From Candidatus Nealsoniibacteriota bacterium (lineage in GTDB: Bacteria; Patescibacteriota; Minisyncoccia; Minisyncoccales; GWA2-38-27): a stretch of DNA of 39,596 nt. Below are positions 1-39,596 of the stretch, in pieces (the first letter of the stretch is position 1; each line of letters starts with the position of its first letter). The notes beneath the pieces were generated by a model, which was not told the origin of the DNA, ran no database searches, and saw only the letters and a list, made by a program, of their open reading frames with translations. Location: NCBI GenBank assembly GCA_030617105.1, contig JAUWWC010000005.1:1-39596 (forward strand), given 5' to 3'. Position numbers and translations under genes: made by a program.

Positions 1-2
1 AT

Positions 3-80
3 GAAAATGGCGATGTTGAAGGATTGAGATACACGATTAAAAAAGTTGTAAATGGTATACCCATTGAATTAAATGAATAA
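3..80 (+). CDS. 3' end of an unknown protein (partial)
   Basis: An open frame enters from the left edge and ends at a TAA at 78-80, giving 25 residues that end in IPIELNE. Its start lies outside the window, so no family can be assigned. The frame is favoured because it lies on the same strand as the next gene and runs straight to the edge. Frame 1 also opens with an ATG at position 1 but closes after eight codons. Confidence 0.45.
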   Translation, partial: ENGDVEGLRYTIKKVVNGIPIELNE

Positions 81-89
81 GGAGTCAAA

Positions 90-97
90 AAAGGTCA
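90..97 (+). promoter_or_regulatory. AAAGGTCA motif, variant of a recurring upstream element
   Basis: AAAGGTCA ends 40 nt before the ATG at 138. It is a one-base variant of the AAAGGTCG motif found upstream of eight other genes in this window. Its role is unknown. Confidence 0.35.
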
Positions 98-137
98 ATT
101 CGTGCCGTATGAGGAATAATTAATTAAATAAAAAACT

Positions 138-1262
138 ATGACAAAATTAACAAAAATTATCATCGGAGTAATCATCGCCATAATAATCATTGGAGGAATT
201 TGGTATATAGCAACTAGGGAATCAAAAGAAGAAGAAGTTATTAAGATTGGAGCAATTCTGCCCTTGACTGGAGAAGCTGCTATAGCTGGAATAAGTATTC
301 AACAGGGAATTGAGATAGCGGTAGAAGAAATAAATAAAGCAGGGGGAATTAACAGTAGAGAAATTAGGGTAATTTTTGAAGACGATCAATACGATAATAA
401 AATTACTGTTACAGCTGCTAATAAGCTGATTAGTGTAGATAAAATAGATATTGGTATTGTTTCATTTGTTCACGGAGCTAAAGCTGTAATGCCAATTTTT
501 GAACAGAATAAAATTCCATTAGTGGTTGCTTGGGACAGCACTAATGAATTGGAAGAGGGAGATTATATTTTTAGTACAGGATTTTCTACTGAATTATCAG
601 GAAGAAAGATGGCCAATTATGCTTATAATGAACTAAATCTTAGGAAAGTTGCCATTGTTTTACATCAGGACGAATGGTCAGAGGTAATCGCCCCTGCCTT
701 TAAAAAAGAATTTCAAAAATTAGGTGGAGAGGTTTTATTGGAAGAAAAAGTAGCTGTCGGAGAAAACGATTTTAAGACTATTATCAGTAAGATAAAGTCT
801 AAAGAAGCTGATGCTGTATATCTTCCTCTTGTGCCTGTGAACACAGATGTGTTTTTGAAACAAGCAAAAGAATTAGGATTACAAGCCCAAATTTTGTCTG
901 GTGATGCTTTGATACCAGATATAATTATAGCAGCAGGTGATGCAGCCGAAGGAGTATATTTTACAAGTGTTTATGTAGAAGACAATAAAATATCTCAAGG
1001 ACTTGCTGAAAAATATCAAGAAAGATATGGAGAGGAAGCGCCAGCTTTGTCTATGGTTGCTTTTGGTTATGACGCTATGTTAGCAATTAAAAGTGCGATT
1101 GAATCAGCAAAAGAAATAACACCCGAGGGCATTAAGAATGCCTTATATTCTGTTGATATAATAGGAGCTGGTGGGCAAATAAAAATTGAAGCAGATGGTT
1201 TGTCAAAAAGGGTAGAAAAAGTATTTAAAGTTCAGAATGGCGAAGGTGTATTAGTAGAGTAG
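138..1262 (+). CDS. ABC transporter substrate-binding protein, branched-chain amino acid (LivJ/LivK) type
   Basis: This 374-residue protein has an N-terminal membrane segment (about residues 7-25) and then the typical opening of the type-1 periplasmic-binding fold: IGAILPLTGEAA, followed by GIEIAVEEINKAGGI and an FEDDQYD segment. Length and order fit the Peripla_BP_6/LivJ family, which captures amino acids or similar small ligands and delivers them to an ABC permease. No cysteine lies at the end of the membrane segment, so it is probably held by an uncleaved anchor rather than a lipid. A LivF-like ATPase follows, which supports a transport role, but no permease gene is visible here, so permeases may lie upstream or elsewhere. 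The ligand cannot be told from sequence. A terminator follows the stop. Confidence 0.9.
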   Translation: MTKLTKIIIGVIIAIIIIGGIWYIATRESKEEEVIKIGAILPLTGEAAIAGISIQQGIEIAVEEINKAGGINSREIRVIFEDDQYDNKITVTAANKLISVDKIDIGIVSFVHGAKAVMPIFEQNKIPLVVAWDSTNELEEGDYIFSTGFSTELSGRKMANYAYNELNLRKVAIVLHQDEWSEVIAPAFKKEFQKLGGEVLLEEKVAVGENDFKTIISKIKSKEADAVYLPLVPVNTDVFLKQAKELGLQAQILSGDALIPDIIIAAGDAAEGVYFTSVYVEDNKISQGLAEKYQERYGEEAPALSMVAFGYDAMLAIKSAIESAKEITPEGIKNALYSVDIIGAGGQIKIEADGLSKRVEKVFKVQNGEGVLVE

Positions 1263-1289
1263 GGTTGGAAATAGTCAATTCTGCGTAGC

Positions 1290-1316
1290 AAAAGCCCTAA
1301 AAGGGCTTTTGTTTTT
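1290..1316 (+). terminator. Rho-independent terminator after the substrate-binding gene
   Basis: AAAAGCCCT and AGGGCTTTT form a 9-bp stem with a 3-nt loop, followed by GTTTTT. It separates the substrate-binding gene from the ATPase, so the two probably have separate transcripts or only read-through coupling. Confidence 0.9.
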
Positions 1317-1328
1317 CTATATTTTTGT

Positions 1329-1334
1329 TAGAAT
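1329..1334 (+). promoter_or_regulatory. -10 box (TAGAAT) of a leaderless LivF mRNA
   Basis: TAGAAT ends 7 nt before the ATG at 1342, so transcription would begin at or next to the start codon. It sits just after the terminator. No good -35 is visible. Confidence 0.5.
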
Positions 1335-1341
1335 AACAACA

Positions 1342-2049
1342 ATGATACTTAGAATAAATAATCTAAAAGCAGGATATAATGGAATGGAAATTTTGCATGA
1401 AGTTGATTTGGAAGTGAGGCCAGCAGAGATTGTGGCCTTGATTGGGCCCAATGGAGCAGGGAAGAGTACTTTGCTTAAGTCAGTTTTTAATTTATGCAAG
1501 ATTTATTCTGGAAAGATAATTTTCAAAGACAAAAATATCACAAAACTACCAACTCATCAATTGATTTATCAAGGTGTTTCTTATGTTCCTCAAGGAAGAC
1601 AAGTTTTTTCTAATCTTAGTGTTAAAGAAAATCTTGAAATGGGAGCTTTCATAATGAAAGATAAAGAAATAATTAAAAGAAATATTCAAGATGTATATAA
1701 TAAATTTCCATTTCTGAAAGAAAGAAAGAATGAACTCGCTGTAAATTTATCTGGAGGAGAACAACAAATGTTAGCTATTGGAAGAGCTTTGATTCAGGAT
1801 CCGGAATTACTCTTACTTGATGAACCATCTCTTGGTTTAGCTCCAAAAGTAATGAAACAAGTTTTTGAAAAGATTATAGCAATTAATAAACAAGGGATTT
1901 CAATAATTATTGTTGAACAAAATGCTAAACAAGCAGTAAACATTGCTCACAGAACATATATATTAGAAGACGGAAAAATAGCTTTAGAAGGAGGAAAAGA
2001 AATCTTACAAGATGATAGAATCAAAAATATCTATTTTGGCGGAAGATAA
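1342..2049 (+). CDS. livF: ABC transporter ATPase, LivF type
   Basis: The 235-residue product matches the LivF branch of branched-chain amino acid ABC ATPases in length and motifs: Walker A GPNGAGKST near residue 35, a Q-loop in SYVPQGRQVF, signature LSGGEQQ, Walker B LLLLDEPSLGLAP, and the VEQN switch segment typical of LivF. It should power the importer served by the upstream binding protein, working at the inner face of the membrane. The reading frame is open back to 1309, but that stretch overlaps the terminator T-run. The ATG at 1342 sits 7 nt after a -10 box and begins the conserved MILRINNLKAGY segment, so it is the likelier start. The true ligand is unknown. Confidence 0.92.
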   Translation: MILRINNLKAGYNGMEILHEVDLEVRPAEIVALIGPNGAGKSTLLKSVFNLCKIYSGKIIFKDKNITKLPTHQLIYQGVSYVPQGRQVFSNLSVKENLEMGAFIMKDKEIIKRNIQDVYNKFPFLKERKNELAVNLSGGEQQMLAIGRALIQDPELLLLDEPSLGLAPKVMKQVFEKIIAINKQGISIIIVEQNAKQAVNIAHRTYILEDGKIALEGGKEILQDDRIKNIYFGGR

Positions 2050-2194
2050 TATAAATAGTGAGTAGCAGGGTGGGGTAAATCACGGAGAGGCCAAAACTGG
2101 TATCTCAAAATACTCTTTTGTTCTCATAAAACAGGTTCGAACGTCGTCTATTCCCCGGAGCAGGCTAGTGCTCGGTTCGAGAGACCGAGAAGCA
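2050..2194. other. Intergenic region with boundary repeat A and hairpins
   Basis: No gene is seen here. The stretch holds GAGA/TCTC with a 14-nt loop (2085-2106), repeat A (2131-2162, the GGTTCGAACGTCGTC core) and a hairpin CTCGGT/ACCGAG (2171-2189), and then runs into a terminator. It resembles broken tRNA-like or coding debris and could also be a small RNA. I cannot fold it into a functional tRNA. Confidence 0.4.
2131..2162. repeat. Boundary repeat A (GGTTCGAACGTCGTC core)
   Basis: The core GGTTCGAACGTCGTC followed by CCCCGGAGCA recurs in degenerate form at 5384-5414, 6097-6129, and more weakly within 4868-4910 and 3314-3356. Read on the minus strand, this copy gives a DDVRT peptide, as copy C does. 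All copies lie between the single-gene units of the 2-6 kb run. Confidence 0.55.
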
Positions 2195-2225
2195 TCAAAA
2201 GTCGCCAAAGTGGCGATTTTTTGAT
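2195..2225 (+). terminator. Rho-independent terminator
   Basis: TCGCCA aag TGGCGA followed by six T, and flanked by matching AAAA/TTTT, forms a strong hairpin. It would end transcription from the livF side or from any RNA made in 2050-2194. Confidence 0.85.
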
Positions 2226-2254
2226 ATCAGAGAGTTTTTCTCTATTTTTTTTGG

Positions 2255-2260
2255 TATAAT
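2255..2260 (+). promoter_or_regulatory. -10 box (TATAAT), leaderless start of the PLD-like gene
   Basis: A perfect TATAAT ends 6 nt before the ATG at 2267. This spacing puts the transcription start at the first base of the start codon. Confidence 0.65.
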
Positions 2261-2266
2261 AAAGTT

Positions 2267-3268
2267 ATGAAAGTTTTATATAAAGAAAAATTATTTAAGG
2301 CTATTCAGAGAATTATTATGAATGGTGGCGTAATTGGTTTTGTCAGTCCCTATATTTCGGACTTCAAGTTATGGGATAATTACAAAGGAACAAAAATAAA
2401 AGAGAGCAAATATTATTTGCCAGAGCTATTGGTTTCTGGAACATTAGAAGAAGAGGGAAGGATTATTATTATAACCGATGACAAGTCAAAAAATAGGAGA
2501 TACTCAAAAAAAATAATAAAAGAAATTAAAGAAAGAAAAGATACATTTTGGATATATTTATTTGAAATTAAAAATTTACACGCCAAACTTTTTTTAAATT
2601 CTAGAGAGGGAATTGTAGGATCTTCCAACCTAACCTATAAGGCTTTAAGAAACAATATTGAATTGGGAATTTTGGTTTCTGGTTCAAATGAAGAGGAATT
2701 TAATAGTCTTAAAAAATTTATAGGAAATTTATTTATTCATTCAAAACCTTTAAATAAGGTGGCGGAAAAATTAAGAAAAAATTTAATAAAACAAAATTTA
2801 CTAAAAGAAGAAATAATTTTTGATGTTATAAGTTTAATTGCTCATTCGCATTATTTGTATAGAACATCTAAAATTATGTGTTTTGAGTATTCTCTTGTGG
2901 AGCCTCTAGTTTTAAAAAAGATAGAAAAGCTATTAAAAAAAATAGATACTGATAATATTGATATTTCAAATAGCATACCTAAAGTATATAGAAAAATTAT
3001 ATGCAAAGATAACGAAAGGAAATATTGGGTAGAAGAATTTAATATAAAAATAAAAAAAATTAGAGATATATTAAAAATTTGGGAGAAGTATTCTTCAGGA
3101 AAAATTTTAAAACCAATAAACATTAGAAAATATTTTAGGAACTATAAAAATCGGTATAATCCGCCAGCTAATTTAGGGATACTGAAATATAATGAGAAAA
3201 ATACTTTTAGGGCTGTAGCTGAATGTATTGAAGAAAGAATACGAGAAAAAAAATCAAAAATTGCTTAG
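2267..3268 (+). CDS. Phospholipase D-like (HKD) domain protein
   Basis: The 333-residue protein has one PLD-type catalytic motif: LHAKLFL with H105 and K107, then GIVGSSN with Asn in the usual HxK-x-GSxN arrangement. The preceding SPYIS segment is also typical of PLD nuclease-like domains (PF13091). The C-terminal 150 residues are Lys/Ile-rich and match nothing I recognise. Members with one HKD motif usually dimerise and act as nucleases or DNA-binding subunits of restriction systems; no restriction or helicase partner is present here, so the function stays open. There is no signal peptide, so it is cytoplasmic. It appears leaderless and is the first gene of the accessory run. Confidence 0.75.
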   Translation: MKVLYKEKLFKAIQRIIMNGGVIGFVSPYISDFKLWDNYKGTKIKESKYYLPELLVSGTLEEEGRIIIITDDKSKNRRYSKKIIKEIKERKDTFWIYLFEIKNLHAKLFLNSREGIVGSSNLTYKALRNNIELGILVSGSNEEEFNSLKKFIGNLFIHSKPLNKVAEKLRKNLIKQNLLKEEIIFDVISLIAHSHYLYRTSKIMCFEYSLVEPLVLKKIEKLLKKIDTDNIDISNSIPKVYRKIICKDNERKYWVEEFNIKIKKIRDILKIWEKYSSGKILKPINIRKYFRNYKNRYNPPANLGILKYNEKNTFRAVAECIEERIREKKSKIA

Positions 3269-3270
3269 CT

Positions 3271-3356
3271 TTAAAAACTTATAAAGCTTAGTCTGTTTAT
3301 TCTTTCCCGTATTGTTTTCCAATCTGAAGTTCTAAAATCGTCTGCTAGAACGAGCA
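3271..3356 (-). repeat. Boundary repeat E: minus-strand coding fossil
   Basis: On the minus strand this reads as the tail of a protein, ADDFRTSDWKTIRERINRL, ending at a stop at 3271. Repeat D at 4805-4912 encodes RDAFRTLDWKKIREEMNSL, and several differences are synonymous, which suggests both descend from a real coding sequence. Upstream of the fossil the frame runs antisense through the next gene and is not credible. Confidence 0.5.
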
Positions 3357-3362
3357 AAAACC

Positions 3363-3391
3363 TTGACAAATTTAATAAAAGGGTGTATGAT
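3363..3391 (+). promoter_or_regulatory. Promoter P1 (TTGACA-N17-TATGAT)
   Basis: TTGACA at 3363, a 17-nt spacer ending in GGGTG, and TATGAT at 3386. It belongs to a set of four look-alike promoters (3713, 4484, 4939). The leader of about 45 nt ends in an AAGGAG ribosome site before the ATG at 3442. Confidence 0.85.
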
Positions 3392-3441
3392 GTAGGTAGT
3401 AAACTAAAAATAGAAAATGGAAATCTTTCAAGGAGAAAAAA

Positions 3442-3621
3442 ATGAAAGAATACAAGATTTTGAGATTTAGAAGGGGCGAAGACGGTGAATCGGAAGATAA
3501 AACAGAAGAAGAAATATGCAAAGCGCTCAATCAACTTGCTAAAGAAGGGTGGAGGGTTGTGCAAGACCTAAATCCAAAGCCTTACTGCCATAAGTTTCTA
3601 TTAGAACGAGAGGCGAAATAA
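3442..3621 (+). CDS. DUF4177-like small protein
   Basis: This 59-residue cytoplasmic protein begins MKEYKILRF and contains LNQLAKEGWRVVQ, the short helix plus GW core of DUF4177-type proteins, then a final strand KFLLERE. That family is small and of unknown function. The start is fixed by an AAGGAG site 7 nt upstream and by promoter P1; a terminator lies 28 nt after the stop. It is therefore a complete one-gene transcription unit. Confidence 0.75.
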   Translation: MKEYKILRFRRGEDGESEDKTEEEICKALNQLAKEGWRVVQDLNPKPYCHKFLLEREAK

Positions 3622-3649
3622 AGCACGAATAAATTTCTCGTACTATTTT

Positions 3650-3680
3650 AAAGCACCTCAAGTCGTTAGGTGCTTTTTTT
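3650..3680 (+). terminator. Rho-independent terminator
   Basis: AAAGCACCT and AGGTGCTTT pair around a 9-nt loop and run into seven T. A similar terminator ends the gene at 5017-5292, and both are followed by the same 26-nt repeat. Confidence 0.92.
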
Positions 3681-3706
3681 ATACAAGAACTTTCTCATTC
3701 TGGCAA
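3681..3706. repeat. Post-terminator repeat, copy 1
   Basis: ATACAAGAACTTTCT then an ATTCTGGCA-like end directly follows the terminator. It recurs with two changes at 5343-5368, again right after a terminator. On the minus strand both copies read QN(E/K)KVLV and a stop, so they may be another piece of decayed coding sequence. Confidence 0.6.
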
Positions 3707-3712
3707 AATCGC

Positions 3713-3741
3713 TTGACATATTTAAATAATGGGTGTATACT
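3713..3741 (+). promoter_or_regulatory. Promoter P2 (TTGACA-N17-TATACT)
   Basis: TTGACA at 3713, a 17-nt spacer ending TAATGGGTG, and TATACT at 3736. The TAATGGGTGTATA block is shared exactly with P3. An AAAGGAG site precedes the ATG at 3797. Confidence 0.88.
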
Positions 3742-3796
3742 ATAAGATAGTTTTGTGTTGTACATTTTTATAACCCTCTAGAAAAAGGAGAACAAA

Positions 3797-4327
3797 ATGG
3801 ACAAGAAAAAGAAGAAGTTGTTGTTGTGTTATGTGGTGGGTATTCTCGTAGTCAATGTTGGCATATTGGTCATTTTCGTGCCTATCATTTCGAGGGACAA
3901 TTTCAACGAGCAAAAGTTGGAGGCGTGGAATATCTACAATGGAGAACTTGCCGCCTACACGGTAGAAATTAACGAAACGAAGAAAGATGGCGTATGGCGA
4001 AGATTGGTGCATCTTGAACCTATAAATGGTTACGAGAAGCCTCATCCGAATCCGTTTGCTATCACGGGTCATGACTATGATGGTGATTACTGTTTTGACC
4101 GAGTCTTCATTCGTCCCTCCTTAACTAACGGATATAACTCCGTATATTTCACCAGAAGGGGAGAACGTTTGTGGGAACCATGTCCTGCCGACAAAGAGAA
4201 GCTATCACCCTTTATCGACAGACAAGTCGCTTCGGCTCAATCGCAGCTGTATCTAGCGATGGCAACGACGCACAATGAAGCACACCTCGTCAGCACTCTG
4301 GAGGACTGGCAGAAAAACAACAATTAA
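3797..4327 (+). CDS. Membrane-anchored protein of unknown function
   Basis: The 176-residue protein has a Lys-rich N-terminus (MDKKKKK), one membrane helix (about residues 8-30) and a soluble domain, probably outside the cell. That domain has two cysteines (in GDYCFDRVF and WEPCPAD) that could pair. I do not recognise the family. The start is set by AAAGGAG 7 nt upstream and by P2; the terminator at 4354 closes the unit. Its DNA is visibly richer in G+C than most neighbours and uses more codons ending in C or G, which suggests recent acquisition. Confidence 0.75.
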   Translation: MDKKKKKLLLCYVVGILVVNVGILVIFVPIISRDNFNEQKLEAWNIYNGELAAYTVEINETKKDGVWRRLVHLEPINGYEKPHPNPFAITGHDYDGDYCFDRVFIRPSLTNGYNSVYFTRRGERLWEPCPADKEKLSPFIDRQVASAQSQLYLAMATTHNEAHLVSTLEDWQKNNN

Positions 4328-4353
4328 CACCCTTTCTGCCGAGCCAAACAAAT

Positions 4354-4389
4354 AGCCTGTTATGTCTTAGACCACTAACAGGCTTTTTT
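4354..4389 (+). terminator. Rho-independent terminator
   Basis: AGCCTGTTA pairs with TAACAGGCT across a 13-nt loop and is followed by six T. Confidence 0.9.
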
Positions 4390-4449
4390 ATTGAACTAAA
4401 TAGTTTTTAATCGGGGAGTCCTTCGACTCGCTTCGTTCGCTCAGTGCAG

Positions 4450-4489
4450 GCTACGATTAGAGGGTTGATAGCCCTCTTTTTATTTGACA
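4450..4489. repeat. GCTACGATTAGAGGG repeat, copy F
   Basis: This block (GCTACGATTAGAGGGTT through TTTGACA) recurs at 4906-4944 with few changes. Here its AGAGGG/CCCTCT arms are intact; in the second copy one arm carries a change. Just upstream (4416-4450) lies a CTTCGACTCGCTTCG-type hairpin. The block joins a terminator directly to the next promoter. Confidence 0.7.
4459..4482 (+). terminator. Hairpin with T-run just before promoter P3
   Basis: AGAGGG and CCCTCT flank a 7-nt loop and end in a T-rich tract, only a few bases before the P3 -35. It would insulate the next unit from read-through. Confidence 0.7.
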
Positions 4490-4512
4490 TGTTTAGATAA
4501 TGGGTGTATAGT
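4484..4512 (+). promoter_or_regulatory. Promoter P3 (TTGACA-N17-TATAGT)
   Basis: TTGACA at 4484, a 17-nt spacer ending TAATGGGTG, TATAGT at 4507. It is nearly identical to P2 across the whole core. Confidence 0.88.
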
Positions 4513-4567
4513 GTGAGTAGTAGATTGAAAAAAATCTTTGGGATTTTCTAAATGAAAGGATGATAAA

Positions 4568-4750
4568 ATGAAAAAACTTCAAAGTATAAGAAATCTGATT
4601 ATTATTTTCGGAGTGGGCTTTTTCTTCTCTGCCTTCAGGAAGGACCCAATTATTACCAACAACATAGACGTAGGCTGTTGGCTTATAATTGCTGGACTTC
4701 TCCTTGAAGTCGTCCGTGCTTTGATAATATGGACTTGCCCAAAAGCATAA
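4568..4750 (+). CDS. Small two-helix membrane protein of unknown function
   Basis: The 60-residue product has two hydrophobic stretches (about residues 10-22 and 37-54) separated by a short polar loop with RKDP, and ends TCPKA. This is a helical-hairpin membrane protein; no family recognised. The ATG follows an AAAGGATG ribosome-site-like sequence and P3, and a long terminator hairpin begins 7 nt after the stop, so it is a self-contained unit. Small hairpin proteins can be toxins or membrane-stress factors, but nothing here shows that. Confidence 0.6.
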   Translation: MKKLQSIRNLIIIFGVGFFFSAFRKDPIITNNIDVGCWLIIAGLLLEVVRALIIWTCPKA

Positions 4751-4756
4751 AACCGC

Positions 4757-4800
4757 AAAGCGTGGTATATTGATAAACAATCAATACTATCACGCTTTTT
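4757..4800 (+). terminator. Long-hairpin terminator
   Basis: AAAGCGTG pairs with CACGCTTT, and an inner arm ATTGAT pairs with ATCAAT, followed by T-rich sequence. Confidence 0.85.
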
Positions 4801-4804
4801 TCTT

Positions 4805-4912
4805 TTAAACTACTGCCGTTTCTTTTAAATTAATAAACATTAAACTATTCATTTCTTCTCTTATTTTCTTCCAATCTAAGGTTCTGAATGCGTCCCGTAG
4901 GGGGAGCTACGA
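4805..4912 (-). repeat. Boundary repeat D: minus-strand coding fossil
   Basis: On the minus strand it reads RDAFRTLDWKKIREEMNSL and continues to a stop at 4805-4807. It matches repeat E (3271-3356) over about 20 residues, with synonymous codon differences. The plus strand carries the GGTTCTGAATGCGTCC version of the boundary core. Confidence 0.5.
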
Positions 4913-4944
4913 TTAGAGGGTTAATAGCCATCTTTTGTTTGACA
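4906..4944. repeat. GCTACGATTAGAGGG repeat, copy in unit D
   Basis: Second copy of the block at 4450-4489, ending in the same TTTGACA that forms the next -35. One hairpin arm is mutated, so it is a weaker terminator here. Confidence 0.7.
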
Positions 4945-4967
4945 AATTATAGTAATGGGTCTAAGCT
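4939..4967 (+). promoter_or_regulatory. Promoter P4 (TTGACA-N17-TAAGCT)
   Basis: TTGACA at 4939 and TAAGCT at 4962, with the spacer again ending TAATGGGT. The -10 is weaker than in P1-P3. Confidence 0.75.
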
Positions 4968-5016
4968 TTAGTATTGTTCATTTGAAAATATGCTTTCTAA
5001 TTGAAAGGAGATAAAG

Positions 5017-5292
5017 ATGATAGCAAATCAAGTAAAAGCATTTATTAAAGACCATAATGTTGTTAAAGGAGAAACGATTTTGCAAGTGACTGAAAAGAGT
5101 CGTCTTAAGTCAAAAATCCGCCACGGCATTTTTGTTAGTTTGTCTATTAAGGGTCAAGGCGGGGAGCTTTGGCTGGAAGCTTCAAGTTGGAAAAATAGTG
5201 TGGATTTTTCAAAAATCCACACACTGCAAATTATTCATCCTTATCAGGTAGTAGAGGCTTTGAATGCTATGTGTCAAAGTGATTTTAGCTGA
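5017..5292 (+). CDS. Small cytoplasmic protein of unknown function
   Basis: This 91-residue protein has no signal or membrane segment. It has mixed charged and hydrophobic sequence with strands around GIFVSLSIKG and GELWLEASSW, then IIHPYQVVEALNAM. I do not recognise a family. The start is supported by AATTGAAAGGAG 6 nt before the ATG and by P4; a terminator begins 24 nt after the TGA stop. The AATTGAAAGGAG leader is shared with the minus-strand genes at 35-36.5 kb, suggesting common origin or common expression signals. Confidence 0.65.
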   Translation: MIANQVKAFIKDHNVVKGETILQVTEKSRLKSKIRHGIFVSLSIKGQGGELWLEASSWKNSVDFSKIHTLQIIHPYQVVEALNAMCQSDFS

Positions 5293-5315
5293 TTTTCTAA
5301 ATGTTTAATCTTTTC

Positions 5316-5342
5316 AAGCATCTCGTAATGGGGTGCTTTTTT
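5316..5342 (+). terminator. Rho-independent terminator
   Basis: AAGCATC pairs with GGGTGCTT (one G-T pair) and runs into six T. It resembles the terminator at 3650. Confidence 0.85.
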
Positions 5343-5414
5343 ATACAAGAACTTTCTTATTCTGTCATAAATTAGTTGCAAAATAGGTTCTAACATAGTT
5401 CTGTGCCCGGAGCA
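5343..5414. repeat. Post-terminator repeat copy 2 plus boundary repeat B
   Basis: Bases 5343-5368 repeat 3681-3706. Bases 5384-5414 carry the boundary core AGGTTCTAAC then CCCGGAGCA. On the minus strand the two read as one tail, VRTYFATNL, a stop, then QNKKVLV and a stop, suggesting a decayed 3' coding end. Confidence 0.5.
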
Positions 5415-5419
5415 AGCTA

Positions 5420-5448
5420 TTGACAAGGGTCTATGGTTTTTGTATTAT
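5420..5448 (+). promoter_or_regulatory. Promoter P5 (TTGACA-N17-TATTAT)
   Basis: Consensus TTGACA at 5420 and TATTAT at 5443 with 17-nt spacing. It lacks the GGGTG block of P1-P4. Confidence 0.8.
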
Positions 5449-5461
5449 TAAGATAGAAACG

Positions 5462-5498
5462 CCTCAGCCAGCCGTAAGGTCCGCTGAGGTTCTATTTT
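5462..5498 (+). promoter_or_regulatory. Leader hairpin with T-run before the NYN gene
   Basis: CCTCAGC and GCTGAGG form a 7-bp stem with a 14-nt loop, followed by TTCTATTTTT and the start codon. It looks like an intrinsic terminator placed inside the leader, so it may attenuate expression; alternatively it may be a recognition or autoregulatory structure. No ribosome site lies between it and the ATG. Confidence 0.55.
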
Positions 5499-5499
5499 T

Positions 5500-6096
5500 A
5501 TGAAAACAATACTTTTTATAGATGGGCGTAATTTTATTAGTAGAATAAAGTCCGTTCTTAATCCCGAAAAAGAGAAAGGAAAAGAAGTTGACTTTTCCAT
5601 TTACAACTTTGCAGGACTTTTAGATAAAGTATTGGCAGGTATTAGCATTGATAAGAAGATATTTTATATTGGTAGGCTTACCAAACATGAGAAAACAAAA
5701 GAAAAATCTGCCGAATTAATACTGGAACAAAGAGAATTAAAAACTCATTTAGAAAAACAAGGATTTGAAGTGATTTATGCTGGACGAGTATGAGGCCACG
5801 AAGAAAGTTGCCCCAAGGGACATAAATTTTTAACATTCAAAGAAAAAGGCGTAGATGTGAGAATTGCGGTTGATATGATTACGCTCAGTTACAATAAAGA
5901 ATTAAAAGTAGCAATTATCGGCAGTTCTGATTCAGATTTACAGCCAGCAATAAAAGAACTAGAAAATCAAGGAATAGAGCGAATTTATCTTGGTTCTGAA
6001 GTATCTCTCAATAAAGGGTTAACATACACTACCAATCGCACCATTCTTATTAGAAATTCCGAAGTAAATGAATTTATTGGCAAAACTTTAGTTTAA
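5500..6096 (+). pseudogene. NYN-domain ribonuclease, interrupted by one in-frame TGA
   Basis: Codons 1-97 and 99-198 form one continuous NYN (PIN-like) domain in the same frame. It opens with LFIDGRN (D8) and continues with EKGVDVRIAVDM and SSDSDLQPAIKEL, the acidic residues of the metal-dependent RNase active site. The only defect is TGA at 5791-5793, between YAGRV and GHEESCPKGHKF. Many genes here end in TGA and long frames avoid it, so recoding is unlikely. A CGA (Arg) to TGA change would explain it and fits the GRVRG-like pattern I expect at this place. The second half could restart from GTG at 5857, but that would lack D8. NYN proteins process or degrade RNA. It is driven by P5 with a hairpin leader. 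Confidence 0.8.
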
Positions 6097-6129
6097 ACAG
6101 GTTCTAACGTCGTCCGTCCCTCGGAGCTA
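6097..6129. repeat. Boundary repeat C
   Basis: ACAGGTTCTAACGTCGTCC then CGGAGC directly follows the NYN stop codon. It is the closest match to repeat A (2131-2162); on the minus strand both encode a DDVRTC peptide. Confidence 0.6.
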
Positions 6130-6130
6130 A

Positions 6131-6168
6131 AAAATAGACGCCCGATTCTAAAACGGGTATCTATTTTT
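6131..6168 (+). terminator. Bidirectional terminator
   Basis: AAAATAGA pairs with TCTATTTT and CCCG with CGGG around a small internal loop. It has A- and T-runs on both sides, so it can serve the NYN unit and the convergent gene at 6194-6763. Confidence 0.85.
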
Positions 6169-6193
6169 AGAAAGAATTAAAGTTTAATGATAA

Positions 6194-6763
6194 TTATTCT
6201 TTTTTCTTTGCTGCCTCAATAATTTCTTTAGCTCCCTCAATACTATTCTCAAGAGCACCTTTAACTGCTTCCACTGTTTCACCACCAATATCTTTAGCAG
6301 CTCCCATGGCAGCCAATACAGCTTCTTTAGTTGCTTTACCTGCATCACCACCGACTTCTTTGATAGCCTGAACCGAGCCTTTTACTGCTTCTACTGCAGT
6401 CTCACCAACATCTAAACTTAACTCTTTTGCACTCTGTACTGCTTGGGCTACGGCGCCACGGACAGCCTCGTCTTCTTTTCCACCGCCCTCTATAATACCA
6501 CTTACAGTTCCTCTCACAATACCACTGATTGCTCCAACTACTGATGCCCCGATATCAGTCACTCCAGAGATTGCACCTTTTACGATTGAGGCAGAAGCCT
6601 CGATACCTTTGCCTACAAATTCTCCCGTCTCTTTCAATGTTGTGACAGCTGTATTTCTTACAACACCAACAATAGCACTACCAATATCACTAACTCCTTC
6701 TAAGCCAGCTTTAACTCCTCCCCTTACACCATTAACTAGACGTGAAATAAGTGAAAAAACCAT
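6194..6763 (-). CDS. LEA-like repetitive helical protein
   Basis: The 189-residue protein is almost entirely Ala, Gly, Val, Glu, Lys, Ser and Thr in amphipathic helical repeats. The first half repeats GA-I-GVxDIGASVVGAI-type units; the second half repeats SAKEL, AVKGSVQAIKEVGGD and AVKGALENS units and ends in KKKE. There is no Cys or Trp. This resembles late-embryogenesis-abundant and other glycine-zipper helix proteins, which protect membranes or proteins in stress; the N-terminal half could also lie in or on a membrane. The start MVFSLISRL has no ribosome site but has AAAGGTCG 41 nt upstream. Function is inferred from composition only. Confidence 0.65.
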   Translation of the reverse strand: MVFSLISRLVNGVRGGVKAGLEGVSDIGSAIVGVVRNTAVTTLKETGEFVGKGIEASASIVKGAISGVTDIGASVVGAISGIVRGTVSGIIEGGGKEDEAVRGAVAQAVQSAKELSLDVGETAVEAVKGSVQAIKEVGGDAGKATKEAVLAAMGAAKDIGGETVEAVKGALENSIEGAKEIIEAAKKKE

Positions 6764-6804
6764 ATTTTTGCATTAGAATTGTTAATGAATGAAAAATAAA
6801 AAAC

Positions 6805-6812
6805 CGACCTTT
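6805..6812 (-). promoter_or_regulatory. AAAGGTCG motif upstream of the LEA-like gene
   Basis: The exact motif lies on the minus strand, 41 nt before the start codon at 6763, just downstream of a TATAAAAT-like stretch. Confidence 0.45.
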
Positions 6813-6906
6813 ATTTTATATTACCAGAAAACAACAAAACAAAAAAGTGATGATTTATCTGAAATTCTTTTCTCGGGTTTTTGTTTTAGATATGGTAAAA
6901 TAATAG

Positions 6907-6914
6907 AAAGGTCA
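6907..6914 (+). promoter_or_regulatory. AAAGGTCA motif variant upstream of the GRFVTK gene
   Basis: It ends 23 nt before the ATG at 6938 and is followed by AAATTTA, as in the copy at 12513. Confidence 0.4.
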
Positions 6915-6937
6915 AAATTTAAAAAATATCTAAAAAC

Positions 6938-7075
6938 ATGAAAAAGAAAACCAAAACCAAAACCAGAGAATGGACAGTCTATAGAAGTTCAATAACTGGT
7001 AGATTTGTTACGAAAAAACATGCCAAACAGAAACCAAGAACTACCGAGAAAGAAAGAATAAAAATACGCAAATAG
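6938..7075 (+). CDS. 45-residue basic protein with a YRSxxTGRFVTK motif
   Basis: The ORF encodes a very basic 45-residue protein. After a Lys/Thr tail it has VYRSSITGRFVTKKHA and then PRTTEKERI. The pattern Y/V-R-S-x-x-T-G-R-F-V-T-K followed by an x-P-x-T-T-x-E segment is one I recognise from many short bacterial and phage hypothetical proteins. Its role is unknown; the charge suggests nucleic-acid binding. It sits on the opposite strand from the LEA-like gene, upstream of a membrane protein gene. Confidence 0.7.
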   Translation: MKKKTKTKTREWTVYRSSITGRFVTKKHAKQKPRTTEKERIKIRK

Positions 7076-7124
7076 CAACTATTTTTTGTCGAACAAAATA
7101 ATAATTAATCAGAAAATAAGAACC

Positions 7125-7168
7125 TGCCTTCGGCAGAACCTTGATTCGCTAAGGTATAAATATATAAT
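7125..7168 (+). promoter_or_regulatory. Small hairpin and promoter (TTGATT-N16-TATAAT)
   Basis: CTGCC-TTC-GGCAG (7125-7137) forms a tight hairpin. TTGATT at 7141 and TATAAT at 7163 follow, with the start codon 11 nt after the -10, so the leader is only a few bases long. Confidence 0.6.
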
Positions 7169-7179
7169 CTTGAAATAAT

Positions 7180-7683
7180 ATGAAACAATTAACTGAAAAT
7201 ACGGAAAAAATAGACACTTCAAAAATTCAGGGCTATCTTGTCGGTCAGGTAATAGTTTCGGTTGTCGGAGCTTTACTGCTCTTAATTGGTGACTTTGCAG
7301 GTTTCTATTACAGTAATTATTATATTCGTAGTCAAACCTGGGGAGATATCTATTTTGGCTCAGGTTTTTTAGCAACCATGCTTATCATTATTGGTGCAGG
7401 AGGTCTACTGTTTTCACTTTTTTTTGCAGTCAAAACTTTAAGATTGAAGAACAAGGTTTCTATAAGTTTAGTAAAGAAAAACGTAAAAAAATCAATTATA
7501 GGTGGGATATTTACAGCAGGATTGGCAGGGATAGGTGGACTCGTATTTATAATAAGTAATGTAATAGACGAAACAGAGGAATGGTGGCTTGATTCAGGGT
7601 TTTACGGTGCATTTATAGGCGGGTTATTAGTGGCTTTTTTTGGAATAGCGATTCTTAATAAAGTTAAGTCTAGGGGGAAATAG
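7180..7683 (+). CDS. Four-helix membrane protein of unknown function
   Basis: The 167-residue product starts with a polar 16-residue segment and then has four hydrophobic stretches at about 18-44, 63-88, 107-128 and 142-160. The loop between helices 1 and 2 is Tyr-rich (FYYSNYYIRS); the loop between 3 and 4 is acidic with EEWW. The last helix ends NKVKSRGK, a positive tail probably facing the cytoplasm. I do not recognise a family. No ribosome site is seen; the promoter lies immediately upstream. The cupin gene follows 18 nt downstream but has its own -10 box. Confidence 0.7.
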   Translation: MKQLTENTEKIDTSKIQGYLVGQVIVSVVGALLLLIGDFAGFYYSNYYIRSQTWGDIYFGSGFLATMLIIIGAGGLLFSLFFAVKTLRLKNKVSISLVKKNVKKSIIGGIFTAGLAGIGGLVFIISNVIDETEEWWLDSGFYGAFIGGLLVAFFGIAILNKVKSRGK

Positions 7684-7689
7684 TGAGGG

Positions 7690-7695
7690 TAGAAT
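7690..7695 (+). promoter_or_regulatory. -10 box (TAGAAT), leaderless start of the cupin gene
   Basis: TAGAAT ends 6 nt before the ATG at 7702. Confidence 0.5.
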
Positions 7696-7701
7696 AGAAA
7701 T

Positions 7702-8040
7702 ATGAAAGAAGAAAAGCCATTTGTTGTCCATTTGGAAAAAGGCAACAAATATCAATCACTTCTGCAAGGGAGACCGCAAACTCAGGGAATGCGGGCAGGA
7801 AGGATATTTCTTCTACCTGGCCAAGATTGCGGACAGCATAGTACTGATGGTAATGAGGAGCTCCTTATTTTTCTTGCCGGCGAAGGAGAGGTTATTATTG
7901 AGAAGAGCATCCCTTTTCGGGTTGGTGCGGGAAGAATATCCTACATCCCTTCAGAAACTATTCACAATGTTAGAAATACTGGAGATGAGCCGTTAATTTA
8001 TATTTATTGTGTTGCTCCAGTAAGTCAGGCAGAGCTTTAA
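7702..8040 (+). CDS. Cupin-domain protein
   Basis: The 112-residue protein is a single cupin barrel. Motif 1 runs through GQDCGQHSTDGNEELLIFLAG, with one His and a Glu of the usual G-x5-HxH-x-E pattern; the second motif-1 His is replaced. Motif 2, ISYIPSETIHNVRNTG, carries the expected P and H. Such stand-alone cupins bind a metal and act as small-molecule isomerases, dioxygenases or sensors. The weakened motif 1 makes metal-site occupancy uncertain. It is cytoplasmic and appears to have a leaderless mRNA. Confidence 0.85.
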   Translation: MKEEKPFVVHLEKGNKYQSLLQGRPQTQGMRAGRIFLLPGQDCGQHSTDGNEELLIFLAGEGEVIIEKSIPFRVGAGRISYIPSETIHNVRNTGDEPLIYIYCVAPVSQAEL

Positions 8041-8051
8041 ACAAATTATAG

Positions 8052-8080
8052 TTGACTAATTATTGTCTTTATGCTATCTT
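8052..8080 (+). promoter_or_regulatory. Promoter of the cold-shock gene (TTGACT-N17-TATCTT)
   Basis: TTGACT at 8052 and TATCTT at 8075 with 17-nt spacing. A leader of about 75 nt follows, with a GATAGTTATC palindrome near its start. Long structured leaders are typical of csp genes, so temperature control at the RNA level is plausible. Confidence 0.75.
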
Positions 8081-8163
8081 TATTTATAAGATAGTTATCT
8101 AATGAAATCGTAGTCGAGTTTCGCAAGGATACTAAGCTTAAATTTATTAATTAATTTTTATTT

Positions 8164-8361
8164 ATGGAAGGAACAATTAAAAAACTCACAGATAAAGGAT
8201 ATGGATTTATTACTGTTGACGGTGAAGAAAAAGATTTATTTTTTCACGGCAATGAACTTCAAGGAGTACGTTTTGACGAACTCAAAGAAGGCGATAGAGT
8301 TTCTTTTGAAAAAGCTACTTCTCCAAAAGGAGAAAATGCAACAAATGTAACTCGCATCTAA
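8164..8361 (+). CDS. csp: Cold-shock protein (CspA family)
   Basis: This 65-residue protein is a complete cold-shock OB-fold domain: it starts MEGTIKKL and has the RNP1-like KGYGFITV and the RNP2-like DLFFHGNEL. It ends in the usual KGENATNVTRI strand. Such proteins bind single-stranded RNA and act as RNA chaperones in the cytoplasm. It has its own promoter, a leader of about 75 nt and a strong terminator, so it is a single-gene unit. The usual FVHFS of the family is FFHGN here, a moderate divergence. Confidence 0.96.
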   Translation: MEGTIKKLTDKGYGFITVDGEEKDLFFHGNELQGVRFDELKEGDRVSFEKATSPKGENATNVTRI

Positions 8362-8375
8362 GCGATAATCCAAGG

Positions 8376-8407
8376 AAAAAGGGCAGTTTATAAACTGCCC
8401 TTTTTTT
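8376..8407 (+). terminator. Strong bidirectional terminator
   Basis: Five A, GGGCAGTTTA, TAAACTGCCC and a T-run form a perfect 30-bp palindrome. It lies between the csp gene and the convergent beta-barrel gene and can stop both. Confidence 0.95.
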
Positions 8408-8439
8408 GAACTAAAGTTCTTTGAATATCTGTTTATTAC

Positions 8440-9108
8440 TTAGAATCTCCATCCAATCAAGACGCTATACAATTCTAAGTCAAAAGCAGGTTGTGTTCCA
8501 TCTGCTCCGAACTTTGTTTGGCTGTAGGAGAATCCGATGTCGATGTTTTTGTTGAACGGGATCCAGATATTAAAGATAGGGCCTAACTTTCCGTTAGGTT
8601 CTTGGCCGCTGTCTGTGCGTGTCCAGAAAGGTGATAGGACCCCTGCTTCAAAACGAATGTCTTTATATTCCACACCAACACCAAAAAAATAATCAGCAAA
8701 AGATATATCTCCCCAGAATTTTTCTGGAGCTTTTTCGCTGGAATTTCTTCTCCATTCTTGAAATCCAAGTCCAGCAAACGGGTAGACCGTAGTGTCAGCG
8801 CATGGGAAGAAATCGTAACTGAATCTTCCGGAAAGGGCAATGCCGTCGTGAGGCGTTCCAGTGTCTCCATCTACGGGTTCGGCCATTGTCCAAAGTTCGG
8901 CTTCGAGGGCTTTTTTAAGTCTCTCGTCATGTCCAAAAATTGCTTTGACCCCAGCTCCAAGCATAGCTTTACGGCACGAAGCCCTTCCTTTTTCGCGGAA
9001 ATCGATTGTTCCGTATTTAAAATACGGCTCAAACTCGACTGCGTAAGACGTTCTTGCAGAAATCAATAACACAGCAAGAAACAAAACAGTGATTAATAAC
9101 CTTTTCAT
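8440..9108 (-). CDS. Outer-membrane-type beta-barrel protein
   Basis: The 222-residue protein has a clear type-I signal peptide (MKRLL, hydrophobic core, cleavage after SYA about residue 23). The mature part is a run of alternating aromatic/polar strands separated by polar loops, ending in LYSVLIGWRF. A C-terminal Phe on an amphipathic strand is the recognition mark for outer-membrane barrel assembly. Length and strand pattern suggest an 8- to 10-stranded OmpW/OmpA-like barrel. Two cysteines (RASCRKA, FFPCADT) may pair. A barrel of this kind is unexpected if the host is a single-membrane Patescibacterium. Its DNA is richer in G+C than most of the window. Expression is from a consensus promoter with a GGAG ribosome site, which also suggests acquisition. 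Confidence 0.78.
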   Translation of the reverse strand: MKRLLITVLFLAVLLISARTSYAVEFEPYFKYGTIDFREKGRASCRKAMLGAGVKAIFGHDERLKKALEAELWTMAEPVDGDTGTPHDGIALSGRFSYDFFPCADTTVYPFAGLGFQEWRRNSSEKAPEKFWGDISFADYFFGVGVEYKDIRFEAGVLSPFWTRTDSGQEPNGKLGPIFNIWIPFNKNIDIGFSYSQTKFGADGTQPAFDLELYSVLIGWRF

Positions 9109-9188
9109 TTTGAATCTCCTTTCTTTACTGTTGTTTTGATGTTGGAATTAAAGAATAACAATAAAACACAAGAAACTATTTTGTTCAT
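9105..9188 (-). CDS. Possible leader ORF, translationally coupled to the barrel gene
   Basis: In the barrel mRNA leader a 27-codon ORF (starts MNKIVSCVLLLFF) ends in a TGA that overlaps the barrel ATG as ATGA. Before it a three-codon ORF (MKK, stop) with its own GGAG site ends in another ATGA overlap with this ORF. The hydrophobic start looks like a broken signal peptide. It may be a coupling device or merely the remains of an older start. Confidence 0.3.
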   Translation of the reverse strand: MNKIVSCVLLLFFNSNIKTTVKKGDSK

Positions 9189-9258
9189 TTCTTCATACTT
9201 TCTCCTTTCTTAATCTTTCTTTATTCTATTTAAAAATTACTTAAAGAGCTGATTTAAC

Positions 9259-9287
9259 ATTATATATAAAGTCTTTTCTTTTGTCAA
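9259..9287 (-). promoter_or_regulatory. Consensus promoter of the barrel gene
   Basis: On the minus strand: TTGACA (9287-9282), a 17-nt spacer, TATAAT (9264-9259). It is a perfect match to the sigma-70 consensus. The leader to the ATG is about 145 nt. Confidence 0.92.
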
Positions 9288-9310
9288 GTGCTTTGCGAGA
9301 ACTTTGGAAT

Positions 9311-9347
9311 AAAAAAACAACCCCGCTTAGGCGGGGCTGTTTTTTTA
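9311..9347 (-). terminator. Bidirectional terminator after the zinc-ribbon gene
   Basis: CCCCGC-ttag-GCGGGG with A-run on one side and T-run on the other. It ends the zinc-ribbon gene on the minus strand just upstream of the barrel promoter. Confidence 0.92.
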
Positions 9348-9352
9348 AGAGA

Positions 9353-9541
9353 TTATCGTTCGAATCTTTGAGTTCTTCTTTTTGACCAGCATTCCCGACA
9401 GTAAATTGGTCTGTCTGGTGATGGTTCAAATGGAAGTTCAGTTATTTCTTTTCCACAATCGGCGCATTTCCAATCTCCCTTAAACATTTTCCGAGGAGGA
9501 AAATCCTTTCTCGGCTCTTGGTTAAATTTTTCGAAAGCCAT
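9353..9541 (-). CDS. CxxC zinc-ribbon protein
   Basis: The 62-residue protein has two CxxC pairs: WKCADCGKEI and YCRECWSKRR, separated by about 18 residues with PFEPSPDRPIYC. This CxxCG-x-PF-x-RP-x-YC-x-C-F/W-xxRR pattern is a small zinc-ribbon family that I associate with CPR genomes. Function is unknown; the basic tail suggests nucleic-acid or ribosome contact. An AAAGGTCG motif lies 30 nt upstream, and no ribosome site is visible. Confidence 0.88.
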   Translation of the reverse strand: MAFEKFNQEPRKDFPPRKMFKGDWKCADCGKEITELPFEPSPDRPIYCRECWSKRRTQRFER

Positions 9542-9571
9542 AAACGTTGTTTTAGTGATTAAAACTAAAAG

Positions 9572-9579
9572 CGACCTTT
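9572..9579 (-). promoter_or_regulatory. AAAGGTCG motif upstream of the zinc-ribbon gene
   Basis: The motif ends 30 nt before the start. Seventeen nt after it lies TAAAAC, 7 nt before the ATG, a spacing compatible with a -35/-10 pair. Here it also forms GCGAC/GTCGC ends of a small hairpin. Confidence 0.5.
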
Positions 9580-9676
9580 GACAATTAAGTCGCCATACCC
9601 TGAGATACTTCGACTTATAAGTCTATAATCTATACTATCTTTTATTTCTAATTATGTCAATAGCAACACTATAAAT

Positions 9677-9705
9677 TTGTCAAATTTTGGTTATGGATGT
9701 AAAAT
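9677..9705 (+). promoter_or_regulatory. Leaderless promoter (TTGTCA-N17-TAAAAT)
   Basis: TTGTCA at 9677 and TAAAAT at 9700 with a 17-nt spacer; the -10 ends 6 nt before the ATG at 9712. Both boxes are good, so this is one of the clearest leaderless cases. Confidence 0.75.
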
Positions 9706-9711
9706 AGAGAA

Positions 9712-11070
9712 ATGTCATTTAAGAATATTTTTAAATGTTTTCTTATTATTATTTTAGCTTTTTTTATAAGCTTAGGGATTTTAGTTTATGAACAAGTGCT
9801 GGAAAAAGAGATTTCTTTTATTTTTTCAGGAATAGAATTTCCAGAAATGGAGTTTCCTGAACAAGATGATTCAATTTTCCTTGAATTATTTGAAGATATA
9901 GGAGAAGAGTTTGTTTCCAATAAGACAGATTTTTTAAAAGTGAATCTTGCTGAAATGAAAATAGCTCTTTATAAAGAGGGTTTTTTAATAAAAGAGGCCT
10001 ATATTTTGACAAAAGGCAATAGTGATAACTGGGGAGGCTCAGCAGCTGGATTATACAGAATTCTATCTGGCAATAAAGCCAGTTTTTCAATTGGTTCAGG
10101 CGTTTATATGCCTTATGCGCTTCATTATTATGGAAAATACTATATTCATGGAATTCCTTATTATCCAGGAGGCGTTAAGTTTGATTCTTTATTTTCAGGC
10201 GGCTGTCTTCGTTTAAGCGACAAAGACGCAGAAGCTATTTATGAATTAAGTGATTTAAATATGCCTGTTTTAATTATAGATAAAGAAAGGGATAATTATG
10301 AGCATTCAAGAAAAGAAATAACAGAGTTTCCAGAACTTTCTGCTAAGAGTTATTTAATAGCAGACCTTGATTCAGGATATGTTTTTGCTGAGAAAAACTC
10401 TCTTCAGCCGCTCCCGATAGCTTCATTAACAAAATTAATGACAGCTGTAGTTGTGGCTGAAAACGTGAATTTAAAAAAATCTATTTTAATAAAAGAAAAA
10501 ATGCTGGAGGCCTATGGTTCTACTGAAGGATTAGAGCTTGGTAAAAGATTTAGAGTTGTGGAATTATTTTATCCTCTTTTAATAGAATCTTCAAATGATG
10601 TTGCTGAAGCGCTTAGCTATTTTTTAGGCCGGGAAAAGACCATTAAATTAATGAATGAAAAGGCCAAGTTTATTTTAATGAAGCAGACAGAGTTTACTGA
10701 TCCTTCTGGTTTTGACCCTGGAAACGTTTCTACAGCCAGAGACCTTTTTTACTTAGCTAGATATATATTTAATAATCGTCCTCCTATTTTAGAAATTACT
10801 AAAGGAAACAAGGTAAGGAGTTTTGGAGATATTAGTTTTGATATTGATAAACTCTGGAATAAGAATGTTTTTATCACTGATCCAACCTTTGTCGGCGGGA
10901 AAACGGGCTTTATTAAAGAATCTAAATACACTGCTGTATTTATTTTCCGTCTTCTTGATAAAGACGGCATAGAACATAACATAGCAATTATTCTTTTAGC
11001 AGCTCAAAGTAATAAAATTGATACTCAAAAAGCATATATGTGGCTTTTGGATAATTATTTTGTTCTTTAA
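9712..11070 (+). CDS. L,D-transpeptidase / D,D-carboxypeptidase fusion
   Basis: The 452-residue protein has an N-terminal membrane anchor (about 8-27), then two cell-wall enzymes. Residues 75-190 are a YkuD L,D-transpeptidase domain with H146 in YYIHGIP and the catalytic C165 in SGGCLRLS. Residues 210-450 are a peptidase S11 (DacA-type) domain with S238-x-x-K241 in ASLTKLMT, S293-x-N295 in ESSNDVAEA and K397-T-G in VGGKTGF. All catalytic residues of both domains are present. S11 enzymes trim the terminal D-Ala of pentapeptides; the resulting tetrapeptides are the donors for L,D-transpeptidases making 3-3 cross-links, so the two activities are sequential. The protein acts outside the membrane. 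The fusion order is unusual to my knowledge. Confidence 0.93.
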   Translation: MSFKNIFKCFLIIILAFFISLGILVYEQVLEKEISFIFSGIEFPEMEFPEQDDSIFLELFEDIGEEFVSNKTDFLKVNLAEMKIALYKEGFLIKEAYILTKGNSDNWGGSAAGLYRILSGNKASFSIGSGVYMPYALHYYGKYYIHGIPYYPGGVKFDSLFSGGCLRLSDKDAEAIYELSDLNMPVLIIDKERDNYEHSRKEITEFPELSAKSYLIADLDSGYVFAEKNSLQPLPIASLTKLMTAVVVAENVNLKKSILIKEKMLEAYGSTEGLELGKRFRVVELFYPLLIESSNDVAEALSYFLGREKTIKLMNEKAKFILMKQTEFTDPSGFDPGNVSTARDLFYLARYIFNNRPPILEITKGNKVRSFGDISFDIDKLWNKNVFITDPTFVGGKTGFIKESKYTAVFIFRLLDKDGIEHNIAIILLAAQSNKIDTQKAYMWLLDNYFVL

Positions 11071-11090
11071 AAATAGAAAGGCGTTGAATT

Positions 11091-11243
11091 ATGGGAATAG
11101 TAGAAACACTGATAGTTTTATTTGCAATAGCAATAGTACGTGGTGTTCCAATGTGGCTTTTAGTTTTAACTATGGGAAGCATCGCGCTTATGGGAGTTAC
11201 TGTGTTTAAGCTCTGTTTGTTCTTTGATAAAAAGAAGGGTTAG
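11091..11243 (+). CDS. Small two-helix membrane protein
   Basis: This 50-residue ORF begins 20 nt after the cell-wall enzyme and encodes two hydrophobic helices (about 4-16 and 20-45) around a short RGVP turn, ending FFDKKKG. Its stop codon lies inside the loop of the terminator hairpin, so coding and terminator overlap. No ribosome site is obvious (AAAGGCG is 8 nt upstream). Probably co-transcribed with the cell-wall gene. Confidence 0.5.
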   Translation: MGIVETLIVLFAIAIVRGVPMWLLVLTMGSIALMGVTVFKLCLFFDKKKG

Positions 11244-11257
11244 CCCTTCTTTTTTTA
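11233..11257 (+). terminator. Rho-independent terminator overlapping the small ORF's stop
   Basis: AGAAGGG-ttag-CCCTTCT followed by a T-run. The loop contains the TAG stop. Confidence 0.92.
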
Positions 11258-11264
11258 TTTATGG

Positions 11265-11278
11265 TATAATGGTATAAA
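11265..11278 (+). promoter_or_regulatory. Tandem -10 boxes before the first metalloprotease
   Basis: TATAAT at 11265 and TATAAA at 11273; the second ends 6 nt before the ATG at 11285, giving a leaderless start, and the first would give a leader of only a few bases. Confidence 0.5.
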
Positions 11279-11284
11279 TAAAAT

Positions 11285-12511
11285 ATGGATTATTCTTTGG
11301 GAGAGAAAAATAGATTTCTATTACCAGCAGTTATTTCAATTGCTGTGATTTTAGGAATAGTAGGCCTTGTTTTGTATAAGCAGGGAAAATCTGACTCCTT
11401 TGTTCCTGATCTATCTGAAGGATTGAACCAGGATGAGGGGGCTTTAACTATAGATGCAAAGAAATTCAATAACTTAAATGGCTTAGAATTGGAACATGAT
11501 CCAGGAGATCAATTACAAGAAAGTTATGACTTGGAAATTATACCAGAGTTTCAGGAGGAACCTCAACAACAGCAGCCATTGCCTCAACAACAGCCTCAGC
11601 AAGAGGTTCAGCCGCCAAAAAGTCCTTGCGATGGAGTTATTTGTCCTGATGGTTATTTTTGCATAGAAATAGATGACAAGTGCGTTGCTCAGCCAACTTC
11701 TTATTGCGGTGATGGTGTTTGCAAAGAATCAGAGAATAGGGATACTTGTCTTCCAGACTGCGTATATGTGCCAATGGAAAATGAAGAAGTTATTTCCTAT
11801 GGCAATGTGATTTCTATATATGATAAACAACTTAGCGGAGAATGGCAGGAACTTAAGTTAAAAGATAATTTAAGGTGTATCTCTATTGTAAAAGATAAAT
11901 TTAAAATAGATTTATCTGAACCTGCTAAGACAAAAATGTTGATTTTAAGTTTATTAGTTGGCCAGGATGAAAAAGCATACTCTTATGTAAATGCTTTTGG
12001 AGTAGTACATGTTCATAATCTAAAAAGTTACCAGTCCTTATTAGAAGATATAGATTATTTAAGAGAGAAAATAAATGAGCAAGGAGCTTGTTTAAGTTTT
12101 CATGAAATAATGCATGTTTTTCTTTTCTCAACACCAATTCCTTTATGGGCAAGTGAAGGATTGGCTACTTATGCTGAACTGGAATTTAACCCAGCAGTTA
12201 TAAGAATTGAATGCAGAGAAAATACTTGGTATGGAACAGATAGCCAGGGCGGCTCATTAGAGCAGTCTTATTCAGATTTATCTAAATCCGCGAGTCAGGA
12301 TGGAGAACCGAGCATTTATTGGTATTATACAGCTAATTGCTTTTGGAAATATATTCAACAAGAATATGGAAATTTTGCTCTAATAGCAATTTTGCAGGAA
12401 CTTAAAAGAAATGAGAAAAATGATTCTTTAGATTTTCTAAAAGATATTGTAAATAAAATTTTACAAGAAGACATAACAACAGTTATAAAACAAAGATTTA
12501 ACGTTCCATAA
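11285..12511 (+). CDS. Membrane-anchored gluzincin-type metalloprotease
   Basis: The 408-residue protein has an N-terminal anchor (about 13-31), a Gln/Pro-rich linker near residue 95, and a Cys-rich module (CDGVICPDGYFC, then CGDGVCKESEN and CLPDC). The C-terminal part carries HEIMH at H273-H277 and E291 in ASEGLATYAE, the HExxH plus downstream Glu of peptidase MA-like gluzincins. It would act outside the cell. The CGDGxC-EN-C-DC module also appears in weaker form in the next gene and in the 873-residue surface protein, so it may be a shared stalk or binding module. It opens the long exported-protein run. Confidence 0.85.
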   Translation: MDYSLGEKNRFLLPAVISIAVILGIVGLVLYKQGKSDSFVPDLSEGLNQDEGALTIDAKKFNNLNGLELEHDPGDQLQESYDLEIIPEFQEEPQQQQPLPQQQPQQEVQPPKSPCDGVICPDGYFCIEIDDKCVAQPTSYCGDGVCKESENRDTCLPDCVYVPMENEEVISYGNVISIYDKQLSGEWQELKLKDNLRCISIVKDKFKIDLSEPAKTKMLILSLLVGQDEKAYSYVNAFGVVHVHNLKSYQSLLEDIDYLREKINEQGACLSFHEIMHVFLFSTPIPLWASEGLATYAELEFNPAVIRIECRENTWYGTDSQGGSLEQSYSDLSKSASQDGEPSIYWYYTANCFWKYIQQEYGNFALIAILQELKRNEKNDSLDFLKDIVNKILQEDITTVIKQRFNVP

Positions 12512-12512
12512 A

Positions 12513-12520
12513 AAAGGTCG
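12513..12520 (+). promoter_or_regulatory. AAAGGTCG motif upstream of the matrixin-like gene
   Basis: It starts one base after the previous stop and ends 28 nt before the ATG at 12549. TAAAAA follows at 17 nt. Confidence 0.5.
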
Positions 12521-12548
12521 AAAATTTAGAATTTAATTAAAAATAAAT

Positions 12549-13427
12549 ATGAAAAAGATATTCTTAGGAATTTTGCTTGGAGTAACTGTTTTAGCGATTT
12601 CTGGTATAGTCGCTGCAGCAATGCTTATTCCAGCAAGCGAACGGGCAAGAGAGAAATCAAAAGCAGATAATGCGCCAGTAATAGAGAGAGTAAAGGAGCA
12701 TAAGGAGCATCTTGTTTTGACCACTCCTGGTTTAGAAAAGATTGTTTTGATACATTTTGCAAAGCCTACATGCAATAATAATGAAATTTGTGAGCCAGAG
12801 CTCGGAGAAAATCCAAGTTGTGCTGACTGTAAAAATGGTGAAGAAGAACCTGAATCAACATGCTATGCATTCTTAGGAGCAAAATGGAAAGATTTACCAG
12901 TGGATTATGTTATAGACCCAATATTTTCTTCAGAAAAGAATCCAAATGGACTTCCAGAAGAGTTCGTTGTTAGTGCAATCTCAACAGGAGCAGAAGAATG
13001 GGATTCTCATACAATTGCAGAACTTTTCAATGATAGTTATGAAGTTGTTTCTGATGGAAGCTGGGATAGTGATGCTCCAGACGGCAGAAATGAATTGCTA
13101 TTTGGAGATTATCCCCAAGAGGGGGTAATTGCAGTAGCAATAGTATGGGGATATTTTAGAGGAAGACCAAGCAATAGGAGAATAGTTGAATTTGATATAA
13201 TGTTTGATACTGATTGGGTTTGGGGAGATGCAAGTATAAATTCAGCAGTAATGGATTTACGGAATATAGCAACTCATGAGCTCGGACATGGTGCTGGTTT
13301 AGATGATTTATATGAGACAGCTTGTCTGGATGAAACAATGTATGGTTATTCTGGTTATGGAGAAATAAAGAAAAGAGGTTTGAACACCGGTGATATTATC
13401 GGAATCCAAGAACTATACGGATTATGA
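12549..13427 (+). CDS. Matrixin-like secreted zinc metalloprotease
   Basis: The 292-residue protein has an N-terminal hydrophobic signal or anchor (about 5-27), a Cys-rich stretch (CNNNEICEPE to CADC) and a metalloprotease domain. The zinc site is THELGHGAGLDDLY from H243: HExxHxxGxxD, with Asp where matrixins have the third His, as in snapalysin-like enzymes. A Met follows in DETMYGYS, fitting the Met-turn. The WDSHTIAELF region and the GDIIGIQELYGL end are typical of this fold. It would cleave proteins outside the cell. Its stop overlaps the next start as ATGA, so it is translationally coupled to the DUF5667 gene. Confidence 0.88.
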   Translation: MKKIFLGILLGVTVLAISGIVAAAMLIPASERAREKSKADNAPVIERVKEHKEHLVLTTPGLEKIVLIHFAKPTCNNNEICEPELGENPSCADCKNGEEEPESTCYAFLGAKWKDLPVDYVIDPIFSSEKNPNGLPEEFVVSAISTGAEEWDSHTIAELFNDSYEVVSDGSWDSDAPDGRNELLFGDYPQEGVIAVAIVWGYFRGRPSNRRIVEFDIMFDTDWVWGDASINSAVMDLRNIATHELGHGAGLDDLYETACLDETMYGYSGYGEIKKRGLNTGDIIGIQELYGL

Positions 13428-15214
13428 GAAAAATATCTTTAATAGTAGTTTCATTGGTTTTGATTGGTTTTGTCGGGGGAGTTTTAGCCCAGGAAGTTGA
13501 GCTTTCAGACCCAGGCCTTACCCCTGATAGTCCATTCTACTTTTTGGAGATAATTTCAGAAGGGATTGGCACCTTCTTCACCTTTGGCGACCTTAAAAAA
13601 GCAGAGAGATATGCTGAACTTGCTGAAGAAAGAATTGCTGAGGTAAAAGCTGTTGTGGATAAAGGAAAACCAGAAGCAGCAGAAAAAGCTCTTAAAAGAT
13701 ATGAAGACCAATTAAGAAAAGCTTTAGCTCGAGCCGAAAGGGCAAGAATTAAAGGAGAGAGCATTGCCGAAGTTACTGAAGTTATAGCTGAAGGCGCCAA
13801 CAAGCATGTTCTGGTATTAGAAGAAGTATTGGACAAAGTGCCGGAAGAAGCAAAAGAAGCTGTAAAGAAAGCAAAAGAAGTTTCTATGAATGAACAGAAA
13901 AATGCTTTAAGAGCATTATCTACAGAAAACCCAGAAAAAGCTACTGAAATTAATCTAAAAGCAGCCGAAGCCAGATTAAATAGAGCCAAAGCAAAAGCAG
14001 AAGAAGGTGAAATCGAAGAAGTAGAAGAGGCCTTAAAGGAATTTGAGGACCAGTATAAATTCGGAGAAGAAATCTCTCAAATTGCTCAAGGATTAGGCAA
14101 AGACACAACTACTGTGGAACAATTAGTTGGAGAAGCAACTTCTATTCATTTGGAAGTTTTAGCTGATGTCTATGAAAAAGTTCCTGAACAGGCAAAACCA
14201 GCCATTGAGAATGCAATGGAAGTTTCGGCAAAAGGGCATCAAAAGGCAGTGGAGGCATTGAAAGAGAAAGATGCTTTAGGTGAGATTCCAGAGGAAATCC
14301 CTATGCCAGATAAAGTTCCAGAAGAAGTAGAGGAAAAGATTCAGGAAAAGATTAAAGAGGGAAAAGAAAAAGGGAAAGGAAAAGGAGAAGAACTTCCTTC
14401 TGTCTGGACAAGAGAGGGAGTGTTAATCCCTGGTGGTTACTGCGATCCAGAAGTTGTAAAATTACCTGATGGCAGATATAGGATGTATTACGGTTTAGAC
14501 CCGCGAACTTATCCTGAGGTTGCTATTATTAGTGCTGTCTCCTCAGGTGGTCTAAATTGGATCCCTGAATCAGGAATTCGTATATCTGGAGAAGCTATGC
14601 CTGCTATGCCTTCAGTAATTGAGCTGCCGGATGGCCGCTGGCGAATGTATTATTCTTCAGGAGGCATACAGTCTGCTATTTCTGATGATGGACTCAATTT
14701 TCAACAAGAAGGTCTTCAGCTAGCAAATTATGGTGATATTGTAGTCAGGAGCAGCACTGTAATTAGACTAGATGATGGAAGATATAGAATGTATTATTGC
14801 GAAGGCAAACAGCAACCCACTTGGCCAGTTCAAGTAAAAAGCGCAATATCTTCTGATGGATTGAGCTGGGAGATAGAACCAGGAATTAGAATAGATGGTT
14901 CAAAATCACCATTTTATGGGCATATCGATGGTCCGGATATAGTAAAACTTTCTGATGGCAGTTTCCGACTTTATTTTTGGTCAGGAAGCCCAAAACAAGA
15001 GAAAGAGAGGACAGGAGGGGTTTATATAACCGACTCAGTTGACGGCTTAAACTTTTCAAATATAACTCTTATTTTCGGAAGATTTACTGATGAAGAAGGA
15101 AGGAAAATACTCCCTGCTGATTCTTCAGTGGTCAAAATAGAAGAAGGTTGGAGAATGTATTGTGGTTCTGATTATGGGATATGGAGTGCAATAATTGCTA
15201 ATTTATTGCCCTAA
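13424..15214 (+). CDS. Secreted DUF5667 plus five-bladed beta-propeller protein
   Basis: The 596-residue protein has a signal peptide (to about VLAQ, residue 23). Residues 30-280 are helical and hold two DUF5667-like copies, each opening with a LxPDSPFYF-type or related segment and the AERYAELAEERIAEVK helix. A Lys/Glu linker leads to residues 325-596, a beta-propeller with repeated VVKLPDGRYRMYYG and SAISSDGLNW units, as in GH43/sialidase-like folds. I see no clear catalytic triad, so it may bind glycans rather than cleave them. The propeller is duplicated in the next gene. DUF5667 proteins are common exported proteins in CPR genomes. Confidence 0.82.
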   Translation: MRKISLIVVSLVLIGFVGGVLAQEVELSDPGLTPDSPFYFLEIISEGIGTFFTFGDLKKAERYAELAEERIAEVKAVVDKGKPEAAEKALKRYEDQLRKALARAERARIKGESIAEVTEVIAEGANKHVLVLEEVLDKVPEEAKEAVKKAKEVSMNEQKNALRALSTENPEKATEINLKAAEARLNRAKAKAEEGEIEEVEEALKEFEDQYKFGEEISQIAQGLGKDTTTVEQLVGEATSIHLEVLADVYEKVPEQAKPAIENAMEVSAKGHQKAVEALKEKDALGEIPEEIPMPDKVPEEVEEKIQEKIKEGKEKGKGKGEELPSVWTREGVLIPGGYCDPEVVKLPDGRYRMYYGLDPRTYPEVAIISAVSSGGLNWIPESGIRISGEAMPAMPSVIELPDGRWRMYYSSGGIQSAISDDGLNFQQEGLQLANYGDIVVRSSTVIRLDDGRYRMYYCEGKQQPTWPVQVKSAISSDGLSWEIEPGIRIDGSKSPFYGHIDGPDIVKLSDGSFRLYFWSGSPKQEKERTGGVYITDSVDGLNFSNITLIFGRFTDEEGRKILPADSSVVKIEEGWRMYCGSDYGIWSAIIANLLP

Positions 15215-16294
15215 ATGAAAACTAAAGTTTTAATTATCTTGATGGTTTTGATTGCCCTGGGCGTGGGAGGGTTTTTTGTTTATAAGAATGTTATTGCTCC
15301 CGAAGCAGAGGTTGAGGTTCTTCCTAAAGAAGAGGCCGAAGTTCCTCTGGTGGTTGAAGAGGAATTAGAAAAAGAGGAGGCGCCTGAGGAGAAAGAGGAA
15401 AAAGTGACGGAGGAGGAAGAACAACCCGAGAAGGAGGAAGAAGAAAAACTTCCTTCTGTTTGGACAATAGAGGGAGTGGTAATCCCTGGTGGTTACTGCG
15501 ATGCAGAAGTTGTAAAATTACCTGATGAAAGATACAGGATGTATTATGGTTTAGACCCGCGAACCTATCCTGAAAACATAAATATCGTTAGCGCTGTCTC
15601 TTCGGATGGTCTAAATTGGACTCCTGAGCCAGGGACTCGTCTTTCCGAAGGATTCAACTATGCTATGCCTTCAGTAATTGAGCTGTTGGATGGCCGCTGG
15701 CGAATGTATTATAATTCAGGTGGCATACAGTCTGCTGTTTCTGATGACGGGCTCAATTTTCAAACCGAGGGTCTCCGGTTAGCAACTAATCTTGTGGGTC
15801 CTACTGTAATTAGATTAGATGATGGAACATATAGAATGTATTTGCAGGATTGTGGCGAAGAAGTTGCTTTCCCTACTCCTCCTGCATGTCAAATAAAAAG
15901 CGCAATATCTTCTGATGGATTTAACTGGGACATGGAACCAGGAATCAGATTAGATGGTACAAAACCACCATTTTATGGTGCATTTATTAGTACCCCAAGT
16001 ATAGTAAAACTTTCTGACGGCAGTTTCCGGCTTTATTTTTTGGCAGGAAGTGAAAAATTGGATAAGGAGGGGATGGAGGGGATTTACAGCACCGATTCAA
16101 TCAATGGCCTAAGCTTTTCAAACATAACTTTTCTTTTTGGAAAATATATTGATGAGGAAGGAAGGGAAATAGGTACTGCTGATCCTTGTGCGGTTAAAAT
16201 AGAAGGAGGATGGAGAATATATTATGCTTCTGATTGTGGGCCTTATAGCACCGGCATTTCTAGCGCAGTCAGGGGAGCAATAAATAATGAGTGA
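15215..16294 (+). CDS. Membrane-anchored beta-propeller protein, paralogue of the previous gene
   Basis: The 359-residue protein starts directly after the previous stop. It has an anchor helix (about 5-25), a long Glu/Lys stalk, and a propeller from about residue 80 that matches the one in the preceding protein almost residue for residue at its start (LPSVWTxEGV, IPGGYCD, YYGLDPRTYPE). The DNA also matches closely there, so the duplication is fairly recent. Unlike its partner it has no DUF5667 region. It is probably surface-exposed and carbohydrate-binding by fold; an enzymatic role is not shown. Confidence 0.82.
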   Translation: MKTKVLIILMVLIALGVGGFFVYKNVIAPEAEVEVLPKEEAEVPLVVEEELEKEEAPEEKEEKVTEEEEQPEKEEEEKLPSVWTIEGVVIPGGYCDAEVVKLPDERYRMYYGLDPRTYPENINIVSAVSSDGLNWTPEPGTRLSEGFNYAMPSVIELLDGRWRMYYNSGGIQSAVSDDGLNFQTEGLRLATNLVGPTVIRLDDGTYRMYLQDCGEEVAFPTPPACQIKSAISSDGFNWDMEPGIRLDGTKPPFYGAFISTPSIVKLSDGSFRLYFLAGSEKLDKEGMEGIYSTDSINGLSFSNITFLFGKYIDEEGREIGTADPCAVKIEGGWRIYYASDCGPYSTGISSAVRGAINNE

Positions 16295-16301
16295 TTAAAA
16301 A

Positions 16302-16328
16302 ATGAAAACTAAAATTTTAATCATTTAA
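16302..16328 (+). pseudogene. Start-codon fossil of a third propeller-gene copy
   Basis: ATGAAAACTAAAATTTTAAT encodes MKTKILII and a stop. It matches the first codons of the gene at 15215 (MKTKVLII). It sits 7 nt after that gene's stop and looks like the remains of another tandem copy. Confidence 0.45.
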
Positions 16329-16330
16329 TT

Positions 16331-16338
16331 AAAGGTCG
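16331..16338 (+). promoter_or_regulatory. AAAGGTCG motif upstream of the gene at 16378
   Basis: It ends 39 nt before the start; TAAATA lies just before the ATG. Confidence 0.45.
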
Positions 16339-16377
16339 AGATACAAAGATAATTAAAAATTCACCCGGGTAAATATT

Positions 16378-17256
<879 letters not shown>

Positions 17257-17269
17257 AATCTAAAAAAAC

Positions 17270-18694
17270 ATGAAAAAAGCATATTTTTTAGCTAGTTTTT
17301 TGGTTTTGACTTTTCCTGTTTTGGCTTTTGCTGACGGGGGAATGATTCCCTGGCCCCCAGAAGTTGAATTAGACCAGTCAGCCCAGAACGCAATTATTGG
17401 CTGGAACACACAAGAAGAAATAATAATCCTTTCCATTGATTTAGAAAGTTCTGTTTCTTCTACTGTTTTAAGGATTATTCCTTTGCCTGCTGAACCTTCT
17501 GAGATTAAAGAAGGAAGTTTTGAATCTTTTGAGGATTTAACAGCAATTATGAATGAAAAACTAGAAAGAGGAGACTGGAAATACTTGGGCGAGGGAGAGG
17601 CAATGGCGCCAGGCGATGAGGCCGGAGTAGAGATTGTTTTTCAGGAACAAATCGGAGCCCACGATATTACAGTGGTTAAAGTTAATGATTTAGATTATTT
17701 TTTAAACTGGGTGCAGGATTTTACTGTGAATAAAGGGTTTGCCCAGAAAGAAGTTTCTTCTGAGTTTAGAAATGGAGTTGAGAATTATTTGAAAAAGGAT
17801 ATAAAATACTTTGTTTTTGATGTTATTGAAACAGGTCAGGAGAAAGAAAGCGTAAAGCCATTAATTTATCGCTTTAAAAGTGATTATCTTTATTACCCGA
17901 TTTTAATTAGCGGGATTTCTGAGATTAGTGAGAGTTTTACTGAGCTTAATTTATTTTTAGTTACAAAACAGGAAGTCAATTTAGATTATTTTCCTTATAG
18001 TTACTATAGCGATAGTTGGTTCAACGACTATAGTATAGAACTAACCGAAACTGAATTAGAACAAGTTTCTCAAGATTTAGCTGATTTATTTGATCAAAAA
18101 GTCAGAGTAACCCAAGCATATGTTTATAGCCGGCTCAGCGATTTAGAAAACGATATGATGTTATTCCCTTCTTATTTATGGGATAGAAACTTAACTGTTG
18201 GCAGCCAGGGAAAAGATGTAAAAGCATTACAGCAAGTATTAATAAATGATGGATTCTGGAGGTCTGAATATGAAGCTACTGGATATTTTGGTCCTGTTAC
18301 CAGGCAGTCCTTGATAAGATTTCAGGAAGAATATAGATGGGATATTTTAGAACCATTTGGTTTGGAAAAAGGAACTGGTTATTTCGGGCCTCAAACTCAG
18401 GATTATTTTAAAAACATATCTTTATCAGTTACAGAAGAAGAAAAAGCAACCTTTGACAAGAATCTGGGCTTGGGAATGAGCGGAGATGATGTTAAGGCCT
18501 TGCAGGAGATATTAATAAGCGAAGGAGTTTGGGAATCAGAGGTTGGAGCTACTGGATATTTTGGTTCAATTACCAAATTAGCTGTGATTAAATATCAGGA
18601 AAAATACGCTTCAGAAATTCTTGAACCATTAGGATTAACAAAAGGAACTGGCTTTGTCGGTTCTTCCACCCGCGCTCATTTGGAAAGCAGATAA
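17270..18694 (+). CDS. Secreted DUF2330-like protein with two peptidoglycan-binding domains
   Basis: The 474-residue protein has a signal peptide ending near AFA (residue 21). The N-terminal 250 residues resemble DUF2330 proteins: DGGMIPWPP, then a QNAIIGWN and IPLPAEPSEIK pattern. The C-terminus has two PG_binding_1 repeats, each with G-x-DVKALQ(Q/E)-ILI-x-(D/E)G-W, ATGYFG-x-(V/I)T and a final GTG(Y/F)xG unit, at about 310-385 and 397-474. These helical repeats bind the cell wall, so the protein is likely wall-attached. The role of DUF2330 is unknown. The two repeats resemble each other strongly, suggesting internal duplication. Confidence 0.85.
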   Translation: MKKAYFLASFLVLTFPVLAFADGGMIPWPPEVELDQSAQNAIIGWNTQEEIIILSIDLESSVSSTVLRIIPLPAEPSEIKEGSFESFEDLTAIMNEKLERGDWKYLGEGEAMAPGDEAGVEIVFQEQIGAHDITVVKVNDLDYFLNWVQDFTVNKGFAQKEVSSEFRNGVENYLKKDIKYFVFDVIETGQEKESVKPLIYRFKSDYLYYPILISGISEISESFTELNLFLVTKQEVNLDYFPYSYYSDSWFNDYSIELTETELEQVSQDLADLFDQKVRVTQAYVYSRLSDLENDMMLFPSYLWDRNLTVGSQGKDVKALQQVLINDGFWRSEYEATGYFGPVTRQSLIRFQEEYRWDILEPFGLEKGTGYFGPQTQDYFKNISLSVTEEEKATFDKNLGLGMSGDDVKALQEILISEGVWESEVGATGYFGSITKLAVIKYQEKYASEILEPLGLTKGTGFVGSSTRAHLESR

Positions 18695-18703
18695 TTTTAA
18701 ATT

Positions 18704-19081
18704 ATGAAAAAAACAACGTTATTTGTTATAATTTTATTATTAATGACTTTAGTTTTGATTGGGGGAGGGTGTTTTGAGAAGCCGAAACCCGAAGTTGAAG
18801 ATGAACCTGAAACCGGGATTGAACCTAAGCAGTCAGTTACAGGTTCAAGTTTTGAAACAGCTATTGTTATTGAAGCAGATAATACTGAGCAGGGAATTGT
18901 CAAAGAATATGAATGGTTGGCTTCCAATGCTTGTTTGGATAAAGATGGTGTGAGGGACCGGGAAATGCAGGAATTTCGGGAGTATAAAGGTCATAAGTAT
19001 GACTTGATGTATATGCTTTGCAACAATGGCGAGAAAGAAGTTTATTATTTCCAAATAGATAGCTTTTTTGGTAAGTGGTAA
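18704..19081 (+). CDS. Predicted lipoprotein, unknown function
   Basis: The 125-residue protein has a lipoprotein-type signal, MKKTTLFV then LVLIGGGC, with the lipid Cys at residue 23. Of the seven lipoproteins here this one is closest to the ordinary lipobox (Gly before Cys). The mature part is an acidic Pro/Glu linker then a small domain with two more cysteines (ASNACLDKD, MYMLCNNG), probably paired. It sits directly upstream of lspA, whose product would process it. Confidence 0.75.
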   Translation: MKKTTLFVIILLLMTLVLIGGGCFEKPKPEVEDEPETGIEPKQSVTGSSFETAIVIEADNTEQGIVKEYEWLASNACLDKDGVRDREMQEFREYKGHKYDLMYMLCNNGEKEVYYFQIDSFFGKW

Positions 19082-19088
19082 TGAAAGA

Positions 19089-19517
19089 ATGAGAACTAAG
19101 ATTCTAATATCTTTTGGTTTAGGTTTGATAGTTTTGGACAGATTAAGTAAATGGTTTGTTTTGAAAAACCCTGATTTATATTCAGGAAGATTTATTGAAT
19201 TAAAATTATTTAAGAATTCAGATTTATACTTTATTCCTTTAAATCCAATCTTTCTTAATTTGATAATTGGAGCAGTATTATTACTGCTTGTTTTTTTGTT
19301 CTTTAAAACTTTAAAACAAGGAAGCTTTTTATTAACACTTGGTTTTTCTTTGATTATTTTAGCAGGATTAAGCAACTTTTTTGACCGGCTATATTTCGGC
19401 TATGTCATTGACTGGATAAGAATCTTTATCCTCCCGATTTCTATTTTTAACGTAGCTGACGTAATGATCATCGGAGGAATCATATGCCTTATTTTTCATT
19501 TGATAAAATCCAAATAG
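19089..19517 (+). CDS. lspA: Lipoprotein signal peptidase (signal peptidase II)
   Basis: The 142-residue, four-helix membrane protein has the LspA hallmarks: D17-R-L-S-K21 in helix 1, N96-x-x-D99-R100 with GYVID108, and FN121-V-A-D124. D108 and D124 correspond to the catalytic aspartates. The family's usual NxGAAF motif after helix 1 is replaced by KNSDLYF: the Asn (N43) remains but the Gly-Ala-Ala is lost. That region shapes the substrate pocket. The enzyme removes signal peptides from prolipoproteins after lipid attachment. I choose ATG 19089 over the TTG at 19068 because the latter lies inside the previous gene. The 3' end overlaps lgt by 34 nt. Confidence 0.9.
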   Translation: MRTKILISFGLGLIVLDRLSKWFVLKNPDLYSGRFIELKLFKNSDLYFIPLNPIFLNLIIGAVLLLLVFLFFKTLKQGSFLLTLGFSLIILAGLSNFFDRLYFGYVIDWIRIFILPISIFNVADVMIIGGIICLIFHLIKSK

Positions 19518-20263
19518 GACCGATTATTCTTTATGTCTGGGGCGCATTCCTGGCTTTAGCTTTTTTATATGCCTTGTTTTTTGTTTTGGGAAAGGCAAAA
19601 AAAGAGGGGATTGATAAAGAATTAATTATTAGTTCTTTTTCCTGGTTAATAATCGGCGCAATTATTGGAGCAAGATTGGGCTATGTTCTTCAATTTTCAG
19701 ATTATTATTTTTCAAGGCCAGTTGAAATTCTGAAAATATGGCAAGGAGGAATGTGTTTTCACGGCGGCCTTTTTGGATTACTGATTGCTGCTGTTATTTA
19801 TGCAAAATTTGCCAAGGTTGGCTCAAGGTTATTTTTGCAAATAGCAGATTTAGCTGTTTTAGCAGCTCCTATATCTATTGCTATTGCCAGAATCGGCTGT
19901 TCCTTAGTTAATGATCATCAAGGAGCAGAAACATCTTTAGCTTGGGGAATTGTGTGGCCAGATGGAACAATCAGGCATCCAGTAGCTGAATATTTAATTA
20001 TCAGCGCTTTAATTTTGTATTTAATTCTAAGATTTTTAAGACCAAAATTTAAACAACCAGGCCAGTTATTTATTGCCTTTCTTTTTTTATACTCTCTTTC
20101 CCGCTTTTTCTTGGATTTCACCCGTTCTTTTGGCACTCTTTTGTCTGATCCCCGTTATTGGGGGTTATCCACAGCCCAATGGTTATCTTTGGCAATAATT
20201 TTAGGTATAATGATAAAAAAGGTTTTTTTCAAAAAAAGGTCGGAACTTAGCATAAAATACTAA
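19484..20263 (+). CDS. lgt: Prolipoprotein diacylglyceryl transferase
   Basis: The 259-residue polytopic protein matches Lgt in length and motifs: GARLGYV after helix 2, CFHGGLFGL (the HGG signature), ARIGCSLVNDHQG (corresponding to GRxGNFxNxExxG, with N to C and E to H changes), HPVAEY, FFLDFTRSF and a final STAQWLS. It attaches diacylglycerol to the lipobox Cys of prolipoproteins in the membrane, the step before LspA. The start has a good GGAGG ribosome site 6 nt upstream, within lspA, unlike most neighbours. With lspA it forms a maturation pair inside a cluster of lipoprotein genes. Confidence 0.93.
   Translation: MPYFSFDKIQIGPIILYVWGAFLALAFLYALFFVLGKAKKEGIDKELIISSFSWLIIGAIIGARLGYVLQFSDYYFSRPVEILKIWQGGMCFHGGLFGLLIAAVIYAKFAKVGSRLFLQIADLAVLAAPISIAIARIGCSLVNDHQGAETSLAWGIVWPDGTIRHPVAEYLIISALILYLILRFLRPKFKQPGQLFIAFLFLYSLSRFFLDFTRSFGTLLSDPRYWGLSTAQWLSLAIILGIMIKKVFFKKRSELSIKY
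20235..20242 (+). promoter_or_regulatory. AAAGGTCG motif within the end of lgt
   Basis: It lies inside the last codons of lgt and ends 31 nt before the next ATG at 20274. TAAATT follows at 18 nt, 7 nt before the ATG. Confidence 0.45.
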
Positions 20264-20273
20264 ATTATTTATT

Positions 20274-20720
20274 ATGAAAAAAACAAAATTTTTTATTCTA
20301 TTTTCACTTTTAGCGGTTTTGGTTTTAATTGGAGCAATGTGTACAAAAAGTCCTGAAGCCTTTTATAAGAAACTTTGCAACACTTCTATAGATTTTTCAG
20401 AAGAGCTGGAGGATGTTCTTGATCAAGAGTTTTATTTGACAGAAACAGAAGAGGATTTAGACGATTGTATTGATGATATGATTGAACAAGAAGAAGATTT
20501 ATATGATGAATGCATGGACGAGGAGGATGATGAGGACATATGTGATGAAGCGATTGAAAACTACAGGTTAAGCATAGGAAGCTTTCTTACTCGTCAAGGA
20601 TGTTTGATTATTTACACTTCTTATTGCTCTATGCATCAAGCAACCGGGGACTATGAGGATTTTAATGAATGCGTGGACGACGTAAACGGGCTCTGTAAAA
20701 CACTTCCAAGATCATTTTAG
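20274..20720 (+). CDS. Cys-rich acidic predicted lipoprotein
   Basis: The 148-residue protein has the cluster's shared signal, MKKTKFF to LVLIGAMC, with Met just before the lipid Cys (residue 23). The mature part is very acidic (runs such as EEDLDD and DEEDDED) and holds eight further Cys, several spaced in helices (C-x(8-17)-C), likely forming disulphides. The pattern suggests a small helical Cys-stabilised domain. Family not recognised. It follows lgt by 10 nt. Confidence 0.72.
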   Translation: MKKTKFFILFSLLAVLVLIGAMCTKSPEAFYKKLCNTSIDFSEELEDVLDQEFYLTETEEDLDDCIDDMIEQEEDLYDECMDEEDDEDICDEAIENYRLSIGSFLTRQGCLIIYTSYCSMHQATGDYEDFNECVDDVNGLCKTLPRSF

Positions 20721-20739
20721 AAATTAGAAACTAAAGATT

Positions 20740-23361
20740 ATGAGAAAACTTATATTTGTCATTTCGATTTTGCTTTTGGCTGTTTTGGTTTTACCTCAAA
20801 ATGCATATGCTGGCACTTTATCTGAAGATATTTTCCCAAAGACCGTAAAAGGACTTCCTTTAGCTGAAATTGAAAAGCAAAAGCCAGAAGGAGAACTTGC
20901 TGAGGCCTATTGGGCTTTTTACGGAACTGATGATTCAGTAACAGAAATTCTTGTTTTCTTTTCCAGAATAGAAGGTGAAGAATATCTTAGAACAGCAGTA
21001 CAGGATTTTATTACAGGATTTGAATATGAATCTGTTCAGACATTTGATAATGTTGAACGTGAAGGCCCAGATGAGGTTTATGTAAAAGATTATAAAGCTA
21101 CGGTTGTTACTTACCGCTTTTATTACTTAGGAATATATTTTGATGCTGGCCTTGCTTTAGTGGTTGTTGATGATTATTTCATTGCTGTTGAGATGCTTAG
21201 TTATACTGGAGAACCTCCTTCTTTATCAGACCTAAAAGATGTTTTAGGTCTTTTTATTGATCAGGTTCCTGGAGAACAACCAGTTTGCGGCAATACTTAT
21301 TGCGAACAAGGAGAAACCTGCTCAAACTGTGCTCAGGATTGCGGTGCTTGCCAGGAGCTTTTACCTGATTTAGAAGTTTCTTTTTCAGAAAAGAACATTA
21401 AGCTTGAATTAGGAGGAGGCACTACTCTTAAGATTAATATTAAAAATATTGGTCAAGGCAAGGCTGAAGATGTTTACTATACAGTTCATGTTGACAAGCC
21501 AGAAGTTGTAGATGTTTATCCTTTGGAGTACAGAATAGGGAATTTAGACCCGGGAGAGGAGTTTAGTGATTACATAGGTATTGCAGTTAAGGGTTCAGGC
21601 ACTGCCTATTTAGCTATTCATATTAGAGGTGATAATATTGGCAGCATAATGAAGTTTATTCAGGTTAGTGTTCCTCAAGCAGCTGCTTTAGATGTACCAG
21701 AGTCCTTGTTTTTATTACCAGGAGAATCCCAAGGAATCAGTGTTTTCTTAACCAATGCTGGGATAGAGCCAATTCTGGTTGAGGTTTTATCTTTAAAAAG
21801 CTTGAATCCTTCAGTGGTTTCTATTGAAGAAGGTTCAGAAATGACAGTAGCAGGCCAGGGGGATGGAATTAGGCAGGACCAGGTTATCAGCACTGAAAGC
21901 ATTGATATTACTAATGCTATTTATCCAAAACCAAGAATTAAAGCTAATTCAATAGGAGATACTGAACTTGTTTTCAAGCTTTTATACTATTTCCCAGAGA
22001 TTTCTATGTATGAGGGCAAGACATTGGAAAAGAGAGTAAAAGTAGGAGTAGGAGAGTCAGTAGGAGGGGAAAAGCCAGGATTAGAAGTTAAGCTAAAGCC
22101 GTCTGGCCTGGCTGTAGAAAGGGATGAGGCCAGGAGGGTTGAAGTGATTTTAAGCAATACTGGAAGCGAGGTAATTAAGCAGGGAAAGATTGAGCTTAGC
22201 GTTTCCAGAGAAGCTTCATTTAATGCAACCAGAGAAATAACTTTTGGTTTTATCAGACCAGGCAGGGAAGCTAAAGCTGAAATTGAGATTATTGGTCATC
22301 CCCAGTTTCCATCTGGATTGCAAGGCGATGACTTAGTAGCTACCGGGACCTTAACATTTAAAGGCCAGTTTACTACTTTGGATGACAGAGAATTTACTTT
22401 TGAAAAGGAAATGAGGGTTTCTTTAGTAGGAGAAAGAGAGAAATGTGATGCTGCAAATGCTGGATGCATGGAAACAGTTGATTGTTTTGTTTCTCTTTCC
22501 AATGAAATGGGCTGCGCTCTTGAGTTTGCAGATGTTGTTCCATATTTTGACAAACCAGTAGCTGTTGTCTTAGCTACTTCTGATGTCTGCGAGATAAAAG
22601 AGAGAGTAGAGACAGGAGATCCTATTGGAGCTGCTGTATCTACTCTTTTGATGAGTGTTGATTTAGGAGATAATGCTCTTGATGCAGTTCCCGGGGCAGG
22701 CAATATATTGGGTGTTTTAATAGACATAATAGAAGGTTCAGTAGACTGCGTTGAAGGATTTATTTACGATGCTGTAAATGATTACTGCGCTGGAGGCAAA
22801 GGAGGTTATACTGGCTGCGCTAATCGTTTATTTGGATTAATTGCTGAAGAATCAGACAGGTGGAAAGAAGCAAGGTCAGCTACGCATTCAGTAGTAGCTA
22901 TTGGCGGCTCGCCAATAAGATTATCTGTAATTGATGATAAAGGTCAGGAATTAGGTTTGTCTGACGGGGTCTTAGTTATAGAAAAAGAAGATTTGAAGCT
23001 GGTATTTATTAAGAATCCTGAAGACTTAGACAATGGGTATAACTTCCAGATTAATGGAATTGGTGAGGGCACTTATGATTTAGATATTGGCTTGATTTCT
23101 GATGGAGAGGTTGTTGAAACAGTTGAATTAAGAGACCAGGAAATTAATTTAGATGAGGAAGTTTCAATTCCTTTGGCTGTTAAAGCAGAAGGTGGCGAAT
23201 TAACTAACTTATTTGTTGGTGATGAGGCAGTAGAATTTAAAGAAAAACAGGCAGGAAGATCAATAATTCTCTATATAATAATTGGAATAGCTGCTGTTCT
23301 GGTTATTGCTATTGCTGTTGTCGTCGTTATAGTTTTAATCAAGAAAAAGAAAAAAACTTAG
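20740..23361 (+). CDS. Large surface protein with CARDB-type domain and C-terminal anchor
   Basis: The 873-residue protein has a type-I signal peptide (cleavage after AYA, about residue 24). The next 170 residues form an unknown alpha/beta domain. A Cys module follows (CGNTYCEQGETC, CAQDCGAC), then a CARDB-like Ig-type domain (LPDLEVSFSEKNIKLELGGGTTL) and at least two further beta domains to about 560. A Cys-containing helical region lies at 575-700 and another beta region follows. The C-terminus is a membrane helix plus KKKKKT, so it is anchored with most of its mass outside. CARDB and similar domains mediate adhesion. This is the largest gene here and probably a structural or adhesive surface protein. 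Confidence 0.82.
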   Translation: MRKLIFVISILLLAVLVLPQNAYAGTLSEDIFPKTVKGLPLAEIEKQKPEGELAEAYWAFYGTDDSVTEILVFFSRIEGEEYLRTAVQDFITGFEYESVQTFDNVEREGPDEVYVKDYKATVVTYRFYYLGIYFDAGLALVVVDDYFIAVEMLSYTGEPPSLSDLKDVLGLFIDQVPGEQPVCGNTYCEQGETCSNCAQDCGACQELLPDLEVSFSEKNIKLELGGGTTLKINIKNIGQGKAEDVYYTVHVDKPEVVDVYPLEYRIGNLDPGEEFSDYIGIAVKGSGTAYLAIHIRGDNIGSIMKFIQVSVPQAAALDVPESLFLLPGESQGISVFLTNAGIEPILVEVLSLKSLNPSVVSIEEGSEMTVAGQGDGIRQDQVISTESIDITNAIYPKPRIKANSIGDTELVFKLLYYFPEISMYEGKTLEKRVKVGVGESVGGEKPGLEVKLKPSGLAVERDEARRVEVILSNTGSEVIKQGKIELSVSREASFNATREITFGFIRPGREAKAEIEIIGHPQFPSGLQGDDLVATGTLTFKGQFTTLDDREFTFEKEMRVSLVGEREKCDAANAGCMETVDCFVSLSNEMGCALEFADVVPYFDKPVAVVLATSDVCEIKERVETGDPIGAAVSTLLMSVDLGDNALDAVPGAGNILGVLIDIIEGSVDCVEGFIYDAVNDYCAGGKGGYTGCANRLFGLIAEESDRWKEARSATHSVVAIGGSPIRLSVIDDKGQELGLSDGVLVIEKEDLKLVFIKNPEDLDNGYNFQINGIGEGTYDLDIGLISDGEVVETVELRDQEINLDEEVSIPLAVKAEGGELTNLFVGDEAVEFKEKQAGRSIILYIIIGIAAVLVIAIAVVVVIVLIKKKKKT

Positions 23362-23382
23362 CCCCCTAAGTTTTACAAAACT

Positions 23383-23859
23383 ATGTCTAAGTTTAAATTT
23401 ATTATTCCAATTTTGCTTTTGGTTAGTTTAGTTTTGGTTGGGGCTGAATGTGGAGAAGAAAGTAAAGGCAAAAAAGTAAAAATTGAAGAAATGGGCTATG
23501 ATGAAGAAGGAAACAGAATTCTTTTGGAGGAGCCAGAATTAGAATGCTGGCCAATTGGTTCTGAAGTTGGGCCTTGGGATAGTTCGGAAGAAGAAGTTAC
23601 AACTATTTTTGGAGTAGATGCAATTCAAAAATGCAAAAGCTTGGAGTGCAAAACCCCAGAAGGAATGGAATGGATGACAGTTGTTAATTATTTTAAAGAC
23701 AAAATGGAGCCTTTGGGCTGGGAAAAAGATTCCGGCCAGAATATTTATTATTCTGATTGGCAGACATTTACTGTTTGGTATTTTGGCTATAATAAGAAAA
23801 AACAACAAGGTTATAAATTAGAATACTGCGATGTAATACCAAAAAAGGACTTAGAATAA
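23383..23859 (+). CDS. Predicted lipoprotein with Glu before the lipid Cys
   Basis: The 158-residue protein has the shared signal MSKFKF to LVLVGAEC; Glu precedes the Cys at residue 23. The mature domain has VNYFKDKMEPLGWEKD and a QTFTVWYFGYN strand, a pattern also seen in the protein at 16378, suggesting a common small alpha/beta fold that I cannot name. Two Cys (IQKCKSLEC) are close together. It lies 21 nt after the large surface protein and 4 nt before a TolB-like lipoprotein. Confidence 0.7.
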   Translation: MSKFKFIIPILLLVSLVLVGAECGEESKGKKVKIEEMGYDEEGNRILLEEPELECWPIGSEVGPWDSSEEEVTTIFGVDAIQKCKSLECKTPEGMEWMTVVNYFKDKMEPLGWEKDSGQNIYYSDWQTFTVWYFGYNKKKQQGYKLEYCDVIPKKDLE

Positions 23860-23863
23860 AACT

Positions 23864-25081
23864 ATGAGAAAAACAAAATATATTTTTATATTTATTTTAT
23901 TAATTACCCTGGTTTTGGTTGGAGCAATATGTAAAAAAGAAGAACCCTTAGAAAGAGAAGAGGGTTTTGGTTCTCCATTTCAGGGCGAAAAGAAAATTAC
24001 TCAAATTACTCAGAATAGAATTAGAGATCTTAGTCCCAGAGTTTCTGGCGACGGCAAGACAATTATTTTTTGGAGAGATACAGATAAAGATAATTATTGG
24101 GATACCTTAGTCCTAACCGATCCTGATGGAAAAGAAAAGAAAACAATTAAAATCAGAGGGGATGTTTTTACAGATAAATTCGGCATCAAACCTGAATCTT
24201 TAGATATTGACCATAAAGGCAATAAAGTTGTTTTTATAGGCACTCCTTTTGTTGAAAATTGGCGTTTGGTAGATCCTATGCCGGAATATTTCTTTGTCCT
24301 TGATTTAAATGCAGAAACAGCAAGAAAAATAGATCCTCATGATCTTCCAGAAAAGCATTATCCTCCAGAAGATGATGCTGAAAGAGCTTGGCCATCGTTT
24401 ATAAAGATAAGCCCTGATGGTTCAAAAATCGCTTTTACAGCCGATGTTACTGGAGTTGATTTTGGAGAGAGGCATGATGCTCCAACATTAACAGATGATA
24501 TAGTGGGCGTGGTAAATTCAGATGGCACAGGATTAAGAGTTTTAGAAAAAGGAATTAATGGGTACTGTTTGGCAATTGATGATTCCGGAAGAGTATTCTT
24601 TGCTCGGACAATAGCAAAATATAAATGGACTTTAGCTGTGGTTGATTTTGAAGGAGGATTAGAAAGCGGTAGAAGCCTTGGTATTGAAATAAAATGTCCT
24701 ACTAATATAGAAGGGATTTCAATAAGCAAAAACGGAAAAAGGATTTCAGGCGCTTTGGCTTCAGGGGGGATAGTTTTTGTTGCTAATGACCAAGGTGGAA
24801 TTATAGCTCAAAGCCATGATTTTACTTTCTCAATGATTACTGGAGATGGAGCAAGATTATTGGGTTTTGAAACAAAAATGGATTTAAAACCAGAACAAAG
24901 AGGTCTTATTTATTATGATATTGACAATAATTTAGAACAAGAGGGCCAGGTTTTGGATATGACTTATAAAATTCATAGTCCAGGCATAGATGTTAGTTAT
25001 TCCGGAGGAGTAGTTGTTACTGCAATTTATGATAAAGAACACGGCGGCGAAGAAATCGTCACTATCTATTGGGAGAAGTAA
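23864..25081 (+). CDS. TolB/WD40-like beta-propeller lipoprotein
   Basis: The 405-residue protein has the shared signal MRKTKYIF to LVLVGAIC (Ile before Cys). The rest is a six- or seven-bladed propeller of the TolB/PD40 kind: repeated units such as ISPDGSKIAFT, VSGDGKTIIF and ISKNGKRISG. No enzyme motif is visible, so a binding role is likely. The next gene is a tandem paralogue with a nearly identical signal-peptide DNA sequence. Confidence 0.82.
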   Translation: MRKTKYIFIFILLITLVLVGAICKKEEPLEREEGFGSPFQGEKKITQITQNRIRDLSPRVSGDGKTIIFWRDTDKDNYWDTLVLTDPDGKEKKTIKIRGDVFTDKFGIKPESLDIDHKGNKVVFIGTPFVENWRLVDPMPEYFFVLDLNAETARKIDPHDLPEKHYPPEDDAERAWPSFIKISPDGSKIAFTADVTGVDFGERHDAPTLTDDIVGVVNSDGTGLRVLEKGINGYCLAIDDSGRVFFARTIAKYKWTLAVVDFEGGLESGRSLGIEIKCPTNIEGISISKNGKRISGALASGGIVFVANDQGGIIAQSHDFTFSMITGDGARLLGFETKMDLKPEQRGLIYYDIDNNLEQEGQVLDMTYKIHSPGIDVSYSGGVVVTAIYDKEHGGEEIVTIYWEK

Positions 25082-25082
25082 T

Positions 25083-26222
25083 ATGACTAAAACAAAATAT
25101 ATTTTTATATTTATTTTATTAATTACCCTGGTTTTAGTTGGGGGTTTATGCGAGGAAAATGGAGACAAAAATGGTAAGGTTTCCAGAAAAAAAGGAATCT
25201 TTACTTTGGCTGAAACCGGGGTGCCATCTAGTAAAGATAGTTTAAAAGTAAGCGCAGACGGTCATGTAGTTTATTTCTTTGATTCTGATGGAAATGGGAA
25301 GACAGATAGTATAGTAGTGAGCGACCCAAATGGAAAGGATAAGAAAACAATTAAAATTAAAGGCGGCTTGCTTGAATCTAATGTTCAAATAGATGATTCA
25401 ATAATGGCTGTTGATGATAAAGCTTCAAAAGTAGTTTTTTCCGGCACTCCTCCTTCGGCAAGAGGAGAATACGGCGGTGAAAAGCACTTGTATGTTTTAG
25501 ATGTTGATAGCGAGAACGTAAAAAAACTTCCTAACCAAGATTTATCAGAGCAGTTTAAAGGAGCTGGCTGGGCAGATTCTGCAGCAATTTCAATTAGTTC
25601 AGATGGTGAAAAAATAGTTTTTGGTGTTCGGCTTTGGGGAATTGATTTTGGAATGGCAGTAGATGTTGCTAATGCAATCGCTGTTATAAATTCAGATGGA
25701 ACAGGTCTTAAAGTGTTGGCAGAAAAACTGTCCGTAGATAAAGAAGAAGAGAATGTAAACGTATATATGGTTGGAATTGATAATTCTGACAGAGTATTCT
25801 TTGCTAAGGAACAAAGTAAATATAATTGGGTTTTGTATGTAATTAATGCAGATGGTTCTGGAGAAAAAAACCTTGGAGTAAATATCAACACTGGTAAGAT
25901 TTCAGTTAGCAGCAATGGAAGGGTTGCTGGAACTTTAAATGAAAAAGATGATCCAGCTTTTGCATCTGATTCTAATGGAAAGATTTTAGCAAAAGGCGGC
26001 AACCCATGGGGAGGTGTAGAAATTAGTGAAAATGGAAAAAAGGTTTCATCAGCAGAATGGGATGAGGGTTTATTTCTGTATGATGTAGACAATAATTTTG
26101 AAAAACAGAATGTTTTAGATAAGTCATATGGCAATTGTAGTGTTCATGATGTTGATAATTCAGGCCAGGTTATTGCCTGCAGGATTAATAAAACCGGAGA
26201 AGTTATAGTTATTGTAAAATAA
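25083..26222 (+). CDS. TolB/WD40-like beta-propeller lipoprotein, tandem paralogue
   Basis: The 379-residue protein starts at ATG 25083, one base after the previous stop; the longer frame from 25014 lies inside the previous gene. It has the signal MTKTKYIF to LVLVGGLC (Leu before Cys) and propeller blades (VSADGHVVYFF, ISSDGEKIVFG, VSSNGRVAGTL). Blade 1 matches the upstream paralogue (DPxGKxKKTIKI). The signal-peptide DNA of the two genes is identical over a long stretch while the mature parts have diverged, which suggests conversion or strong constraint. Confidence 0.82.
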   Translation: MTKTKYIFIFILLITLVLVGGLCEENGDKNGKVSRKKGIFTLAETGVPSSKDSLKVSADGHVVYFFDSDGNGKTDSIVVSDPNGKDKKTIKIKGGLLESNVQIDDSIMAVDDKASKVVFSGTPPSARGEYGGEKHLYVLDVDSENVKKLPNQDLSEQFKGAGWADSAAISISSDGEKIVFGVRLWGIDFGMAVDVANAIAVINSDGTGLKVLAEKLSVDKEEENVNVYMVGIDNSDRVFFAKEQSKYNWVLYVINADGSGEKNLGVNINTGKISVSSNGRVAGTLNEKDDPAFASDSNGKILAKGGNPWGGVEISENGKKVSSAEWDEGLFLYDVDNNFEKQNVLDKSYGNCSVHDVDNSGQVIACRINKTGEVIVIVK

Positions 26223-26223
26223 T

Positions 26224-26583
26224 ATGGGTAATTCAAATGTAATTGGTTATTGGGAAGCTAAAGAAGTAGATGCAGGAGATGGTTATGGGCAGAATATAAA
26301 GGGGAGCCTGGCTTTGGGCAGGAATGAAATAATCTTTTATAGAAATAAGTTTTTTTCTGGAGGTACGAAAGAATGGAGAAGAATACCAATTAGAGGAATA
26401 AAATCTATTTATAGGACACCAATTCTTAATTTGGTTAGTATTAAATATAATAAAAAGCCAGAAAAAACAGGATTCTTTTCCAGGATTTTTAATTCAAAAA
26501 CAATTTCTTATAAAATAAAAGATTGGCAGTCATTTATTGAAAATATTAGGAGATTAAACCCCAACATTAAAATCAAGTGTTAG
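26224..26583 (+). CDS. PH-like-domain cytoplasmic protein
   Basis: This 119-residue protein has no signal or membrane helix, unlike its neighbours. Its strand pattern (SLALGRNEIIFYRNK, WRRIPIRGIKSIYR, NLVSIKYN) and final helix WQSFIENIRRLNP look like a PH-like barrel capped by a helix, as in bacterial bPH domains. Its role is unknown. It begins one base after the previous stop, so it is co-transcribed with the lipoprotein genes. Confidence 0.6.
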   Translation: MGNSNVIGYWEAKEVDAGDGYGQNIKGSLALGRNEIIFYRNKFFSGGTKEWRRIPIRGIKSIYRTPILNLVSIKYNKKPEKTGFFSRIFNSKTISYKIKDWQSFIENIRRLNPNIKIKC

Positions 26584-26589
26584 AAAACA

Positions 26590-27207
26590 ATGTCTAAATT
26601 AAAGTTTATTTTTGTTCCATTAGTTTTAATAAGTTTGGTTTTAATTGGAGCCACTTGCGGGGAAGAAGAAAGAAAAAAGGGTAAAAGAGAAGAAAAACAA
26701 GAAAGATTGCTTGAAAAGACATTAACCAGTGCTGAAATAGAAGATGTTTTAACCCAGACAGGAGCTGATTTGGGCTGGGGATCTGTAGAAATAATATATA
26801 TAAAGGAGCAAAAGGCTTTTTATGTAGAAAGATGGATAGAGGCGACTAATTGGGGAGAAAGCTACACCTGTCTGGGAATTGTTGATTTCTTAGATTATTC
26901 TGATGAGGATTTCAGCGGTATGGTCAAGGGTTCTACCAGAGAGACATTTATTAAGAAATTATGCCAGCTTATTTCTGCTGATGATCCTTCAATGGAGACT
27001 GAATCGCTTAGGATATCAGGATTTGAAGCCTGTTATACAGCAGATGAACCTTATCCAGAAGATTATGAGACTATAACTAGGGCCTTGGTTGGAAATTATA
27101 ATGTGTCAGTTGAACATTGGAATGATACAAAAGGAGAACTGCCTCTTTTAGATAGCAGAACTATCATAAAGGTGTTGATTGATAATCTTGTTAATGTTTT
27201 AGAGTAA
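26590..27207 (+). CDS. Predicted lipoprotein, unknown function
   Basis: The 205-residue protein has the shared signal MSKLKF to LVLIGATC (Thr before the lipid Cys), then a Lys/Glu/Arg-rich linker and a mature domain of about 150 residues. This contains two Cys pairs at some distance (SYTCLGI, KKLCQLI, FEACYTA) and ends in a helix IIKVLIDNLVNVL. I do not recognise it. Confidence 0.7.
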   Translation: MSKLKFIFVPLVLISLVLIGATCGEEERKKGKREEKQERLLEKTLTSAEIEDVLTQTGADLGWGSVEIIYIKEQKAFYVERWIEATNWGESYTCLGIVDFLDYSDEDFSGMVKGSTRETFIKKLCQLISADDPSMETESLRISGFEACYTADEPYPEDYETITRALVGNYNVSVEHWNDTKGELPLLDSRTIIKVLIDNLVNVLE

Positions 27208-27214
27208 ATTATAT

Positions 27215-27222
27215 AAAGGTCG
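27215..27222 (+). promoter_or_regulatory. AAAGGTCG motif upstream of the PsbP-like lipoprotein
   Basis: It ends 26 nt before the ATG at 27249; a TGTAAA stretch lies just before the start. Confidence 0.5.
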
Positions 27223-27248
27223 GGAATTTAGTAATTTTTGTGTAAATT

Positions 27249-27833
27249 ATGAATAAATTAAAATTTGTTATTCTTCCATTGCTTTTAATAAGCTTGGTTT
27301 TGGTTGGAGCTTGGTGTGAAGAAGAATCAAGCCGTAGGTCTAGAAGAGACAGGGGCGAGCAGGAAGAAGAAGAGGAGGAGGAAGAAGAAAATTATTTAAC
27401 TTATAAAAGCGCAAAGTGGGAGTTTGAGATTAAATATCCAGAGGATTGGGAAAAAGAAGAAGAAGATTATGGCCCTAGTGAATTTGCAGTGGTTTTTCTT
27501 ACTCCGCCTGAAGATGAAGATGATGAAGCTAAAGAAAACCTTCTTGTTTATGCGTCAACGGCTCAGCCTGATGACTTTGATGAATTAATGGCAGGTTTGA
27601 TAGCAGATTTGTCAGGAGATCCTTCTGTAACCTTTCTTGGTTCTTCAAAAATAATGATATCTGGATATCCAGGATATAAAGCGAGTTATATCTATGATGA
27701 TATTCGGTATTTACATTATTTCATAAATGCAGGCGATACTTGGTATCAAGTACTTTATGTTGCTTTAGAGAGCACTTATTCCAAATATTTAGACCAAGCT
27801 GAAACAATGATTGATTCTTTTGAGATTAAGTAA
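27249..27833 (+). CDS. PsbP-like-domain lipoprotein
   Basis: The 194-residue protein has the shared signal MNKLKF to LVLVGAWC (Trp before the lipid Cys, the most unusual case), an Arg/Glu linker with a Glu run, then a domain resembling PsbP/PsbP-like folds: YKSAKWEFEIKYPEDWE at the start, ISGYPGYKASY in the middle and a final ESTYSKYLDQAETMIDSFEI. This fold is common in bacterial surface lipoproteins of unknown role. An AAAGGTCG motif lies upstream, and the gene for the zinc-ribbon protein follows after 3 nt. Confidence 0.78.
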   Translation: MNKLKFVILPLLLISLVLVGAWCEEESSRRSRRDRGEQEEEEEEEEENYLTYKSAKWEFEIKYPEDWEKEEEDYGPSEFAVVFLTPPEDEDDEAKENLLVYASTAQPDDFDELMAGLIADLSGDPSVTFLGSSKIMISGYPGYKASYIYDDIRYLHYFINAGDTWYQVLYVALESTYSKYLDQAETMIDSFEIK

Positions 27834-27836
27834 TAT

Positions 27837-28529
27837 ATGCCTAAATTTTGTCCAAAATGTGGGAAAAAATTAAAACCAGGAGCTAAATTCTGTCCTGCCT
27901 GCGGCGTAAAAATGAGAATGAGAGCAGCACCACCAAGACCATCATCGCCTCCGCCTCCTCCACCACCTTCAAAAGGAGGAGCAGGATGCGGAACAGGTTG
28001 TTTAATTGGTTGTTTAATAGTGATTTTAGTAATATTGCTTATTTTAGGTGTTTTGATTGGAACTGGTTATTATTTTCTTTCCAAGATGAAGAAAGGCGAG
28101 GCAGGAGATTATTTTGATATTGACCCAAAGAGCAAGAAAGAAAAAACAGTCAAATGTGGTGATTCTCTCTCTTGCTTAGAAGAAAACCTTAAGAAATGCG
28201 CTCGGGCTAAAGGCGAAGCAGAATTAGGAGAGTTTGCTGAAGCTGAATTTGAAATACTGGGCTTTGCTGAAGGCAGTGATTCCTGCGTGGTTTATGCTGA
28301 GATAAAAGAATTAAAAGAGCTTCCAGAAGGATTAGGCGTGATTCCTGATTTTATTCTTGAGAAAATATTTGAGGATTTGTTTTTTGAATGCTTAATTCCA
28401 GAAAAGGTATATCAGAAAGGAATAGAAGATGTTGGAGAATATATTGGAGATAACTTAGTTGAAGCTTGTGAAGGCCCGCTGTTTGATTTTGCAGAAAAAT
28501 TTGGTGTTGATCTTGAAGAACTTGAATAA
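27837..28529 (+). CDS. Zinc-ribbon membrane protein
   Basis: The 230-residue protein has an N-terminal zinc ribbon (FCPKCGKKLKPG then FCPACGVKM), a proline-rich linker, a Gly/Cys-rich entry (GAGCGTGCLIGC) into one membrane helix (about 60-85), and an outside domain with five Cys. The ribbon would lie in the cytoplasm. The outside part shows CGDSLSCLEENLKKC and YAEIKELKELPEG; family unknown. Cytoplasmic zinc ribbon plus membrane helix plus exported domain is a common architecture in CPR genomes. Confidence 0.78.
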   Translation: MPKFCPKCGKKLKPGAKFCPACGVKMRMRAAPPRPSSPPPPPPPSKGGAGCGTGCLIGCLIVILVILLILGVLIGTGYYFLSKMKKGEAGDYFDIDPKSKKEKTVKCGDSLSCLEENLKKCARAKGEAELGEFAEAEFEILGFAEGSDSCVVYAEIKELKELPEGLGVIPDFILEKIFEDLFFECLIPEKVYQKGIEDVGEYIGDNLVEACEGPLFDFAEKFGVDLEELE

Positions 28530-28531
28530 TT

Positions 28532-28539
28532 AAAGGTCG
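28532..28539 (+). promoter_or_regulatory. AAAGGTCG motif upstream of the DUF5684 gene
   Basis: It ends 26 nt before the ATG at 28566; TAAATA lies 3 nt before the start. Confidence 0.5.
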
Positions 28540-28565
28540 GTTTATTTATTTAATCGTAAATATTT

Positions 28566-29123
28566 ATGACAGATATTTTTAGTAAAGCAAGTCTTCTTGC
28601 TAGATCAAATCTTTCTGCCAGAACTGTTACTTCCGGCATGGGTTGGGGTCTTGGTTTTGGGCTTGTTTGGATTTTTTCTATGCTCGCTTTTTATGTCTAC
28701 ATGGCTATTGTTCTGATGCTTATAGCTAAGAAGACAGGAACTTCAAATAGTTGGATGGCTTGGATCCCTATTTTGAATTTCTATTTAATGTGTAAGGTTG
28801 CTGGCAAATCTGGTATCTGGATAATTTTGCTCTTGCTCCCTGTTGTTAATATTATTGCCATTATTCTTTTATGGGCTGGTATTTCTCAAAGATTAGGCAG
28901 ACCAGGCTGGTGGGGAGTTTTAATGTTAATTCCTGTGGTTAATTTTGTAATAATGGGAGTTTTAGCTTTTTCCAAAGGCGGTCAAGCTGCTCCATCTGCT
29001 GTTCCAGTTGCTCCTCCAGCTGCTCCAACTACTCCAGCGGCAAAAGGAAAGTTTTGTCCTAAATGCGGAGCTAATATTATATCAGGTGATAGATTCTGTC
29101 CTGAATGCGGAAATAAGATGTAA
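28566..29123 (+). CDS. DUF5684-type membrane protein with C-terminal zinc ribbon
   Basis: The 185-residue protein has four hydrophobic helices between residues 30 and 140. It contains the pattern AKKTGTSNSWMAWIPILNFYL and LLLPVVNIIA that I associate with DUF5684 membrane proteins. An Ala/Pro linker leads to a C-terminal zinc ribbon (FCPKCGANI then FCPECGNKM). Function is unknown. The ribbon is probably cytoplasmic. Confidence 0.82.
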   Translation: MTDIFSKASLLARSNLSARTVTSGMGWGLGFGLVWIFSMLAFYVYMAIVLMLIAKKTGTSNSWMAWIPILNFYLMCKVAGKSGIWIILLLLPVVNIIAIILLWAGISQRLGRPGWWGVLMLIPVVNFVIMGVLAFSKGGQAAPSAVPVAPPAAPTTPAAKGKFCPKCGANIISGDRFCPECGNKM

Positions 29124-29138
29124 TTTCACGCTTAGCGT

Positions 29139-29167
29139 TTGACAAAGGTTCTTGAATATGATATACA
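29139..29167 (+). promoter_or_regulatory. Promoter (TTGACA-N17-TATACA), leaderless
   Basis: TTGACA at 29139 and TATACA at 29162 are spaced by 17 nt, and the -10 ends 8 nt before the ATG at 29176. This decides the start of the following gene. Confidence 0.8.
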
Positions 29168-29175
29168 GAAGTATT

Positions 29176-29535
29176 ATGAAACAAGAAACCATAAAATCAA
29201 TAATTTTCTCAGCATTGATTGCTATAGTCTTTATTGCTTCTTTGTTTTTGATTGTTCAGCAAGAGCAGGCATTGAATAAGCAATTAAAAGCTGCTGTTTT
29301 TCCATCAGAAGAGATATTGGGAAAGCAAATTAGCAAACAACTAACAGGAAGACTTAAAGATCAGGTAGAGAAAAAGATTTTATCAGTTTGTCTTGATGAG
29401 GTCTATGATACTTTTGAGGCTCTTTGGAATCAAGAATGCGAACAGAGGGGATTGAAAGAAAAGTGTGATTTGCCTAAAGATATTGCTACTGATTTGCTGG
29501 ATGGATACCAGGAGCTAAAGCAGGGATGCTACTAA
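29176..29535 (+). CDS. Single-helix membrane protein, unknown function
   Basis: The frame is open back to 29152, but those codons overlap the promoter, so the ATG at 29176 is the real start, giving 119 residues. A membrane helix spans about residues 7-30, followed by a charged helical domain with four Cys (LSVCLDEVYD, QECEQRG, EKCDLP, QGCY). It may be a Cys-stabilised helical domain outside the membrane. No family recognised. A terminator follows. Confidence 0.68.
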   Translation: MKQETIKSIIFSALIAIVFIASLFLIVQQEQALNKQLKAAVFPSEEILGKQISKQLTGRLKDQVEKKILSVCLDEVYDTFEALWNQECEQRGLKEKCDLPKDIATDLLDGYQELKQGCY

Positions 29536-29572
29536 AGATTATTTATGCTTAACCTATTTAGTTTTTAAAATT

Positions 29573-29599
29573 CCCGAGGATTGTTTCCTCGGGTTTTTT
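29573..29599 (+). terminator. Rho-independent terminator
   Basis: CCCGAGGA and TCCTCGGG pair around a 5-nt loop and run into six T. Confidence 0.93.
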
Positions 29600-29606
29600 A
29601 TTGTGC

Positions 29607-29612
29607 TACAAT
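29607..29612 (+). promoter_or_regulatory. -10 box (TACAAT) of the protease gene
   Basis: TACAAT ends 8 nt before the ATG at 29621, immediately after the terminator T-run. Confidence 0.45.
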
Positions 29613-29620
29613 AAACTAAT

Positions 29621-30631
29621 ATGGAACAAAAAGGCTTTATTTCCATAAAGGTTCAAATAATAATATTAGCTGTGGTTTTAGTTGTAATATCATTAGAAAT
29701 AACTGGGCTTGTTTTAGACAGCAAAGGGAAACTATTTCCCTTGTTTCATAAAATCTCTCAAGCATTTACAAGGTATAAAAGTATAGAGGGAGTTCAGGGT
29801 GAAGGAGGAAAAGGCTTAACCTTCAAACAGGGACCTGAATATTCAGATGAAGAGATGGAGAAAAGGATTAAAGAACTTGAAGAAAAGATTAAAGAACTTG
29901 AAGAGAACCAGCAAGTTCCATTCCCTCCTGAAGAATATTTTCTTCCTCCTTTAACCCAAGAACAGATTAGCGCTGTAGTTGAACTTTGGTGCCCTGATGA
30001 TGATTATACTGGCTATGTTAGTATTGGGTCAGGCAGCATTGTTAGTCCAGAAGGAATTATTATCACTAATAGACACGTTATCTCAAATGAAGATTGGAGC
30101 GTTATTAAGTCTGCGCCAACTTGTTATGTTGCTATTACAGGTGATATTGCCTGGCCGCCTATAGTGAAATACGTGGCTAATTTAATTGCTTACGCGCCTG
30201 TAACAAATGATTATTTTGATTTTGATATCGCTATTTTATATATCAATGATGTTTGCCGCGAATGTTAGGGCGCGCCCAGTTCTCTTCCTCCAAGCTTTCC
30301 TTATTTAAATCTTGGCTATTCTGATATCTTAGCGCCAGGAGATTATGTGGCAATTGCTGGTTATCCTGCAATAGGAGCAGGAACGTTTAATTTTACTGAT
30401 GGAATAATTAGTGGAAGAGTAGGAGAATTTGTTTTGAAAACAGATGCTAAGATTGATTCCGGCAATTCCGGAGGGTCTGCTTTGAACGCCCAAAATCAAC
30501 TTATTGGAGTTCCTACTTGGACAATTTCAGGTCATGCAGAAAGCATGGGCTATGTTATTGGCATTGATCAGATTGTAGAATGGTATGAGACAAAGGTAAT
30601 GCCTTCTGATTCAGTCATAGTGCCCTACTGA
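29621..30631 (+). pseudogene. Anchored trypsin-like serine protease, interrupted by one in-frame TAG
   Basis: The reading frame spans 336 sense codons apart from one TAG at 30266-30268 (codon 216). It encodes an anchor helix (about 10-30), a short coiled coil (KRIKELEEKIKELEE), and an HtrA/trypsin-like domain. The catalytic triad is intact: H152 in ITNRHVIS, D202 in FDFDIAIL, S283 in DSGNSGGSAL. The stop falls between D and S, in CREC-stop-GAPSSLPP, so the short product would lack the nucleophile. TAG is a normal stop in this genome. A recent nonsense mutation, population variation, or read-through are the options. With Cys present on both sides and no frameshift, loss is recent or function persists. 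No PDZ domain follows. Confidence 0.82.
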
Positions 30632-30632
30632 C

Positions 30633-30743
30633 ATGAAGATTAAAACAGCAACAATATTAACCAGCGCATTAGTCTGCTTAGCGTTTCTCCAAGTATTAAT
30701 GGCAATTCTACAAGTAATAGTAATGCTATTAAAATTAGATTAA
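30633..30743 (+). CDS. 36-residue single-helix membrane peptide
   Basis: The ORF begins one base after the protease stop and encodes MKIKTATIL followed by a hydrophobic helix to LLKLD. It may be a real small membrane protein co-transcribed with the protease. No ribosome site is seen, so confidence is limited. Confidence 0.4.
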   Translation: MKIKTATILTSALVCLAFLQVLMAILQVIVMLLKLD

Positions 30744-30748
30744 AAGAA

Positions 30749-30768
30749 ACAGAGACCCGGGTCTCTGT
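30749..30768. other. 20-bp perfect palindrome
   Basis: ACAGAGACCC followed by GGGTCTCTGT is a perfect inverted repeat with no loop and no T-run. It lies between the small ORF and a normal terminator 10 nt further on. It could be an RNA end-protecting hairpin or a protein-binding site. Confidence 0.6.
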
Positions 30769-30778
30769 CAATTAAAAA

Positions 30779-30800
30779 ATCGCCAAACAGGCGTTTTTTT
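30779..30800 (+). terminator. Rho-independent terminator
   Basis: CGCC-aaaca-GGCG with seven T, preceded by an A-run. Confidence 0.88.
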
Positions 30801-30802
30801 GG

Positions 30803-30808
30803 TAGAAT
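30803..30808 (+). promoter_or_regulatory. -10 box (TAGAAT) of cutA, leaderless
   Basis: TAGAAT ends 7 nt before the ATG at 30816, directly after the terminator. Confidence 0.5.
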
Positions 30809-30815
30809 AAAATAT

Positions 30816-31127
30816 ATGAATTTTGTTTTTGTTTATATCACTAATCCGACAAAGAAAGAAGCCAAGAAGATAGCTAAGCATTTGCTTGAAAAGAGATTAA
30901 TTGCTTGTGCTAATATTTTTCCAATTAGTAGTTTGTGCTGGTGGAAAGGGAAGATTGCTGATGAAAATGAATTTGTTTTGATTGCAAAAACAATCAAAGC
31001 TAATTTTGAAAAAGTTAAAAAAGAAGTTGAGAAAATTCATTCTTATAAAATTCCTTGTATTATTAAAATCTCTGTAAGCTCAAATAAAAAATACCTTGAT
31101 TGGCTAAAAAAAGAAATCAAAAAATAA
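30816..31127 (+). CDS. cutA: CutA1 divalent-ion tolerance protein
   Basis: The 103-residue protein matches CutA1 in length and motifs: YITNPTKKEAKKIAKHLLEKR, LIACANIFPI, the SLCWWKGKI strand and the IHSYKIPCII segment. CutA1 forms a ferredoxin-like trimer, linked to copper or other metal tolerance, although its biochemical role is debated. Cytoplasmic. Followed after 9 nt by DUF362. The family's usual Y-x-W-x-G-x-I is CWWKGKI here. Confidence 0.95.
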   Translation: MNFVFVYITNPTKKEAKKIAKHLLEKRLIACANIFPISSLCWWKGKIADENEFVLIAKTIKANFEKVKKEVEKIHSYKIPCIIKISVSSNKKYLDWLKKEIKK

Positions 31128-31136
31128 TTTATAGAT

Positions 31137-31928
31137 ATGACTGAAGTATCAAAAATTGAAGTTAGAAGAAACTTAAAAAAGGCGATTTTGCAAGCTGTAG
31201 ATGAGATAGGAGGATTTAAAAAGTTTATTAAAAAGGGCGATGTTGTTTTATTAAAGCCGAATTTTAATACTGCTGACCCTTTTCCAGGTTCCACTGATTT
31301 TGAATTTTTAAAAGCAGTGGTTGAATTAGTTTATGAATGTGAACCTAAAATAGTAATGCTTGGAGATTCCTCTACTATGAGTTTGAACACCAGGAAAATA
31401 ATGGAGAAGCTTAAAATTTTTGATTTAGAAAAGATAAAACAGCCTCCCCGGGTTTATGTTTTTGATGAAAGACCATGGGTAAAAAAAGAAATACCCAATG
31501 GTAAATATTTAAAAAAGGTTTATGTTACCCATTATTTAGATAGAGCTAATAAATTAATTCTTCTACCTTGTTTGAAAACCCATTTTTTATCTCAATTTAC
31601 CGGGAGCTTGAAACTTGCTATGGGTTTTATTAAACCCTTTCATCGGGTTCATTTCCATGCAAGAAATTTACAAGAGAAGATAGCTGAATTAAATAAGATT
31701 ATTCATCCTGATTTAATTATTATGGATGTCAGAAAATGCTTTATTAATAAAGGACCAGACAAAGGCCTGCTTCGTGAGCCAAATTTAATTTTAGCTTCTA
31801 AACATAGGGTGGCTGTTGATGTTGAAGGAATAAAAATAATTCAGAGCTTTAAAGGCAATTCATTAAAAGGTCTTAATCCTTTAGAAATTACACAAATTAA
31901 AAAAGCAAAAGAATTTGGTATTGTTTAA
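31137..31928 (+). CDS. DUF362 domain protein
   Basis: The 263-residue protein has DUF362 hallmarks: a KGDVVLLKPNFN segment, a GDSS motif, LPCLKTHFLSQFTGSLKLAMGF (the K-T-H and G-K/S-L-K-N-x-G pattern) and DLIIMDVRKCFINKGP. DUF362 proteins often carry Fe-S ferredoxin domains; this one has none, only scattered Cys. Function is unknown. It is probably co-transcribed with cutA. Confidence 0.85.
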   Translation: MTEVSKIEVRRNLKKAILQAVDEIGGFKKFIKKGDVVLLKPNFNTADPFPGSTDFEFLKAVVELVYECEPKIVMLGDSSTMSLNTRKIMEKLKIFDLEKIKQPPRVYVFDERPWVKKEIPNGKYLKKVYVTHYLDRANKLILLPCLKTHFLSQFTGSLKLAMGFIKPFHRVHFHARNLQEKIAELNKIIHPDLIIMDVRKCFINKGPDKGLLREPNLILASKHRVAVDVEGIKIIQSFKGNSLKGLNPLEITQIKKAKEFGIV

Positions 31929-31936
31929 AAAGGTCG
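31929..31936 (+). promoter_or_regulatory. AAAGGTCG motif upstream of a Cys micro-ORF
   Basis: It follows the DUF362 stop by one base and ends 31 nt before the ATG at 31968. Confidence 0.45.
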
Positions 31937-31967
31937 TAATTTATAACTAAGAAAGATTAAAGCTAAT

Positions 31968-32039
31968 ATGTGTGATACTTGTGGTTGTGATTCTCCAGAA
32001 GAGAAAGAAGAAGGAACACAGGAAGAAAAGAAAGAATAA
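31968..32039 (+). CDS. 23-residue Cys-rich peptide (MCDTCGCD)
   Basis: The micro-ORF encodes MCDTCGCDSPEE followed by a Glu/Lys tail, 23 residues in all. Three Cys within six residues (CxxCxC) suggest metal binding or a redox-active loop, as in the MC-x-x-CGC openings of some metal-handling proteins. The upstream AAAGGTCG motif and the palindrome at the stop support a real unit, although nothing proves translation. Too short for family assignment. Confidence 0.5.
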   Translation: MCDTCGCDSPEEKEEGTQEEKKE

Positions 32040-32055
32040 CACGAATTCGTGTTAT
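32036..32055. other. 20-bp perfect palindrome over the micro-ORF stop
   Basis: ATAACACGAA followed by TTCGTGTTAT is a perfect inverted repeat that includes the TAA. A second hairpin CGAGAA-gtg-TTCTCG (32071-32085) with a T-rich tail follows and may act as a weak terminator. Confidence 0.6.
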
Positions 32056-32102
32056 ATAGCTATGATTTAACGAGAAGTGTTCTCGGAAGTTTTGTTTTAT
32101 GC

Positions 32103-32108
32103 TAAGAT
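32103..32108 (+). promoter_or_regulatory. -10 box (TAAGAT) of the DUF5652 gene
   Basis: TAAGAT ends 6 nt before the ATG at 32115, giving a leaderless start. Confidence 0.45.
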
Positions 32109-32114
32109 AATTTA

Positions 32115-32312
32115 ATGGAAGAATTTATATTACAAAATTCATGGATTCTTTTGCTGATAACTCTTTGGACTGTTCCTTGGAAAGGAGTAGCTTTATGGAA
32201 ATCAGCCAGCAATAAACAGATGGGATGGTTTGTTGCGCTACTGATTTTTAATACCCTGGCTATCTTAGAAATAACCTATATCTTTTACTTCAGTAAAAAG
32301 AAAACCCAGTAA
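32115..32312 (+). CDS. DUF5652-type two-helix membrane protein
   Basis: The 65-residue product has two membrane helices (about 9-27 and 37-58). The W-T-V-PWKGVALWKSA turn and the WFVALLIFNTLAILEI helix match the DUF5652 pattern, a small family seen widely in Patescibacteria. Function is unknown. Confidence 0.85.
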   Translation: MEEFILQNSWILLLITLWTVPWKGVALWKSASNKQMGWFVALLIFNTLAILEITYIFYFSKKKTQ

Positions 32313-32323
32313 ACAGTAGATAA

Positions 32324-32350
32324 AAAAACAGAGACTCGTCCTCTGTTTTT
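32324..32350 (+). terminator. Rho-independent terminator
   Basis: AAAAACAGAG and CTCTGTTTTT pair around a 7-nt loop. Confidence 0.92.
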
Positions 32351-32357
32351 CTTTTAT

Positions 32358-32385
32358 TTGACTTTTTGTTTAGAATGTGTAATAT
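32358..32385 (+). promoter_or_regulatory. Promoter (TTGACT-N16-TAATAT)
   Basis: TTGACT at 32358 and TAATAT at 32380. A leader of about 45 nt with GAGAGG precedes the ATG at 32438. Confidence 0.65.
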
Positions 32386-32437
32386 TAAAAAATCGTAATT
32401 TAACAATTGAATATATGAAATTGAGAGGTTGAATGAA

Positions 32438-32953
32438 ATGGAAGAGAATAAAACAATAAAAAAAATAAAAGTAATGGTTGTCAATTTCCCACACAGAATA
32501 GCCTTTTTAATTGCAGAACATATTAAAAAAAATGAAGATATGGAGCTTATGCCTTTTACTTCAGCAAAACAACCTGGAACATTACAAATTGGCCAAATTA
32601 AGATTTGCCAAATTGTACCAGAGTGGCATGAGAGTATATTGAAAGAATTAGCTCCTGATATTCTTGTTGATTTTACTTTATCTGGTTCTGAATCTGCAAA
32701 GCAAAATACTAAATTGTATTGTAGAAGCGAAATTCCTTTTATAATTGGAATCCTTGATGGAAATAGAGATCCATTAAAAGAAATAGTAGAAAAATCAACT
32801 ATTTCAGCTGTTATTGATATATATCTTTTAGCACAAGATATTGAATCTTATGGTTCAGAGGTTGTTGATTCAATCCGGTTTTTAAATGAACATAGAGAAG
32901 AAAAGGGAAAAGTTTTTTCCATGTTTGATGTGCTTAAAGCTAAATATGTTTAA
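32438..32953 (+). CDS. DapB-like N-terminal-domain protein, shortened
   Basis: The 171-residue protein resembles the nucleotide-binding half of dihydrodipicolinate reductase: IKVMVVNFPHRIAFLIAEHI, a late ILVDFTLSGSESAKQNTKLY and IPFIIGI. The Gly-rich loop of DapB (GxxGxMG) is NFPHRIA here, so NAD(P)H binding is doubtful. The catalytic C-terminal domain is missing; true DapB has about 270 residues. It may be a regulatory or structural relative. I chose ATG 32438 with a GAGG ribosome site rather than TTG 32429. Confidence 0.65.
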   Translation: MEENKTIKKIKVMVVNFPHRIAFLIAEHIKKNEDMELMPFTSAKQPGTLQIGQIKICQIVPEWHESILKELAPDILVDFTLSGSESAKQNTKLYCRSEIPFIIGILDGNRDPLKEIVEKSTISAVIDIYLLAQDIESYGSEVVDSIRFLNEHREEKGKVFSMFDVLKAKYV

Positions 32954-32958
32954 AATAT

Positions 32959-32988
32959 AACCCAAGATAATATTTACTTGGGTTTTTC
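32959..32988 (+). terminator. Rho-independent terminator
   Basis: AACCCAAG pairs with CTTGGGTT around a 10-nt loop and runs into T's. Confidence 0.88.
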
Positions 32989-33010
32989 TTTAAAAATTTT
33001 GAAAATCTGC

Positions 33011-33016
33011 TATGAT
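33011..33016 (+). promoter_or_regulatory. -10 box (TATGAT) of the thioredoxin/CcdA gene, leaderless
   Basis: TATGAT ends 6 nt before the ATG at 33023. Confidence 0.5.
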
Positions 33017-33022
33017 TAAATT

Positions 33023-34162
33023 ATGAAGAAAATTATTTATATAATTTTGTTTTTATTTCTTTTATTTAATGCTTTTGATTTCACTTTAGCGCAGGAAAAT
33101 CAAGTAGAGATTGATTTTTTTTATAGCTCAATTTGTCCTCATTGCGCCAAAGAAGAGAAGTTTTTAGATGAACTGCAAGATAAATACCCAGAAGTTAAAA
33201 TTAATAGATATATTGTTTCTAATAGAGATAATGTTGGGCTGTTGAAAGAGTTTTACAAAGAATATGATGTTCCTGTTGAGTATTATGGCATGGTTCCAGC
33301 TACTTTTACTGATGATAAATACTTTATAGGTTTTAATGAAGAGATTGGGAAAGGCATTGAAGATTGTATTTTAGAGTGCAAGGCAGGTAAGACATCAGAA
33401 GATGTTAGCATTATTGATTTAGAAGGGAATATAAGTATTCCTATTATAGGAGAGATTAATATTAAAAAGTATTCTCTTCCTGTTTTAGCTGTTATTTTAG
33501 GAATTTTAGACGGTTTTAATGTTTGTTCTCTTGGAGCTTTAGTTCTAATTTTAGGTTTAGTTTTAGCTTTAGGTTCAAGAAAAAAGACCTTGCTCTTTGG
33601 AGGTATTTTTATTCTTTTTACAGCTATTGTTTACGGATTCTTAATAGTTATTTGGTATCAGATTTTTTCTTTCCTTATTCCTTATATGAGAATTATGGAG
33701 ATTTTAATAGGTCTTTTAGGCATAGGAGGAGGGATTTTTTTCTTGAGGCAGTTTATCAGATTCAGGAAATATGGGCCAGCTTGTGAGATAAGCGCAGGAG
33801 ATGGCATAATCTCAAGATTTTCTTCAAGGTTTCAGCAATCTTTTAAAGAATCAGGAAATATCATTTTACTATTGGGAAGCGTGCTTTTGTTTGCCGGAAT
33901 AATTACTATTGTTGAGTTTCCTTGTTCAGCTATTGTTCCAGTTGCTTTTGCTGGTGTTTTAGCTCAAGCAGGGCTTTCTAGTTTTTCTTATCTTTTATAC
34001 ATTGTTCTTTTCCTTGTTTTCTACATGTTAGATGAGATTATTGTTTTCTTGGTCGCTTTCTTCACAATGAAAATCTGGCTTGCTTCCGGTAAAGCAATCA
34101 CTTGGATTACCTTAGTTGAAGCAGTAATCCTTTTTGCGCTTGGGCTTTACTATCTTTTCTAA
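33023..34162 (+). CDS. Thioredoxin-like / CcdA-DsbD transmembrane fusion
   Basis: The 379-residue protein has a signal peptide (to about TLAQ, residue 24), an outside thioredoxin-like domain with C38-P-H-C41 and VPATF (the cis-Pro loop), and six or more membrane helices from about residue 150. The membrane part has two single Cys in helices, GFNVCSLGALV and EFPCSAIVPVAF, which fit the paired Cys of CcdA/DsbD. Electrons would pass through the membrane Cys to the outside CPHC pair, keeping exported thiols reduced or supporting disulphide exchange. This suits a genome with many Cys-rich exported proteins. Order (thioredoxin first) is the reverse of DsbD. Confidence 0.88.
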   Translation: MKKIIYIILFLFLLFNAFDFTLAQENQVEIDFFYSSICPHCAKEEKFLDELQDKYPEVKINRYIVSNRDNVGLLKEFYKEYDVPVEYYGMVPATFTDDKYFIGFNEEIGKGIEDCILECKAGKTSEDVSIIDLEGNISIPIIGEINIKKYSLPVLAVILGILDGFNVCSLGALVLILGLVLALGSRKKTLLFGGIFILFTAIVYGFLIVIWYQIFSFLIPYMRIMEILIGLLGIGGGIFFLRQFIRFRKYGPACEISAGDGIISRFSSRFQQSFKESGNIILLLGSVLLFAGIITIVEFPCSAIVPVAFAGVLAQAGLSSFSYLLYIVLFLVFYMLDEIIVFLVAFFTMKIWLASGKAITWITLVEAVILFALGLYYLF

Positions 34163-34165
34163 TTT

Positions 34166-34915
34166 ATGACTTTGATATATATCTTAATTGCTACTTTTTT
34201 GATTAGTATTATTTCTTTTATAGGGGCTTTGACCTTATTTTTGAAAGAAGAACTGCTTAATAAAATACTTTTAATTTTAGTTGCTTTTTCTGCCGGCGCT
34301 CTAATTGGAGGAGCGTTTTTGCATTTAATTCCAGAAGCAATTGAAAAGGTTGGCATAGAAGAAATGCAGCTCCTAAAGATATTCTTATATCTACTTTTTG
34401 GATTTTCTGTTTTTTTTATTTTAGAGCAGTTTATAAATTGGCACCATCATCACGCTACTTCTCATCCAGAAATAACATCTTTTTCTTATTTGATTTTAAT
34501 TTCAGATGGAATCCATAATTTTATTGACGGATTTATTATAGCAGCTTCTTTTGTTATTGCTTTACCAGTTGGAATAATTACTGTTTTAGCAGTTGCCTTG
34601 CATGAAGTTCCTCAAGAGATAGGTGACTTTGGGGTTTTGGTTTACGGAGGATTTAAGAAATCAAAAGCTTTGCTTTTAAATTTTCTAATAGGTCTTATTG
34701 TAGTTTTTGGCGGGATTGTTGGTTTTTTCCTTTCAGAGAAAATAGGGGATTCAATTGTTTTTCTTTTGCCTTTCGCTGCCGGCAACTTCATTTATATTGC
34801 TTGTTCAGATTTGATTCCTGAAATAAAAAATAAAGAAACTTCTAAAAAATCTCTAATTTACTTCTTTGTCTTTCTGCTTGGAATAAGCTTAATGCTGTTG
34901 CTTAGATTTATCTGA
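34166..34915 (+). CDS. ZIP family metal transporter
   Basis: The 249-residue protein has about eight membrane helices and the ZIP metal-site motifs: SDGIHNFIDGFIIAASF (helix 4) and ALHEVPQEIGDFGVLVYGG (helix 5). A His-rich loop (WHHHHATSH) lies before helix 4, typical of metal delivery in the family. It imports zinc or another divalent metal. It begins 3 nt after the thioredoxin/CcdA gene, so they form an operon. A terminator follows. Confidence 0.93.
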   Translation: MTLIYILIATFLISIISFIGALTLFLKEELLNKILLILVAFSAGALIGGAFLHLIPEAIEKVGIEEMQLLKIFLYLLFGFSVFFILEQFINWHHHHATSHPEITSFSYLILISDGIHNFIDGFIIAASFVIALPVGIITVLAVALHEVPQEIGDFGVLVYGGFKKSKALLLNFLIGLIVVFGGIVGFFLSEKIGDSIVFLLPFAAGNFIYIACSDLIPEIKNKETSKKSLIYFFVFLLGISLMLLLRFI

Positions 34916-34924
34916 TGTAATAAA

Positions 34925-34951
34925 AAAAGTCCTGATTTATCAGGACTTTTT
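34925..34951. terminator. Bidirectional terminator
   Basis: AAAAGTCCTG and CAGGACTTTT around a 6-nt loop, with A- and T-runs. It ends the ZIP gene and the convergent minus-strand unit. Confidence 0.93.
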
Positions 34952-34997
34952 GATTTGTGTTAATAAGTGAAAAATACTCTTTTTGGGAACGGGTTTC

Positions 34998-35240
34998 TCA
35001 AAGATATTGTATCGTCATAATCACGGTTCCCTTTGAGCCCATACGGGGCGTAAAGCCAAATTGTTCCTTGAATTTTTTAATAGACATTTTATCTATGTTC
35101 CTTCCGCTATTTACTGAATACCAGCTTCCTTTCCCCTTTTTTAATCTTGCGTCTAAACGCCAGCGGTTAACCCAATGCTCTGAAGAAGAGCATTCCGGAC
35201 CGTCTCGTGTTACAATAAATCTCTTTGTTATTTCCTTCAT
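34998..35240 (-). CDS. Small protein of unknown function, paralogue of the next gene upstream
   Basis: The 80-residue cytoplasmic protein ends IKKFKEQFGFTPRMGSKGTV. The protein at 35257-35499 ends ITEFKRIFGFTPRTGTKETL, so they are paralogues; the N-terminal RFIVTRDG also pairs with RIVTRTVG. Family not recognised. The start has AATTTTGATTGAAAGGAG 6 nt upstream. The two genes are 16 nt apart and form one unit. Confidence 0.7.
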   Translation of the reverse strand: MKEITKRFIVTRDGPECSSSEHWVNRWRLDARLKKGKGSWYSVNSGRNIDKMSIKKFKEQFGFTPRMGSKGTVIMTIQYL

Positions 35241-35256
35241 TTTCTACTCCTTTCAA

Positions 35257-35499
35257 TCAAAATTGGGTAATGCGTAAAGTTTCCTTCGTGCCTGTCCTAG
35301 GCGTAAAACCAAAGATTCGTTTGAACTCCGTAATTTCCATTATGCTAAGCGATTTCTCGCTACGATTCTTGGGAAGCCATATTCCATGGCATCTTTCAAG
35401 GTCTGTACCTATGGGCCAAAATTCAACACAATTGGTTTCATCGGCGGAGCCAACAGTGCGTGTCACAATTCGTTCTATGGTGAATCTTTTTGTTTTCAT
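35257..35499 (-). CDS. Small protein of unknown function, first gene of the paralogue pair
   Basis: The 80-residue protein contains ERIVTRTVG, then FWPIGTDLERCHGIWLP and the FGFTPRTGTKE tail shared with its neighbour. The start has a GAAGGGAG ribosome site. It has its own promoter, separate from the upstream minus-strand pair. The FGFTPR core may be a turn between helix and strand in a small binding fold; function unknown. Confidence 0.7.
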   Translation of the reverse strand: MKTKRFTIERIVTRTVGSADETNCVEFWPIGTDLERCHGIWLPKNRSEKSLSIMEITEFKRIFGFTPRTGTKETLRITQF

Positions 35500-35568
35500 T
35501 TTTTACTCCCTTCAATTTTTAAGGTTCAAATTTTGTTTCCAATCTTATATTAATTAATATGATATTTT

Positions 35569-35574
35569 TGTCAA
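35569..35574 (-). promoter_or_regulatory. -35 (TTGACA) of the small-paralogue unit
   Basis: TTGACA on the minus strand lies directly after a terminator T-run; an AATATA/TATAAG -10 lies 17-19 nt further on. The leader is about 45 nt with a ribosome site. Confidence 0.7.
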
Positions 35575-35576
35575 TT

Positions 35577-35604
35577 AAAAAAGCCTCGTCTTTGACAAGG
35601 CTTT
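35577..35604 (-). terminator. Rho-independent terminator of the upstream minus-strand pair
   Basis: On the minus strand AAAGCCT and AGGCTTT pair and are followed by six T. The next promoter starts within a few bases. Confidence 0.88.
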
Positions 35605-35621
35605 GTATTTAGCAGTAAAAA

Positions 35622-36068
35622 CTACTTTCCCCCTTTTTTTCTATGAAATCCGAATTTTTCTAATGTTCTTTCAACGATTGGTCCGCCGCCGCCAACCCAT
35701 AGCCATAAATCTCCAATCGTTGCCCAACCGCCATTGCCGACAGAAAGAGCAATTCTTAAAGCCTCTGACTTTGTTTTAGGTTTAGGCCCATAATGTCCCC
35801 CAATAGAAACTACTGGTTCTTCTGCCCATTCTGGCATAATAGGCTCTGCCAAATTATTTAATCCAACTTCCCGCTTAGCTGCAGATAGCGCTGCTCGTAA
35901 TTGAGGCCATATTTTTTGGGCTGCCGCGAGTGGATGCTCTTTTTTTTCTTTTTCCCGCTCATTTAACTCTTGGCAAAATTCTACAATTTTATCAGCTAAT
36001 ATTTCATAAAGAAGATCTTCGGTTTTCGGCCAAGATATTTGCTCTATTTCTCCGTTATTTTTATCCAT
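35622..36068 (-). CDS. Unknown cytoplasmic protein (148 aa)
   Basis: The protein is helical at its start (LLYEILADKIVEFCQELNERE), has AAQKIWPQLRAALSAAKREVG, then a Gly/Trp-rich end (GNGGWATIGDLWLWVGGGGP). I do not recognise the family. It has an AATTGAAAGGA leader. It lies 18 nt after the gene at 36087 and is co-transcribed with it. Many glycines and tryptophans near the C-terminus suggest a compact binding domain. Confidence 0.65.
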   Translation of the reverse strand: MDKNNGEIEQISWPKTEDLLYEILADKIVEFCQELNEREKEKKEHPLAAAQKIWPQLRAALSAAKREVGLNNLAEPIMPEWAEEPVVSIGGHYGPKPKTKSEALRIALSVGNGGWATIGDLWLWVGGGGPIVERTLEKFGFHRKKGGK

Positions 36069-36086
36069 AATTTTTTCCTTTCAATT

Positions 36087-36473
36087 TTATCCTGAAGATT
36101 CATCTGCTATTTTTTCAGCAACTTCAGCTATTTCAGTGGTTTCTTGAGCCCTAGCTCTAAGTTTTTTCGGGAGATCTTTGAGGATTATTTTTAATACACT
36201 GAATTGAGCATCTGTTGGGTTCTTCGCGAAATCTTCTAAAAAAGCTTGACAGAATTCTTCACCGATTTCTTGATAAAGAACATCAAATAATCTACCACAG
36301 CATTCTTCTACAAGCTGAAGCCCGAGAAATCTATCAAGAATAACACTTGTTCCTTCAGGCCATTCAGTGCCACAGACCTCACACAAAGGACCTCCTTCGG
36401 TTGACATGTGTTGATTACACCATTGTCGTTGGCTTTCTCCGGCTGGTTTATCGAATATTTTACCTTTTGCCAT
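36087..36473 (-). CDS. Cys-containing protein with zinc-finger-like CxxC, unknown function
   Basis: The 128-residue protein has QRQWCNQH, then PLCEVCGTEWPEG (CxxCG knuckle) and LVEECCGRLFD, a possible four-Cys metal site, followed by a helical region (EEFCQAFLEDFAKNPTD, LKDLPKKLRARAQ). No family recognised. It is the first gene of the unit: AAAAGGAG lies 6 nt before the ATG and a consensus promoter upstream. Confidence 0.68.
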   Translation of the reverse strand: MAKGKIFDKPAGESQRQWCNQHMSTEGGPLCEVCGTEWPEGTSVILDRFLGLQLVEECCGRLFDVLYQEIGEEFCQAFLEDFAKNPTDAQFSVLKIILKDLPKKLRARAQETTEIAEVAEKIADESSG

Positions 36474-36531
36474 TTTATTCTCCTTTTCTTTTCCAAAAAG
36501 ATTGTTAAAGTGCTGTTTTGTTTAATATTCA

Positions 36532-36560
36532 AACATAAACTATTTTACTTTCTTTGTCAA
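36532..36560 (-). promoter_or_regulatory. Promoter of the minus-strand unit (TTGACA-N17-TATGTT)
   Basis: On the minus strand TTGACA (36560-36555), 17 nt, TATGTT (36537-36532). It overlaps the promoter of the opposite gene. Confidence 0.85.
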
Positions 36561-36572
36561 TTGAGATATAAT
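36544..36572 (+). promoter_or_regulatory. Leaderless promoter of the MacA-like gene (TTTACT-N17-TATAAT)
   Basis: TTTACT at 36544, 17 nt, TATAAT at 36567; the ATG at 36580 follows after 7 nt. This makes the earlier in-frame ATG at 36571 unlikely, because it overlaps the -10 box. The two divergent promoters interleave and probably exclude each other. Confidence 0.72.
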
Positions 36573-36579
36573 GAAACAT

Positions 36580-38205
36580 ATGTTGAAGAAAATATTGAGT
36601 AAAAAAATAATTATAATAATTATTGTTATCGCTGTTTTAGGTTTTATTATATATAGCTTTTTCGTTAAAGACGGGGAGCCTGAATATATTTTAGAAAAAG
36701 CATCTATGGGAACAGTTATCAAAGAGGTTTCTGAAACAGGAGCAGTTAAGATTTCAGAAGAAATAAATCTTAGTTTTAGAAATTCAGGAAGAATTGATAA
36801 GATATATGTCAAAGTAGGGGATAATGTTGAGTCAGGCCAGAAATTAGCCAAGCTTGATACCAGTCAACTATATATTGAGCTTAGTGAAGCTCAAGCTGCT
36901 TTAGAAGTAGCTCAAGCAGATTATAATAAGCTTTTAGCTGGTTCTTCTGCTGAAGAAATTAAAGTTGCTGAAACAGAAGTTTTAGAAGCTCAAGTTGCTC
37001 TTGATAATTATAAGCAGACATTAGAAGATGTGAAAGCTGATGCTGAAGAAGATTTAGATCAAGCATATGAAGATGCTTTTGATGCTTTAGATGATACTTA
37101 TTTGAAAATTTACAATACTTTCAATGTAGCAGATTCAATTTATCGCAGTTATTTTACTTCTAATGACCAGGAAGGAACTAAAGTTAGAGATAATAAAGAT
37201 ATAATTGGACAGAATTTGAATCAAGCAGATATATATATTGATGATGCAAAACAAGATTCTGAGCATGATAAAATCGATACAGCTCTTTCAGGAGTAAAAG
37301 ATAACCTTTCAAATGTAAAAGAGGCATTAGAGATAATTAGAGATATGACAGAAACAGCACTTTATTATGACACTGTTTCAAGCGCTGATAAGACTTCTTT
37401 AGATAATCATAAATCATATATTAATACTGAAATTAGTGATATAACCGATGCTCAACAGACTATTTCTACAACTAAGATTACTAATGAAACAAATATTAAT
37501 TCAGCTGAGGCAGATATTCTTAGTGCTGAAGCTGCATTGCAAAAAGCCCAAGACAAGCTTGCCTTGGAAAAAGCTGGCCCTACTCAGGAGAATATTAATT
37601 TGTATTTGGCTAAAGTAAAACAGGCTCAAGCCAAGGTTTCTCTTTTGCAGAATAAGATTCAAGAAACTGTTTTAAAAAGCCCTGATAAAGGCCAGGTAAC
37701 AGAGATTAATAAAAGGGAAGGAGAGACAGTTCAAACAACTGATTCAGTAATTTCTTTTCTGCCAGAAGGTCCATTTCAAGTGGAAGTAGATATATATGAA
37801 GAAGATATTGTCAGTATCAGAATAGACAATTTTGTCAGAATCAGTTTGCCTGCTTTTCCTGATGAAATCTTAGAAGGCAGAGTAATTTCAATTGACCCGG
37901 CAGAAAAATTGATTGACGGAATAGTATATTATGAAGTAAATATTATTTTTAGCACTGAAAGAGAAAACATTAAACCGGGAATGACAGCTGATATTGTTAT
38001 TGAGACAGATAAAAAAGAAAATGTATTAATTATTTCCAGAGCAGCTTTAAAAAAGATAAATGGGGAAAAGATAGTTAGAGTTTTCAAAAAAGGAAAAGCT
38101 GAAGATAGAAAAATAGAAATCGGCTTAGAGGGAGATGAATATATTGAAGTCATTTCTGGTCTTCAAGAAGGCGAACAAGTCATCATCGGCGAAAAACAGG
38201 AATAA
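36580..38205 (+). CDS. macA: Membrane-fusion adaptor protein (HlyD/MacA family)
   Basis: The 541-residue protein has an N-terminal anchor (about 9-27), a split lipoyl domain (SGRIDKIYVKVGDNVESGQKL at the start, SPDKGQVTEINKREGETV later), a long helical hairpin between them (residues about 90-370) and a beta-barrel plus C-terminal domain (GMTADIVIE, GLQEGEQVI). This is the adaptor of a MacAB-type exporter. The hairpin is longer than in typical MacA. In a single-membrane cell there would be no TolC to dock with, so it may work only with MacB. The start is set by the promoter. Confidence 0.9.
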   Translation: MLKKILSKKIIIIIIVIAVLGFIIYSFFVKDGEPEYILEKASMGTVIKEVSETGAVKISEEINLSFRNSGRIDKIYVKVGDNVESGQKLAKLDTSQLYIELSEAQAALEVAQADYNKLLAGSSAEEIKVAETEVLEAQVALDNYKQTLEDVKADAEEDLDQAYEDAFDALDDTYLKIYNTFNVADSIYRSYFTSNDQEGTKVRDNKDIIGQNLNQADIYIDDAKQDSEHDKIDTALSGVKDNLSNVKEALEIIRDMTETALYYDTVSSADKTSLDNHKSYINTEISDITDAQQTISTTKITNETNINSAEADILSAEAALQKAQDKLALEKAGPTQENINLYLAKVKQAQAKVSLLQNKIQETVLKSPDKGQVTEINKREGETVQTTDSVISFLPEGPFQVEVDIYEEDIVSIRIDNFVRISLPAFPDEILEGRVISIDPAEKLIDGIVYYEVNIIFSTERENIKPGMTADIVIETDKKENVLIISRAALKKINGEKIVRVFKKGKAEDRKIEIGLEGDEYIEVISGLQEGEQVIIGEKQE

Positions 38206-38216
38206 GTGAAAGTTGT

Positions 38217-38954
38217 ATGGCAGAGGAATTAATAAAAACACAAGATGTTTGGAAAACATATAAATTAGGAGAAGTTGATCTTACTGTTTTAAAAGGAATA
38301 AACCTGGTGATAAACCAGGGCTCTTTTGTTGCAATAATGGGTCCTTCTGGTTCTGGAAAATCAACTCTTCTTCATATTCTCGGAGGTCTTGACATTCCTA
38401 CAAAAGGAGAGGTTTTTTTAGAAGGCGAAGATATTACAAATCTTTCGGAAGATGATTTGGCCGAAATAAGAGGACAGAAAATTGGTTTTGTTTTTCAGCA
38501 ATTTAATTTATTACATAATCTTACAGCTTTGGAAAATGTAATGCTTCCTATGGTTTTTCAAGGGGTTGCTGAAAAGAAAAGAATGGAAAGAGCAAAAAAA
38601 CTGCTTACTGATTTTGGCTTGGAAAAGAGGTTTTTTCATACACCAGGCGAGCTTTCAGGCGGCGAGCGTCAGAGAATAGCTATTGCAAGGAGCTTAGCTA
38701 ATGACCCAGATATTATAGTTGCTGACGAACCAACAGGAAACTTGGATTCTACTACTGGGAAAAAGATTATGAAGATTTTAATTGATCTTCATAAGAATCA
38801 GAAAAAAACAATTATTGTTGTTACTCATGATCCTCATATTGCTGACTATACTGAAGAAACAATTAATATTATGGACGGCCAAATAATCCATAATCATTTA
38901 GAAAAAAAAGCAGCTGAAGATAAAGTATTATGGGAAAAACGAAAGAATACATAA
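38217..38954 (+). CDS. macB: MacB/LolD-type ABC transporter ATPase
   Basis: The 245-residue protein has Walker A GPSGSGKST, Q-loop FVFQQFNLL, signature LSGGERQR, Walker B IIVADEPTGNLD and switch VTHD, all typical of the MacB/LolD family. In E. coli MacB the ATPase and permease are one chain; here they are separate genes, as in many Gram-positive type relatives. It powers the permease encoded by the next gene. It starts 11 nt after the adaptor and overlaps the permease start by 25 nt. Confidence 0.95.
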   Translation: MAEELIKTQDVWKTYKLGEVDLTVLKGINLVINQGSFVAIMGPSGSGKSTLLHILGGLDIPTKGEVFLEGEDITNLSEDDLAEIRGQKIGFVFQQFNLLHNLTALENVMLPMVFQGVAEKKRMERAKKLLTDFGLEKRFFHTPGELSGGERQRIAIARSLANDPDIIVADEPTGNLDSTTGKKIMKILIDLHKNQKKTIIVVTHDPHIADYTEETINIMDGQIIHNHLEKKAAEDKVLWEKRKNT

Positions 38955-39596
38955 AAATTGCAATTAGAAGTTTAAGAAGAAGGCCAGTTAGAAGCTGGCT
39001 CACAATGGTTGGTGTTGTTATTGGTGTGTTTTTAATTATTTCTTTATTATCTTTAAGCGAAGGCATTAAGGGCGCAATGATGGATCAGTTAAATATGATG
39101 GGAAATGATCTGATTATTATTATGCCAGGAGAGATTTCTGATATAACAACAATGATGGCTGGTGGCTTGGAGTTAACTGAAGATGATATAGAGGCAGTTA
39201 GAAAGGCAGAGGGGGTAGAAACAATTGTTCCTATGAATTATAAGGCAGAGGCAGTTAGGCATGAAGGGAAAGTAAAAACAATTTTAATAAATGGAGTTTC
39301 TTTTGAATATGGTTTAGAATTGTTAAGAAATGATATGGGCCTTCAATTAACAGATGGACGTTGGCCTATTCCTGGGAAAAAAGAAATTATTGTTGCCAAA
39401 GCAATTCCTGAAGATATTTTTCCTGGAATGAAGGTCGGAGATGAAGTAAGTATTAGAGGGAAGAAGTTTGATGTAGTCGGAATATTAAAATCTTTAGGCA
39501 ATAAACAGGATGATTCTACCATTTATATGGATTTAGATCTTTTTGCAGATGTTACTGGAGAAAGATCAGGCGCTAAAATGATTATGGCTAAAGTTA
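38930..39596 (+). CDS. MacB-type permease, N-terminal part (runs off the window)
   Basis: The frame is open from ATG 38930 to the window end, 222 residues, with no stop. It starts with a cytoplasmic amphipathic part and a first helix (TMVGVVIGVFLIISLLSLSEG), then the periplasmic MacB_PCD-type domain (DLIIIMPGE, ELTEDDIEAVRKAEGVE, KEIIVAKAI, GDEVSIRGKKFDVVGIL). This is a FtsX/MacB permease. The start is the ATG within the ATPase end. The remaining helices lie beyond the window. Confidence 0.92.
   Translation, partial: MGKTKEYIKIAIRSLRRRPVRSWLTMVGVVIGVFLIISLLSLSEGIKGAMMDQLNMMGNDLIIIMPGEISDITTMMAGGLELTEDDIEAVRKAEGVETIVPMNYKAEAVRHEGKVKTILINGVSFEYGLELLRNDMGLQLTDGRWPIPGKKEIIVAKAIPEDIFPGMKVGDEVSIRGKKFDVVGILKSLGNKQDDSTIYMDLDLFADVTGERSGAKMIMAKV

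Follow-up and report, generated by a model that had tools for sequence, protein, structure and literature searches.

The residue directly before the cysteine drifts freely in the signals of predicted lipoproteins from one patescibacterial genus, while the cysteine itself and the glycine at −3 are constrained. These signals belong to a gene cluster in the window, which here means the whole 39.6-kb contig analyzed (C17), part of a 543-kb Patescibacteria genome that is 96% complete. No other lipobox position is regarded as so restricted as the residue before the lipidated cysteine, on which lipoprotein predictors depend. We consider it probable, from gene content and sequence comparison, that the cluster is a self-contained island in which Lgt and LspA form a dedicated pair and their substrates, in this genus, have escaped the −1 rule.

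The gene cluster and its distribution among relatives

Between positions 18704 and 27833, 11 consecutive genes lie on the + strand (Table 1), and nine of them are lspA, lgt, and seven genes whose small products carry almost identical export signals. The bodies of the seven proteins are unrelated or weakly related; apart from a PD40 beta-propeller and a PsbP-like domain, most belong to no family. After the cysteine, their chains are charged and of low complexity, like lipoprotein tethers. For lspA we take the ATG at 19089 as the start codon in preference to the TTG at 19068. The open reading frame of lipoprotein 5 has an upstream TTG at 25014, and its ATG at 25083 keeps the same signal geometry as in the other six.

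Table 1. Genes of the cluster, with the end of each predicted lipoprotein signal
Feature	Position	Strand	Length (aa)	Details
Lipoprotein 1 (predicted)	18704..19081	+	125	Signal end LVLIGGGC, −1 Gly; sister-species orthologue −1 Glu
lspA, signal peptidase II	19089..19517	+	142	3' end overlaps lgt start
lgt, prolipoprotein diacylglyceryl transferase	19484..20263	+	259	HGGL motif retained
Lipoprotein 2 (predicted)	20274..20720	+	148	Signal end LVLIGAMC, −1 Met
Secreted CARDB protein	20740..23361	+	873	C-terminal membrane helix; SPase I-like site NAYA-G; no lipobox Cys
Lipoprotein 3 (predicted)	23383..23859	+	158	Signal end LVLVGAEC, −1 Glu
Lipoprotein 4 (predicted)	23864..25081	+	405	Signal end LVLVGAIC, −1 Ile; WD40-like PD40 repeats
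Lipoprotein 5 (predicted)	25083..26222	+	379	Signal end LVLVGGLC, −1 Leu
119-aa protein	26224	+	119	No signal
Lipoprotein 6 (predicted)	26590..27207	+	205	Signal end LVLIGATC, −1 Thr
Lipoprotein 7 (predicted)	27249..27833	+	194	Signal end LVLVGAWC, −1 Trp; PsbP-like domain; sister-species orthologue −1 Asp

An earlier note on this DNA had set the cluster next to lspA and lgt, with lspA inside it and KNSDLYF in place of the NxGAAF motif of LspA; both genes lie inside the cluster and are intact, and the alignment puts KNSDLYF at the NxGxAF position. LspA matches PF01252 (Peptidase_A8) at 66.4 bits, against a curated cutoff of 25, and Lgt matches PF01790 at 163 bits. The Lgt of the window and of the sister species, a record of the same genus named Candidatus Nealsonbacteria (CSMAG_2698), has FHGGL, and the His is missing in the Lgt of the other islands described below. 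With five sequences as input, structure modelling gave a low pLDDT of 52; the AlphaFold2 model of LspA used here (pLDDT 92.8) has the four helices and the beta-cradle of this enzyme. Compared with the LspA enzymes of S. aureus (6RYO) and P. aeruginosa (5DIR), the window enzyme shares the fold (Foldseek to 6ryo, TM 0.83, E 3e-8) and has kept both catalytic Asp residues (D108 and D124). Of 14 positions described as highly conserved (PMC6952399), 12 are unchanged; Asp45 stands in place of Gly54 and Ala92 in place of Gly102 (numbering from ATG 19089).

Among the order's 247 genomes, 178 of them with a completeness of 90% or more, a search with PF01252 found lspA in 5. Among 80 relatives tested, no genome but these five had lgt above its cutoff. 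In all five, lgt comes immediately after lspA, and similar lipoprotein signals lie after the two genes or around them. This joint occurrence points to a self-contained lipoprotein island. The relatives of this small genome appear almost all to have lost bacterial lipoprotein processing, and the island holds both predicted processing enzymes and nearly all of their recognizable substrates. The five genomes are spread over four families, and two of the island contigs are long (134 and 281 kb), so a binning error is an unlikely explanation. More broadly, lspA is present in about half of the sampled genomes of the phylum, and a model of the island's own LspA matches 58 of 384 genomes of the class, all weakly except the window. 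At least three of the five island genomes belong to the CSMAG set.

The signals and the residue before the cysteine

All seven signals end in L-x-x-L-V-L-(V/I)-G-(A/G)-x-C, and when they are read from their ATG starts, the cysteine is residue 23 in every case, which lies within the 16- to 26-residue range of canonical signals. The −2 residue is Ala or Gly and the −3 residue is Gly in all seven, and the −1 residues are all different: G, M, E, I, L, T, and W. The seven open reading frames and the −1 residues are as the earlier note had given them. A degenerate form of the pattern, (L/F)-(V/I/M)-(L/F)-(V/I/M)-G-(A/G)-x-C, has seven matches in the whole 543-kb genome, all within the cluster and on the same strand, and the reversed pattern, used as a control, has none. 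A scan free of any lipobox constraint, which asked only for a charged start, a hydrophobic run, a cysteine, and a hydrophilic follow-up, recovered the seven; the sole other clear lipobox, with contig C12 (58 kb) read as N, was MGSGC in a Band 7 protein on contig C15, where a possible further box, FAGC, lies nearby. The seven signals share 42 to 61 of their 69 bases pairwise, and those of lipoproteins 4 and 5 are nearly identical (61/69). They look paralogous and therefore are apparently not seven independent inventions.

Reviews give the lipobox as [LV][ASTVI][GAS]C, with the cysteine as residue 1 of the mature protein (PMC8689077, PMC8048626). Like signals with the canonical bacterial box, [LVI][ASTVI][GAS]C, which is served by Lgt and LspA, those of the island have a charged start, a hydrophobic core, an invariant cysteine, and a charged flexible tether, and both enzymes are encoded in the cluster. 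Unlike them, the signals of this genus are unrestricted at −1, where Gly, Ala, or Ser occurs in one of the seven signals in the window and in 2/12 in the genus, and they have Gly at −3 in 12/12 instead of Leu, Val, or Ile. It had been proposed that the −1 position was freed and the motif not lost. The free −1 and the retained cysteine and −2 Ala or Gly agree with this, but since the box also departs at −3, it cannot be called standard apart from −1.

The comparison between the two species shows the freedom at −1 most directly. In the sister species the −1 residues are E, M, S, M, and D, and among five orthologue pairs, of which the 26590 pair is divergent enough to make its orthology uncertain, the −1 amino acid differs in four (G-E, I-M, T-S, W-D). 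At the usual divergence of these proteins, the chance of at least four differences in five is 0.004 to 0.02. In the same pairs, the cysteine codons vary only between TGC and TGT, and the −3 glycine codons only between GGA and GGG, all of which is synonymous. Between the two species, dN/dS is 0.18 for lspA, 0.20 for lgt, and 0.19 to 0.30 for the lipoproteins with clear orthologues. Purifying selection on the enzymes, a constant cysteine, and a varying −1 together indicate that the enzymes and the cysteine are kept and that the −1 residue is not.

The three related islands differ at this position. Gly, Ala, or Ser stands at −1 in 2 of 12 signals in the genus, represented by two genomes whose signals share ancestry, versus 8 of 8 (all Gly, one of them in a signal with a damaged start) in those islands (Fisher p = 0.0007). 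Elsewhere in the Patescibacteria, the −1 residue of convincing signals with the L-V-G-A-x-C pattern is Gly in 17 and Ser in 2, and matches with other −1 residues are not lipoprotein signals, except for one ambiguous case (L214). In this phylum-wide search, 30 listed loci held no real signals and about half of 40 further chosen regions did; since the −1 codon played a part in the choice of those regions and a −3 Gly is built into the pattern, only the −1 comparison is usable, as an indication. A lipobox survey in 37 LspA-carrying genomes of the phylum, covering 40 stretches of at most 20 kb, yielded only three plausible lipoproteins, all canonical, which is too few for comparison.

Possible routes of processing

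How could such signals be processed? In the reading we favor, the seven small proteins would be exported via Sec in a Nealsonbacteria-type cell, the local Lgt would attach diacylglycerol to the invariant cysteine, and the local LspA would then take off the signal. What the pair recognizes would be the lipidated cysteine together with the hydrophobic run L-x-x-L-V-L-(V/I)-G-(A/G), such that a small −1 residue would no longer be needed. That the cysteine is lipidated, that LspA is the cutting enzyme, and where the cut falls are what we infer from the sequences. In known LspA, the −1 residue adjoins the catalytic Asp pair. Trp, Glu, or Asp beside this pair would be expected to be poor, which speaks against a freed −1, and if the cut falls at its ordinary place, the enzyme must accept these residues there.

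Alternatively, LspA might cleave slightly earlier, leaving one or two residues in front of the lipid-bearing cysteine, at V/I-G-A/G | x-C or L-V/I-G | A-x-C. The mature proteins would then start with x-Cys or A-x-Cys, the −1 residue would lie outside the recognition site, and its freedom would follow at once, since L(−5), V/I(−4), G(−3), and A/G(−2) would be the real box. In this shifted register the signals are indeed canonical, with Leu at −5, Gly at −3, and Ala or Gly at −2 in all 12 and Val or Ile at −4 in 11. V-G-A-G-C is valid in both registers, which would have allowed a canonical L-V/I-G box to slide step-wise from the cysteine, and in the sole signal where −4 is Asn, −1 is Ser, and this signal reads better in the normal register, although this is one case. 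However, the reported cut of LspA falls directly in front of the lipidated cysteine (PMC8689077, PMC8048626), and we regard the displaced cut as unlikely and clearly less probable than a freed −1, though striking. A little less probable still is cleavage by signal peptidase I at V/I-G-A/G | x-C, with the cysteine lipidated or otherwise used and LspA kept for other substrates. Signal peptidase I follows a small-x-small rule that V-G-A fits, and a cut one residue before the cysteine would suit it; the enzyme is encoded in the genome (PF10502, 158 bits), and signals of its type occur in the window, in the CARDB protein among others. But the cysteine is invariant in 12/12 signals with only synonymous codon changes, a constancy for which signal peptidase I processing has no need, and the seven signals lack a polar c-region between hydrophobic core and cut. 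Moreover, lspA and lgt are under selection and adjoin these genes, and only one other clear lipobox protein was found in the readable genome.

The earlier note had explained the free −1 by an LspA adapted through its altered KNSDLYF motif. The motif lies in a mobile extracellular loop beside the substrate pocket, where changing Gly54 to Pro inactivates the S. aureus enzyme (PMC6952399), and Asp at the loop Gly position occurs only in the window genome among 41 LspA sequences. Yet KN[STP][DNK]LYF is present in the LspA of all five islands, three of which have −1 Gly in every signal. The sister species has Asn at the loop position, and Asn or Phe replaces the loop Gly in 7 of 36 LspA sequences from other sampled genomes, mostly Patescibacteria. 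Since the altered loop is shared with the Gly-fixed islands and the Gly is lost in other LspA as well, there is no co-variation between the motif and a free −1: the loop is altered in five islands and −1 is free in two. We reject such co-variation and consider it improbable that KNSDLYF is the adaptation that freed it. The change of Gly102 to Ala is likewise ruled out as the cause, as the sister species has Gly there and still a free −1. Among the five island LspA sequences, no substitution was found that clearly sets the genus with the free −1 apart from the islands fixed for Gly, and the LspA and lipobox comparisons made here contained no case of a normal LspA motif with a free −1. What survives of the proposal is the local system, in which signals that look lipidated, with a constrained cysteine and a free −1, are probably served by the local Lgt and LspA. 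That the proteins are not lipoproteins at all, or that useless signals are decaying neutrally, is very improbable. All seven box matches fall in one island with none in the control, the cysteine and glycine are conserved, and the dN/dS values of the lipoproteins with clear orthologues argue against decay.

Relation to known lipoboxes and significance

A close parallel is the spirochaete lipobox (SpLip) of Leptospira and Borrelia, which is likewise broadened within one lineage and overlooked by general predictors. Even in Leptospira, no place is more constrained than −1, which is mostly Ser, Asn, Gly, or Ala (PMC2063517), whereas the island genus has charged and bulky residues there. Other Patescibacteria signals of the form [LMF][VIM]G[AG]GC share the L-V/I-G-A/G run before the cysteine but, in the convincing signals inspected, keep −1 Gly or Ser. 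We found no report of a lineage with a free −1, and nothing relevant on the lipoboxes of Patescibacteria, in the open-access literature.

Six of the seven predicted lipoproteins described here would escape predictors that depend on the −1 residue. If the displaced cut proves true, the mature lipoproteins would carry one or two extra residues ahead of the lipid anchor. The cluster is also an example of how a lipoprotein system can survive, confined to a compact island, where the rest of the lineage has lost it. With about seven natural substrates linked to the genes of their putative enzymes, and with the nearest islands fixed for Gly, it offers a compact natural experiment on what LspA requires.

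Variation in lspA and lgt among related islands

In the sister species (L038), a genome of the same genus, lspA carries an in-frame insertion that lengthens the helix 2–helix 3 loop by ∼20 residues. The insertion is built from a short dispersed repeat, which also occurs elsewhere in that locus and in the window; a second insert, with an inverted repeat inside it, keeps lspA and lgt apart. We also found that Lgt from the islands where Gly is fixed at lipobox position -1 (G030, G038, and G071; L040, L041, L042, and L043) lacks a stretch of ∼19 residues. Also missing from these proteins is the HGGL-motif His, an essential residue of the E. coli enzyme. G038 has two islands, and in the second, a broken lspA is adjoined by an intact lgt and two lipoprotein genes.

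Locations of features in the window and other genomes
Feature	Location	Remark
Broken lspA, second G038 island	L042:11104-11460	internal deletion
Sister-species lspA	L038:8820-9250	
Repeat copy, sister species	L038:536-583	
Repeat copy, window	7130-7151	
YkuD/S11 protein	window 9712-11070	
Two repeat-module proteins	window 13424-16294	
Archaeal LspA	L055:9713-10177	CP061211.1

Other genes in the window

One window protein combines L,D-transpeptidase (YkuD) and D-alanyl-D-alanine carboxypeptidase (S11) domains. Two adjacent proteins share the repeated module IPGGYCD.EVVKLPD.RYRMYYG, and the first begins with DUF5667; relatives of these repeat-module genes lie near the G030 and G038 islands.

Signals and enzymes in more distant genomes

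Another Patescibacteria genome, G119 (L194-L197), encodes five lipoprotein signals with GAGC, despite which a search of G119 with the LspA profile PF01252 gave no match. LspA and Lgt are, to our knowledge, both generally thought to be absent from archaea. The complete chromosome of a DPANN archaeon, a Pacearchaeota, encodes a bacterial-type LspA (PF01252, 85 bits), with an Lgt match of 191.6 bits elsewhere in the same genome.
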